The notes beneath the pieces were generated by a model, which was not told where the DNA came from, did not search any database, and saw only the letters and a list, made by a program, of their open reading frames with translations. 40,320 nucleotides of DNA from Candidatus Edwardsiibacteriota bacterium (lineage in GTDB: Bacteria; Edwardsbacteria; AC1; EtOH8): positions 1 to 40,320 of the forward strand of contig JAGVNJ010000004.1 in NCBI GenBank assembly GCA_020053305.1, given 5' to 3'. Within the stretch, counting starts at the first letter, position 1. Every line of letters starts with the position of its first letter. This document shows, piece after piece, positions 1 to 40,320 of the stretch. The position numbers and the translations under genes were made by a program.

Positions 1-498
1 CACCTCGCCTTTGAGCACGTTCAGTTCGGTGGAGTCGCCCTCCACGAAAACCCCGAACACCGTCCCCCGGATACCGGCCACCGCCGTCGGCGTGGATACA
101 GTGAACTTGGAGTTTTTGCCGGCCAGTTTCTTGATCGATCCCAGGACCTTGCCCTGGTAAACCTTCAGGGCGGTCCGGGTGGTCTTATCCTTTTTGTCCC
201 GCTCCATCAGCTCGATCTCCATCAGGCTGTTGTCCCTCAGCTTGAGAATGCTGCCGTCGCTCAGGATGATCTCGGTCTCGGCCAGTTCCTGGCATCTGAC
301 CTTGTCCCCGGTGTAGAGGGACATCCTGATAAAGGCCGGCCTCCAAGTTTCGGCGGCCACCCTTTGAATGTTGACCGGGCCTTTTAAAAAGTTAATCCGG
401 GCTTCGGTGGGCCGGAACTCCCCCTGGGATAATTTCAGCGGCCATAATAAGAACAGGACCGACAGTATTGCGAGGTGTGAAGAATATCTTTTGTTCAT
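1..498 (-). CDS. FecR-domain secreted protein (C-terminus outside window)
   Basis: Reading the minus strand from an ATG at 498 gives 166 codons open to the window edge. The protein starts MNKRYSSHLAILSVLFLLWP, a signal peptide, followed by a FecR-like domain: a segment resembling 'LKGPVNIQR..W.PA', then 'LYTGDKVRCQELAETEIIL', 'DGSILKLRDNSLMEIE', a K-rich stretch, 'GKVLGSIKKL' and 'STPTAVAGIRGTVFGV', which is the FecR hallmark (TPTAVAGVRGT). In this family the domain sits in the periplasm or on the surface, either as an anti-sigma partner or as a structural module; here there is no sigma factor in view. A GAAGGA Shine-Dalgarno lies about 11 bases before the ATG. The gene lies 16 bases downstream of the 1217-residue surface protein, so the two are probably one transcript. 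The rest of the protein is not visible. Confidence 0.85.
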   Translation of the reverse strand, partial: MNKRYSSHLAILSVLFLLWPLKLSQGEFRPTEARINFLKGPVNIQRVAAETWRPAFIRMSLYTGDKVRCQELAETEIILSDGSILKLRDNSLMEIELMERDKKDKTTRTALKVYQGKVLGSIKKLAGKNSKFTVSTPTAVAGIRGTVFGVFVEGDSTELNVLKGEV

Positions 499-514
499 CA
501 AGCTGTTTTTCCTT

Positions 515-3500
515 CTATTTGATCTTTAGTATCTTCTGGGTCAGGGCCTTTCCATCCGAGACCAGGCGAACGAAATAGATCCCGGAGGAGCTGCTGCTGC
601 CGGCCTCGTCCCGGCCGTCCCAACCGGCCGAATAGTAGCCCGGGCTCATATCCTGGTCCACCAATGTCCGGACCCGCTGCCCGGCGATGTTGTAGACCGT
701 GATACTCACTGGCCCGGCCCGGGGGATCTGGTAGGATAGGCTCATTTGATTCCGGAATGGGTTGGGGGCTGCCCGGTTCATCAGCAGCGACAACGGCTTG
801 ATGTTCAACTGGGAAAGTTTCTGGTCCGTAAAAATGATGGAGTAATGCGCGGTGCCGCTGAAACCCACCGGCTGGCCGGGGATGATCTCCAGGCCGGTGC
901 CGGCCGAGCGGTCCGCCAGGTAAAGCTTATAGCCGGCCGGAAGCGCCCCGTATAAGTTGAAGGACAATGTGCCCTCTTTATCGGAGGTCTCGGCCGTCAG
1001 CGGCCATTCGATATGGTCGGCCGGCGGCCGGAAGTCGTATTGGTACTGATGGCATGGTCCGCGGTTCCAGTCATCGTGGGGAATATATACCTTGACCTGA
1101 TTGCTCACCAGGGGCGGCTTTCCGGCATCCAGCCGGTCGTATTTTTCCATGGCCTGCGGCGATACGCCTATCCTCAAGCCACTGTCCGTTGCCAAACCGC
1201 AACTGGCTGATATCTCCAGCTGCCAGTCAACAACATAATCCCCGGCCTTATTTCCGGGATTGGCGGGCGCACCCTTCGTACCCAGAGTCTGAATATAGAG
1301 CGAGCAGGGGCTGGCGGCATATAAGGCATATCCCCTCCAGGGGAGCAGGGACGAAGCTGTGTCCATCGGCGAAAGGCTGTCCCACCTTCCGTTATTGACC
1401 AGGTCGGCAGTATTGTCGGTGTAGTGCCATATCCTGGGATCGATTATTCCCCAGGAGAGGGTATCGCTGTATGACCACCAGACGGTATCAACCACCTGGA
1501 TGGAGGCCACCGCCACCGGGATGTTGAACGGCGTTCCGATCAGGTTCCAGCCGGAAGACATCGGGATCTTCACCGAGGCAAAGGAATCGTGAACCGCCCC
1601 GGCCGCATCGATGGAGGCGCTGTTGACCGAGGCCAGCCAGTAGCCGCGCCCGTTATAGATATAAGGGCGGGCGATGAACGCGCTATCTTTATAACCGAAC
1701 ATAAGCCAGCCGCTGGGGCCGTAGGCCCCCAAATCGTCGCCCAGTATTATCGAGGCCGAACTGTCGGCGCTCTGCAGCGGTATTGAGAACAGACTGTAGA
1801 CCCCGCCTTGCCAGGCGGTGCTCAGGGTGATGCTGGGCTTGGTGGTAAAAGACCAGGGATTGGGCGCCGACCCGGCGGCCAGCAGGTTGCCGGAGCTGTC
1901 GGCCAGCGAATCCACCGAAATGGTATAGACGGTGCCGGGCAAGAATTTATTATGGCCCAGCAGCACATAATCCCGGCTTATACCCCAGCCCGCCGTCCAG
2001 CCACCGGGGTCGGGGGCGCAGTGAAACCTGAAAGACAATGTATCCACCGGCTCGGAGAAGTTTATATAGATCTGATAATCCAGGGATACCTGGCTGTCGC
2101 CCGATGCGGGATAGGTGGAGACGATATGGGGCCCGGTGGTGTCAACGGCGCCCAAGGCCACGAAGACCGAATCCTCGGCCGTATAGAAGATCCCCTCCAG
2201 GTTGCCGGCCGAATCGTAGGCCGCGGCCTCGAAATAATAGCGGTGGCCGGGGACCGCCCCGGAGAAGACCACAAATGTATCGGGATGATAATCTATCGCT
2301 GTGTACCAGCTGCCGCTGGTGTCCACCTGATAGTTCAGCCGGTAGGAAGCGGTGCCCGACAATGCGTCCATCCCCCCGGTCCAGTTGACCGGGAAACTGG
2401 TGCTGTAGGCGGTGTCGCCCAAGAAGGGTTTGACCATGGTATTGAGCGGCGGGTCCAGGTCGCGCCTGACGCCCACCGCCGCCCGGTTGTTGTAATCGGA
2501 ATTGCCGGAGCTGTCGGCCAGCCAGATATACAGCTGGTAGTCGCCGTTGAGGGTATCCACCGGAAGATAGAAGGTATCGGCCATCCCGCCGGAGGAATAC
2601 ATGGAGTCGCTCCGGTCGAGCTCAAAGCCCGGAGGGGAGCCGATCTTGAAGAAGGCTTTGGTGATCCCCGGCTCGGGATTGTTCCAGGTCAGCTGGGCCG
2701 TGGTATATGAGGAATTCAGCCAGAAACTGGGATCGGTCCCGTAGATCAGGGGGGTCATCGGAGCGCTCGGAGGAATGCTGTCCACTGGGGCCACATAGCT
2801 GAAGTCAACGTAGACGCTGTCCTGCCAGATATAGTTGACATAGAGCGGATTGCCGGCGCTGTCCCGGGCCACCACCATCAGGTGATACATGGTGGAGTCG
2901 CTGCTGAACATCAACAGCCCGGAGGTATCCGGCGGGAAATAGGTGTAGCTGTAAGGCTCCGACAATCCCGGCTGGATGTAGAGATCGTAGGCCACGATAC
3001 CCGAGCCGCCGGCATCGGCCCCCGGGCTCCAGAACACCGTCAGGGTATCGGTATTGATGATGGCCGGGACATCGTAGATAGCGGCCCCGGTGGGAGGCAG
3101 CGAATCGTAGCCCATGATGGCCATCGTCCCCGGCCCGCCCACCCCGGTGAGGGACACCAAGACGTCCCCGCTGGACGGATCGGCAAACACTCCGGCCGGG
3201 TTGATAGCCGGCATATCGAACCACCGAAAGACGTAATCTCCGTTTGGATCGAGGATATTCATCTGCGATCCGTTCTTATCGGTAAAACAGATGTATTTGC
3301 TGACCGGGTTGTAGGTGATGGCATTGACGGAATCCCCGGCAATTATGGGGCTGGCCGCATCCAGGCTGTCTATCACCCAGATGTTTATATCCCCCGGGCA
3401 GGCCACGTAGGTTTTCTTGTGTTCCGGACAGTAGGCCAGGGCCGAGGGCCCGGCGCCTACGCTGACCTTGGTGATCAGGCTGTTGGTGGCGGCGTTGATG

Positions 3501-4168
3501 ATGCCCACCTGGTTGTAGCCCGGCAAAGTGACATACAGCTTCTGCATCTCGGGGCTACCCACCATTTCGCTGTTTGAAGTAATCCCGGAGAAACCGATGG
3601 TGTCGTTGATTCCGTCTCCGGCCCCGTCAATCACCCCTATCAGACTGTCATTACTGTGGGCCACATAGGTCTGTTGCCCTCCAGGAAAGGAATACAGGTT
3701 GCCCTCGAACCCGGTAAAAGAGTTAAGCTGGGAATAGGTGCTGCCGCTATAAATGTACAATCCGTAACCCAAAGAACTGGCATAAAGTTTATTAACTATG
3801 GGATTGCAAGCCACATTGCCGCCCACGGTGTCGGCCGACAGCGTGGTGTCCAGCTGGTCATTGTCTCCGTTCAGTACATATACCGAGCCGAACCCCATTC
3901 CCACATATAATTTTCTAGTTAGAGGATTGTAGGCCATTTCGTTCGGGCCGTAGCCCAGAGTACAGGGCTGGTAAGAATAATTTTTTATGATCCCGATGGT
4001 GGACTCCCCGATGTTGGAAACATACACCTTGTTGCTGTCGCTGTTATAGGCGAAATTTTTCGGCCCGATGCCGGTGGTCAGCGCGCTCTTCTGGTAGTAC
4101 TGGGCATGGGCCAAAACGGAAACAAGAATGACCCCGGCCAGCAGTAAAATAACTTTAGACGTTTTCAT
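515..4168 (-). CDS. Large secreted beta-propeller / Ig-like surface protein with type IX-like C-terminal sorting domain
   Basis: This 1217-residue protein begins with a signal peptide (about residues 1-22, cleavage after AHA). Residues about 30-355 hold repeats such as 'FAYNSDSNKVYVSN', 'MAYNPLTRKLYVG' and 'VACNPIVNKLYAS', typical of YVTN/YNCP beta-propellers of surface-layer proteins. Three fibronectin/Ig-like modules follow (about 360-675, each with a 'D..PP' start and 'Y...A.DSAGN' end), then a Big_5-like domain beginning 'DTTGPHIVSTYPASGD' (about 678-785) with the 'NFSEPVD' motif. The last 90 residues contain 'APNPFRNQMSLSYQIP', 'VYNIAGQRVRTL' and 'GIYFVRLVSDG', the FlgD/T9SS type A-like sorting domain. 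It is therefore probably exported and displayed on the outer membrane, possibly by a type IX system. A strong GGGAGG Shine-Dalgarno precedes the ATG. Its ligand is unknown. Confidence 0.88.
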   Translation of the reverse strand: MKTSKVILLLAGVILVSVLAHAQYYQKSALTTGIGPKNFAYNSDSNKVYVSNIGESTIGIIKNYSYQPCTLGYGPNEMAYNPLTRKLYVGMGFGSVYVLNGDNDQLDTTLSADTVGGNVACNPIVNKLYASSLGYGLYIYSGSTYSQLNSFTGFEGNLYSFPGGQQTYVAHSNDSLIGVIDGAGDGINDTIGFSGITSNSEMVGSPEMQKLYVTLPGYNQVGIINAATNSLITKVSVGAGPSALAYCPEHKKTYVACPGDINIWVIDSLDAASPIIAGDSVNAITYNPVSKYICFTDKNGSQMNILDPNGDYVFRWFDMPAINPAGVFADPSSGDVLVSLTGVGGPGTMAIMGYDSLPPTGAAIYDVPAIINTDTLTVFWSPGADAGGSGIVAYDLYIQPGLSEPYSYTYFPPDTSGLLMFSSDSTMYHLMVVARDSAGNPLYVNYIWQDSVYVDFSYVAPVDSIPPSAPMTPLIYGTDPSFWLNSSYTTAQLTWNNPEPGITKAFFKIGSPPGFELDRSDSMYSSGGMADTFYLPVDTLNGDYQLYIWLADSSGNSDYNNRAAVGVRRDLDPPLNTMVKPFLGDTAYSTSFPVNWTGGMDALSGTASYRLNYQVDTSGSWYTAIDYHPDTFVVFSGAVPGHRYYFEAAAYDSAGNLEGIFYTAEDSVFVALGAVDTTGPHIVSTYPASGDSQVSLDYQIYINFSEPVDTLSFRFHCAPDPGGWTAGWGISRDYVLLGHNKFLPGTVYTISVDSLADSSGNLLAAGSAPNPWSFTTKPSITLSTAWQGGVYSLFSIPLQSADSSASIILGDDLGAYGPSGWLMFGYKDSAFIARPYIYNGRGYWLASVNSASIDAAGAVHDSFASVKIPMSSGWNLIGTPFNIPVAVASIQVVDTVWWSYSDTLSWGIIDPRIWHYTDNTADLVNNGRWDSLSPMDTASSLLPWRGYALYAASPCSLYIQTLGTKGAPANPGNKAGDYVVDWQLEISASCGLATDSGLRIGVSPQAMEKYDRLDAGKPPLVSNQVKVYIPHDDWNRGPCHQYQYDFRPPADHIEWPLTAETSDKEGTLSFNLYGALPAGYKLYLADRSAGTGLEIIPGQPVGFSGTAHYSIIFTDQKLSQLNIKPLSLLMNRAAPNPFRNQMSLSYQIPRAGPVSITVYNIAGQRVRTLVDQDMSPGYYSAGWDGRDEAGSSSSSGIYFVRLVSDGKALTQKILKIK

Positions 4169-4221
4169 ATCAATTACCTCCCAAGGTTATGATTTGCTTT
4201 CGAAAAATGGGTATAACATGA

Positions 4222-4230
4222 ATTATAGCA
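4222..4230 (-). promoter_or_regulatory. Extended -10 promoter for the surface protein gene
   Basis: On the minus strand the sequence reads TGCTATAAT, an extended -10 element, placing the start of transcription near 4215 and leaving a leader of about 46 bases before the ATG at 4168. I see no good -35 hexamer 17 bases upstream, which is normal for extended -10 promoters. Confidence 0.45.
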
Positions 4231-4359
4231 GCAAATGTTGTTCCACTTATAAGGATAACATAAAACGCTATGATATAAAAGGTTAACATTAGTCTCGATT
4301 TGACAATGTTGCAGATTTGTTTAATGGATTACGGGCTTCTGTTATACATTTAGGCAACA

Positions 4360-4791
4360 TCAGTCCCGCTCCACCTCATAGTCCGGCTCATCCTGATCGT
4401 ACGACGCATCGCTTTCCGGCATATTTTGATGCTCTTCAGTCGTCTGAACTTTTTGGGCTTTTTTCCCTTTTCCGACCGGTGCATCTCCGAAAGAATTGCG
4501 CGCCACAGACAGATCCAATGTATCCTTTTCCTGTCCGGCCTTTTTCTTGCTCTGTTGCAGCAGAGCCTGGGGGTTAAGCGAAACGCCGCTCTGGGACAAT
4601 CTCTGGTCGAGACCTGAGGCAAAAGCCTCCCCGCTCTCGTCCAGCGCCCGGACCAGTTCCTGCATTTGTTCGGGCGACAGTTTTTCGCCCAGCTTCTCCA
4701 GAGTGCCCGATATGTCCGCCAGAAGCTTGCGCCTAAAGGAATCGTCCCCGAAGGCCTTTTCGATTATTTTTATGACCGGATCATCAGCCAT
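4360..4791 (-). CDS. Uncharacterised protein with NHLP/Nif11-like N-terminal region
   Basis: The 143-residue protein starts MADDPVIKIIEKAFGDDSFR and continues 'RKLLADISGTLEKLGEKLSP' then 'EQMQELVRALDES'. The order 'D..FR..LLAD...L...G..L+..Q...L..L' is the pattern of the leader region in NHLP/Os1348-clan RiPP precursors and Nif11-like peptides. The remainder (about 55-143) is hydrophilic, rich in Q, K, D and E, with no cysteine and no obvious core peptide or double-glycine cleavage site, ending in a very acidic tail. No cyclodehydratase, radical SAM, lanthipeptide synthase or peptidase-transporter lies nearby, so a RiPP role is only a resemblance. It has no signal peptide or membrane segment. 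A TATATT -10-like box lies just before the ATG, so translation may be from a very short leader. Function not recognised. Confidence 0.7.
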   Translation of the reverse strand: MADDPVIKIIEKAFGDDSFRRKLLADISGTLEKLGEKLSPEQMQELVRALDESGEAFASGLDQRLSQSGVSLNPQALLQQSKKKAGQEKDTLDLSVARNSFGDAPVGKGKKAQKVQTTEEHQNMPESDASYDQDEPDYEVERD

Positions 4792-4831
4792 AGCATAAAA
4801 TATATTTTAAATGACCGGATTCCGAAAAACA

Positions 4832-4847
4832 AGATCTGCGCAGATCT
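4832..4847. repeat. Perfect 16-base palindrome between two small genes
   Basis: AGATCTGCGCAGATCT is its own reverse complement and is followed by partial echoes (ATCTGCG, CCTGCG) to about 4868. It lies in the 87-base gap downstream of the zinc-protein gene on the minus strand, where it could fold into a hairpin. There is only a short T-run on the minus strand (TTGTTTTT), so it may act as a weak terminator, or it may be a remnant of a CGCAGAT-type interspersed repeat. Confidence 0.5.
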
Positions 4848-4878
4848 GTCCCATCTGCGTAACCTGCGTTCCGTTATC

Positions 4879-5091
4879 TTAACCGATATCGTCCAGGTCC
4901 ACCGGCTCGTCCTTGGGATGGCACACCCCGCAGTAGACCGAGTCCGATACCGCCAGGCCCTTCAGCTTGTCCTGCTTGTCGCGATACATGGTCAGGACGA
5001 TAGGCAGTGTCTTGGCGTGTTCCTTGCAGACCGAGCGCCCGCAGAAACTGCAGACCGCATTGGCCGGCCGTTCGCAATGCCAGCATTCCAT
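4879..5091 (-). CDS. Small double zinc-binding (B-box/treble-clef-like) protein
   Basis: This 70-residue protein contains 'MECWHCERPANAVCSFCGRS' followed by 'VCKEHAKTLP' and, near the end, 'YCGVCHPKDEP'. The pairs CWHC (C3, C6), CSFC (C14, C17), C22 with H25, and CGVC (about C54, C57) are enough ligands for one or two zinc ions in a B-box-like fold. Such mini-proteins are common in bacteria and archaea but have no established function. The start is supported by AAGGAG ten bases upstream. It is upstream of the NHLP-like gene on the same strand with 87 bases and a palindrome between, so co-transcription is possible but not certain. Confidence 0.78.
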   Translation of the reverse strand: MECWHCERPANAVCSFCGRSVCKEHAKTLPIVLTMYRDKQDKLKGLAVSDSVYCGVCHPKDEPVDLDDIG

Positions 5092-5104
5092 TTATTTTAT
5101 CTCC

Positions 5105-5412
5105 TTATTGTGATTTTCGTTCGGAATTTTCATCATCAGCGGCCCAATATCGAGGATTTTCTATGATATATCTCTTGATCTCATTATATGATCTTTCATT
5201 GCGGATGATATGTTCAAAATAATTTCGTTGCCATATTTTACGCCCCGGGGTGTTATTTAACAGGTTAATTGCATTTGGCCGTTTTTTATTTGCCCGAAAA
5301 TATATTTGCGATCCCGGGCACAAATGGTTATATAATGCGCCCTCTCCTGCCCGTAATCGTATTCCGGAAGGCAGATGGAGCACCGGTTATGTCTTTTACA
5401 ATTGCCTGACAC
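5105..5412 (-). pseudogene. Decayed REP-associated tyrosine transposase (RAYT) with internal deletion
   Basis: Two parts of one transposase are present in different frames. From a possible GTG at 5412 the minus strand encodes 'KRHNRCSICLPEYDYGQERA' and then 'HYITICARDRKYIFGQIKNG' before a stop near 5265, matching the RAYT N-terminus (RR.IRL..YDY...GAYFITIC...R..IFG). In the neighbouring frame the end of the gene encodes 'NNTPGRKIWQRNYFEHIIRN' and 'YNEIKRYIIENPRYW', the conserved RAYT C-terminus (WQRNYYEHIIRDE..L..I..YI..NP..W). The middle, roughly half of a normal 150-200 residue enzyme with the HUH region, is missing, and the frame changes at the junction. It is inactive. It matters because REP-like palindromes occur elsewhere in the window. 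Confidence 0.88.
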
Positions 5413-5428
5413 CGGTTTTTATGATCGC

Positions 5429-6202
5429 TTAGAAACAATATTTGATCTTGATATTAACCCCCGATTGAAACGGGTTCTTCACGCTGAACTGCCAGGGGGT
5501 TTCGTTCTCGTTTATATAAACTCTCGTATAATCACTGTCAGAATATTTTCTGGTTTCTTCCCGTTTACTATAAGAATAATGAAACGACAAATAACTACTC
5601 TCTACGCCAACTGTGAAAGTTCTTTTTCCGATCATTATATCCCTATCTATCCCAATTGGAATGGCTATGGTATAGCTGTATGATTTGTTCCGTAGTGTAG
5701 ATAAATATTCAATAGTGTCCGTTGAATAATAAAAGCGCTCGTTGGTATAATCGTAACTATCCTTTCCGTAATAATAAGTGACAGATACTCCGGAAATCGC
5801 TTTAAATAGGTTGTTTTCATAAAATTCCTGAAGCAATTCAGGGTTTAATCTAATTGACCAACCTTTACCTTTTTGATCGGATATATCGTAATATGGACTG
5901 TCGATGTTCGCATAATAATAATTCCGGGGATTGTTGTTGTACTCAACACCCAGAGACAAGTATCCTTTACTATAGATCTTCCTCTGCATGATAATGGTTC
6001 CAGGCAGATTTGTTATAGATGAAGCCCTGAACCCGATCGCCCATTTGGGGTCTTTCTTCATTTCACATTCTTTTTGCGCCGCCGGTGCGGCTTCCTGAAC
6101 CTGCTGTGATTCTATCGTAACATTGCTGGAATCGGCCTCCTGCCCCAAAGAAATTCCGGCGCTTACGATCAAGACCAAGAACCCCGCTGTGAAGTTTCTC
6201 AT
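5429..6202 (-). CDS. Predicted outer-membrane beta-barrel protein
   Basis: The 257-residue product has a signal peptide (MRNFTAGFLVLIVSAGISLG, cleavage about residue 20) and a short polar linker. From about residue 50 to the end it alternates aromatic and polar residues ('YLSLGVEYNN', 'SVTYYYGKDSYDYTN', 'SSYLSFHYSYSKRE') and finishes in phenylalanine (YCF). This is the pattern of a small outer-membrane barrel of about 8-10 strands; a terminal aromatic residue is the usual BAM recognition signal. No specific family was recognised. A GAGAGG Shine-Dalgarno sits 5 bases before the ATG. It follows the HAD phosphatase gene by 12 bases on the same strand, so it is probably the last gene of that transcript. 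Confidence 0.72.
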   Translation of the reverse strand: MRNFTAGFLVLIVSAGISLGQEADSSNVTIESQQVQEAAPAAQKECEMKKDPKWAIGFRASSITNLPGTIIMQRKIYSKGYLSLGVEYNNNPRNYYYANIDSPYYDISDQKGKGWSIRLNPELLQEFYENNLFKAISGVSVTYYYGKDSYDYTNERFYYSTDTIEYLSTLRNKSYSYTIAIPIGIDRDIMIGKRTFTVGVESSYLSFHYSYSKREETRKYSDSDYTRVYINENETPWQFSVKNPFQSGVNIKIKYCF

Positions 6203-6214
6203 ACTTCCTCTCTG

Positions 6215-6856
6215 TTAATTTATTATTTCCCATTTTCTGATGCGGGCTATCGTTTCCAGCTTTTTCTCCGGTGTTACCGCCACTGCCTTCCCGGCCTTCT
6301 CCAGCAGTGGCAGATCGTCCATCGAATCGGCGTAGGCTATGGCCTGGGACATTTTGTATGCATGGTCCAGGCAATACTTGTCGGCCAGTTTTACTTTCTC
6401 CCGCCCGAAAGGGTGTACCACCGGCGCTCCGGCGGTGAATCTTCCGTTCCTGGCTGCCAGTCGCGCCGCAATGAAGTCGTCGGCTCCCAGCCTTGTGGCG
6501 ATATGGCTGATCACAAAATCCGGCGAGCCGGTAAGCAGGATCAATTTATCCCCGGCCTTTTTATGACCCTCAAGTCTCTCCAGCACCCGGGGATTGAAAA
6601 ATCCGGGCAGCACCTCCTTGGCCAGCCGGGCGGCAATGATCTCCACCTCGTCTGTTCTCAGGCCGTCAAGATAGGCCTTGTTTTTTTTAAAGATATCATC
6701 GCCGTATTTCGCCCAGTGCCGCAAGGTGAATGCCGCATAACCCAAAAGCTGCCTGGGTCCGACCACCCCTTTCTCGATCAGGGCCTTGAATAATTGCAAT
6801 TCGCAGCTGGTGCCCCTGAGCAGGGTGCCGTCTATATCCAGGAAGACTATTGCCAT
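6215..6856 (-). CDS. HAD-superfamily (subfamily IB) phosphatase
   Basis: The 213-residue enzyme begins MAIVFLDIDGTLLRGTSCEL, giving the HAD motif I DxDGT with nucleophile D7 and acid D9. Motif II is the threonine/serine of 'LILLTGSPDF' and motif IV is 'YADSMDDLPLLEKAG', with acidic residues for magnesium. The cap-1 helical insertion (about residues 15-80) is typical of subfamily IB, which includes phosphoserine phosphatases and the PgpC-type phosphatidylglycerophosphatases. The ATG overlaps the TGA stop of the CDP-alcohol phosphatidyltransferase gene (TGATG), so the two are translationally coupled. I infer that it dephosphorylates the phospholipid phosphate made by its neighbour. An upstream extension of this frame overlaps the transferase and has no coding character. 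Confidence 0.85.
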   Translation of the reverse strand: MAIVFLDIDGTLLRGTSCELQLFKALIEKGVVGPRQLLGYAAFTLRHWAKYGDDIFKKNKAYLDGLRTDEVEIIAARLAKEVLPGFFNPRVLERLEGHKKAGDKLILLTGSPDFVISHIATRLGADDFIAARLAARNGRFTAGAPVVHPFGREKVKLADKYCLDHAYKMSQAIAYADSMDDLPLLEKAGKAVAVTPEKKLETIARIRKWEIIN

Positions 6857-7488
6857 CAGGCTTTCTTCCGGATCTTTCTGAACGGGGCGAAGATATCCTC
6901 GGTGACGATGAACTCGGCGATCACCGGAATGCTGCGCAGTATGCAGATGGCCACCGTTACATAGATCAGCCCGCCGGTGATGATATTGAACAGCCACTGC
7001 CAATGGCCCCAGAAGACCGGCAGCAGTTTGGGCCAGGGCTGCAGCAAAAATATCCAGCCAAACACCACCGCCTTGAGTGCCCCGTAAAGACCGCGCATGA
7101 AGCACCCGGCCACCAGGAACTTGGCCCATCGGGATACGGCCATGCCAAAGGGCGTCTGGCCCTTTTCCGCCCCTTGGCGGCGGATGGAATCCACCACCAG
7201 GCTGCGGGTGATGAAGACGATGGCCACCCACACCGGCACCAGCCTCAGGTCGGCCAGCACTATCCACAGCACATTCTCCACCACCCGGTCCACGATGATG
7301 TCGAAGATGGCCCCGAACAGGGAGCTCTCGTTGCGCTTGCGGGCCACGTAGCCGTCCACCGCATCCAGCACCAGAACCACCACCAGCAGCGGCATGTTGG
7401 CCAGTTGGAGGTATGAGTTGGGCTGGTAGGCCATCACCACCAGCCCGAATAAAAGAACAAACCGGAAAAGAGTTATCAGATTAGCCAT
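6856..7488 (-). CDS. CDP-alcohol phosphatidyltransferase family membrane protein
   Basis: The 210-residue protein carries the complete family signature D(x)2DG(x)2AR(x)8G(x)3D(x)3D: D42, D45, G46, A49, R50, G59, D63 and D67. These aspartates bind two divalent metals and the last one acts as base in transfer of a phosphatidyl group from CDP-diacylglycerol to an alcohol. Hydrophobic segments at about 8-21, 30-43, 66-78, 82-96, 125-150 and 160-182 fit the six-helix fold. The alcohol substrate (glycerol-3-phosphate, inositol phosphate or other) cannot be read from the sequence. It overlaps the nucleotidyltransferase gene upstream by 8 bases and the HAD phosphatase downstream by 1 base, suggesting a coupled synthesis module. 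Confidence 0.87.
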   Translation of the reverse strand: MANLITLFRFVLLFGLVVMAYQPNSYLQLANMPLLVVVLVLDAVDGYVARKRNESSLFGAIFDIIVDRVVENVLWIVLADLRLVPVWVAIVFITRSLVVDSIRRQGAEKGQTPFGMAVSRWAKFLVAGCFMRGLYGALKAVVFGWIFLLQPWPKLLPVFWGHWQWLFNIITGGLIYVTVAICILRSIPVIAEFIVTEDIFAPFRKIRKKA

Positions 7489-7981
7489 GGTGTTTTTTCT
7501 GATCGGAATAGACGTCCACGATCTTCTTGATCAGCTCGGAGGTTGATCTCCCCGGCGTCAGTTCGATGGATATCACCTGTCCGCCGTTCTTCAGCACCGT
7601 CTCGGCGCCGACTATTTGCTCGATAGAATAATCCGCCCCTTTTACCAGGATGTCCGGCATGATGGCTTCGATCAGTTCGGCCGGGGTTTCCTCGTCAAAA
7701 TAGACGATATAATCCACGCAGGCCAGGGCCGCCAGCACCGTTGCCCGGTCCTCTTGCCTTACCAAAGGACGCTTGGGCCCCTTGATGGCGTGCACCGAGG
7801 CATCGGAATTCAGCCCGACAATAAGCATATCCCCCAGCTCCCTGGCCTTCTGCAGATATTCCACGTGCCCCCGGTGCAGCAGGTCGAACACCCCGTTGGT
7901 GAAGACCACCACCTTGCTCTCTTTTCGGGCCTGTTGCCTGATCGGCAATAATGCCTGTTTGTCTTTTATCTTGTTTTCCAT
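7481..7981 (-). CDS. rfaE2: RfaE2/HldE-type nucleotidyltransferase (cytidylyltransferase fold)
   Basis: The 166-residue protein has 'VVFTNGVFDLLHRGHVEYLQ' with the HxGH active-site motif (H36, H39), 'KGPKRPLVRQEDRATVLAAL' and 'ILVKGADYSIEQIVGAE', followed by 'GRSTSELIKKI', the ISTTxxI-type nucleotide-binding motif. This pattern is that of D-glycero-beta-D-manno-heptose 1-phosphate adenylyltransferase, the C-terminal half of E. coli HldE, here as a stand-alone protein. It would make ADP-heptose for lipopolysaccharide core. Because it is coupled to a CDP-alcohol phosphatidyltransferase and a HAD phosphatase, a glycerol- or inositol-phosphate cytidylyltransferase role is an alternative. The heptose kinase and epimerase genes are not in the window. 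Confidence 0.82.
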   Translation of the reverse strand: MENKIKDKQALLPIRQQARKESKVVVFTNGVFDLLHRGHVEYLQKARELGDMLIVGLNSDASVHAIKGPKRPLVRQEDRATVLAALACVDYIVYFDEETPAELIEAIMPDILVKGADYSIEQIVGAETVLKNGGQVISIELTPGRSTSELIKKIVDVYSDQKKHHG

Positions 7982-8030
7982 CTGCTCAGCTATAACATTT
8001 TACCGTATAGTTGCCGTTTCCTGCTTTCAT

Positions 8031-8039
8031 ATCATAGCA
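8031..8039 (-). promoter_or_regulatory. Possible extended -10 promoter for rfaE2
   Basis: The minus strand reads TGCTATGAT, an extended -10 box, about 50 bases upstream of the rfaE2 ATG. It would give a leader of about 43 bases. The -35 region is weak. The rest of 7982-8086 shows only short open stretches that I do not call as genes. Confidence 0.35.
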
Positions 8040-8086
8040 AAACCCGGCTGATAATTCCAGATAAATCATCCTCCGGGTATCAAATT

Positions 8087-8182
8087 TCAAATGTTCTCCT
8101 TGATGAAATCGTCGGCCGGGGTCCGGCGCAGGCCACATTGGAGGCCGGCATAAAAAAGCGGAAATAAAATATGATCCGTCAT
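8087..8182 (-). CDS. Possible 31-residue small protein after the diguanylate cyclase
   Basis: A short frame starts at an ATG (8182) preceded by AAAGGAG seven bases upstream, an unusually good ribosome binding site, 19 bases after the stop of the diguanylate cyclase gene on the same strand. It encodes MTDHILFPLFYAGLQCGLRR followed by TPADDFIKENI. There is a hydrophobic first half and a charged tail; I recognise no family. The evidence is the Shine-Dalgarno and position only. It could be a coupled small membrane-associated peptide or chance. Confidence 0.35.
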   Translation of the reverse strand: MTDHILFPLFYAGLQCGLRRTPADDFIKENI

Positions 8183-8201
8183 TGCCGTTCTCCTTTCTTC
8201 A

Positions 8202-9050
8202 TCACCGGTACACCACGAATTTTATATCGTTCTTACCGCTTTCTTTGACCGTATACATCAGATTGTCGGCCCGTTTGATCATCTCGTCGACGCTGCCAGG
8301 GATCTTTTTGAACAGCACCAGTCCCAGGCTGAAACTGACCGGCCATTTTTTGCTTTTGACCTCCCGCATAAAATGCTCCTGCATCCGCTTCATGGCCGAC
8401 AGACAGGATTCCTCGGTGGCTCCGGGCAGCAGCACTCCGAATTCGTCGCCCCCCAGCCTGGCCACCATGTCTTCCTCCCGCAAATTCTTTTTGATTATCT
8501 CCGCCACCAGTTTTAGCAGTTGGTCCCCCACGCTGTGTCCGAAGGTATCGTTGACGCCCTTGAAGTTGTCCAGGTCGATATAGGCCATGGCTATCGCCCC
8601 TTCCCCGGACCGGGCCTTGGCCATCTCCCTTGCCGCAGTCTCCATAAAATCCCGGCTGTTGGCCGCGCCGGTTAAAAAATCCTGGCGGGCGTAATTCTGC
8701 TCCCGCTGCAACACCCGGTGTAATTCAACCAGTATGTAGGTCACCACAAAGAAGGTCGACAGCCGGATGAGCGTGTTCCAAAGGGGGATCAGCGGGTGGT
8801 TGTAGATGTGGCCCGCGGCGACATCGGCCGTCAGCCAGGACAACCCGCTTAAGGTGGCCATCAGTATCCCCCAGCCGAAGCCCAGGCACCAGGCGCTCAG
8901 GGAGATGGGAAGCAGGTAAAAGGTGGAGAATGACCATTCCCAGCCAGTAAAATAATCCACTACTCCTAGGACCAACAGCAATAGAAGGGTGGTCATTATT
9001 TTTGTTGTTCTGCCCTGCTTTTGGAAATGGTTCAACAAGTTTTGTCCCAT
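8202..9050 (-). CDS. Membrane-bound diguanylate cyclase (GGDEF)
   Basis: The 282-residue protein has about four transmembrane helices in residues 17-110 (for example 20-32, 41-66 and 93-108), consistent with a small sensor region, followed by a GGDEF domain from about 122 to the end. The catalytic motif is intact (GGDEF, residues 200-204, in 'ARLGGDEFGVLLPG'), as are 'YIDLDNFKGVNDTFGHSVGD' for metal and GTP binding and 'DFLTGAANSRDF' at the domain entry. The inhibitory I-site RxxD (REED, 191-194) lies exactly five residues before GGDEF, so product inhibition by cyclic di-GMP is expected. It makes c-di-GMP from two GTP. It follows the DUF362-ferredoxin gene by three bases with AGGAG in the upstream gene's end, so the two are one operon. 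Confidence 0.92.
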   Translation of the reverse strand: MGQNLLNHFQKQGRTTKIMTTLLLLLVLGVVDYFTGWEWSFSTFYLLPISLSAWCLGFGWGILMATLSGLSWLTADVAAGHIYNHPLIPLWNTLIRLSTFFVVTYILVELHRVLQREQNYARQDFLTGAANSRDFMETAAREMAKARSGEGAIAMAYIDLDNFKGVNDTFGHSVGDQLLKLVAEIIKKNLREEDMVARLGGDEFGVLLPGATEESCLSAMKRMQEHFMREVKSKKWPVSFSLGLVLFKKIPGSVDEMIKRADNLMYTVKESGKNDIKFVVYR

Positions 9051-9053
9051 ATA

Positions 9054-10121
9054 TCAATCCACTCCTATCAGCTTATATTTCCGGCTGCCCATGCCCAGCC
9101 GGGCGGCGTACTCTATCTGCATGTTGCCGCTGCGGCCGCTTTCCTTTAAAAAGGCGTCTTGGCATTTGTGGGCCTGGTTCACCAGGTCCAGGCTGGCCTG
9201 CTCGATGGCCACCAGGTCGGTGGAGGCCAGTATCCCGATGTCCCCGGTGAACGGCTTCCTGGCCCTTCCCGAACAATCGCAGTCCGGCGAGATATTGGCC
9301 AGCACGTTGATGTAGACAAAATGGTTGCTGTCGGACAGCACCTTGGCGTATTCCACCAGCCGCCGGTTGAAAAGCTCCGAGCTTATCCGGTCCCGGCTGG
9401 CCTCAAAGGCCTGTACCGGGCAGTCTTTAAGGCACTGGCCGCAGCCTATGCACTTACGGGTGTCTATCTTGAGCGGGTTTATCGAGATGGCCCCGGCCGG
9501 GCATTGCTTGACGCAGGTCCCGCAGCGGATGCACTTGGAGGTGTCGTAATCCGGCACGTAGTCGGCGTGCATGGCCCGCTTGCCCATCCGTGAGGCCAGC
9601 CCCATGGCCACGTTCTTGATGGCCCCGCCGAACCCGGCCAGCCCGTGTCCCTTGAAATGGCTGAAGATGATGAAGGTGTTGTAGCGGTCCATGTGACTGC
9701 CGGCCAGCACCCGGGTGTAGCAGGCGGTGCTGCAGATGTAGATCTTCTCGCCCTGGGAGTCCAGGATGTCTATCGGCGCAAATCCGAAGCCGTGGGCCTT
9801 GGCCAGCTTTATATGGCTCTCGGTCTTCTGGCGCGGCCCGGAGTACAGAACGTTGGTCTCCACGTAGGTGGCCTTTAAAAGTTCGACCAACGGTTTTGAC
9901 AGTTCGGGCTTAAGGTAATTTTTATTACCCTCCTCCCCAAAGTGGACCTTGACCGCCACCCTGCCCTTGACGCTGTCCTTGATTTTTTGGTAGACCTTAA
10001 GCACCCCCTGCCCGGAGATGTCCTTGGTGAAGTAAACGGTGGAGGTTTTCTGGGCAAATACGATATGTCCGGCCAATAAAAAAACTAGGGCGCCGAATAA
10101 AATATTCTTTTTCATCGCCAT
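9054..10121 (-). CDS. DUF362 protein with two [4Fe-4S] clusters
   Basis: The 355-residue protein has an N-terminal hydrophobic segment (residues 4-23, ending VFAQ) that looks like a signal peptide, a DUF362 domain ('VHFGEEGNKNYLKPEL', 'FSHFKGHGLAGFGGAIKNVA') and an embedded dicluster ferredoxin: C197-x2-C-x2-C-x3-C207 and C224-x2-C-x2-C-x3-C234. Proteins of this group are predicted iron-sulfur redox proteins, but their reaction is unknown. The conserved 'HFKGHGLAGFGGAIKN' motif is the family hallmark. The next gene, 3 bases on, is a diguanylate cyclase. The start could be the first ATG or the ATG two codons later; neither has a good Shine-Dalgarno. Export of a cluster-containing protein would be unusual, so the hydrophobic start may instead be a membrane anchor. 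Confidence 0.87.
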   Translation of the reverse strand: MAMKKNILFGALVFLLAGHIVFAQKTSTVYFTKDISGQGVLKVYQKIKDSVKGRVAVKVHFGEEGNKNYLKPELSKPLVELLKATYVETNVLYSGPRQKTESHIKLAKAHGFGFAPIDILDSQGEKIYICSTACYTRVLAGSHMDRYNTFIIFSHFKGHGLAGFGGAIKNVAMGLASRMGKRAMHADYVPDYDTSKCIRCGTCVKQCPAGAISINPLKIDTRKCIGCGQCLKDCPVQAFEASRDRISSELFNRRLVEYAKVLSDSNHFVYINVLANISPDCDCSGRARKPFTGDIGILASTDLVAIEQASLDLVNQAHKCQDAFLKESGRSGNMQIEYAARLGMGSRKYKLIGVD

Positions 10122-10158
10122 TTAAAAATCAAAATGATTATTTGACTTTACGAATACC

Positions 10159-10187
10159 AATATACCCCCATTTCTATGGCAAGTCAA
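10159..10187 (-). promoter_or_regulatory. Sigma-70 promoter of the DUF362 / diguanylate cyclase operon
   Basis: The minus strand carries TTGACT, a 17-base spacer and TATATT, with predicted transcription start near 10152, about 31 bases before the ATG. The match is one base from consensus in each hexamer. Confidence 0.7.
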
Positions 10188-10235
10188 GATTAAATTTAAT
10201 GGGAAATTGATAGTTATTCGGGAGGGGAGGGCGGA

Positions 10236-10266
10236 AAATAAAAAAGCCCCCGCCTTTGGCGGGGGC
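10236..10266 (-). terminator. Intrinsic terminator of the Fic gene
   Basis: A perfect 9-base-pair stem (GCCCCCGCC / GGCGGGGGC, loop AAA in the minus-strand RNA) is followed on the minus strand by TTTTTTATTTT. It lies 109 bases after the Fic stop codon and just ahead of the DUF362 promoter. The intervening 10267-10374 shows no gene. Confidence 0.88.
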
Positions 10267-10374
10267 TTCGCTTATTATATAAATTCAATGATTTTAGCTT
10301 TTACTAGATCGTCGCTTAGCGCCCTTTGCTTGGCCCCTTATTGCAAGGTTATCGGTAGATACCGTTTAACCTCC

Positions 10375-11535
10375 CTAAACATTTTTCCACGGCAAGAAAG
10401 CCAGAATTGTTTCTTTCTTCGATCTAACTCCATCTGCTGTCCGTTCTATTAGGTTCATTTTTTCCAAAGTAGTTAAATCACGCTGAATCGTTTTATATGT
10501 TTTGTTTGCATAGTCTTTGGCTAGCCTGGGCGAAAGTTCTGCAATTTTTTGGGGCATCACCGGTTTATCTGAATCTGACAGATCCAAAACCAAGTTTCTT
10601 TGCCTGATATCGGAACGGCTGATTTTGCTATGAAACATATCATGAACATAATTTTCCCAGGTAACGTCCCATTGCTGTTTGCGGATGCGTTCCAACTGTT
10701 CCCTTAGACCGTCAACAAATCCCTGTACCGCATACGCCAAAAATGGGATGGGTTCACCCCCGGACTTGCTGGCCGCATCAAGCTGCCGGTAATATTCGGA
10801 GCGAGTCTGGTTGTAGTGATTGCTTAAAAGATGGGCTGCCGGAGTGGGAACACCCGCGGATAAAAGAAGTTGAAACTCCATCAAACGGGCAGTACGTCCG
10901 TTACCGTCGCCAAACGGGTGTATCCAGGCCAGGTAAGTATGAGCCATAATAGCCTTGATAATGGCATACACCGTTTCCATACCGGTCGCAGGTTTAAAAT
11001 CGTCGCTGTTTAACCATTGACATAACCGCCCCAACAGATATTCGCAATCCTCCGCCGGCGCACCGCGATAAACATTCCCCACTACCACCGAGTGCGTTCT
11101 TATTTCACCCGGCACTACATCTTTCTCAAGGGTTAATTTGTCAAGCACCTGTTTGTTAAATTCTTTTATTTTCTCCGAGGTAAGCGCTTCATTGCCGTTA
11201 CGTAATCTTTTCCCGATTTGATTGCAGGCAGTAATTATATTATCAACTTCCCGGACTAAATATTCCTTTGATGGCGGCAATTTAAGCTTGCCATCCATAT
11301 GCTGCAAAACTTGTTCTTCGGATAGTGAATTACCTTCGATGGCGGTAGTGGCTGCAGCACCCTTTGCCAGGTAGATTAAATGCATCTCCTGAGCTGTTTG
11401 GGGCCGCAATGGCACACCGGCAATATGTTCACTTTTGGATGAAGCCTCGCCCAACAGCATCCATAAATGGGGTGAGACTGAACGAAGATCAATACTAAAT
11501 TTTATCCAAGGATGTGTCTTATCATATGTCTGCAT
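10375..11535 (-). CDS. Fic-domain protein (predicted AMPylase) with winged-helix C-terminus
   Basis: The 386-residue protein has the full Fic motif HPFGDGNGR (residues 206-214) plus 'TAR', so the catalytic histidine and the nucleotide-binding loop are intact. An N-terminal inhibitory helix motif [S/T]xxxE[G/N] is present as TTAIEG (63-68), placing it in the class II autoinhibited Fic proteins. Residues about 305-386 ('RNLVLDLSD...PQKIAELSPRLAKDYANKTYKTIQRDL') look like a winged helix. Such proteins transfer AMP from ATP to a protein hydroxyl; the target is unknown. AAAGGA lies 6 bases before the ATG. GC content looks lower than in the flanking genes, which fits horizontal acquisition. No antitoxin gene is adjacent, in keeping with built-in inhibition. 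Confidence 0.92.
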   Translation of the reverse strand: MQTYDKTHPWIKFSIDLRSVSPHLWMLLGEASSKSEHIAGVPLRPQTAQEMHLIYLAKGAAATTAIEGNSLSEEQVLQHMDGKLKLPPSKEYLVREVDNIITACNQIGKRLRNGNEALTSEKIKEFNKQVLDKLTLEKDVVPGEIRTHSVVVGNVYRGAPAEDCEYLLGRLCQWLNSDDFKPATGMETVYAIIKAIMAHTYLAWIHPFGDGNGRTARLMEFQLLLSAGVPTPAAHLLSNHYNQTRSEYYRQLDAASKSGGEPIPFLAYAVQGFVDGLREQLERIRKQQWDVTWENYVHDMFHSKISRSDIRQRNLVLDLSDSDKPVMPQKIAELSPRLAKDYANKTYKTIQRDLTTLEKMNLIERTADGVRSKKETILAFLPWKNV

Positions 11536-11545
11536 ATATGTCCTT

Positions 11546-11613
11546 TATTATGTCCATCGTAAAAATAATATTAACATATTGTTACCGACTTGTCGAGACA
11601 TATTACGTCCATC
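11546..11613 (-). promoter_or_regulatory. Fic promoter flanked by two 13-base direct repeats
   Basis: On the minus strand TCGACA (11591-11596), a 17-base spacer and TAATAT (11568-11573) form a plausible promoter, with start near 11561. Two copies of GATGGAC(G/A)TAATA, differing at one base, lie at 11601-11613 and 11546-11558, bracketing the promoter 55 bases apart. They could be operator sites, perhaps for the Fic protein's own winged helix (inference). Confidence 0.5.
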
Positions 11614-11666
11614 AAAATGTCTAATATTTATTAAGATATTATTTCTATAATTATGCCTTAGCCAGG

Positions 11667-12014
11667 CTATGTTCCGGCCTCCAGCCATTGTTGCCAGACC
11701 TCCGGCTGATAACCGATTGTTGCCTTGGGCCCGCAACGGACGATGGGGGTCCTGAATAGCTTGGGATTTTCCAGCAGGGCCTGCTCTATATCGTATCTTT
11801 GATATTTGAGGTTCCGTTGTTGATACTCCTTCCCCTCGGTGTCAATAAGATTCTCTATCCCCGCGGCCCGGCTGACGCTGTTAAGCTCCCCTGGGCTGAG
11901 GGCCTTCTCGTTGAGATCGATGAACTGGAATTTCACCCTGCGTTCTTTAAAATACCGCTGGGCCGCCCGGGTGTCCCGGCATTTGACGGTCCCGAATATC
12001 TGAATAACCGGCAT
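11667..12014 (-). CDS. ArsC/Spx-family thioredoxin-fold protein
   Basis: The 115-residue protein starts MPVIQIFGTVKCRDTRAAQR and ends with 'RTPIVRCGPKATIGYQPEVW', the pattern of the arsenate reductase / Spx / YffB family. The catalytic cysteine is C12 in KCRDT; a second cysteine lies in 'IVRCGP', and the conserved arginine is in 'RTPIVR'. The family includes glutaredoxin-dependent arsenate reductases and regulators, and this sequence does not distinguish them. Length is normal for the family (110-120). It follows the GyrI-like gene by 8 bases, so the two are one transcript. No other arsenic gene is nearby, which makes arsenate detoxification uncertain. Confidence 0.85.
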   Translation of the reverse strand: MPVIQIFGTVKCRDTRAAQRYFKERRVKFQFIDLNEKALSPGELNSVSRAAGIENLIDTEGKEYQQRNLKYQRYDIEQALLENPKLFRTPIVRCGPKATIGYQPEVWQQWLEAGT

Positions 12015-12022
12015 AGGTATAT

Positions 12023-12667
12023 TTATTCCTTGTTAGTTTTCTTAATATCCTCGACAGGCAATTTTTCCACCCGGTACCTGATGATGGTCTGATATTTCCC
12101 GGGATCGCCCGGTCCGAACATCCCCGGCCCTTTCAAATATTCCTCCTCATGCAGGCCGGTTATGTAATAGCCGTTATCATGGGCGTATTTCTTGAGCCTT
12201 TCGATGGTCGGGGTTTCCTTGTTATACGGGCCGATATGCAGGATCTCGGCCACCGTGCCGTATTCCCATTCAGCCAGGTAAAGCTTTGATCCCGTTTCAA
12301 GCTTGACATCCGGCAGTTTTTCGGTTGTCTCCGGAACCGGCAGGGCGTACCGCCCCACCCACTCATCAAGACTGGTGCCCAGGTCCTGCGGCCAGCGGGC
12401 CCGCGGTATCTGCATCTTGCCGCCTTTGACCGTCTTGAAATAAGCTTTGAACAGCAGGGCAAAGGCCTTGGCGCCCACGATATTGGGGTCCCCCTTGGTC
12501 TCCACCACCAGCATATTCTGGTTGGGCCTTTCGGATATCTGCGGGTCCTTCAGATACTGGTATTTGGAAAGGTCCGGGCCCTTCATGGCGAAGAAGAAGA
12601 GCACAGCCATGACGATGACTGCCATGATCCCCACCGCCAGCAATGATAAGAGGATTTTCTTTAACAT
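12023..12667 (-). CDS. Membrane-anchored GyrI-like ligand-binding domain protein
   Basis: The start at 12667 is chosen because GGGAGG lies 7 bases upstream; an in-frame ATG 12 codons earlier has none. The 214-residue protein begins with a single membrane helix or signal anchor (MLKKILLSLLAVGIMAVIVM) followed by a GyrI-like / SOUL-type domain (about residues 45-205) with 'NMLVVETKGDPNIVGAKAFA', 'WEYGTVAEILHIGPYNKETP' and 'YAHDNGYYITGLHEEEYL'. GyrI-like domains bind small hydrophobic molecules and are often attached to transcription factors; here there is no DNA-binding part. The role is probably capture or sensing of a small compound at the membrane. It leads a two-gene operon with the ArsC-like gene. 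Confidence 0.8.
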   Translation of the reverse strand: MLKKILLSLLAVGIMAVIVMAVLFFFAMKGPDLSKYQYLKDPQISERPNQNMLVVETKGDPNIVGAKAFALLFKAYFKTVKGGKMQIPRARWPQDLGTSLDEWVGRYALPVPETTEKLPDVKLETGSKLYLAEWEYGTVAEILHIGPYNKETPTIERLKKYAHDNGYYITGLHEEEYLKGPGMFGPGDPGKYQTIIRYRVEKLPVEDIKKTNKE

Positions 12668-12693
12668 AGCAACCTCCCTGATTTGTTTATAAC

Positions 12694-12722
12694 ATGATAA
12701 CACCGAAAAAAATAATATTCAA
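12694..12722 (-). promoter_or_regulatory. Promoter of the GyrI-like / ArsC-like operon
   Basis: TTGAAT, a 17-base spacer and TATCAT on the minus strand, about 27 bases before the chosen ATG at 12667. The match is moderate. Confidence 0.5.
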
Positions 12723-12775
12723 GAATATTTACCAAAGTTATTAAAATATTTTAGACAACATGGAAATGAACAGTA

Positions 12776-12800
12776 AAGCCGTGGCATACCGCCACGGCTT
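12776..12800 (-). terminator. 10-bp hairpin downstream of TPR protein 1 (copy A of a flanking repeat)
   Basis: AAGCCGTGGC and GCCACGGCTT pair perfectly around a 5-base loop, 19 bases after the TPR stop codon on the minus strand. The T-tract that follows (TTTACTGTT) is weak. Together with its flanks (AACAG before it) the sequence matches 13961-13992 at 30 of 32 positions, so the TPR gene is bracketed by two copies. Confidence 0.6.
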
Positions 12801-12819
12801 CAATCTTATTGGTCATAAA

Positions 12820-13926
12820 TCAAGCCATTGTTTGGCGACCAAGAACCTTAGCAATCAGTTCTTGCAGTTCCTTGGCGCTTTTTTCGTCATCCGGATCACT
12901 GTTTTCTATAGCTAATTGATGGGACCTGGCTGCTGCCCGCTCCGCCTCGGGTAGGTTGTTTAAGGCCGTCTGAATTTTAGCCAGCAAAAGGTACTGCTCT
13001 GGAAGAAAATACTTAAGGCCCAGCTTTTCCCCGATGGTTATCGCTTCCCGAATTTCACGAAGAGCGCTTTCATGCACCCCAAGATAATAGCTGGCCTTGC
13101 CCAGGTTCCCCAAAGCCAGGCACATTCCTTTTTTCCCACCCATCTGGTTTGCCAGTTCCAGTTGCCGGCGATAATTGTCCCTGGCCTGTGGATATTCTTC
13201 AAACTGGATATGATAGTTGCCAATGTTTCCTAGAGCCACCCCTATTTTTTCCTTATCCCCGATGGTTTGCGACAGGCTCAAGAAGTCCCGAAAATACTTT
13301 ATGGCTGGTTCGTACTGGCCCCGCTGGGCATAGATGCATCCCAGGGCCCCCATGGCCACGGCTTGAAAATCTTTTCTTCCTTCTTTCCTGGCATTTTCGT
13401 CCTGCCGGTGGTACCATTTCTCGGCCAAGGCAAGGTCACCACTGGCATATTCCAGATTTCCCAGGTTCCCATAGGTGGCGCAAAGCCCCAAGGTGTCATT
13501 AATCTTGGTATTCAGTTCCAAACGGCGTTCGAACAAATTCCTGGCCTCCTGATAACGGGTCTGATTAAGGCGCATGTTACCCAGGATATTGCATACGTCC
13601 GCCTGTTGTTTGAGGTTGCCCATCCTTTGGAATAAAGTATCGGCCGTTAACAGTTTCTCCTCGGCTTCGGCATAGTCGCCCATTTTATATAACACCCGAC
13701 CGATATTTACCAACTGGGCGGCGGCCAGCACTGTCAAAGATGCCTCTTCCGTAAAATCTGCCAAGTCCCGGTAGGTTTCCAAGGCTATGCTCCACATCCC
13801 CATCAGTTCCCTGACCTCGGCCCGACGCAGGTGCAGGTCGTACGGCAGATACTTTCCGCCGTCTTTTTTAGGCTCACCCAGCCAAAGGAGGGTTGTGTGA
13901 TATCTATGACCTGAACTTTTTGCCAT
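12820..13926 (-). CDS. TPR protein 1
   Basis: The start at 13926 (MAKSSGHRYHTTLLWLGEPK) is chosen because upstream codons would run through a terminator hairpin and because a promoter places transcription start one base before this ATG. The 368-residue protein is built of about 8 tetratricopeptide repeats of 40 residues, of the TPR_12 type, with 'LGNLGNLEYASGDLALAEKW' and 'LGNIGNYHIQFEEYPQARDN'. It has no signal peptide, membrane helix or enzyme domain, so it should be a cytoplasmic protein-binding scaffold. Its N-terminus (RY..LLW....Y.P..LHLRRAE...L.G.W..AL) is shared with TPR proteins at 18976 and 29698, so these are paralogues. The gene stands alone between two near-identical hairpins. 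Partner and function unknown. Confidence 0.85.
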   Translation of the reverse strand: MAKSSGHRYHTTLLWLGEPKKDGGKYLPYDLHLRRAEVRELMGMWSIALETYRDLADFTEEASLTVLAAAQLVNIGRVLYKMGDYAEAEEKLLTADTLFQRMGNLKQQADVCNILGNMRLNQTRYQEARNLFERRLELNTKINDTLGLCATYGNLGNLEYASGDLALAEKWYHRQDENARKEGRKDFQAVAMGALGCIYAQRGQYEPAIKYFRDFLSLSQTIGDKEKIGVALGNIGNYHIQFEEYPQARDNYRRQLELANQMGGKKGMCLALGNLGKASYYLGVHESALREIREAITIGEKLGLKYFLPEQYLLLAKIQTALNNLPEAERAAARSHQLAIENSDPDDEKSAKELQELIAKVLGRQTMA

Positions 13927-13933
13927 TGGATTT

Positions 13934-13962
13934 ATTATACAATCAACCAACCCGGGATGCAA
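13934..13962 (-). promoter_or_regulatory. Promoter giving a leaderless mRNA for TPR protein 1
   Basis: TTGCAT, a 17-base spacer and TATAAT on the minus strand. The -10 box ends 7 bases before the ATG at 13926, so the expected start of transcription (13927) leaves a leader of about one base. No Shine-Dalgarno is present. Confidence 0.65.
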
Positions 13963-13965
13963 CAG

Positions 13966-13994
13966 AAAAGCCGTGGCATAACGCCACGGCTTTT
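13966..13994 (-). terminator. Terminator hairpin after the hcp operon (copy B of the flanking repeat)
   Basis: AAAAGCCGTGGC and GCCACGGCTTTT form a 12-base-pair stem with a 5-base loop. On the minus strand it is followed by TTTTCTGTT, on the plus strand by a perfect T6, so it could work in both directions. It ends the operon that finishes with hcp at 14167, and is the near-duplicate of 12776-12800 on the other side of TPR gene 1. Confidence 0.7.
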
Positions 13995-14051
13995 TTGTTA
14001 ACAATCCCTCTCCGCATTCAGCCTACGTAGCTGGGAGTAATACTATTGAGT

Positions 14052-14138
14052 TACTTCGGCGAAGTATGCTCGGGGAGGGGCTTGTCCTGAGCTTGCACTG
14101 AGCGATGCACCGAGTAAACCGAGGTGTTTATCGAAGTG
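14052..14138. repeat. Degenerate interspersed repeat region downstream of hcp
   Basis: This gene-free stretch contains a small hairpin (TACTTC-GGC-GAAGTA, 14052-14066) and then, from 14081, CTTGTCCTGAGCTTG and TCGAAGTG separated by a short duplicated module (CACTGAG / CACCGAG / ACCGAGG). These are the parts of the GTCCTGAGC...TCGAAGG interspersed repeat seen in many bacterial genomes. I see no gene in 14005-14166. Confidence 0.4.
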
Positions 14139-14166
14139 TAATGCTTCTCGCCTAACTTCCGAAGGA

Positions 14167-15816
14167 TCAGGCCCCCGCCATCATCTTCTTCACGTCCTCC
14201 TCCACCCCTGCCGTGGGCTGGACATTGAACTTCTCCACCAGCACTTTGAGAACATTGGGCGACACAAAGGCCGGCAGGGTCGGGCCCAGGTGGATGTTCT
14301 TCACTCCCAGATGCAACAGGGCCAGCAGCACCAGCACCGCCTTCTGCTCATACCAGGCAATGTCATAGCTGACCGGCAGTTCGTTTATATCCTTTAACCC
14401 GAAGGCATCCTTTAAAGCCAATGCGATCAACACCAGAGAATAGCTGTCGTTGCACTGCCCGGCGTCCAGCACCCGCGGGATGCCCCCGATATCACCCAGA
14501 TTCAGCTTGTTGTAGCGGTACTTGGCGCAGCCGGCGGTCAGGATGACGGCGTCCTGGGGCAGGGCCTTGGCAATATCGGTGAAATATTCCCGAGACTTGT
14601 GCCGCCCGTCGCAGCCGGCCATCACCACGAAACGCTTGATGGCCCCGCTTTTGACGGCTTCTATGACCTTGGGCGCCAGGGCCAGCACTTGGTTGTGGGC
14701 AAAACCGATGGGCATGGTCCCTTCTTCCAACTTCTGCGGGGCTTGGGATTTTTGGGCCATGGCGATCACGGCGGAAAAGTCCTTCTGCTTGCCCGATTGG
14801 CGGTCGGCAATGTGCTTGACCCCGGGAAAGCCTACCACCCCGGTGGTGAACACCCGGTCCTTGTAGCTGTCCTTGGGCGGAACTAAGCAGTTGGTGGTCA
14901 TCAGCACCGGCCCGTTGAACTTCTCGAACTCCTCGTTCTGGTGCCACCACGATCCGCCGTAATTGCCGTAGAAGTTGGAATATTTCTTGAAGGCCGGATA
15001 GGCGTTGGCCGGCAGCATCTCGCCGTGGGTGTAGACGTCCACCCCCTTGCCCTTGGTCTGCTCCAGCAGTTCCTCCAGATCCCTCAGGTCATGCCCGCTG
15101 ATCAGAATGCCGGGATTCTTACCGACATCTAATTTGACGCTGGTGATCTCCGGATGCCCGTACTTTCCGGTGTTGGCCTTGTCCAGCAAAGCCATGGCCT
15201 TGACCCCGTATTCGCCGCACTTAAGGACCAGGCCGGTCAGCTCATCGGCCAAGAGATTGTCGTCCAATGTTGCCGCCAGTGCCTGCTGCATGAAAAGCAG
15301 GATATCGTCTTCCTTGGCGTCCAGCACGTAGGCATGATGGGCATAGGCCGCCAGGCCCTTGAGGCCGAACAGCAGCAGGGAGCGCAGGGAGCGGACATCC
15401 TCGTTGGCCGTGGCCAGGATACCCACTTCGGAACCTTTCAAGACATAGTCGTTCAGATCGCTCTTGATTGTCCAGACAGCGGCATCGGGAAGCTTTTCCG
15501 TTGAAGCAGGTGCAACTGTTCTTTTAAGTCCGTCCCGTATCTCTTTGGCCCGGTCTATCTGCTTGACGAAGTATTCCGGATCGAAATTGACGTTGGTGAT
15601 GGTGGCGAACAGCTGTTCCATCACGAACTCCGAGGCTTTTGGGTCACATTGGGCAATTTCCTTTGCCTTTGCGTTGAAATATGAAATGCCCTTGAGGGTG
15701 TGGATCAGCAGGTCCTGCAGGACCGCCACCTGATCCGGCTTGCCGCAGACGCCCTTGGCCCCGGCACAGCCTTTGTTCCCGGCAGTCTCCTGGCATTGGT
15801 GACAGAACATGGTCAT
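14167..15816 (-). CDS. hcp: Hydroxylamine reductase / hybrid cluster protein
   Basis: The 549-residue protein begins [20 protein letters not shown], and its N-terminal cysteines are spaced C-x2-C-x8-C-x6-C, the [4Fe-4S] arrangement of class I Hcp from anaerobes. Ligands of the hybrid Fe-S-O cluster are recognisable in 'LKCGEYG', 'TTNCLVPP', 'MAGCDGRH', '[12 protein letters not shown]' and '[10 protein letters not shown]'. Hcp reduces nitric oxide (and hydroxylamine in vitro) and protects anaerobes from nitrosative stress. GGAG lies 8 bases before the first ATG. It is the last gene of the operon headed by an Rrf2 regulator, with a rubredoxin-flavoprotein upstream that could supply electrons. 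Length is normal for the family (about 540-550). Confidence 0.96.
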
Positions 15817-15838
15817 GAGTAATCTCCTTTATTTGTTT

Positions 15839-16159
15839 TTAAAAGCTTACCACCTTGTCCGAGGTTTTGATCATTTGGTAAAGGTCCTTCATGGATGACA
15901 GCGGGCACATCTCCGTGCCTTCCTGATGGCGCATTTTTAGGCAGGTGCCGCAGGCCAGGATCTTGCCGCCCTGGTCGTGGAAGGCCTGCATCTGCTCCGA
16001 GACTTTGAACTGGTCGCTGTCCAATGACTGGCACTCCACCCCTTTGGCCAGCAGAAAGGCGCTGACCTGGTCGCCCTGTCCCAGCGAGTAAACTCCCAGC
16101 CGGAATGCGTTCCAGACGGTTTCCGCGTCCTGGGAATAGATGGTGATGCCTAATTTCAT
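15839..16159 (-). CDS. DsrE/DsrF-like sulfur-relay family protein
   Basis: The 106-residue protein starts MKLGITIYSQDAETVWNAFR and has 'ALGVYSLGQGD'-like and 'VSAFLLAKGVE' segments followed by 'GGKILACGTCLKMRH', with a CxxC pair on the loop where DsrE-family proteins carry their persulfide cysteine. The family fold is a small alpha/beta domain (about 110 residues) that carries sulfane sulfur or acts as a redox relay. It lies 22 bases upstream of hcp, so a thiol/persulfide role in the same stress response is plausible. The exact substrate is not visible. Confidence 0.82.
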   Translation of the reverse strand: MKLGITIYSQDAETVWNAFRLGVYSLGQGDQVSAFLLAKGVECQSLDSDQFKVSEQMQAFHDQGGKILACGTCLKMRHQEGTEMCPLSSMKDLYQMIKTSDKVVSF

Positions 16160-16177
16160 ATTGTTCTCTGTGGTTGG

Positions 16178-16540
16178 TTATTTTGATTTGATCATTGTCA
16201 AGACCATTTTGAACCGGCTGACCGCCTGAACGGCATGCGGCACCCCGGCCGGCATCAGGATCAGCTCCCCGTTATTTACCTTGTGTTTCTTTCCGCCGAT
16301 TGTGATCTCTGTTTTTCCGTCCACCACCTGCACCAGGGCATCGTAAGGGGCGGAATGAGGGCTAAGGCCCTGTCCGGCATCGAAAGCAAACAGGGTTACG
16401 GTGCCGGTTTTCTTGGCCACCAATTCCTGGCTGACCACCGAATCCTTCTGGTACCCGATCATCTTCTTCAACGGTGTCGGTTTGGCCAGCAGCGCTTTCT
16501 GGGCTGCCTTTTTAGCGGCGCACTTGGGACAACCTTTCAT
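16178..16540 (-). CDS. Small cupin-domain protein
   Basis: The start at 16540 (MKGCPKCAAKKAAQKALLAK) is chosen because GGAGG lies 4 bases before it; an ATG at 16561 in the same frame adds 7 residues (MAKHGGC) without a clear ribosome site. The 120-residue product has a cysteine pair near the start (CPKC) and a single cupin barrel: 'FDAGQGLSPHSAPYDALVQV' (motif 1, with a histidine and acidic residues) and 'GELILMPAGVPHAVQAVSRF' (motif 2, PxGxxH). The metal site appears incomplete compared with classic cupins. Proteins of this kind often accompany redox-stress genes. It lies between the flavoprotein-rubredoxin and DsrE genes of the same operon. Confidence 0.83.
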   Translation of the reverse strand: MKGCPKCAAKKAAQKALLAKPTPLKKMIGYQKDSVVSQELVAKKTGTVTLFAFDAGQGLSPHSAPYDALVQVVDGKTEITIGGKKHKVNNGELILMPAGVPHAVQAVSRFKMVLTMIKSK

Positions 16541-16622
16541 ACAACCTCCATGTTTCGCCATCAAGACACCAAATCACAAATTACGATTCACAATTTTCAA
16601 ATATGGTGTCTTGGTGGCAGGT

Positions 16623-17288
16623 TTAATCTACCGGTTCAAAGTTGCTTTTATCCACCTGGCAGATCGGACAGACCCAAGTATCCGGGATCTGTTCGAAGGG
16701 GGTGCCCGGGGCTATGCCGGAATCGGGATCGCCCAGGGACGGATCGTAGATGTAATCGCAGACCACGCAGCGGTATTTTTTCATGATGTCCCTCTTGCTT
16801 TCTGATTGCTTTATATCCGGTTTTATGTTTTTCCTGTATTGGGTGTAGGTCAGCGGCTCCCTTTCGGAAAACATCTCTGCCGATACTACTTCCCCCAGGA
16901 AGATCGTATGGCTGCCGGCGTCAAACGCATTTATAACCTGGCATTCGATGGCACCCAGGCTATCCTTGGTGATCAAATGGCAGCCGGTGATCCCGGTTTT
17001 GTATTCGGTGTTGACGCATTTGTCCTCCTGGTGTCCCGATTTTAGCCCCCAGTGGCGGATCAGTTCCGCCGGAGCAGTTTCTGCCAGGATGGATACGGCA
17101 AACACCTTGGTCTTGGCCACGAAATCGTGGGTCAGGTTGTCCTTTTTGATGCAGGCACCTATGGTGGGCGGGTTGGCGCTTACCTGGAACACCGCGTCGG
17201 CCGCAAAACCGTTGCAACGGCCCTGGTCCAGCGAGGTGACGATGTACAATCCGTAGGTCAGTTTGTTCAATGTGGCAAGATTTATCAC
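16623..17288 (-). CDS. Flavin reductase-rubredoxin fusion (high-molecular-weight rubredoxin, Hrb-like)
   Basis: Residues about 1-155 of the 221-residue protein form an FMN-binding flavin reductase-like domain ('[20 protein letters not shown]', '[17 protein letters not shown]'). Residues about 168-221 are a complete rubredoxin: '[18 protein letters not shown]' and '[17 protein letters not shown]', with both CxxC pairs for the Fe(Cys)4 site. The same fusion is known from Moorella, where Hrb passes electrons from NADH/flavin to a nitric oxide- or oxygen-reducing flavodiiron protein. Here no flavodiiron gene is adjacent, but hcp is in the same operon and could be the acceptor (inference). The ATG at 17288 overlaps the ferredoxin-like gene stop by 4 bases. 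Confidence 0.92.
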
Positions 17289-17998
17289 AACCTTTCACCT
17301 TTCACCGTAATGGTCTCCACCGTGATGGATATTCTTTTTCCGGAATCCTTAAGCGCCTTCTGAACCAGCCTCAACAGCCCCTGACAGCAGGGCACCTCCA
17401 TGAGGGCCATGGTTACGGATTTGATGCCATTCTGCCTGAAGATCTCCGTTAGTTTTTCCAGGTACGGTTCGGTGCGGTCCAGTTTGGGACAGGCGATGAT
17501 TAACGATTTGCCGGCCAATAAGGTGTTGTGAAAATCAGCATACGAGAATGGCACGCAGGAAGCGGCTATCAGCAGGTCCGCATCCTTGAAGAACGGGGCG
17601 GTGACCGGAACCAGGTGCAGCTGGATGGGCCAGTGAGAAAGTTGAGAGTTTACCGTTTCGGAGTTTGAAGTTGCCCGGGATTGCTTGTTCTGACTGACCT
17701 GCGAGCCGGGGCAGGCGCAGACCGGGGAATTATCTGATTTATCCTGTAGGGGCGATTCGCGAATCGCCCCTACAATATTCTCGTCGAATCCCTCGGCCTC
17801 GCGCTCGATTATCCTGATGGCGTCCTGGGGACAATGCCCCAGGCAGGCCCCCAGCCCGTCGCAGTATTTGTCGCCGACCAGCCGGGCCTTGCCGTCCATG
17901 ATCTTCAGCGCCCCCTCCACGCAGTTGGGGATGCACTCTCCGCAGCCATTGCATTTTTCCTGGTCTATTTGGACGATCTTGCGTTTCATGTATTCCAT
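17285..17998 (-). CDS. Ferredoxin-like iron-sulfur protein with C-terminal alpha/beta domain
   Basis: The 237-residue protein has a first cluster motif [11 protein letters not shown] (C16, C19, C22, C26) and a second site [11 protein letters not shown] (C46, C52, C56) in which the second cysteine is replaced by leucine, as I recall for this family of operon-linked ferredoxins. The second half ('[20 protein letters not shown]', '[20 protein letters not shown]', '[18 protein letters not shown]', '[10 protein letters not shown]') is the conserved C-terminal domain. The linker (residues about 75-85) is encoded by a perfect 30-base REP-like palindrome, so the protein has absorbed an insertion. The start could be at M1 or M4; a second hairpin lies just before it. 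It sits second in the Rrf2-hcp operon and presumably carries electrons. Confidence 0.88.
17745..17774. repeat. Perfect 30-base REP-like palindrome inside a coding sequence
   Basis: TGTAGGGGCGATTCG is followed immediately by its exact reverse complement. The element is read in frame as part of the ferredoxin-like protein's linker. It belongs with the related palindromes at 18005-18028 and 29121-29140, which share the GGGGCGAT core. Confidence 0.9.
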
Positions 17999-18004
17999 TT
18001 CCGT

Positions 18005-18028
18005 GGGGGCGATCGGCCGAACGCCCCC
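18005..18028. repeat. REP-like hairpin just before the ferredoxin gene
   Basis: GGGGGCG-A-TCGGCCGA-A-CGCCCCC is a palindrome broken only by one A-A pair. It fills most of the 39 bases between the Rrf2 stop codon and the ferredoxin start, so in the operon mRNA it would fold next to the ribosome binding region and could dampen translation or stabilise the downstream message. Confidence 0.75.
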
Positions 18029-18037
18029 GGTTGAGGT

Positions 18038-18427
18038 TCACACAAAAGTTGACAATTTGGCCGAGTTTAATTTGCTATCCAGGTCTCTTTGTAGTTCGGT
18101 AAGGGCGGGGTATATCGGGCAGACATGGTGCTTGCAGCGTCCCTGACTCATGCAGGCGCTGACCGAAAGGGTCCCGTCCACCGCCGCAAAGATGTCCTTG
18201 ACCAGTATTTTGTTCGCCGGCCGACCCAGAAAAAGTCCGCCGTCTTTGCCCCGCCTGGTAGTCAATAGGCCGGATTTGGCCAGTTGCTGGGCGATCTTGG
18301 ACATGAAGGCCGGGGTGGTCTTTAAGTGTTTGGCCAGGGCCGAGGCCGCCAGGGGCCGGTCTTTTTCCCGCCTGGCCAAAATGATCATGGCCTGCAGGGC
18401 ATATTCGTTTCGTTTGGTGATCAGCAT
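18038..18427 (-). CDS. Rrf2-family transcription regulator with cysteine cluster (NsrR/IscR-like)
   Basis: The 129-residue protein has an N-terminal winged helix (MLITKRNEYALQAMIILARR ... 'TTPAFMSKIAQQLAKSGLL', 'RRGKDGGLFLGRP') matching Rrf2 regulators. Three cysteines, C92, C98 and C103 in 'SACMSQGRCKHHVC', have the C-x5-C-x4-C spacing near that of iron-sulfur regulators such as NsrR and IscR, so it probably senses nitric oxide, iron or redox state through a cluster. It is the first gene of an operon that includes hcp, and its promoter overlaps a perfect inverted repeat, so autoregulation is expected. There is no clear Shine-Dalgarno; the leader is about 23 bases. Confidence 0.9.
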   Translation of the reverse strand: MLITKRNEYALQAMIILARREKDRPLAASALAKHLKTTPAFMSKIAQQLAKSGLLTTRRGKDGGLFLGRPANKILVKDIFAAVDGTLSVSACMSQGRCKHHVCPIYPALTELQRDLDSKLNSAKLSTFV

Positions 18428-18441
18428 AATTTTATTAATAA

Positions 18442-18484
18442 GACTAATTTAGTCATATTATACATCAAAAAGAGAAAATGTCAA
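18442..18484 (-). promoter_or_regulatory. Promoter with Rrf2-type operator (GACTAA-A-TTAGTC)
   Basis: On the minus strand TTGACA (18479-18484), a 16-base spacer and TATAAT (18457-18462) form a near-perfect sigma-70 promoter. A 13-base perfect inverted repeat, GACTAA-A-TTAGTC (18442-18454), covers the predicted start of transcription near 18450. An operator at +1 just ahead of a regulator gene is the classic arrangement for autorepression. Confidence 0.8.
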
Positions 18485-18530
18485 GCTTTATCTTAATATA
18501 TGTTTGAGAAATATTAAAATCGTTCCGCGG

Positions 18531-18917
18531 CTATATCGCGGCCAGCACCACCTTGAGCTTATCCCTTATCTGCGTAGCCTCCCCTAAAAGCGATGGGCTG
18601 TCGATGGCCCGGACCCCGGCCACCGGATCCACTATCGACACTTCGATCTTTTCGGGAGAGACCTCATCCACCACCACATTACAGGGCAGCAACAGGCCCA
18701 CCTTGGCCTCCTTCTGAAGGACCTTGTAGGTGAAAGGCGCGTTGCAGATCCCCAGTATCAGATATCTGCGAAAATCCATGTTCAGTTTGGTTTTAAAGGT
18801 CTCCTGCATGTCCAGCTGGGTGACAATGCTGAACCCCTCTTTTTGTAGGTTGAAGGTTATTCTGTGCAGCGCCTTGTCGAAGGGGGCGCTTATCGTTTTA
18901 CTCATGTAGTAGCTCAC
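18531..18917 (-). CDS. DUF302 family protein
   Basis: The start is taken as a GTG at 18917, because GGGGAGG lies 7 bases before it and the encoded sequence VSYYMSKTISAPFDKALHRI matches the usual DUF302 beginning. The 128-residue protein has 'GFSIVTQLDMQETFKTKLNM' and 'RRYLILGICNAPFTYKVLQ', the core family motifs, and ends with 'RAIDSPSLLGEATQIRDKL'. DUF302 domains form small dimers of unknown function, sometimes linked to redox or metal stress. It is upstream of the Rrf2 operon, on the same strand but with its own likely promoter: a TTGACA at 18974-18979 followed by a TAAATA-like -10 box. No cofactor-binding residues can be assigned. Confidence 0.85.
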   Translation of the reverse strand: MSYYMSKTISAPFDKALHRITFNLQKEGFSIVTQLDMQETFKTKLNMDFRRYLILGICNAPFTYKVLQKEAKVGLLLPCNVVVDEVSPEKIEVSIVDPVAGVRAIDSPSLLGEATQIRDKLKVVLAAI

Positions 18918-18975
18918 GATACATCCTCCCCTTAAAATATGTTGGGTTATATTTATTCTGCCCGTATATTTGATG

Positions 18976-20352
18976 TCAAGGAGAATTCGGTTTCTCAACC
19001 TCTTTCAGTAGTTTTTCCACCCCTTTCAACTTCAATTCCAGGTTCAGCTCTTGGTATATTTTCCCGGCTTCCCTTAAAGATCGGCCGGCTCTCTCCCTAT
19101 CCTGCCTGGATATGAAAAACAAGGATAGGCTTACATTTATCTCGGCCGCAAGTTTCTGCTCCCGGATTTCTCCGGCAATGGCCAGAGCCAGTTTATATGA
19201 CTCTTCAGCCAGTTCTGGCCTGCCCTGGTCCTGAAACATTTTCCCGCAAATATGGTGATATCCGGCCTCCATGTTCCTAAAACCGCCCCGGCCTGCCAAT
19301 TCCAAGGCCTTGTTCGCCTCCTTCAGGGAAAGATCATGGTTCCCGGCCCTTCTTTCCCATTCGGCCAGGTCCAGGTAAGCGGAGGCCGCCGATTCATCAT
19401 CGCCGATCTCCGTCGAAATGATGATGGCTTTGTCCAGCATCCGCCGGGCCCTTTCTTTGTCGCCGGTCTCCAGCAGCAGCATTCCCAGGGAATCAAGGGC
19501 CGTGGCCAGCTCCTGGCGGTAGCCGATCTGCTCCAGGATGTTCACATCCCGGGTCAGGCATTCCAGGGCCTGGGCGGTTTCTCCCAATGCCTTGTGGCAA
19601 AGCCCCAGGTTGCCGCTGGCCATGGCCATTCCTTGGCGATATCCCAGGTTTAAAGATATCTGGTAATATTGCCGGTAATTCTCTATGGCTTGGCGATGTT
19701 TCCCCCGCTTCAAATGCACGTTGCCTATGTTCCCCTGGGCCACGCCTATGCCCTGTCGGTCGCCTATCAGGCTGGCAGTTCTCAGATTCTCATGGAAATA
19801 CGTCGCCGCCTCATCCAGCTCCTCCAGGGCAAAATGCACGGTCCCCAAATTGCAGCAGGCTTTCCACACCCCGCACAAATAACCGATCTCCCTGAATATC
19901 CTTAAGGCCTGGCTGAAATGTTCCTTGGCCTTGGGATATTCGCCCCTTGAAAAATGCACGTTACCCAGGTCGCTGTAGGAGGCGGCCAGTTGTTTTATAT
20001 CGCCCATTTCCCGGCACAACGCCTGCTTCTTCAAAAAATGATCCAGGGCCTTGTCGTACTCCCCCTGGCACCAGCAGACGGCGCCCATATTTCCGGTTGC
20101 GATGCAGACCCCGTGAGTATCGTTCATGTCCCGGTAAATCGCCAAGGCTGCTTCTAAAAACGAAACCGCTTCGGGATACTGCCCCTTGTTCCTCAGTAGT
20201 TCTCCCAGGGAGGCCCGGTAATCGGCCAATAATCTTTTTTCGCTGATGGGCTCCATCCATTTAATGCCCTGCCGGTAGATGGCCTCGGCCCGGTCCCATT
20301 CGCCGATAAGCAAAAACAGGGCGGCTCTCTCCCGGTTTATATGGACCGGCAT
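18976..20352 (-). CDS. TPR protein 2 (start uncertain, may extend upstream to about 20424)
   Basis: From the first ATG (20352, MPVHINRERAALFLLIGEWD) the protein has 458 residues, made of about ten 40-residue tetratricopeptide repeats ('ATGNMGAVCWCQGEYDKALD', 'CNLGTVHFALEELDEAATYF', 'AQGNIGNVHLKRGKHRQAIE'). No signal peptide or enzyme domain is seen. The frame stays open upstream, where 'RKYKPRILWAQ' and 'KCINDKTGY' align with the N-termini of TPR proteins 1 and 3 (RY...LW...Y.P..LHL.RAE). There is no ATG, GTG or TTG there; ATA at 20424 or a nearby ATT would be needed. Either translation uses an unusual start, or the original start has been lost and the protein is shortened. A strong promoter at 20530 leads into it. 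Function unknown. Confidence 0.83.
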   Translation of the reverse strand: MPVHINRERAALFLLIGEWDRAEAIYRQGIKWMEPISEKRLLADYRASLGELLRNKGQYPEAVSFLEAALAIYRDMNDTHGVCIATGNMGAVCWCQGEYDKALDHFLKKQALCREMGDIKQLAASYSDLGNVHFSRGEYPKAKEHFSQALRIFREIGYLCGVWKACCNLGTVHFALEELDEAATYFHENLRTASLIGDRQGIGVAQGNIGNVHLKRGKHRQAIENYRQYYQISLNLGYRQGMAMASGNLGLCHKALGETAQALECLTRDVNILEQIGYRQELATALDSLGMLLLETGDKERARRMLDKAIIISTEIGDDESAASAYLDLAEWERRAGNHDLSLKEANKALELAGRGGFRNMEAGYHHICGKMFQDQGRPELAEESYKLALAIAGEIREQKLAAEINVSLSLFFISRQDRERAGRSLREAGKIYQELNLELKLKGVEKLLKEVEKPNSP

Positions 20353-20529
20353 ATAGCCTGTTTTGTCGTTAATGCATTTTTGCGCCCATAAAATCCTGGG
20401 TTTATATTTTCTTATATCTTTTATCTCAAATATCCTTTCGATATATCCAAAAATTTCCTTCGCGCAAGATATCTTTAAATATATTGCGGGTGATGAATAT
20501 GATATGTCGCAAAGATGTTCCTATAAATC

Positions 20530-20558
20530 ATTGTATTATATGCCGGGGTTGCTGTCAA
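20530..20558 (-). promoter_or_regulatory. Consensus sigma-70 promoter for TPR protein 2
   Basis: TTGACA, exactly 17 bases, TACAAT on the minus strand, just after the terminator of the porV operon. Predicted start is near 20523, giving a leader of about 170 bases to the first ATG, or about 100 if translation starts with the conserved upstream region. Confidence 0.85.
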
Positions 20559-20570
20559 TTTTAAAATATA

Positions 20571-20604
20571 AAAAGCCGCGCCCGAACTTCGGGGAACGGC
20601 TTTT
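20571..20604 (-). terminator. Terminator of the porV operon
   Basis: AAAAGCCG pairs with CGGCTTTT, and an inner CCCGAA pairs with TTCGGG. On the minus strand the stem is followed by TTTTTATATTTT. It lies about 70 bases after the porV stop codon. Confidence 0.85.
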
Positions 20605-20676
20605 GAACCGGAGGTTGATTTTCACACAGCTCAACGTAACCACACCTTCAACCAATAATATGGAGGGAATTTCTTT

Positions 20677-21567
20677 CTATTTCCTGTAGCCTATGGAGAA
20701 CATATGGGTGGAGCCCAGGTCCTTCCCCGGGATCATGGCGTAATCCACCGAGATCCCTCTGATGGCAGTGCCGAACCCGAAACGCATCCACGACAGGAAT
20801 CCTTCGTCGCGCTCGGTCTTAAGTCCGGCCCGCAGCGACAGATACTGCCAGGGAGAATATTCGGCGCCCAGTGATAGCACCGGCTTATCATCCATGGGAA
20901 CATCGATGGAGACCGCCGGGACCAGCGGGGTGTTGTAGAAATAATAGGTGGCGCCCAGGGAAAATGTTATGGGAAGTCCGCCGCTTTCGTCATGAAAATT
21001 AAGTCCCGGGCCGATATTCCTCAGGGACGAACCCAGGGTGATCCTTTGGAGTTTTTTTATCGCCCCGATATCGAACATCACCGAGCTGGCCGACTCCTGC
21101 TCGATGGCCTCATGCAATATTTTGACATTTACCCCGGCCTGCAGCTTTCTCCCGGGGAATTTGCGGGCATAACCGGCCATGATTCCCAGGTCGCTGCCGT
21201 TGAAGACCGATTCATTACGGGCGTGTTCGTCCAGGCCGATCATGTCGCCGTAGTTGAAGTGACTGACTGCCAGGGAAAAGGCATTCTTGCCGGAGGCCAT
21301 GGCTCCGGCCAGGTATCCGTAGTACATATCCAGATAGGTGGGAGCCATCGAAGCGCTGAAGGCCGTTTTCCCCACATCGGCCAGCCCGGCCGGGTTCCAG
21401 TAGGAGCTGTATATGTCGCCGGTGACGGCGCAGAAGGCTTCTCCCATGGCGGTGGGCCGGGCTCCCTGGGGCAGGGTCAAAAAGACGCCCGATCTGTCGC
21501 CGGGGGTCATGGCCGGTGAAACGGCCGCGCTGGCCGTCAGAATTAATATGATAAATATTTTTTTCAT
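20677..21567 (-). CDS. PorV/PorQ family outer-membrane protein
   Basis: The 296-residue protein has a signal peptide (MKKIFIILILTASAAVSPAM) followed by the family hallmark: 'QGARPTAMGEAFCAVTGDIY' then 'SSYWNPAGLAD', and ends with barrel-like strands ('LSLRAGLKTERDEGFLSWMR', 'HMFSIGYRK'). PorV is a small outer-membrane barrel that in type IX secretion shuttles cargo with C-terminal sorting domains to the cell surface. The gene directly follows, by 12 bases, a secreted protein that has such a domain, so the two are probably partner and cargo. Other type IX components are not in the window. The family also includes general outer-membrane proteins (UPF0164), so the assignment to T9SS is inference. 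Confidence 0.87.
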   Translation of the reverse strand: MKKIFIILILTASAAVSPAMTPGDRSGVFLTLPQGARPTAMGEAFCAVTGDIYSSYWNPAGLADVGKTAFSASMAPTYLDMYYGYLAGAMASGKNAFSLAVSHFNYGDMIGLDEHARNESVFNGSDLGIMAGYARKFPGRKLQAGVNVKILHEAIEQESASSVMFDIGAIKKLQRITLGSSLRNIGPGLNFHDESGGLPITFSLGATYYFYNTPLVPAVSIDVPMDDKPVLSLGAEYSPWQYLSLRAGLKTERDEGFLSWMRFGFGTAIRGISVDYAMIPGKDLGSTHMFSIGYRK

Positions 21568-21579
21568 CTTCTTTCTCCG

Positions 21580-23592
21580 TCATCTCAGGATTGCGATCTT
21601 GCCGGCCTTCTTCTGCCCCTGGGGGTTGGTAACTAGCCACAGGTAGACGCCGCTGGCGGCCTTAGGGGTCCAGGTAGTCAGGCCGTCACCGTTGCTTTCC
21701 TCGATGGTGGCCAGCAGGCGGCCCTTTATATCGTAGATCTTCAGGGTGGCCGCCGGGGTCAGCCCCTCAAAGTTGACCGTCCTGTGACCCAGCCAGTATT
21801 TGAAGGGATTGGGAAAGACCTTCAGGTTCTCCAAATCAGCGGCGGCGGACGGGCCCTGCACCACTATCCGGATGGAGTCGCTGTCCACCGTCAGGTCGTT
21901 GCCCACCGCCCTCAGCTTGGCATAGCCTACGTATCGCCCGGCCGGCGTGCCCTCCGGCACATACAGGGTGACGGTCACGTCCAGGGTCTGCCCGATGCTC
22001 AGGTCGGGGAAGACGGCCGGAGATTCGATGAACCCGGCGGTCAGGATCAGGCTGGAATTGGACACATTGTGCAGGGTGATGCCGTTGGCGCTCAGGCTGT
22101 CTATCACCGCAGTGCTGGGCCCGTCCAGCGAATCGGGGTTAAGCGAGTCACGGGTGTTAACGATCCGAAACGATCGGGAGACGTAGGCCGGCCCGGCCGG
22201 CAAGACGCCGAAATTGAGGCTGTCGCCCCGGGCATCCAGAGCATCGGGAAAGATATCCAGGTCCACCTGGCTGATCACCACGTGGCCGTGGCGAGAATAG
22301 ATGTTGCCGGTGGTATCCTCTATCAGGTCGCGCCACACCAGGAAGAAATTGGCCACCGAGTCGATGTTGGTGATGGCCACCGCCGGGGGATAGAAGATAT
22401 TGCCGAAGTTGGCCCCGCTGTTGCCGGTGTAGGTGTCGAACATCTTGTAGGACGGGGTGAACTGACTGACGCTGTCGTTGAAGGCGCAGAGCCTGAGCTC
22501 GAACAGGGAATCGGTGGTCCCCAGGTTGGAATGCCAGACCACTATCATATTGCCGGTGGTCTGGTCGATGGCCATCCGGGGCCGGTAGTTCCAGGTGCCG
22601 GACAGGGTGTCGCTGACCCGGACGTTGGCCGAGAAGGCGGCCGAAGTGTCGGATTTCTGGCTGAAGAACAGCACCGGCTGCGCGTTGGAGGCCGCCACCC
22701 CGGTCCGGGTGTCCTCCCAGATCACCATGGTCTTGTTGTTGATTCGGTCGATGGTGGGGTTCTGCATCCGGGCCACGTCGCCGTTGTCATTGATCATCAG
22801 GTCGGCCGCCCCGAAGGACAGCCCGTAGTCGCCGGACTGGTTGAAAAAGATGTCGCACTGCGGGTCGTTGGTGTTCCCGCCGTCGCTCTGTTCGTAGGTG
22901 ACGAAGACCTGTCCGCTGTCGTCGGTGGCGATGGCCGGGTGCTTGGCGGCCTTCAGCGAGTCCACGTTCACCCGGACCATGCCGGTGAAGTTGACATCCT
23001 TGGTCAGGGACCGGGAGAAGCGGATCTTGGTGGCCAGGGCCCCGGTGGCCTCGGTCCACACCAGATAAAGGATGCTGTCCTTGGGGTCCACCGCGATCCG
23101 GGGCAGCAGGCCGTAGTTGTTGGCGTCGTCCTTGTTGTTGAGGATGGACGGCCCCTTGATGGTGTCCGGCGGTGTAAATGTGTTTCCGCCATCGGTGGAT
23201 TTTGAAAGATATATTCTCCAGTAAGTGTCTGGGTATTTCACCTGCCAAACCACGTATATGGTCCCCGACCGGGCCTTGACCATCCAGGGATAGACATTAT
23301 CCATGCTGTCATTGCAGACCACCACATTGGGCCGGGAATAGCTGGCCGCCAGGTCGGTGGACTTGGCAAAATAGATGGCATGGCGCCCGTTGCCGTCCCG
23401 GTCGTCCTCCCATACGGTGTAGACCCGGGGATTGTCGGCCAGGCTGTCGTCGATGATGGTGTAGGGATGGATGGCCTGATGGGGGCCGCTCCCCAGGGCA
23501 TCGTCCACCCTCACCCGGTTGCCCCAGGTTATGCCTTGGGACCAGGCCAGGGCCGGCAGCAGCAGAAACAGCAGGCATGATCTTTTTAACAT
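21580..23592 (-). CDS. Secreted BNR/sialidase-like propeller protein with C-terminal sorting domain
   Basis: The 670-residue protein starts with a signal peptide (MLKRSCLLFLLLPALAWSQG). Residues about 30-440 show repeats such as 'VYTVWEDDRDGNGRHAIYFA', 'IYLSKSTDGGNTFTPPDTI' and 'LFFSQKSDTSAAFSANVRVS', including an Asp-box (S.DGG.TF), so a six-bladed sialidase-like propeller is likely; the catalytic arginine triad of true sialidases is not evident. An Ig-like region follows (about 450-580). The last 85 residues ('LKVFPNPFKYWLGHRTVNFE', 'LKIYDIKGRLLATIE', 'SGVYLWLVTNPQGQKKAGKI') form the type IX-like sorting domain. GAGGG precedes the ATG. It is followed by porV on the same transcript. Substrate unknown. 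Confidence 0.86.
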   Translation of the reverse strand: MLKRSCLLFLLLPALAWSQGITWGNRVRVDDALGSGPHQAIHPYTIIDDSLADNPRVYTVWEDDRDGNGRHAIYFAKSTDLAASYSRPNVVVCNDSMDNVYPWMVKARSGTIYVVWQVKYPDTYWRIYLSKSTDGGNTFTPPDTIKGPSILNNKDDANNYGLLPRIAVDPKDSILYLVWTEATGALATKIRFSRSLTKDVNFTGMVRVNVDSLKAAKHPAIATDDSGQVFVTYEQSDGGNTNDPQCDIFFNQSGDYGLSFGAADLMINDNGDVARMQNPTIDRINNKTMVIWEDTRTGVAASNAQPVLFFSQKSDTSAAFSANVRVSDTLSGTWNYRPRMAIDQTTGNMIVVWHSNLGTTDSLFELRLCAFNDSVSQFTPSYKMFDTYTGNSGANFGNIFYPPAVAITNIDSVANFFLVWRDLIEDTTGNIYSRHGHVVISQVDLDIFPDALDARGDSLNFGVLPAGPAYVSRSFRIVNTRDSLNPDSLDGPSTAVIDSLSANGITLHNVSNSSLILTAGFIESPAVFPDLSIGQTLDVTVTLYVPEGTPAGRYVGYAKLRAVGNDLTVDSDSIRIVVQGPSAAADLENLKVFPNPFKYWLGHRTVNFEGLTPAATLKIYDIKGRLLATIEESNGDGLTTWTPKAASGVYLWLVTNPQGQKKAGKIAILR

Positions 23593-23671
23593 ATTTCCCT
23601 CAGATTAATATTGCCTTGCTTTTACGAGGTCTTACAAATTTAGATAACATTGCCTCCATTCCGGTTCCCTC

Positions 23672-23700
23672 AAAATAAAAAAACCGCCATAAAGGCGGTT
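23672..23700 (-). terminator. Terminator of the DUF401 permease gene
   Basis: AACCGCC and GGCGGTT pair around a 5-base loop, followed on the minus strand by TTTTTTTATTTT. It sits 116 bases after the DUF401 stop. The gap 23593-23816 otherwise shows no gene. Confidence 0.85.
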
Positions 23701-23816
23701 AATAACTCGCATTCTATATGTTTCATGTCTTGGGCATTACCTCTATCATTCTTGCGTCGTTACTGAAAGCTTGCTTTGTTCTTGAAGTTTTATTTCGCTG
23801 AATATTTATTATTACT

Positions 23817-25028
23817 TTATCGCCACCAATAATAGAGAACCAACCCCAGCAACATTAACCCCATCGAGGCCGGCAGCAGATAGCGGTATACCTGGCCCCA
23901 GTGGGCCGCAAAATATTCCCGGGTCAGGGCCAGGCACAGATGGCTGGGGGAGATCAGCACCCCGCCCAGCCCGGCCACAAACGCCAGAACGTACCAGTTG
24001 AGCGATCCTGTCGGAGACCCGAATATTCCCAGCAGCAACGGAAAGGCCACCGCCACATAGCCCTGGCTGATCCCGGTCAACAGGCCGACCATGAACGGCA
24101 GGATGGTTATTATGGCCGCCTTGGGCACCCCGCCGCCCAGAAGGATCCCCGGCAGGGCCGCTATGGCCCCGCTGGTCTCCAGCATCCCCTTGAAGACCAT
24201 CACCCCGACGATCAGCAGCAAGGTCATCGGTTTGAACGAATCCCACAGCAGCCGGGGTAGACTCTTGATGGGATATTTCAGGCCGATGGCCAGACCCGTC
24301 ACCGCCAGGGCGGTCATTATGGCCAGGTCGAATTTGAAGGCCAGCACCGCTATTATCACGAACAAAATCGGGGACATGGTCAGCAACACATCCCTCCAGG
24401 CTTTTTTATAATCGGCCGCCTGATCCCACAGGTCCTTCTTCACCCCCCGCCAGCCCACCAGCCAGCCTATGACGATAGCTCCGGCGGTGTAGGGCCATTG
24501 TTTGTATATCAGGTCGGCCACCGGGCGGCTGGCCAGCACCGCCGCCAGCAGCAATCCGGGATACAGCGGGAACACCGCCTCCCAGATATGGCGATACCAG
24601 TAGTTGATGAAGGTTTTCCGGCCCGGCGAAAGATCCATATGGCTGGTCGCTTCCTTCACCAGAGGAGCGGAGAACATGGCGCCCCCGGCCGAGGGCAAGA
24701 ATCCGATGAAGGCCGGCATAAAAGAGGCCACCAGCCGGTGGTCTCGGAACAGCACTTTCAGGGCGCTGACCATCCGGGTCAGCAGACCGCCGGTCCGCAG
24801 CAGGTTCTCCAGAATGGCTATCAGGTAGAGAACGATGATAAGATATATGGTGGTCTCAAAATCCAGGGCCGCCCGGAGCGCGCTCTGTCCCATATCTCCC
24901 GGCGATACCCTGAATAAAAGGCCCAGGGACAGCGATGCCAAAAGCATCACCGGGCCCAGCGGCCACTTGCGCCACAGCAGGAATATTATCAGGACAAATA
25001 CCAGCAGTATTTTTATAATTATCAGCAT
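23817..25028 (-). CDS. DUF401 family membrane permease
   Basis: The 403-residue protein is almost entirely hydrophobic with 10-12 predicted helices. It contains 'FIGFLPSAGGAMFSAPLVKE' near residue 110 and 'GISQGYVAVAFPLLLGIFGS' and 'GGVLISPSHLCLALTREYFA' near the end, two conserved half-membrane loops in the DUF401 family. These resemble the loops of ion-transporter and gluconate-permease families, so a transport function is likely, but no substrate is known. The gene stands alone with its own promoter (25065-25093) and terminator (23672-23700). It is divergent from the ttcA-like gene. Confidence 0.88.
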   Translation of the reverse strand: MLIIIKILLVFVLIIFLLWRKWPLGPVMLLASLSLGLLFRVSPGDMGQSALRAALDFETTIYLIIVLYLIAILENLLRTGGLLTRMVSALKVLFRDHRLVASFMPAFIGFLPSAGGAMFSAPLVKEATSHMDLSPGRKTFINYWYRHIWEAVFPLYPGLLLAAVLASRPVADLIYKQWPYTAGAIVIGWLVGWRGVKKDLWDQAADYKKAWRDVLLTMSPILFVIIAVLAFKFDLAIMTALAVTGLAIGLKYPIKSLPRLLWDSFKPMTLLLIVGVMVFKGMLETSGAIAALPGILLGGGVPKAAIITILPFMVGLLTGISQGYVAVAFPLLLGIFGSPTGSLNWYVLAFVAGLGGVLISPSHLCLALTREYFAAHWGQVYRYLLPASMGLMLLGLVLYYWWR

Positions 25029-25064
25029 CGTGGTTAAATGGATATATTTTCCCTTTCTCGCTAT

Positions 25065-25093
25065 ATTTTACTTTAATCGGCCTGTCAGGTCAA
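25065..25093 (-). promoter_or_regulatory. Promoter of the DUF401 gene
   Basis: TTGACC, 17 bases, TAAAAT on the minus strand, with predicted start near 25058, 30 bases ahead of the ATG. Confidence 0.65.
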
Positions 25094-25130
25094 TGATTTT
25101 AACAAGCGAGTGCTATTGGTCGTTTTTTGT

Positions 25131-25156
25131 CATTCCTGCGAAAGCAGGAATCCAGG
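25131..25156. repeat. Interspersed CATTCC-GCGAAAGC-GGAATCC repeat
   Basis: TTCCTGC-GAAA-GCAGGAA is a 7-base-pair hairpin with a GAAA tetraloop, followed by TCCAGG. It is the widespread bacterial repeat whose translation in one frame gives VIPAKAGIQ. It lies between two divergent promoters and so is probably a remnant insertion. Apparent reading frames crossing it are not genes. Confidence 0.85.
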
Positions 25157-25221
25157 TCAATTTTAAACTGCCTTTTGTATGAGAAAGAAGTGCGCCCGTC
25201 GGCATTGCTCACACTATTTTC

Positions 25222-25250
25222 TTGACATTCCCCGGCCGGTAAAATATACT
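25222..25250 (+). promoter_or_regulatory. Consensus promoter giving a leaderless mRNA for the ttcA-like gene
   Basis: TTGACA, exactly 17 bases, TATACT. The -10 box ends six bases before the ATG, so the predicted first transcribed base is the A of the start codon at 25257. No Shine-Dalgarno is present. Confidence 0.82.
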
Positions 25251-25256
25251 TTTTCA

Positions 25257-26024
25257 ATGAACGATCGGAATATAAGGCAGACCCTGGTCAAGCCTGATAA
25301 TTGGGGCAAGGTCTATCCCCGGGTAATTCGGGCCGAAAAGGATTTTTGCCAGATAGAGCGCGGAGACAGGATATTGATAGGCCTTTCCGGCGGCAGCGAC
25401 AGCCTGGTAATGCTGGATATCCTGTCCCAACAGCATAAAAAACTGGCCCGCAGTCTGGGAATATCCCTCATCGCCGGGCACGTGCCGGGAGAGTACAAAG
25501 GGAAACCCATCGCTCCGGCAAAAAGGCTGGAGAAGATATGCACTGCCATGGATGTGCCTTTCGTGACCTTTGCCACGCCGTTGAGCGGTGATATTTTTAC
25601 CGATTGCTTCAAATGCTCTCTGGCCCGCAGAAGTTCCCTGTTCGATCTGGCTGAAAAACACGGCTGCAATAAGATCGCCCTGGGGCATAACGCCGACGAC
25701 CTGGTGGAGACCGCCCTGTTGAATATCCTGTATTCCGGCAAACTGGCCGCCATCCTGCCCAAACAGTCAATTCTTAAAGGAGGGATGCATATCATCCGCC
25801 CGTTGGCCTATGTGTGGAAAGAGGTGCTTGCAAAATATTCGCGAAAAAGATTCGGACGAATAAAAACCTTCTCCTGCCCGGGAGCAAAGGATTCCAAGCG
25901 GCTCACTATCAGAAAAATGCTGAATCGTTTGCAATCCGAGGGCTCGCCGGTAAAGGAGAATATCTTGAAGGCCATCTCCAATCCCAAACTGGAATATCTG
26001 CCGATAGTTAAAAATCATGCCTAA
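25257..26024 (+). CDS. TtcA-like PP-loop tRNA thiolase
   Basis: The start is fixed by the promoter to the ATG at 25257, giving 255 residues. Key motifs are the PP-loop SGGSDS (44-49), CFKC (C117 and C120), GHNADD (143-148) and a further cysteine in 'IKTFSCPGAK'. This is the layout of TtcA, which thiolates cytidine 32 of tRNA using ATP and a [4Fe-4S] cluster held by three cysteines. Related enzymes of the TtcA/TtuA group modify other bases. The gene heads a short plus-strand run with a GNAT acetyltransferase and a broken NTF2-like gene. Length is slightly below E. coli TtcA (311). Confidence 0.86.
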   Translation: MNDRNIRQTLVKPDNWGKVYPRVIRAEKDFCQIERGDRILIGLSGGSDSLVMLDILSQQHKKLARSLGISLIAGHVPGEYKGKPIAPAKRLEKICTAMDVPFVTFATPLSGDIFTDCFKCSLARRSSLFDLAEKHGCNKIALGHNADDLVETALLNILYSGKLAAILPKQSILKGGMHIIRPLAYVWKEVLAKYSRKRFGRIKTFSCPGAKDSKRLTIRKMLNRLQSEGSPVKENILKAISNPKLEYLPIVKNHA

Positions 26025-26033
26025 TATTTCGTC

Positions 26034-26552
26034 ATGCTTCGCCATATAAGATTACATGATCTCACCGAACCAATGTTCGCAGAATTCTCCGCAACCTACC
26101 GCCGGCACTACGAAGACCGGCATCAGATAAAAGAAGGACAGCCCTTCCGGGAATATATTGCGGCGCTGAACCGGCTCGAGGACCCGGATGGCCTGCCCCC
26201 GGGAAAGGTCACGCAGATATCCTTTTGGTTCCTCAATGATGAAGATGTTCTTGTCGGAAACAGCCGGCTGCGCCTGGAGCTGAACGAATATTTATTGAAC
26301 ATCGGCGGTCATGTCGGCTACGATGTGTCGCCCGAACACCGCCGGAAGGGATTCGCCACGGAAATATTACGGGAGACATTACGGGAAGCCGCAAAGCGTA
26401 ATATCGACCGGGTTCTGGTCACCTGCAACGAGGACAACCTTTTCTCACGGAAAGTGATCGAAAATAACGGCGGAATTCTTGAAAACCTGGTGGTAGAAGA
26501 ATCCACCGGGAAAAACATTTTGAGATTTTGGATAGATAATCGAAAGGAATGA
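26034..26552 (+). CDS. GNAT-family N-acetyltransferase
   Basis: The 172-residue protein has the GNAT core: 'LLNIGGHVGYDVSPEHRRKG' followed by 'FATEILRETL', in which 'V.P..RRKGFA' is the acetyl-CoA pyrophosphate-binding loop (R/QxxGxG/A), and 'VLVTCNEDNLFSRKVIENNG' near the end, the usual strand 5-helix 4 segment with asparagines. Proteins with this N-terminus ('RHYEDRHQIKEGQPFREYIA') resemble uncharacterised acetyltransferases; the acceptor is unknown. It starts 9 bases after the ttcA-like stop without a clear ribosome site and ends 4 bases before the broken NTF2-like gene, so the three are likely co-transcribed. Confidence 0.88.
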   Translation: MLRHIRLHDLTEPMFAEFSATYRRHYEDRHQIKEGQPFREYIAALNRLEDPDGLPPGKVTQISFWFLNDEDVLVGNSRLRLELNEYLLNIGGHVGYDVSPEHRRKGFATEILRETLREAAKRNIDRVLVTCNEDNLFSRKVIENNGGILENLVVEESTGKNILRFWIDNRKE

Positions 26553-26556
26553 TATC

Positions 26557-27018
26557 ATGCCTTACGCCTTCAACAACATTGATAATCCCCACCCCGAGAC
26601 TTAAAAAATCGAGCAGACCATACGGGACAGCATCGAATGGGCGGGGAACAAAAAGAAACTGGATCAACTTTATTCTTCGATGATAGACAGCGACGAGCTG
26701 TTCTTCTTTCAGACCGATTCCAAAAGCACCGTCAAGGGCATCGCCCGGTTCAAAGAAATGACCGAGAGTTTCTTCCTGCGGGATGATTTCAAAGCGATCA
26801 AATACGAGATGCAGGATCTGAGGATAAACCTGTCGCCGGCATTGCAAACCGCCTGGTTCGCCTGCCTGCTGGATGATTTCAATACCTTTAAAGGGCGTCC
26901 CGCCAACTGGGAGAAGGTGCGCTGGACCGGGGTTCTGGAGAAGATAGAGGGAAGCTGGAAGATATTCCAGATGCATTTCTCCAAGGCCGAGGATCTGGTA
27001 AATAAACAGCCGGCCTGA
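26557..27018 (+). pseudogene. NTF2/SnoaL-like gene interrupted by a nonsense codon
   Basis: From the ATG at 26557, preceded by AAGGA, the frame reads MPYAFNNIDNPHPET then TAA at 26602-26604, then continues open as KIEQTIRDSIEWAGNKKKLD and 'LYSSMIDSDELFFFQTDSKS' to the stop at 27018. The full 153-codon reading is a typical SnoaL-like nuclear transport factor 2 domain ('WEKVRWTGVLEKIEGSWKIF' at the end). A single change could turn the TAA into CAA or AAA. Other genes here use TAA as a true stop, so reassignment is unlikely. Either the gene is a fresh pseudogene, a shortened protein starts at the ATG at 26680, or the base is an error. Confidence 0.8.
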
Positions 27019-27350
27019 TTAAAGGAATCCTGGCCGATCTTTCTCGGAGACTGCTGTCCATCTCCTAGCTGGGCGATATTCACCGCATCCCTCAGGACGG
27101 GGATCGTTATCCCGGCTGGTTATTAAGGCAATATCGCCTCTCCGTTTTGGGTTGACTTCGTCCCGTATATATAAGATAATTCCCAGGGAACAACACACTA
27201 ATCGACATTATCTAGGTTAATCTATGGATCACCCGGGATTGCTTTCATATTCAGTGATCATCTCCTTGAGCCTTGAGGTAACGGAAGGGTGCGGCGTATT
27301 AACCAATGAAAGACAACCGGCCCCGCAATCGGAAGGAAATTAAGAAACAA
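27019..27350 (+). other. Gene-free stretch with inverted repeat and promoter
   Basis: Over 330 bases hold no convincing gene. A 9-base inverted repeat (GGCGATATT at 27072-27080, AATATCGCC at 27130-27138) encloses a small hairpin (GGGAT-CGTT-ATCCC). A promoter for the next gene follows at 27152-27180. Whether the paired region belongs to a transcript terminator of the upstream operon or is relict sequence cannot be told; there is no T-tract. Confidence 0.5.
27152..27180 (+). promoter_or_regulatory. Promoter of the second DUF362 gene
   Basis: TTGACT, 17 bases, GATAAT. Predicted start near 27187, giving a leader of 119-164 bases depending on the start codon chosen. Confidence 0.55.
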
Positions 27351-28445
27351 ATGGCAAAATCCAAGGTAGCGGTTTTAAAAGTAACGCCGGAGAGCATATT
27401 AAATGACATCTCCCGGCTGATGGACCTGGCCGGATTCCGGGACCATATGGATCCCCAGAAAACGGTTATTTTAAAGGACAATATCTCCTGGCACTATCCC
27501 TTCCCGGCGGCCAACACCACCCCCTGGCAGCTGGAGGGGGTCATCAGGACACTGCAGGATGCCGGGTACAAAGATATCTCCTGCGTGCAGAATAAGACCG
27601 TGGTCACCGATGCCTTTAAGGGCGAGGACCTCAACCGCTATCTGCCCATCCTGAGAAAACACTCCGTCCCGGTGCTGTACAATTTCAGGGATGGGGACAT
27701 GAAATGGGTGCCCTATGCGCCCCGGGCCAAGATGCTGGCCCTGGATAAAATATTTCCCGAAGGGATACTGGTCCCGGACTATTTCTTCGGCAGGAACATC
27801 GTCCATCTGCCGACCATGAAATGCCACATCTACACCACCACCACTGGGGCCATGAAGAACGCCTTCGGCGGGCTGTTGAACACCCGGCGGCACTACGCCC
27901 ATTCCTGGATCCACCAGGTGCTGGTGGACCTGCTGGCCATCCAGCGGGAGATCCATCCCGGCCTTTTCGCGGTGATGGACGGAACCACCGCCGGCAACGG
28001 ACCGGGACCCCGCACCATGCATCCGGTGATCAAGAATTATATGCTGGCCTCCGGCGACCAGGTGGCCATCGATGCCGTGGCGGCCAGAATGATGGGCTTC
28101 GACCCCATGAGAATAGACTACATCCGGCTGGCCCACGAGCAGGGCCTGGGCTGCGGGAGGTTCGAGGAGATCGAACTGGTGGGCGACGACGTCCGCCAGG
28201 AGAACTGGAACTTTAAAGTGGGCAAGAATCTGGTCAAAAGGGTGGGCGGGGACCTGATCTGGTTCGGGCCGTTGAAGAAGATGCAGAAATTCTTCTTTCA
28301 CACTCCGCTGGTGCACCTGTTCATCCTGGCCTCGGAGATATACCACGACTACCTGCGCTGGCCGTTGCGGGACAGTCGGATCTACCGCCGCTGGCTGAGA
28401 GCTACGGCCTGGGGGCGGCTTTTCGGCAGTTACCCCGAAAGGTGA
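27351..28445 (+). CDS. DUF362 domain protein without ferredoxin clusters
   Basis: The start at 27351 (MAKSKVAVLKVTPESILNDI) fits the usual family N-terminus; an in-frame ATG at 27306 would add 15 polar residues, and neither has a well-spaced ribosome site. The 364-residue protein shows 'ILKDNISWHYPFPAANTTPW', 'NIVHLPTMKCHIYTTTTGAM', 'KNAFGGLLNTRRHYAHSWIH' and 'VMDGTTAGNGPGPRTMHP', the conserved DUF362 core with the GAMKNxFG and MDG motifs. Unlike the DUF362 protein at 9054 it has no cysteine motifs for iron-sulfur clusters and no signal peptide. The reaction is unknown. The gene is alone on its transcript. Confidence 0.87.
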   Translation: MAKSKVAVLKVTPESILNDISRLMDLAGFRDHMDPQKTVILKDNISWHYPFPAANTTPWQLEGVIRTLQDAGYKDISCVQNKTVVTDAFKGEDLNRYLPILRKHSVPVLYNFRDGDMKWVPYAPRAKMLALDKIFPEGILVPDYFFGRNIVHLPTMKCHIYTTTTGAMKNAFGGLLNTRRHYAHSWIHQVLVDLLAIQREIHPGLFAVMDGTTAGNGPGPRTMHPVIKNYMLASGDQVAIDAVAARMMGFDPMRIDYIRLAHEQGLGCGRFEEIELVGDDVRQENWNFKVGKNLVKRVGGDLIWFGPLKKMQKFFFHTPLVHLFILASEIYHDYLRWPLRDSRIYRRWLRATAWGRLFGSYPER

Positions 28446-28468
28446 TCAGGCCGAAAATCCTTTTAAGC

Positions 28469-28497
28469 TTGACATCCACCGCCTTAAAATATATAAT
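28469..28497 (+). promoter_or_regulatory. Perfect consensus sigma-70 promoter of greA
   Basis: TTGACA, exactly 17 bases, TATAAT. Predicted start is near 28504, leaving a leader of about 100 bases before the greA ATG at 28606. The next genes (purE and beyond) may share this transcript. Confidence 0.88.
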
Positions 28498-28523
28498 CAA
28501 CCTGTGTCTCTATCCTCAAACAT

Positions 28524-28548
28524 CCCCCTGAAAATCATCCTCAGGGGG
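28524..28548 (+). promoter_or_regulatory. Hairpin in the greA 5' leader
   Basis: CCCCCTGA and TCAGGGGG form an 8-base-pair stem with a 9-base loop, about 20 bases after the predicted transcription start. There is no U-tract, so it is not a plain terminator. E. coli greA is known to have a structured leader that gives short RNAs; a similar control here is an inference. Confidence 0.55.
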
Positions 28549-28605
28549 GTATGAGTTATAGGGTACTGATCAAAATAAATCTTAAAAAACCTACGGACGC
28601 ATTCT

Positions 28606-29073
28606 ATGTCCAGAGTGGTGACCACTAAAGAGGGCTTGGCCAAAATGAAGGCTGAGTTGGAAAAACTGGTGTCGGTGGACCGGCCCAACGTCTCGGCGGC
28701 CCTGGCCCATGCCCGCAGCCTGGGCGACCTTTCGGAGAATTCCGAATACCATGCCGCCAAGGAGAAGCAGGGCATGATCGAACGGAAGATCCGCCAGTTG
28801 CAGACGGACCTCACCAACGCCGAGGTGATCGACCAGAGCAAGCTGGCCAAGGGGGTGGCTGTCTTCGGCAAGACCGTCAAGGTCAAGGACCTGGGCGACG
28901 GCTCGCAGGAGACCTACATTCTGGTGGGACAGCATGAGGGCGATTTCGACCAGGGCAAGATCTCGGTGGAAAGTCCCATCGGCAAGGGCCTGCTGGGAAA
29001 AAAGGTCGGCGATATCGCGGAGATACGGGTCCCGGCCGGCACCATCAAATACAAGATAATATCAATCACGTAG
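28606..29073 (+). CDS. greA: Transcription elongation factor GreA
   Basis: The 155-residue protein has the two GreA domains: an N-terminal coiled coil (residues about 1-75) with 'GDLSENSEYHAAKEKQGMIE', the tip motif whose acidic residues reach the RNA polymerase active site, and a C-terminal FKBP-like domain ending 'VPAGTIKYKIISI' with 'SVESPIGKGLLGKKVGDIAE'. GreA rescues backtracked polymerase by stimulating transcript cleavage. Length is normal (about 158). No clear Shine-Dalgarno is seen, but the start agrees with the family. It is preceded by a perfect promoter and a leader hairpin, and followed after 85 bases by purE, with a REP-like hairpin between them. Confidence 0.96.
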   Translation: MSRVVTTKEGLAKMKAELEKLVSVDRPNVSAALAHARSLGDLSENSEYHAAKEKQGMIERKIRQLQTDLTNAEVIDQSKLAKGVAVFGKTVKVKDLGDGSQETYILVGQHEGDFDQGKISVESPIGKGLLGKKVGDIAEIRVPAGTIKYKIISIT

Positions 29074-29120
29074 GGGTTTGATTTATCAAACCTGAACTGA
29101 TTGCCATAAATTAACCGCAG

Positions 29121-29140
29121 GGGCGATCGGGCGATCGCCC
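29121..29140. repeat. REP-like hairpin between greA and purE
   Basis: GGGCGATCG-GG-CGATCGCCC is a 9-base-pair stem. It shares the GGGGCGAT core with the palindromes at 17745 and 18005 and lies just before the purE ribosome binding site AAAGGAG. Confidence 0.75.
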
Positions 29141-29158
29141 AGCAAAGGAGAAAACAAC

Positions 29159-29656
29159 ATGCCGCATCCCAAGGTAGCGGTCCTGATGGGCTCAGACAGC
29201 GATCTTCCGGTGATGGAAAAAGCCATCGAGACCCTGAAAGAATTCGAAATAGCGCCCCAGGTAAAGATTTTATCGGCCCATAGGGTTCCCGACAAAGTGG
29301 CGGAATTTGTAAAGAACGCCCGCAGCAGCGGCTTCGAGGTCGTCATCGCCGGGGCCGGGCTGGCCGCCCATCTGGCCGGAGCGGTGGCCGCCAACACCAC
29401 CCTGCCGGTGATAGGCGTGCCGCTTAAATCCGGGGCCTTGGCCGGGGTGGACGCCCTGTATGCCACGGTCCAGATGCCCTCCGGCATCCCGGTGGCCACC
29501 GTGGCCATCGACGGGGCCAAGAACGCGGCCATCCTGGCGGCCCAGATACTGTCCATCAAATACCCCGAGATTGCGAAGAAGCTGGAGGAGATGCGGGCCA
29601 AGATGCGGCAGGAGGTGGAACGGAAATCGGCCGAGGCCGAAAAGAAATACAACTGA
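29159..29656 (+). CDS. purE: N5-carboxyaminoimidazole ribonucleotide mutase
   Basis: The 165-residue protein begins MPHPKVAVLMGSDSDLPVME, with the PurE GSDSD phosphate loop (11-15), and has 'KILSAHRVPDKVAEF' with the catalytic histidine H41 and 'VVIAGAGLAAHLAGAVAANT', 'PVIGVPLKSGALAGVDALYA' further on. This is class I PurE, which converts N5-CAIR to CAIR in purine synthesis. AAAGGAG lies 8 bases before the ATG. The end carries an unusual charged helix ('KLEEMRAKMRQEVERKSAEA'). purC lies only 2.9 kb on, separated by a TPR gene and a restriction-modification pair that look inserted. Confidence 0.96.
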   Translation: MPHPKVAVLMGSDSDLPVMEKAIETLKEFEIAPQVKILSAHRVPDKVAEFVKNARSSGFEVVIAGAGLAAHLAGAVAANTTLPVIGVPLKSGALAGVDALYATVQMPSGIPVATVAIDGAKNAAILAAQILSIKYPEIAKKLEEMRAKMRQEVERKSAEAEKKYN

Positions 29657-29697
29657 ACGATACCCTTTCCAGGGACAATATAGCGCAGGGATTGACC

Positions 29698-30903
29698 ATG
29701 TCCGACCAAAACCACCATCCCCGCTACATTACAAAGAGCCTGTGGCTGCAGGCAGGAGAACACTACTACGCCTATGCCGTTCATCTGTATCGGGCTGAGG
29801 TGCTGGATCTGGTGGGCGAATGGCACGATTCTCTGGCTGTTCTGAACAACAACTTTGAATTTGCCCTAAAGGCCGACGCTAAAAAAGAAACGGCCGACTC
29901 CGAGGTCAAACGCATCCGGTTGCTTCGTTATCTGGGAAAAACGCAGGATTTTCTGGACCCGCTTAACAAAGCTTTGGCAATTTATACAGAGCTGAACAAT
30001 GAATGCGGAATCAATCAGACTACTAATGAGATCGGGCTGGCCTACCGGTTTTCCGGCAATAATCAGAACGCCGAGGAATGTTTCTGCCGCCTGATCGCCC
30101 GGGCCGAAAAAAGCGGAGATGGCAAGCACCTGATGAGCGGACTGGGAAATATGAGCCAGATCTATATGTTGCAGGGCAAATACGACCAAGCTTTGGAATA
30201 TCTCAGTCACTGCATGGAGATCTCACTGCGCCAGGGCGATGATGCTTTTTTTACCGTTTTATACGGAACTATGGGGAATGCCTATTTTTTTCAGGGCCAG
30301 CTAAGCCTGGCGATGGAGTATTATCGGAAACAGTTGCAATCTGCACAGAAGTTCGGAGATTTAGCCAATATCAGCGTGGCCATCGGAAATATCGGCAATA
30401 TTCACAACCAACGCGGTAATTTTGGCCGGGCGCTGGAATGTTATCGTGAAAAGCTAACTCTTTCGCAAAAACTTGGCTACCAAGTCGGCATACAGCAGGC
30501 TTTGGGCAATATGGGGATGGTTCTGACCGAATTGGGGGATTTTACGGAAGCACGGGAATGCTTTGAACGTCAGCTTTCTGTTTCTCGGGAAATAGCTGAT
30601 CCCGAGGGCATCGAGGGGGCCTGCAGCGGATTGGGGGAGATCTTCACGCAGTTGACCGACTATACCAGGGCTGAGGAATATTTCAAATTAGCCATCGCCG
30701 TCGATATTGAACACGGGCTACAAAATGAATTGGCGATGAACTACCTGGGCCTGGCCGAAATGTATCTTAAAAAAGGCGACGCCGATCTGGTAAAAATAAC
30801 TGCCGGACTGGCTCTGGCAGCGGCGCAGGAAGCTGGCGATGAGGAATCTGCATCAAAAGCAGCAGGACTTCAGGAAAAACCGATCAAAAACAGGAAAAGA
30901 TAA
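29698..30903 (+). CDS. TPR protein 3
   Basis: The ATG at 29698 (MSDQNHHPRYITKSLWLQAG) has AGGG 8 bases upstream. The 401-residue protein consists of about nine 40-residue tetratricopeptide repeats, for example 'GLGNMSQIYMLQGKYDQALE', 'YGTMGNAYFFQGQLSLAMEY' and 'AIGNIGNIHNQRGNFGRALE'. It has no signal peptide or catalytic domain. The first 40 residues (RY...LW....YY.YAVHL.RAE.LDL.GEW) match TPR proteins 1 and 2, so it is a paralogue. It begins 41 bases after purE and ends 20 bases before a DNA methyltransferase gene, and so stands at the edge of an inserted block. Its GC content seems between that of purE and of the restriction genes. Function unknown; a regulatory scaffold is a guess. Confidence 0.84.
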   Translation: MSDQNHHPRYITKSLWLQAGEHYYAYAVHLYRAEVLDLVGEWHDSLAVLNNNFEFALKADAKKETADSEVKRIRLLRYLGKTQDFLDPLNKALAIYTELNNECGINQTTNEIGLAYRFSGNNQNAEECFCRLIARAEKSGDGKHLMSGLGNMSQIYMLQGKYDQALEYLSHCMEISLRQGDDAFFTVLYGTMGNAYFFQGQLSLAMEYYRKQLQSAQKFGDLANISVAIGNIGNIHNQRGNFGRALECYREKLTLSQKLGYQVGIQQALGNMGMVLTELGDFTEARECFERQLSVSREIADPEGIEGACSGLGEIFTQLTDYTRAEEYFKLAIAVDIEHGLQNELAMNYLGLAEMYLKKGDADLVKITAGLALAAAQEAGDEESASKAAGLQEKPIKNRKR

Positions 30904-30923
30904 TCTACGCTTTAAAGAGGACA

Positions 30924-31886
30924 ATGGTTACCTATAACAAAATTGATACTCAACTATTATTAGGTGATTGTTTGGATGTTTTAAAAAACGTGCCCGACAA
31001 TACTATTGACTTAATATTTACATCGCCTCCTTACACTGACCAGCGAAAGGATGTATATGGGGGAATACATCCAGATCATTACGTTAATTGGTTTTTACCC
31101 ATAGCTAAACAACTATATAGGGTATTAAAACCAACCGGCACATTTGTGTTAAATATAAAAGAAAAAGTGGTAAAAGGGGAAAGACACACCTGTGTTATTG
31201 ATTTAATACTTGCATTAAGAAATGAGGGTTGGTTATGGACTGAAGAATTTATTTGGCATAAAAAAAATTGCCATCCTGGGAAATGGCCCAATAGGTTCCG
31301 TGATTCATGGGAACGGTTGCTTCAATTCAATAAGCAAAAAGAGTTTAATATGTATCAAGATGAAGTAATGGTGCCTATGGGTGCTTGGAAAGAACGGCGA
31401 TTAAAAAATCTTAGCGAAACTGACAAGATACGTGATAATTCTAAAGTTGGAAGCGGGTTTGGTAAAAATATCTCAAACTGGCTTAGTAGAGAAAAAGCCT
31501 ATCCGAGCAATGTTTTACATATGGCAACAGTATGCAATAACAAAAATCATAGCGCAAGTTTTCCAGACAGTATGCCAGAATGGTTTATCAAGTTATTTAC
31601 AAAAGAAGACGATTGGGTTTTAGACCCCTTTATGGGTTCTGGCACAACAAATATTGTTGCAAAACGGTTGCGACGTAATTCAATCGGTATTGATATTATG
31701 CCTGAATATTACAATTATGTAATGTTGAAATTACACCCCGAATCTGAATTAGCACTTGATAAAAAAGGAGTCTACCAACATGGTAAAGTTAAACCAAAAA
31801 GAAGTACAGCGGTATGTAGAAAAAAACATAGGGGTGTTTCACCAAAAAAGAATAGAAAGCTTGGAAAAGCGGCTAAGACTAAATGA
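30924..31886 (+). CDS. Type II DNA methyltransferase (beta class, probably N4-cytosine)
   Basis: The 320-residue protein has the catalytic motif IV TSPPY (33-37) before the AdoMet-binding motif I DPFMGSGTT (234-242), the order of beta-class DNA methyltransferases. SPPY favours N4-cytosine, but N6-adenine cannot be excluded. 'YGGIHPDHYVNWFLPIAKQL', 'TGTFVLNIKEK' and 'KKNCHPGKWPNRFRDSWERL' are characteristic of a family of short modification enzymes. AGAGG lies 3 bases before the ATG. The last 35 residues form a very basic tail ([18 protein letters not shown]) encoded over the start of the nuclease gene, a 107-base overlap. The gene is AT-rich compared with purE and purC, indicating transfer. 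Confidence 0.93.
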   Translation: MVTYNKIDTQLLLGDCLDVLKNVPDNTIDLIFTSPPYTDQRKDVYGGIHPDHYVNWFLPIAKQLYRVLKPTGTFVLNIKEKVVKGERHTCVIDLILALRNEGWLWTEEFIWHKKNCHPGKWPNRFRDSWERLLQFNKQKEFNMYQDEVMVPMGAWKERRLKNLSETDKIRDNSKVGSGFGKNISNWLSREKAYPSNVLHMATVCNNKNHSASFPDSMPEWFIKLFTKEDDWVLDPFMGSGTTNIVAKRLRRNSIGIDIMPEYYNYVMLKLHPESELALDKKGVYQHGKVKPKRSTAVCRKKHRGVSPKKNRKLGKAAKTK

Positions 31887-32517
31887 TGTCCTAAAAAGAA
31901 AAAACCCATATCTTTTCAAAGCCAAAAATATTCAGACAGCACATGATCTAATAAAAAGCCTATTAGACGCACACATATCCTCAAACGAAGAAACCATCTT
32001 TGGCGATTGGTTGGAAGGTTTGGCAATTTTTGTAAATAACAAAATATTTGGCGGTTTTAAATCTGGTATGCCTGGCATTGATTTGGAATTTGACAATAAA
32101 GGTGTTAGACACATTGTAACAATAAAATCAGGACCCAATTGGGGCAATAGTAGCCAAATAGAAAAAATGAAAACTGATTTTAATACGGCAAAAAAGAGAA
32201 TGAGGACCAGTAATTCAAAAATCAGGGTTACGGCAATAAACGGGTGTTGTTATGGTAAAGATGATAATCCTGATAAAGGTGGTTATTATAAATATTGTGG
32301 TCAGCATTTTTGGGAATTTATTTCTGGTGATAAAAATCTTTACGTGGATATTATTGAACCCCTTGGTTATAAAGCAAAAGAAAAAAACGAACAGTTTTTA
32401 GAATTGTATTCGAAAACCTTGAATAAATTTACTTTAGAGTTTGCACAAGAATTTTGTACAAAAGGTGGTCGTATTGATTGGGAAAAATTAGTTCAATTTA
32501 ATTCTAAGGAAAAATAA
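31780..32517 (+). CDS. Type II restriction endonuclease (PmeII-like)
   Basis: The start at 31780 ([20 protein letters not shown]) is supported by AAGGAG 9 bases upstream; an earlier in-frame codon has none. The 245-residue protein resembles, from memory, the PmeII family: '[20 protein letters not shown]', '[20 protein letters not shown]', '[20 protein letters not shown]' and '[20 protein letters not shown]'. A PD-(D/E)XK-type core can be placed at D101 (PGID) and K116 (TIK), with an acidic residue at E79 as a possible further ligand. It should cut the site protected by the overlapping methyltransferase; the site cannot be read from sequence. Its AT-rich composition matches that gene, so the pair moved together. 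Confidence 0.85.
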
Positions 32518-32521
32518 AACT

Positions 32522-33415
32522 ATGAAAACCATCACCCAGACCAATTTCCCCGAACTTAAAAAGATATCCCAGGGCAAGGTGCGCGACATCTACGATCTGG
32601 GAGAAAATCTGCTGATCGTGACCACCGACCGCATCTCGGCCTTCGACGTGGTCCTGCCCGATGCCATCCCCTACAAGGGCTACGTGCTGACCCAGATCTC
32701 AAAATTCTGGTTTCAAAAAATGTCATCCCTCATGCCCAACCATCTTATAAGTATCGACGTGACCGATTTTCCCGCCGAATGTCATAAATACAAGGAGGAG
32801 CTGGAGGGCCGCTCCATGCTGGTCAAAAAGGCCAAACCTCTGCCGGTGGAGTGCATCGTCCGGGGCTATCTGACCGGCTCAGGACTGAAGGACTATAATA
32901 AGACCGGCCAGGTCTGCGGCATAGAACTTCCCGAAGGGCTGGTGGAATCCAGCCGGCTGGAAAGCCCGATATTCACCCCCTCCACCAAGGCCGAGATAGG
33001 AAGCCACGATGAGAACATCTCCTTCGAAAAAATGTCTGAGATCCTGGGAAGCGAAAAGGCCAGCCTGGTCAAAAAGCTATCGCTGGAGATCTACTGCGCC
33101 GCCCGGAAGATCGGCGAGGAGAAGGGCATCATCATCGCCGATACCAAATTCGAGATGGGAGATTATAGCGGCCAGCTGATCCTGATAGACGAGGCGCTGA
33201 CCCCCGATTCATCGCGCTTCTGGCCCAGGGCCGGGTATCAGGCCGGAAAATCACAGCCCAGCTTCGACAAGCAGTTCGTCAGGGACTACCTGAGCACTTT
33301 GGACTGGAACAAGCAGGCCCCGGGGCCGGAACTGCCCGGCGAGGTGATCGAGAGGACCAGCCAAAAATACCTGGAGGCTTTGGAGATACTGACCGGCATC
33401 AAGCCCACTACCTGA
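32522..33415 (+). CDS. purC: Phosphoribosylaminoimidazole-succinocarboxamide synthase
   Basis: The 297-residue protein has all SAICAR synthase motifs: '[20 protein letters not shown]', '[20 protein letters not shown]', '[20 protein letters not shown]', '[12 protein letters not shown]' and '[14 protein letters not shown]'. It joins CAIR and aspartate with ATP in purine synthesis. It begins 4 bases after the restriction gene; its only ribosome-binding sequence (AAGGA, 12 bases before the ATG) lies inside the end of that gene. So the foreign block has taken over the translation signal of purC. Codon use returns sharply to GC-rich at this gene. Confidence 0.97.
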
Positions 33416-33430
33416 TCTTTGGAGGTGATC

Positions 33431-33856
33431 ATGGAAGGTTACCAGATACCAGCACTATCAGCCATAATAATTGCCGCCCTGATGCATTTCTACAACAGCT
33501 CAAAGGCCAGGGAACTTATCAAGCGGACCGGCGGAGTGATCCGCAGCAACAGCGACCTGCCGCTGGTCAAAGAAATGATCAACCTCAGCATGCAGCTGGC
33601 CATATACTACATCGCTATTTCGGTGCTGCTGCTGGCGGTACTGGCCTACCTTGTGATAAGCGGCCTTTCTTTCATCACCGCTATGGGACAGCTGTTCGTC
33701 TTCGGGATCGTCACCCTGCCCATGGGACTGATCGGCAAGCATTTCGAAGATAAGGTCCGTCAGATGGAGATACAGCCGCCCGATCCCGTACTGCAGGAAA
33801 CCTATTCCCGATTCCTGGCCCAATGGAAAGAACCGCGTTTCAAACTTCCGGATTAA
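33431..33856 (+). CDS. Small membrane protein before tolQ
   Basis: The ATG at 33431 has an excellent GGAGGTGATC just upstream. The 141-residue protein has a short amphipathic or hydrophobic N-terminus (residues 7-18) and two strong membrane helices in the middle (about 56-76 and 82-104: 'IYYIAISVLLLAVLAYLVIS', 'MGQLFVFGIVTLPMGLI'), with a charged C-terminus rich in proline. I recognise no family. It lies 15 bases after purC and 24 bases before tolQ and is probably transcribed with both; an accessory role in the Tol complex is possible but unproven. Confidence 0.75.
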   Translation: MEGYQIPALSAIIIAALMHFYNSSKARELIKRTGGVIRSNSDLPLVKEMINLSMQLAIYYIAISVLLLAVLAYLVISGLSFITAMGQLFVFGIVTLPMGLIGKHFEDKVRQMEIQPPDPVLQETYSRFLAQWKEPRFKLPD

Positions 33857-33880
33857 ATATTTTTATTACTAGGAATAACT

Positions 33881-34564
33881 ATGCTTCAGATTTTTCAGCG
33901 CGGCAGCACCCTGGGGATGATCTTCGGCTACGACATCTTCACCGGCATCATCATGATCGGCCTGTTGCTGGCCTCCGTCTTTTCCTGGACGGTGATAATC
34001 CATAAACGGCGCTCCCTGAACAATATCGCCAAGGCCAATAGAAAATTTATGGAAAAGTTCAAACAGCGCAAGACCTTTGACGACGCCTTCGCCTCATCCC
34101 ATCCGGCATCTCCCCTGTTCCTGATCCTGGCCGAGGGGCTGGCCGAGGCCCAACGCCTGTCCGGCGGGCAGAAGCTGGCCTTTCCCCTGGAGGTGCTGCC
34201 CAACATCCAGGCCGCCATGGACCGGGCCATCGGCGATCAGGTGGAGGCCATCAGCCGCCGGCTGATCACGCTGGCCACCATCGCCAATGTTACCCCGCTG
34301 ATCGGCTTGCTGGGAACGGTCTGGGGCATCATGGTGGCCTTTGTGGACATCAAGCGCTTCGGCTCCACCAGCATCCAGGTGGTGGCCCCCGGCATCGCCG
34401 AGGCCCTGGTGACCACCATCGCCGGGCTGGTGGTGGCCATCCCGGCCTCCATCGCCTTCAATGCTTACAACAGCCGCATCCGCCACATGGCCGGCCAGAT
34501 GGAAAATTTATCTTCGGAATTTTTGGGCGATCTGCGGGTCCATTCGGTGTTCGGGGGAAAATAG
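33881..34564 (+). CDS. tolQ: TolQ/ExbB-type proton channel protein
   Basis: The 227-residue inner-membrane protein has three helices (about 22-42, 130-155, 170-195) and the family core 'TPLIGLLGTVWGIMVAFVDI' followed by 'VAPGIAEALVTTIAGLVVAI'. Together with TolR it uses the proton gradient to drive TolA during cell division. AGGAATAACT precedes the ATG. It is followed at 4 bases by the TolR-type gene, and the downstream tolB-pal order makes this the Tol rather than Exb system. Confidence 0.93.
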   Translation: MLQIFQRGSTLGMIFGYDIFTGIIMIGLLLASVFSWTVIIHKRRSLNNIAKANRKFMEKFKQRKTFDDAFASSHPASPLFLILAEGLAEAQRLSGGQKLAFPLEVLPNIQAAMDRAIGDQVEAISRRLITLATIANVTPLIGLLGTVWGIMVAFVDIKRFGSTSIQVVAPGIAEALVTTIAGLVVAIPASIAFNAYNSRIRHMAGQMENLSSEFLGDLRVHSVFGGK

Positions 34565-34568
34565 CCCC

Positions 34569-34976
34569 ATGAGACGGGAGCGTTTTCATATTCCTCCAAT
34601 GGATTCCATCAACATCACCAACCTGGTGGATGTCTGCATGGCCCTGCTGATCATCTTCATGATCACCGCCCCCATGATGCGCTCCGGGGTGGAGGTGGCC
34701 CTGCCCAAGGCCGATTCCTCCAAGCCCCAGATCGAGGAGGGCCTGACCATAGTGCTGACCTCCGGAAGCAAGATACTCATCAACGACCAACCGGTGTCGG
34801 CCAAGGCCTTCTCCCAGGTGGTCAAGGGGCTGCTGGCCAGGGATGCCGGCCGGCCGGTCTATCTCAAGGCCGACAAATCGGTGCCCTACGGCTTGGTGGT
34901 GGAGATCATCGGGCAGTTGAAGGATCTGAAGGTCAATAATTTGGGCCTGGTCACCGAACCCAAAGCCAGCAAATGA
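34569..34976 (+). CDS. tolR: TolR/ExbD-type protein
   Basis: The start at 34569 (MRRERFHIPPMDSINITNLV) gives 135 residues with one membrane helix (about 18-36, 'LVDVCMALLIIFMITAPMM'), which carries the conserved aspartate D21 needed for proton passage, and a periplasmic domain with 'VYLKADKSVPYGLVVEIIG'. An earlier in-frame start would overlap tolQ by over 100 bases and is rejected. Its stop overlaps the ATG of the next gene by 4 bases. Confidence 0.92.
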   Translation: MRRERFHIPPMDSINITNLVDVCMALLIIFMITAPMMRSGVEVALPKADSSKPQIEEGLTIVLTSGSKILINDQPVSAKAFSQVVKGLLARDAGRPVYLKADKSVPYGLVVEIIGQLKDLKVNNLGLVTEPKASK

Positions 34977-35596
34977 AGCGGGAATTCTCCATATCACTGT
35001 CCTTTCACCTGCTGTTGTTTCTGACGGTGATTTTTTTTGCCAGGGTGCTGAATCTGGCATCCAAGCCTTCCTATCCGGCGGTATATCAGGTCAACCTGGT
35101 GGCCCTGCCCCAGGTCTCGGGAAACGAGGGCCAGGACATGGAGAGCGCCCCGGTTCCCGAAGCCAAGCCTGCGGCTCAAAAGGAGCCGGCCGCCCCCAAG
35201 GCCAAGCCTCAGCCGAAAACAAAGACCCCGGATAAAAAGCCGCAATCGACCGGTGGTCCGGTGGTGCCGAACCTTCCCCAGGGAATGAAGGTGCTGGCCG
35301 CCGAAGGGGTATCCCCGGAGGGATCCTATTACCTGGGCATGATATTGACCAAGATCAGCCAGCATTGGCGCAACCCCTATCAGGGCGGGAAACAGGTGAT
35401 CCGGTCCACCATCTATTTCAAGATCGATCGGCAGGGGAATTTGCTGGAGGCCAACCTGGAGAAATCATCCGGCGACGCCCTGTTCGACCAGGCCGCCATC
35501 CGGGCGGTCTATCAGGCCAAGACTTTCCCGCCCTTCCCGCAGGAGATGAAGCTGTCGGTGCTGGGCGTGCATTTTGAATTTGAGTATGTGAAATGA
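34973..35596 (+). CDS. TonB/TolA-type energy-transducing protein
   Basis: The 207-residue protein has an N-terminal anchor helix (about 5-27), a proline/lysine-rich linker (about 55-97: 'PVPEAKPAAQKEPAAPKAKP') and a C-terminal TonB-type domain ('ISQHWRNPYQGGKQVIRSTI' and 'AAIRAVYQAKTFPPFP'). In this operon it takes the place of TolA, linking TolQR in the inner membrane to Pal and TolB. It is much shorter than E. coli TolA (421), and the C-terminal domain looks more like TonB than TolA, as is common outside proteobacteria. It overlaps tolR and tolB by 4 bases on each side. Confidence 0.9.
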   Translation: MKREFSISLSFHLLLFLTVIFFARVLNLASKPSYPAVYQVNLVALPQVSGNEGQDMESAPVPEAKPAAQKEPAAPKAKPQPKTKTPDKKPQSTGGPVVPNLPQGMKVLAAEGVSPEGSYYLGMILTKISQHWRNPYQGGKQVIRSTIYFKIDRQGNLLEANLEKSSGDALFDQAAIRAVYQAKTFPPFPQEMKLSVLGVHFEFEYVK

Positions 35597-36903
35597 ACAA
35601 TAAAAAAAACTTTAAGCACATCTTTACTGGTCTTTCCTTTTTATTTTTGACTTCCCTGGTTGCAGCCCAGACCGACGTCTACCTGAAGCTGTCCACCTCG
35701 GAGAGACGGCCCATAGAGCTGGTGGTCACCTCCATCCAGGCCCAGGGCAAGATCCCCCAGGAAACGGTCGCCAGGGTTAAAGAAATTGTCGATGTGCTGT
35801 CGGACGACCTGGCCTTCTCGCTGTACTTCCAGCTGACAGAGCCCCCGGACAGCGACCCGGGATACGGCTTCAAGAAAGGCCAGGTGCTGGCCGGTTCCTG
35901 GCAGCTGCTGGGGGCCAAGATGCTTTTGATCCCCGAACTGCGCAGCGACAAAAAACAGGATCATCTGAAGGTCCGGATCTACGACCTGGGAGTGGGGCGC
36001 GACATCTTTGCCAAGGAGATCATCGTGGATCACTCCCGGGGCCAGGCCCATAGGATCTGCGACCAGATCATCAAGGCCCTCACCGGAGAGAACGGCGTGG
36101 CCTCCACCAAGATAGCCTTCTGCCAGAAGAACGGCCAGCATAAAGAATTATCCCTGCTGGATTACGACGGCTATAACCTGCAGAAACTGACCGCCCTGAA
36201 CACCATTAACCTGTCGCCCGATTGGTCCCCGGACGGGGGGAAACTGGCTTTCATCTCCTTTCAGCGCAACCGGACCGAGATCTACTCGCTGGACATGAAG
36301 GCCTGGAAGCTTCAGGCCATATCCCAGGTCGAGGGGCTGAACACCTCCCCGGCCTGGTCCCCCGATGGGAAAAAAATGGCCTTGACCCTCTCCCGGGACG
36401 GCAATGCCGAGATATATCTTTATACCCTGGACAGCCGGTCCCTGCAGAGACTGACCAACAGTTGGGCCATAGACTGCTCGCCGGGCTGGTCCCCCAACGG
36501 CCGGGAGCTGGTCTTCACCTCCGACCGGCCGGGCAGCCCCCAGATCTATTTGATGGACGCCGACGGCTCCAACCTCCGTCGCCTGACCTATCAGGGAAAT
36601 TACAACACCTCCCCGGTGTGGTCGCCCAAGGGCGACAAGATAGCCTTCGTCTCCCGCATCAACGGATTTTTTCAGATCTGCGCCATGAACGTCACCGGCG
36701 ACGGCTACGTCCAGCTGACCTACGAGGGCGACAACGAGGACCCCTCCTGGTCGCCCGACGGACTGCACCTGGCCTTCTCCTCCAACCGCACCGGCAGCAG
36801 CCAGCTGTGGCTGATGCACTGGGAGGGCTCCGGCCAGAAGGCCGTCACCAACCTGGGCGGGGCCTTGATGCCGGCCTGGAGCCCGTTCCTGCCAATACCT
36901 TGA
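35593..36903 (+). CDS. tolB: Tol-Pal system protein TolB
   Basis: The 436-residue protein has a signal peptide (MNNKKNFKHIFTGLSFLFLT), an N-terminal alpha/beta domain (about 25-165) and a six-bladed propeller with repeats such as 'NLSPDWSPDGGKLAFISFQR', 'NTSPAWSPDGKKMALTLSRD' and 'DCSPGWSPNGRELVFTSDRP'. TolB is periplasmic and binds Pal. The ATG overlaps the stop of the preceding gene. Length is close to the family standard (430). Confidence 0.96.
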   Translation: MNNKKNFKHIFTGLSFLFLTSLVAAQTDVYLKLSTSERRPIELVVTSIQAQGKIPQETVARVKEIVDVLSDDLAFSLYFQLTEPPDSDPGYGFKKGQVLAGSWQLLGAKMLLIPELRSDKKQDHLKVRIYDLGVGRDIFAKEIIVDHSRGQAHRICDQIIKALTGENGVASTKIAFCQKNGQHKELSLLDYDGYNLQKLTALNTINLSPDWSPDGGKLAFISFQRNRTEIYSLDMKAWKLQAISQVEGLNTSPAWSPDGKKMALTLSRDGNAEIYLYTLDSRSLQRLTNSWAIDCSPGWSPNGRELVFTSDRPGSPQIYLMDADGSNLRRLTYQGNYNTSPVWSPKGDKIAFVSRINGFFQICAMNVTGDGYVQLTYEGDNEDPSWSPDGLHLAFSSNRTGSSQLWLMHWEGSGQKAVTNLGGALMPAWSPFLPIP

Positions 36904-36942
36904 AGATAATGTCCTGTTAATATAAAACACAAGGAGGTAATC

Positions 36943-37443
36943 ATGAAAAGAAACATCAATCTTATAAGCGGGATCCTGCTGATCTCTTTGGTCCTGGCCG
37001 GCTGTGCCAAAAAACAGGCCACCAAGCAGGAGGAGATCGTCAAGCCCGAACTGACCGCCGAGCAGCCGGTCACCCCTCCGGCCGAGGAGAAAAAACCCGA
37101 GGTGAAGATTGATTTTTCCACCGTCTACTTCGGCTTCGATTCATACTCCATAGAGGAGACCTCGGTCTCACTGCTGACCGAGGCCGCCAAACTCCTGCGC
37201 AGCTATCCCCAGGTGGCGGTCAGGCTGGAGGGCCATTGCGATGAACGGGGCACCACCGAGTACAACCTGGCACTGGGCGAGAAGCGTTCGGTGGCCGTCA
37301 GGGATTACCTGGTCAACCTGGGGGTGGAGCGCTCCCGGCTGGCAACCGTCAGCTTCGGCAAGGAGAAGCCGGCCGACCTGGGGCACAACGAGATCAGCTG
37401 GGCCAAGAACCGCCGGGTGGAATTCGTGGTCGAAAAGAAGTAA
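36943..37443 (+). CDS. pal: Peptidoglycan-associated lipoprotein Pal
   Basis: The 166-residue protein has a lipoprotein signal with lipobox LAGC (C21 as the modified residue) and a C-terminal OmpA-like domain: 'VYFGFDSYSIEETSVSLLTE', 'VRLEGHCDERGTTEYNLALG' and 'KRSVAVRDYLVNLGVERSRL', the diaminopimelate-binding motif. It anchors the outer membrane to peptidoglycan. AAGGAGG lies 6 bases before the ATG. The 39-base gap after tolB contains no terminator. Confidence 0.96.
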   Translation: MKRNINLISGILLISLVLAGCAKKQATKQEEIVKPELTAEQPVTPPAEEKKPEVKIDFSTVYFGFDSYSIEETSVSLLTEAAKLLRSYPQVAVRLEGHCDERGTTEYNLALGEKRSVAVRDYLVNLGVERSRLATVSFGKEKPADLGHNEISWAKNRRVEFVVEKK

Positions 37444-37444
37444 T

Positions 37445-38185
37445 ATGAAGAAAACAATCCTGTTCCTTCTCTGCTTTCCCCTGCTGGCCGGATGCGGGGT
37501 CAAAAGGGAGTACGTCCGGATGCGCGACCAGCTGGACTACCTGGAGACCAGCCAGAAGAAGATGGAGACCCAAATGACCCTGATGGACAGCCTGCTTCGG
37601 GCCCAGACCGATATCACCTATCAGCTGAACGCCGAGATGCGCACCCGCTGGGGATCGCTGAACGAGCGGATGATGAGCATGGACCAACAATACGAGGATC
37701 AGCAGTCGCGGACCATGACCCAAGCCCTGCCGCTGGGCGCCTCCAAGCCTGACAGCAAGGGGATCGCCCCGCCGGCTCCGCCGGACAAGCCCAAAGATAA
37801 CGGCTCCAAACCCGACCCCAAGCAGTTATACGACACCGCCTATCTGGACATCACCCGGGGAAATTACGACCTGGCCATCTCCGGGTTCCGGGAATTCCTG
37901 AAACTGTACCCCTCCAGCAGCCTGGCCGATAACTCCCAGTATTGGATCGGCGAAGGATATTACGCCCAGAAGAAATACCAGGAGGCCCTGGCCGAGTTCC
38001 AAAAGGTCCTCGCCCTGTATCCCCATCAGGATAAGGCGGCAGCGGCCTATTACAAGTCCGGCCTCTGTTACAAGGAACTAGGACAGACCCCCGGGGCCCG
38101 GGAAAGCTGGCAAACCCTGATAAAGAACTTCCCGCGCAGCCCCGAGGCCGGACTGGCCCAGGACCGGATAAAAGAACTGCCTTAA
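37445..38185 (+). CDS. cpoB: CpoB/YbgF-type TPR lipoprotein
   Basis: The ATG at 37445 lies one base after the pal stop. The 246-residue protein has a lipobox (LLAGC), a coiled coil (about 25-90: 'REYVRMRDQLDYLETSQKKM'), a proline/lysine-rich linker and three C-terminal TPR units ('LYDTAYLDITRGNYDLAISG', 'YWIGEGYYAQKKYQEALAEF'). This is the layout of YbgF/CpoB, which coordinates the Tol system with peptidoglycan synthesis; E. coli CpoB is not a lipoprotein, so the lipid anchor here is a difference. A longer reading from 37241 overlaps pal and is rejected. Confidence 0.9.
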   Translation: MKKTILFLLCFPLLAGCGVKREYVRMRDQLDYLETSQKKMETQMTLMDSLLRAQTDITYQLNAEMRTRWGSLNERMMSMDQQYEDQQSRTMTQALPLGASKPDSKGIAPPAPPDKPKDNGSKPDPKQLYDTAYLDITRGNYDLAISGFREFLKLYPSSSLADNSQYWIGEGYYAQKKYQEALAEFQKVLALYPHQDKAAAAYYKSGLCYKELGQTPGARESWQTLIKNFPRSPEAGLAQDRIKELP

Positions 38186-38214
38186 ACCCTATAACCATTT
38201 TTGGAGAGATAAGA

Positions 38215-38364
38215 ATGCCCAAAGTTGTCGCCAAAAAAAAAGCCCAGAAGAGAAGCGGTGAGCGCCGGACCCCGCTTTCGGAGAAGGAATTCCGGGATCT
38301 GATAGAGACCGGCCAGGCCACGGAAAAGGAACGCCGGGCCTGGGAGGAGCGCCGGAAGAAATGA
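38215..38364 (+). CDS. 49-residue basic small protein after cpoB
   Basis: The ATG at 38215 follows GGAGAG at 7-8 bases. The frame encodes MPKVVAKKKAQKRSGERRTP followed by 'LSEKEFRDLIETGQATEKER' and 'RAWEERRKK'. It is very basic at both ends with an amphipathic helix in the middle. The stop codon overlaps the start of the next gene (ATGA), which strongly supports it being a real gene. I recognise no family; nucleic-acid or ribosome binding is only a guess from charge. Confidence 0.72.
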   Translation: MPKVVAKKKAQKRSGERRTPLSEKEFRDLIETGQATEKERRAWEERRKK

Positions 38365-38570
38365 GTTTTTTAAAGAATATCTTTGGGACCAAAGAAAGCA
38401 GGCCGGGCCACGCCATCAGCCTTCAGCAGGGGGTGGCCGCCAACGCCCTTTCCATCCAAGCCCTGATAAATGTCCTGGTGGCCAAGAACCTCTGCACCCG
38501 GCAGGAACTGTTGGATGAATTGAAGAAAATCTCCAGCCAGAATCAGCAGCATGTCCAACCCAAAAAATAA
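38361..38570 (+). CDS. 69-residue small protein in the tol operon tail
   Basis: The ATG at 38361 overlaps the stop of the preceding small gene, and the end of this gene overlaps the next by 20 bases. The protein (MSFLKNIFGTKESRPGHAIS then 'LQQGVAANALSIQALINVLV') is predicted helical, with a central segment 'IQALINVLVAKNLCTRQELL' resembling the small helical domain of nitrile hydratase-beta or 'DELKK' linker proteins, but no family is certain. No signal peptide. Confidence 0.72.
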   Translation: MSFLKNIFGTKESRPGHAISLQQGVAANALSIQALINVLVAKNLCTRQELLDELKKISSQNQQHVQPKK

Positions 38571-39156
38571 CATCACCGAACTCTTCACAATGGCCGACCA
38601 GCTTTCCCGCCGCGGCCAGCGCAAAAAAGCCATAAAGGTTTACCGGGAGATCATAGCTGTTCCGGAATTGAGAAAAAAGGACTCTCTGGCCCTGGAACTG
38701 GCACATTGGGGTCTGGCCGAGCTTTTGATACTGGAGAGGGACACCGTCGAAGCCGAGAAGCATCTGCTGGCCGCCATCGGGCTCAATCCCAATGAGGCCA
38801 ACTATTACCAGCAGCTAGGCTCGCTCTACAGCTATATGGACCGCTTTGAGGATGCCATTGTCCAGCTGAATAAGTCCCTGGACCTCCGACCTGTCCACCC
38901 TCAGACCACGCATCTGCTGGGATGGGCGATCTTCATGTCCGGCGATCATAAAGGCGGCCGGATGATATTGGAGCAGGCCGCGGCCCTGGATGAATGCGAC
39001 GCCAGCATCCTGAACGACCTGGCGGTCTGTCTGGTGGAGATGAGGCAATACGGCGAAGCCCTGAAACATTTGGACCGGGCCCTGGAGCTGGATCCCGATA
39101 ACCAGCTGCTTGAATCCTACCACCAGATTGTGATGGACAAAAAAGCCACCCTTTAG
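38551..39156 (+). CDS. TPR protein, last gene of the tol operon
   Basis: The 201-residue protein starts at an ATG inside the preceding gene (20-base overlap). It contains four to five TPR units of 34 residues: 'TMADQLSRRGQRKKAIKVYR', 'YYQQLGSLYSYMDRFEDAIV', 'AIFMSGDHKGGRMILEQAAA' and 'LNDLAVCLVEMRQYGEALKH'. There is no signal peptide, so it is cytoplasmic. The repeats belong to the ordinary TPR type and it lacks the N-terminal signature of the three large TPR proteins. Its last codons form part of the operon terminator. Probably an adaptor of the small proteins encoded just before it (inference). Confidence 0.85.
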   Translation: MSNPKNNITELFTMADQLSRRGQRKKAIKVYREIIAVPELRKKDSLALELAHWGLAELLILERDTVEAEKHLLAAIGLNPNEANYYQQLGSLYSYMDRFEDAIVQLNKSLDLRPVHPQTTHLLGWAIFMSGDHKGGRMILEQAAALDECDASILNDLAVCLVEMRQYGEALKHLDRALELDPDNQLLESYHQIVMDKKATL

Positions 39157-39170
39157 GGAGGCTTTTAAAA
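39141..39170 (+). terminator. Terminator of the tol operon, overlapping the last codons
   Basis: AAAAGCC pairs with GGCTTTT, with an inner CCC-TTTA-GGG after one A-A mismatch, followed by TTTTAAAA. The stop codon TAG lies in the loop region. Confidence 0.75.
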
Positions 39171-39199
39171 TCCTCATGGACAATGTATTGTGTAGAACA

Positions 39200-39228
39200 T
39201 TGACATGACGGACTGTATTTTATACAAT
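39200..39228 (+). promoter_or_regulatory. Promoter of the MDR oxidoreductase gene with possible operators
   Basis: TTGACA, exactly 17 bases, TACAAT, with predicted start near 39235 and a leader of about 112 bases. TTGACAT (39200-39206) and ATGTCAA (39228-39234 region) form an inverted repeat spanning the promoter, and ACAAT-GT-ATTGT (39180-39191) forms another palindrome just upstream. Such symmetric sites around a promoter are typical of repressor binding. Confidence 0.7.
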
Positions 39229-39346
39229 GTCAAAATAACAAACCAGCGGAAATACAACCCAATACATGTTAGGTTTTCAGCCCTGCAGGATGTCTTGTCG
39301 TAAACTATTCTGAAAACCAACTCAAAGCAACCTTGGAGGAATACTT

Positions 39347-40320
39347 ATGAAAGCAATTGTGTACACAAAATACGGATCGCCAGATGTTCTTCAGTTCAAA
39401 GAGGTAGAAAAACCTGCTCACCATGACAATGAAGTCTTGATAAAGATTCTTGCTGCATCCGTAAATGCGTATGACTGGCATTTCCTGACCGCTGACATAT
39501 TCTTGATTCGCCTGATGGGCGGAGGGCTGCTCAAACCCAAAAACACTAGACTCGGCGCTGACATAGCGGGGCGGATTGAAACGGTTGGCAGAAACGTCAA
39601 GCAGTTTCGGCCGGGAGATGAGGTGTTTGGGATGGTAAAGGGCGGTTTTGCCGAGTATGCCTGTGCGCCTGAAAGTGCATTGGGGTTGAAGCCGGTCAAT
39701 ACTTCGTTCGATGAAGCAGCAGCCATACCTATGGCGGCGGTCACTGCCCTGCAGGGCCTGCGCGATGAGGGGCATATTCAGGCGGGGCAAAAGGTCTTGA
39801 TCAATGGGGCATCGGGTGGGGTGGGGACTTTTGCGGTGCAGATCGCCAAATCATTTAGCGCCGAAGTCACAGCCGTGTGCAGCACGGGGAATTTGGAGCA
39901 GGCGCGCTCGATTGGGGCAGACCATGTTATTGATTACACTAAAGAGGATTTCACCAAAAATGGCCTGCAGTATGATCTGGTTTTTGCGGCAAACGGCTAT
40001 CATTCGCTTTCAGATTATAAGCGCTCCTTGACTCCCAAGGGCATTTATGTGATGGCCGGAGGCACCATGGCTCAAATCTTCCAGTCCATGCTCCTGGGTT
40101 CGATGATGTCGGAAACCGGCGGCAGGAAAATGGGAGGTGTAAGCGCAAAACGAAGCCAAAACGATCTGGTTTTTATAAAAGACCTTTTTGAAGCAGGCAA
40201 AATAAAATCCGTTATTGATAGACGGTATCCGTTAAGTGAGACTGCTGAAGCGCTTCGGTATCTTGGAGAAGGACATGCCCGAGGGAAAATAGTTATAACT
40301 TTGGAAAATGGGGACAAAAC
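39347..40320 (+). CDS. Zinc-independent MDR-family oxidoreductase (quinone reductase-like), right end cut off
   Basis: The ATG at 39347 has GGAGG 7-8 bases upstream. The frame is open to the window end (324 codons), near the usual length of the family (320-335). The protein begins MKAIVYTKYGSPDVLQFKEV, and has 'ILAASVNAYDWHFLTADIFL', 'RLGADIAGRIETVG', 'GDEVFGMVKGGFAEY' and the nucleotide-binding 'VLINGASGGVGTFAVQIAKS'. The catalytic zinc cysteine and the structural-zinc cysteine lobe of alcohol dehydrogenases are absent, so it belongs with NADPH:quinone reductase / enoyl-reductase-like MDR proteins. The substrate is unknown. It has its own promoter with symmetric elements, suggesting inducible control. 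Confidence 0.9.
   Translation, partial: MKAIVYTKYGSPDVLQFKEVEKPAHHDNEVLIKILAASVNAYDWHFLTADIFLIRLMGGGLLKPKNTRLGADIAGRIETVGRNVKQFRPGDEVFGMVKGGFAEYACAPESALGLKPVNTSFDEAAAIPMAAVTALQGLRDEGHIQAGQKVLINGASGGVGTFAVQIAKSFSAEVTAVCSTGNLEQARSIGADHVIDYTKEDFTKNGLQYDLVFAANGYHSLSDYKRSLTPKGIYVMAGGTMAQIFQSMLLGSMMSETGGRKMGGVSAKRSQNDLVFIKDLFEAGKIKSVIDRRYPLSETAEALRYLGEGHARGKIVITLENGDK

Follow-up and report, generated by a model that had tools for sequence, protein, structure and literature searches.

Where does translation of this TPR gene begin? The window, a 40,320-nt stretch that makes up the entire contig C52 of a draft genome (2.59 Mb, 77 contigs, 99% complete), carries on its minus strand a 458-codon frame running from ATG 20352 to a stop at 18976. 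The frame is open much further upstream, as far as the in-frame stop TAG 20523, and the part preceding ATG 20352 translates as RKYKPRILWAQKCINDKTGY, an N-terminus conserved across a large TPR family. Counted from ATA 20424, the 24 codons ahead of that ATG give IKDIRKYKPRILWAQKCINDKTGY. None of the 56 codons between TAG 20523 and ATG 20352 is ATG, GTG or TTG, and ATG 20352 is the first canonical start in the frame. The in-frame near-cognate codons found before the conserved Trp were ATA (20505, 20484, 20472, 20433, 20424 and 20415), ATT (20454 and 20394) and ATC (20442). The sequence-only reading had described the upstream frame as open and free of canonical starts, and both points hold; its statement that only ATA and ATT are available overlooked the ATC. 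The main features are listed in Table 1.

Table 1 Features of the TPR gene and its upstream region, in window coordinates.
Feature	Position	Strand	Remarks
TPR gene	18976..20424	-	482 residues from the ATA; Pfam TPR models and predicted helix solenoid
ATA, proposed start codon	20422..20424	-	spacing 6 nt from the projected GGAGG end; duplex -9.6 kcal/mol
Extended Shine-Dalgarno GAAAGGA	20433..20439	-	7-base complementarity to the 3' region of the G000 16S
Conserved N-terminal segment IKDIRKYKPRILWAQKCINDKTGY	20353..20424	-	13-member alignment and profile match
ATG, first canonical start codon	20350..20352	-	within the conserved motif (YYPY part); weak SD
Predicted leader hairpin, AT-rich, 14 + 4 pairs	20441..20484	-	MFE fold; ends 1 nt before the SD
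Promoter-like TTGACA-N17-TACAAT	20530..20558	-	11/12 consensus; sister species G003 has the same hexamers, equally spaced, in the corresponding position
Stretch holding the gene	18922..20529	-	no counterpart at the syntenic sites of sister species G003 and G002 (BLASTN blocks)

A frameshift or a wrong reading frame was considered and rejected: RKYKPRILW and the TPR body share one frame without a stop in between, and the out-of-frame upstream ATG and TTG codons run into stops without yielding the motif. A longer protein starting before ~20454 is thought unlikely, the leader (20529-20353) having a G + C content of 32%, against 55% in the gene. For this leader no counterpart was found among the compared loci, the best being a 16-base match.

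The family, defined in this analysis by its RY..LW..YYPY N-terminus, is represented three times in the window. In the gene studied here the motif is followed by an intact array of TPR_12 repeats, scoring 178 bits (93 and 111 bits in the other two window members). We aligned 13 N-termini: three from the window, including that of this gene, and ten from further loci in the same and related genomes. Two elements were invariant throughout, the LW Trp and the first repeat's G.W. The similarity to both other window members, noticed from the sequence alone, was thus confirmed and extended to ten further N-termini. A profile of the N-terminus gave 138 matches, in 10/10 genomes of this taxonomic family and with 5 to 22 per genome. 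The site of this gene ranked 10 of 138 (74 bits, E 2e-20), a score inflated by the inclusion of this sequence in the profile. A scan of genome contigs gave just two distant TPR loci. For another TPR gene of the window (12820-14004, minus strand) the ORF list gives TTG 14004 as start, and the family alignment indicates ATG 13908.

The repeats are of the same type as in known TPR solenoids (Pfam PF13424, TPR_12; solved relatives PINS/LGN, NprR and Rap). The PDB matches by sequence and the predicted all-helical solenoid agree with this. Unlike the solved proteins, the family has its own N-terminal RY..LW..YYPY motif, and the best stretches of all 51 PDB matches start at query residue 23 or later. 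A single one of the 19 NCBIfam matches passed its cut-off, and narrowly (76.1 vs 75 bits): the subfamily model NF053720, for the NsdA family TPR-like regulatory protein. Its best stretch covered only residues 194-382, which are generic TPR sequence, and the other two window members scored far under the cut-off (34.6 and 28.6). The gene is not assigned to the NsdA family. AlphaFold2, run with an alignment of the three window proteins, predicted an unbroken TPR solenoid from residue 29 (mean pLDDT 88.7), in a numbering where residue 1 is ATA 20433 and residue 28 is ATG 20352. Residues 1-28 had a pLDDT below 50, the three-sequence alignment being too small to judge the N-terminal segment. According to the model, a start at ATG 20352 would lose only this segment and retain the predicted solenoid, and such a short form could fold.

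With respect to ribosome binding, we compared the upstream region with the 3' terminus of the G000 16S gene, GGATCACCTCCTTTCT, assuming the mature 16S rRNA 3' end for all pairings. This end carries the CCUCCUUUCU tail, which the 16S 3' end of Bacillota also has. Of the in-frame near-cognates, ATA 20424 alone had a strong Shine-Dalgarno (SD) at good spacing. Three-base matches were found before ATA 20415 and ATA 20433, and a five-base match at spacing 11 before ATC 20442. At ATG 20352 the SD was a three-base match as well, with -2.5 kcal/mol. Because of this difference in SD strength and spacing, we favor the AUA start among the two options of the sequence-only reading. The predicted unpaired fractions were 0.68 for the SD, 0.70 for ATA 20424 and 0.71 for ATG 20352; the predicted RNA accessibility does not favor the ATA over the ATG and is uninformative. 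The MFE fold of 20523-20313 had a z of -2.07, a value for the entire stretch. Searching Rfam over 18900-20720 matched nothing up to E 1. No mobile-element ends were recognized among the repeats in 18850-20720, which were TPR-type repeats and short pairs only.

To see how common such a start is in the family, we surveyed the 116 profile matches with E <= 0.001, the 22 weaker ones being excluded. A canonical start was counted when ATG, GTG or TTG occurred within W-32..W-4 (codons before the conserved Trp). Such a codon was present in 113/116 motif-bearing members; its presence does not prove its use as start. Only this gene and G005:C196:2875 had no canonical codon back to the in-frame stop. In the third exception, G004:C2:27235, the sole canonical codon was an ATG 39 codons before the Trp. 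In all three exceptions a strong SD preceded a near-cognate at spacing 6; the codon was ATA behind seven bases in this gene, ATT behind six (GAGGTG) in G004:C2, and CTG behind five (GGAGG) in G005:C196. Among the other 113 members, a near-cognate with an SD of at least five bases was found in 2 at spacing 5-7, in 5 at 4-8 and in 8 at 3-9 (Fisher p for 3/3 against these: 4e-5, 2e-4 and 6.5e-4, respectively). When the G004 case was dropped, the comparison was 2/2 vs 3/114 (p 0.0015). With the narrower range W-32..W-8 two more members fell out, having canonical codons at W-7 or W-6, and the comparisons were 3/5 vs 2/111 at spacing 5-7 (p 4e-4) and 3/5 vs 7/111 at spacing 3-9 (p 0.004). All these p-values are indicative, because the association was tested after the site had been seen and the members are related.

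The two other exceptions have features of their own. The CTG-started candidate (G005:C196:2475-3124, L164) sits among several family members clustered on its contig. The ATT of G004:C2:27135-27790 (L156) lies at W-32, the outer limit of the counted range, with 6 nt between it and the projected end of the SD, and overlaps AATTAG, possibly the end of an upstream gene.

Near-cognate starts are also indicated for infC, the IF3 gene, which in E. coli starts at AUU. We found infC in 10/10 genomes of the taxonomic family (L181-L190, G000-G009). Its conserved coding sequence began with ATT in six (G000-G004, G007), with ATC in three (G006, G008, G009) and with TTG in G005. The ATT or ATC lies 7-8 nt behind GGAGG. 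In G008 there was no canonical start from the in-frame stop to the ATC. A TTG five codons upstream, overlapping the SD, was present in G000-G003, and an ATG 12 codons upstream in G006 and G009; for these genomes we therefore infer the near-cognate start from position and SD. These infC starts suggest that initiation at AUU and AUC is available in the lineage. The TPR gene resembles infC in that a strong SD stands before a near-cognate codon. It differs in that infC has a conserved start that serves autoregulation, which is mentioned in the available part of PMC13009471, and the codon type is the only tie between the TPR gene and IF3.

For AUA itself, the closest parallels come from Staphylococcus aureus. 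The available part of PMC13009471 lists AUA starts for infC, ccpN and citZ, and an AUU start for cvfC1; extended SDs are predicted for three of them (infC, ccpN and cvfC1). Reporter yields given there were ~10% of AUG in poor medium; in rich medium, ccpN reached as much as 30%. The available part of a second source (PMC11497404) deals with other codons. Like S. aureus infC and ccpN, the TPR gene combines an AUA codon with strong SD pairing, and, by analogy with the S. aureus AUA genes as described in that part of PMC13009471, weak and tunable initiation would be expected for it. There are also differences. In S. aureus, according to the same part of the source, ribosome profiling and reporter assays measured AUA initiation, and different species share the ccpN codon; the TPR gene is known from its sequence, and no close orthologue with the ATA was found. 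Moreover, the gene studied here encodes a TPR protein in an unrelated lineage.

The surroundings of the gene differ between closely related genomes. In G003, 108 other nucleotides take the place of 18922-20529, and in G002, 21 nt take the place of 18495-20569, which includes the small downstream gene. Both sites are otherwise collinear, and the closest flanking blocks in the sister species were 83-85% identical. Either this species acquired the gene or its sisters lost it. The next gene upstream encodes a member of the PorV/PorQ family (NF033709). Downstream, the small gene (18531-18998, minus strand) had relatives in only 2/10 genomes. The ORF list starts it at TTG 18998; GTG 18917, behind GGGGAGG, looks like its start, and sister species G003 has an ATG there.

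No close orthologue of the gene was found in the 61 genomes searched (10 of the taxonomic family and 51 of the same domain). The nearest homologues, G004:C66, G007:C199 and G005:C13 (genera g2 and g3), had identities of 44, 43 and 39%, respectively, across the matched part. They had upstream ATG or GTG starts and kept the N-terminal region, which is less well preserved in G007 and G005. Orthologues starting at the downstream methionine and lacking the upstream motif, proposed earlier as the pattern that would speak against the extension, were thus not seen among these three, a weak test because they are not close orthologues. We also looked at the other window genes as a control, in which 18/36 frames had a counterpart at >= 50% in two sister regions. 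Conservation often ran a few residues (up to 13) upstream of the first start, and at 29692 it extended 84 residues, over DNA of a purE-like frame that was recognized by eye. The control does not discriminate, the DNA being too similar between the window and the sister regions, and it was not used.

Taken on their own terms, several other explanations could account for the missing start. A recent G-to-A change may have removed an ATG at 20424, leaving a decaying gene or a 458-residue protein made from ATG 20352. This start loss, with its shortening by 24 residues, was the second option of the sequence-only reading and we consider it rather unlikely. An ATG would be the simplest ancestor of an ATA behind a good SD, and the absence of the stretch from the syntenic site in both sister species indicates that the genus can do without the gene. 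The solenoid is predicted to begin one residue past ATG 20352, in agreement with a short form that could fold. However, the SD of that ATG is weak, and the frame is free of stops and frameshifts from 20523 to 18976. In addition, strong SDs are uncommon before the canonical codons of the family (SD of at least five bases at spacing 4-8 in 8/113 members), so that an ATG lost at random, or misread, would seldom leave one behind. It is mainly this rarity that leads us to prefer compensation over both random loss and a misread base. The latter, a consensus or assembly error at 20422 in an organism that has ATG at 20424, is improbable. A single base is decisive here and the genome is a 77-contig draft; nevertheless, the base is unambiguous in the record, and an error at this site would not account for the two members in other genomes in which the usual start is missing and a strong SD likewise precedes a near-cognate.

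Initiation elsewhere in the leader is very improbable. It could use another near-cognate (ATA 20415, ATA 20433 or ATC 20442), and the paralogue G000:C18 has an ATG immediately before RKYNPGILW, to which ATA 20415 is the nearest equivalent; the SD matches at these codons are short or, for the ATC, distant. Alternatively, ribosomes could re-initiate at ATG 20352 after translating a short out-of-frame ORF from ATG 20389 to TAA 20371-20369. This ORF ends 16 nt ahead of ATG 20352, but its own ATG is predicted to be mostly paired (0.34 unpaired).

The gene thus probably starts at AUA 20424, aided by the extended SD. The promoter at 20558-20530 would yield a transcript bearing GAAAGGA, whose seven-base pairing with the 16S 3' end would put the AUA in the P site, where the initiator tRNA would read it in spite of the third-base mismatch. 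The product would be the full 482-residue TPR protein with the N-terminal segment of the family, made at a low level, and initiation should depend on IF3. What the DNA itself shows is the motif without a canonical start before it, a well-spaced SD, a promoter match, and three members in which a near-cognate goes with a strong SD; initiation at the AUA, its low yield and its IF3 dependence are what we infer. Against the AUA start, the leader is ATA-rich, so that any SD in it could well have an ATA nearby by chance.

An AUA start is a rare and usually weak way of initiating a protein. A gene finder limited to ATG, GTG and TTG would cut 24 conserved residues from this one. If confirmed, the start would be a case of AUA initiation beyond infC, in a little-known lineage, and would support the view that a strong SD can offset a weak start codon, with three different near-cognates in three members. 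If refuted, the locus would be a case of start-codon loss caught early. A further, speculative and on balance unlikely reading is that near-cognate starts (AUA, AUU, CUG) with strong SDs recur and are selected in an expanding TPR family, as a dosage dial. If so, the start-less members would not be dying genes, but newly gained paralogues kept at low, IF3-tuned expression.
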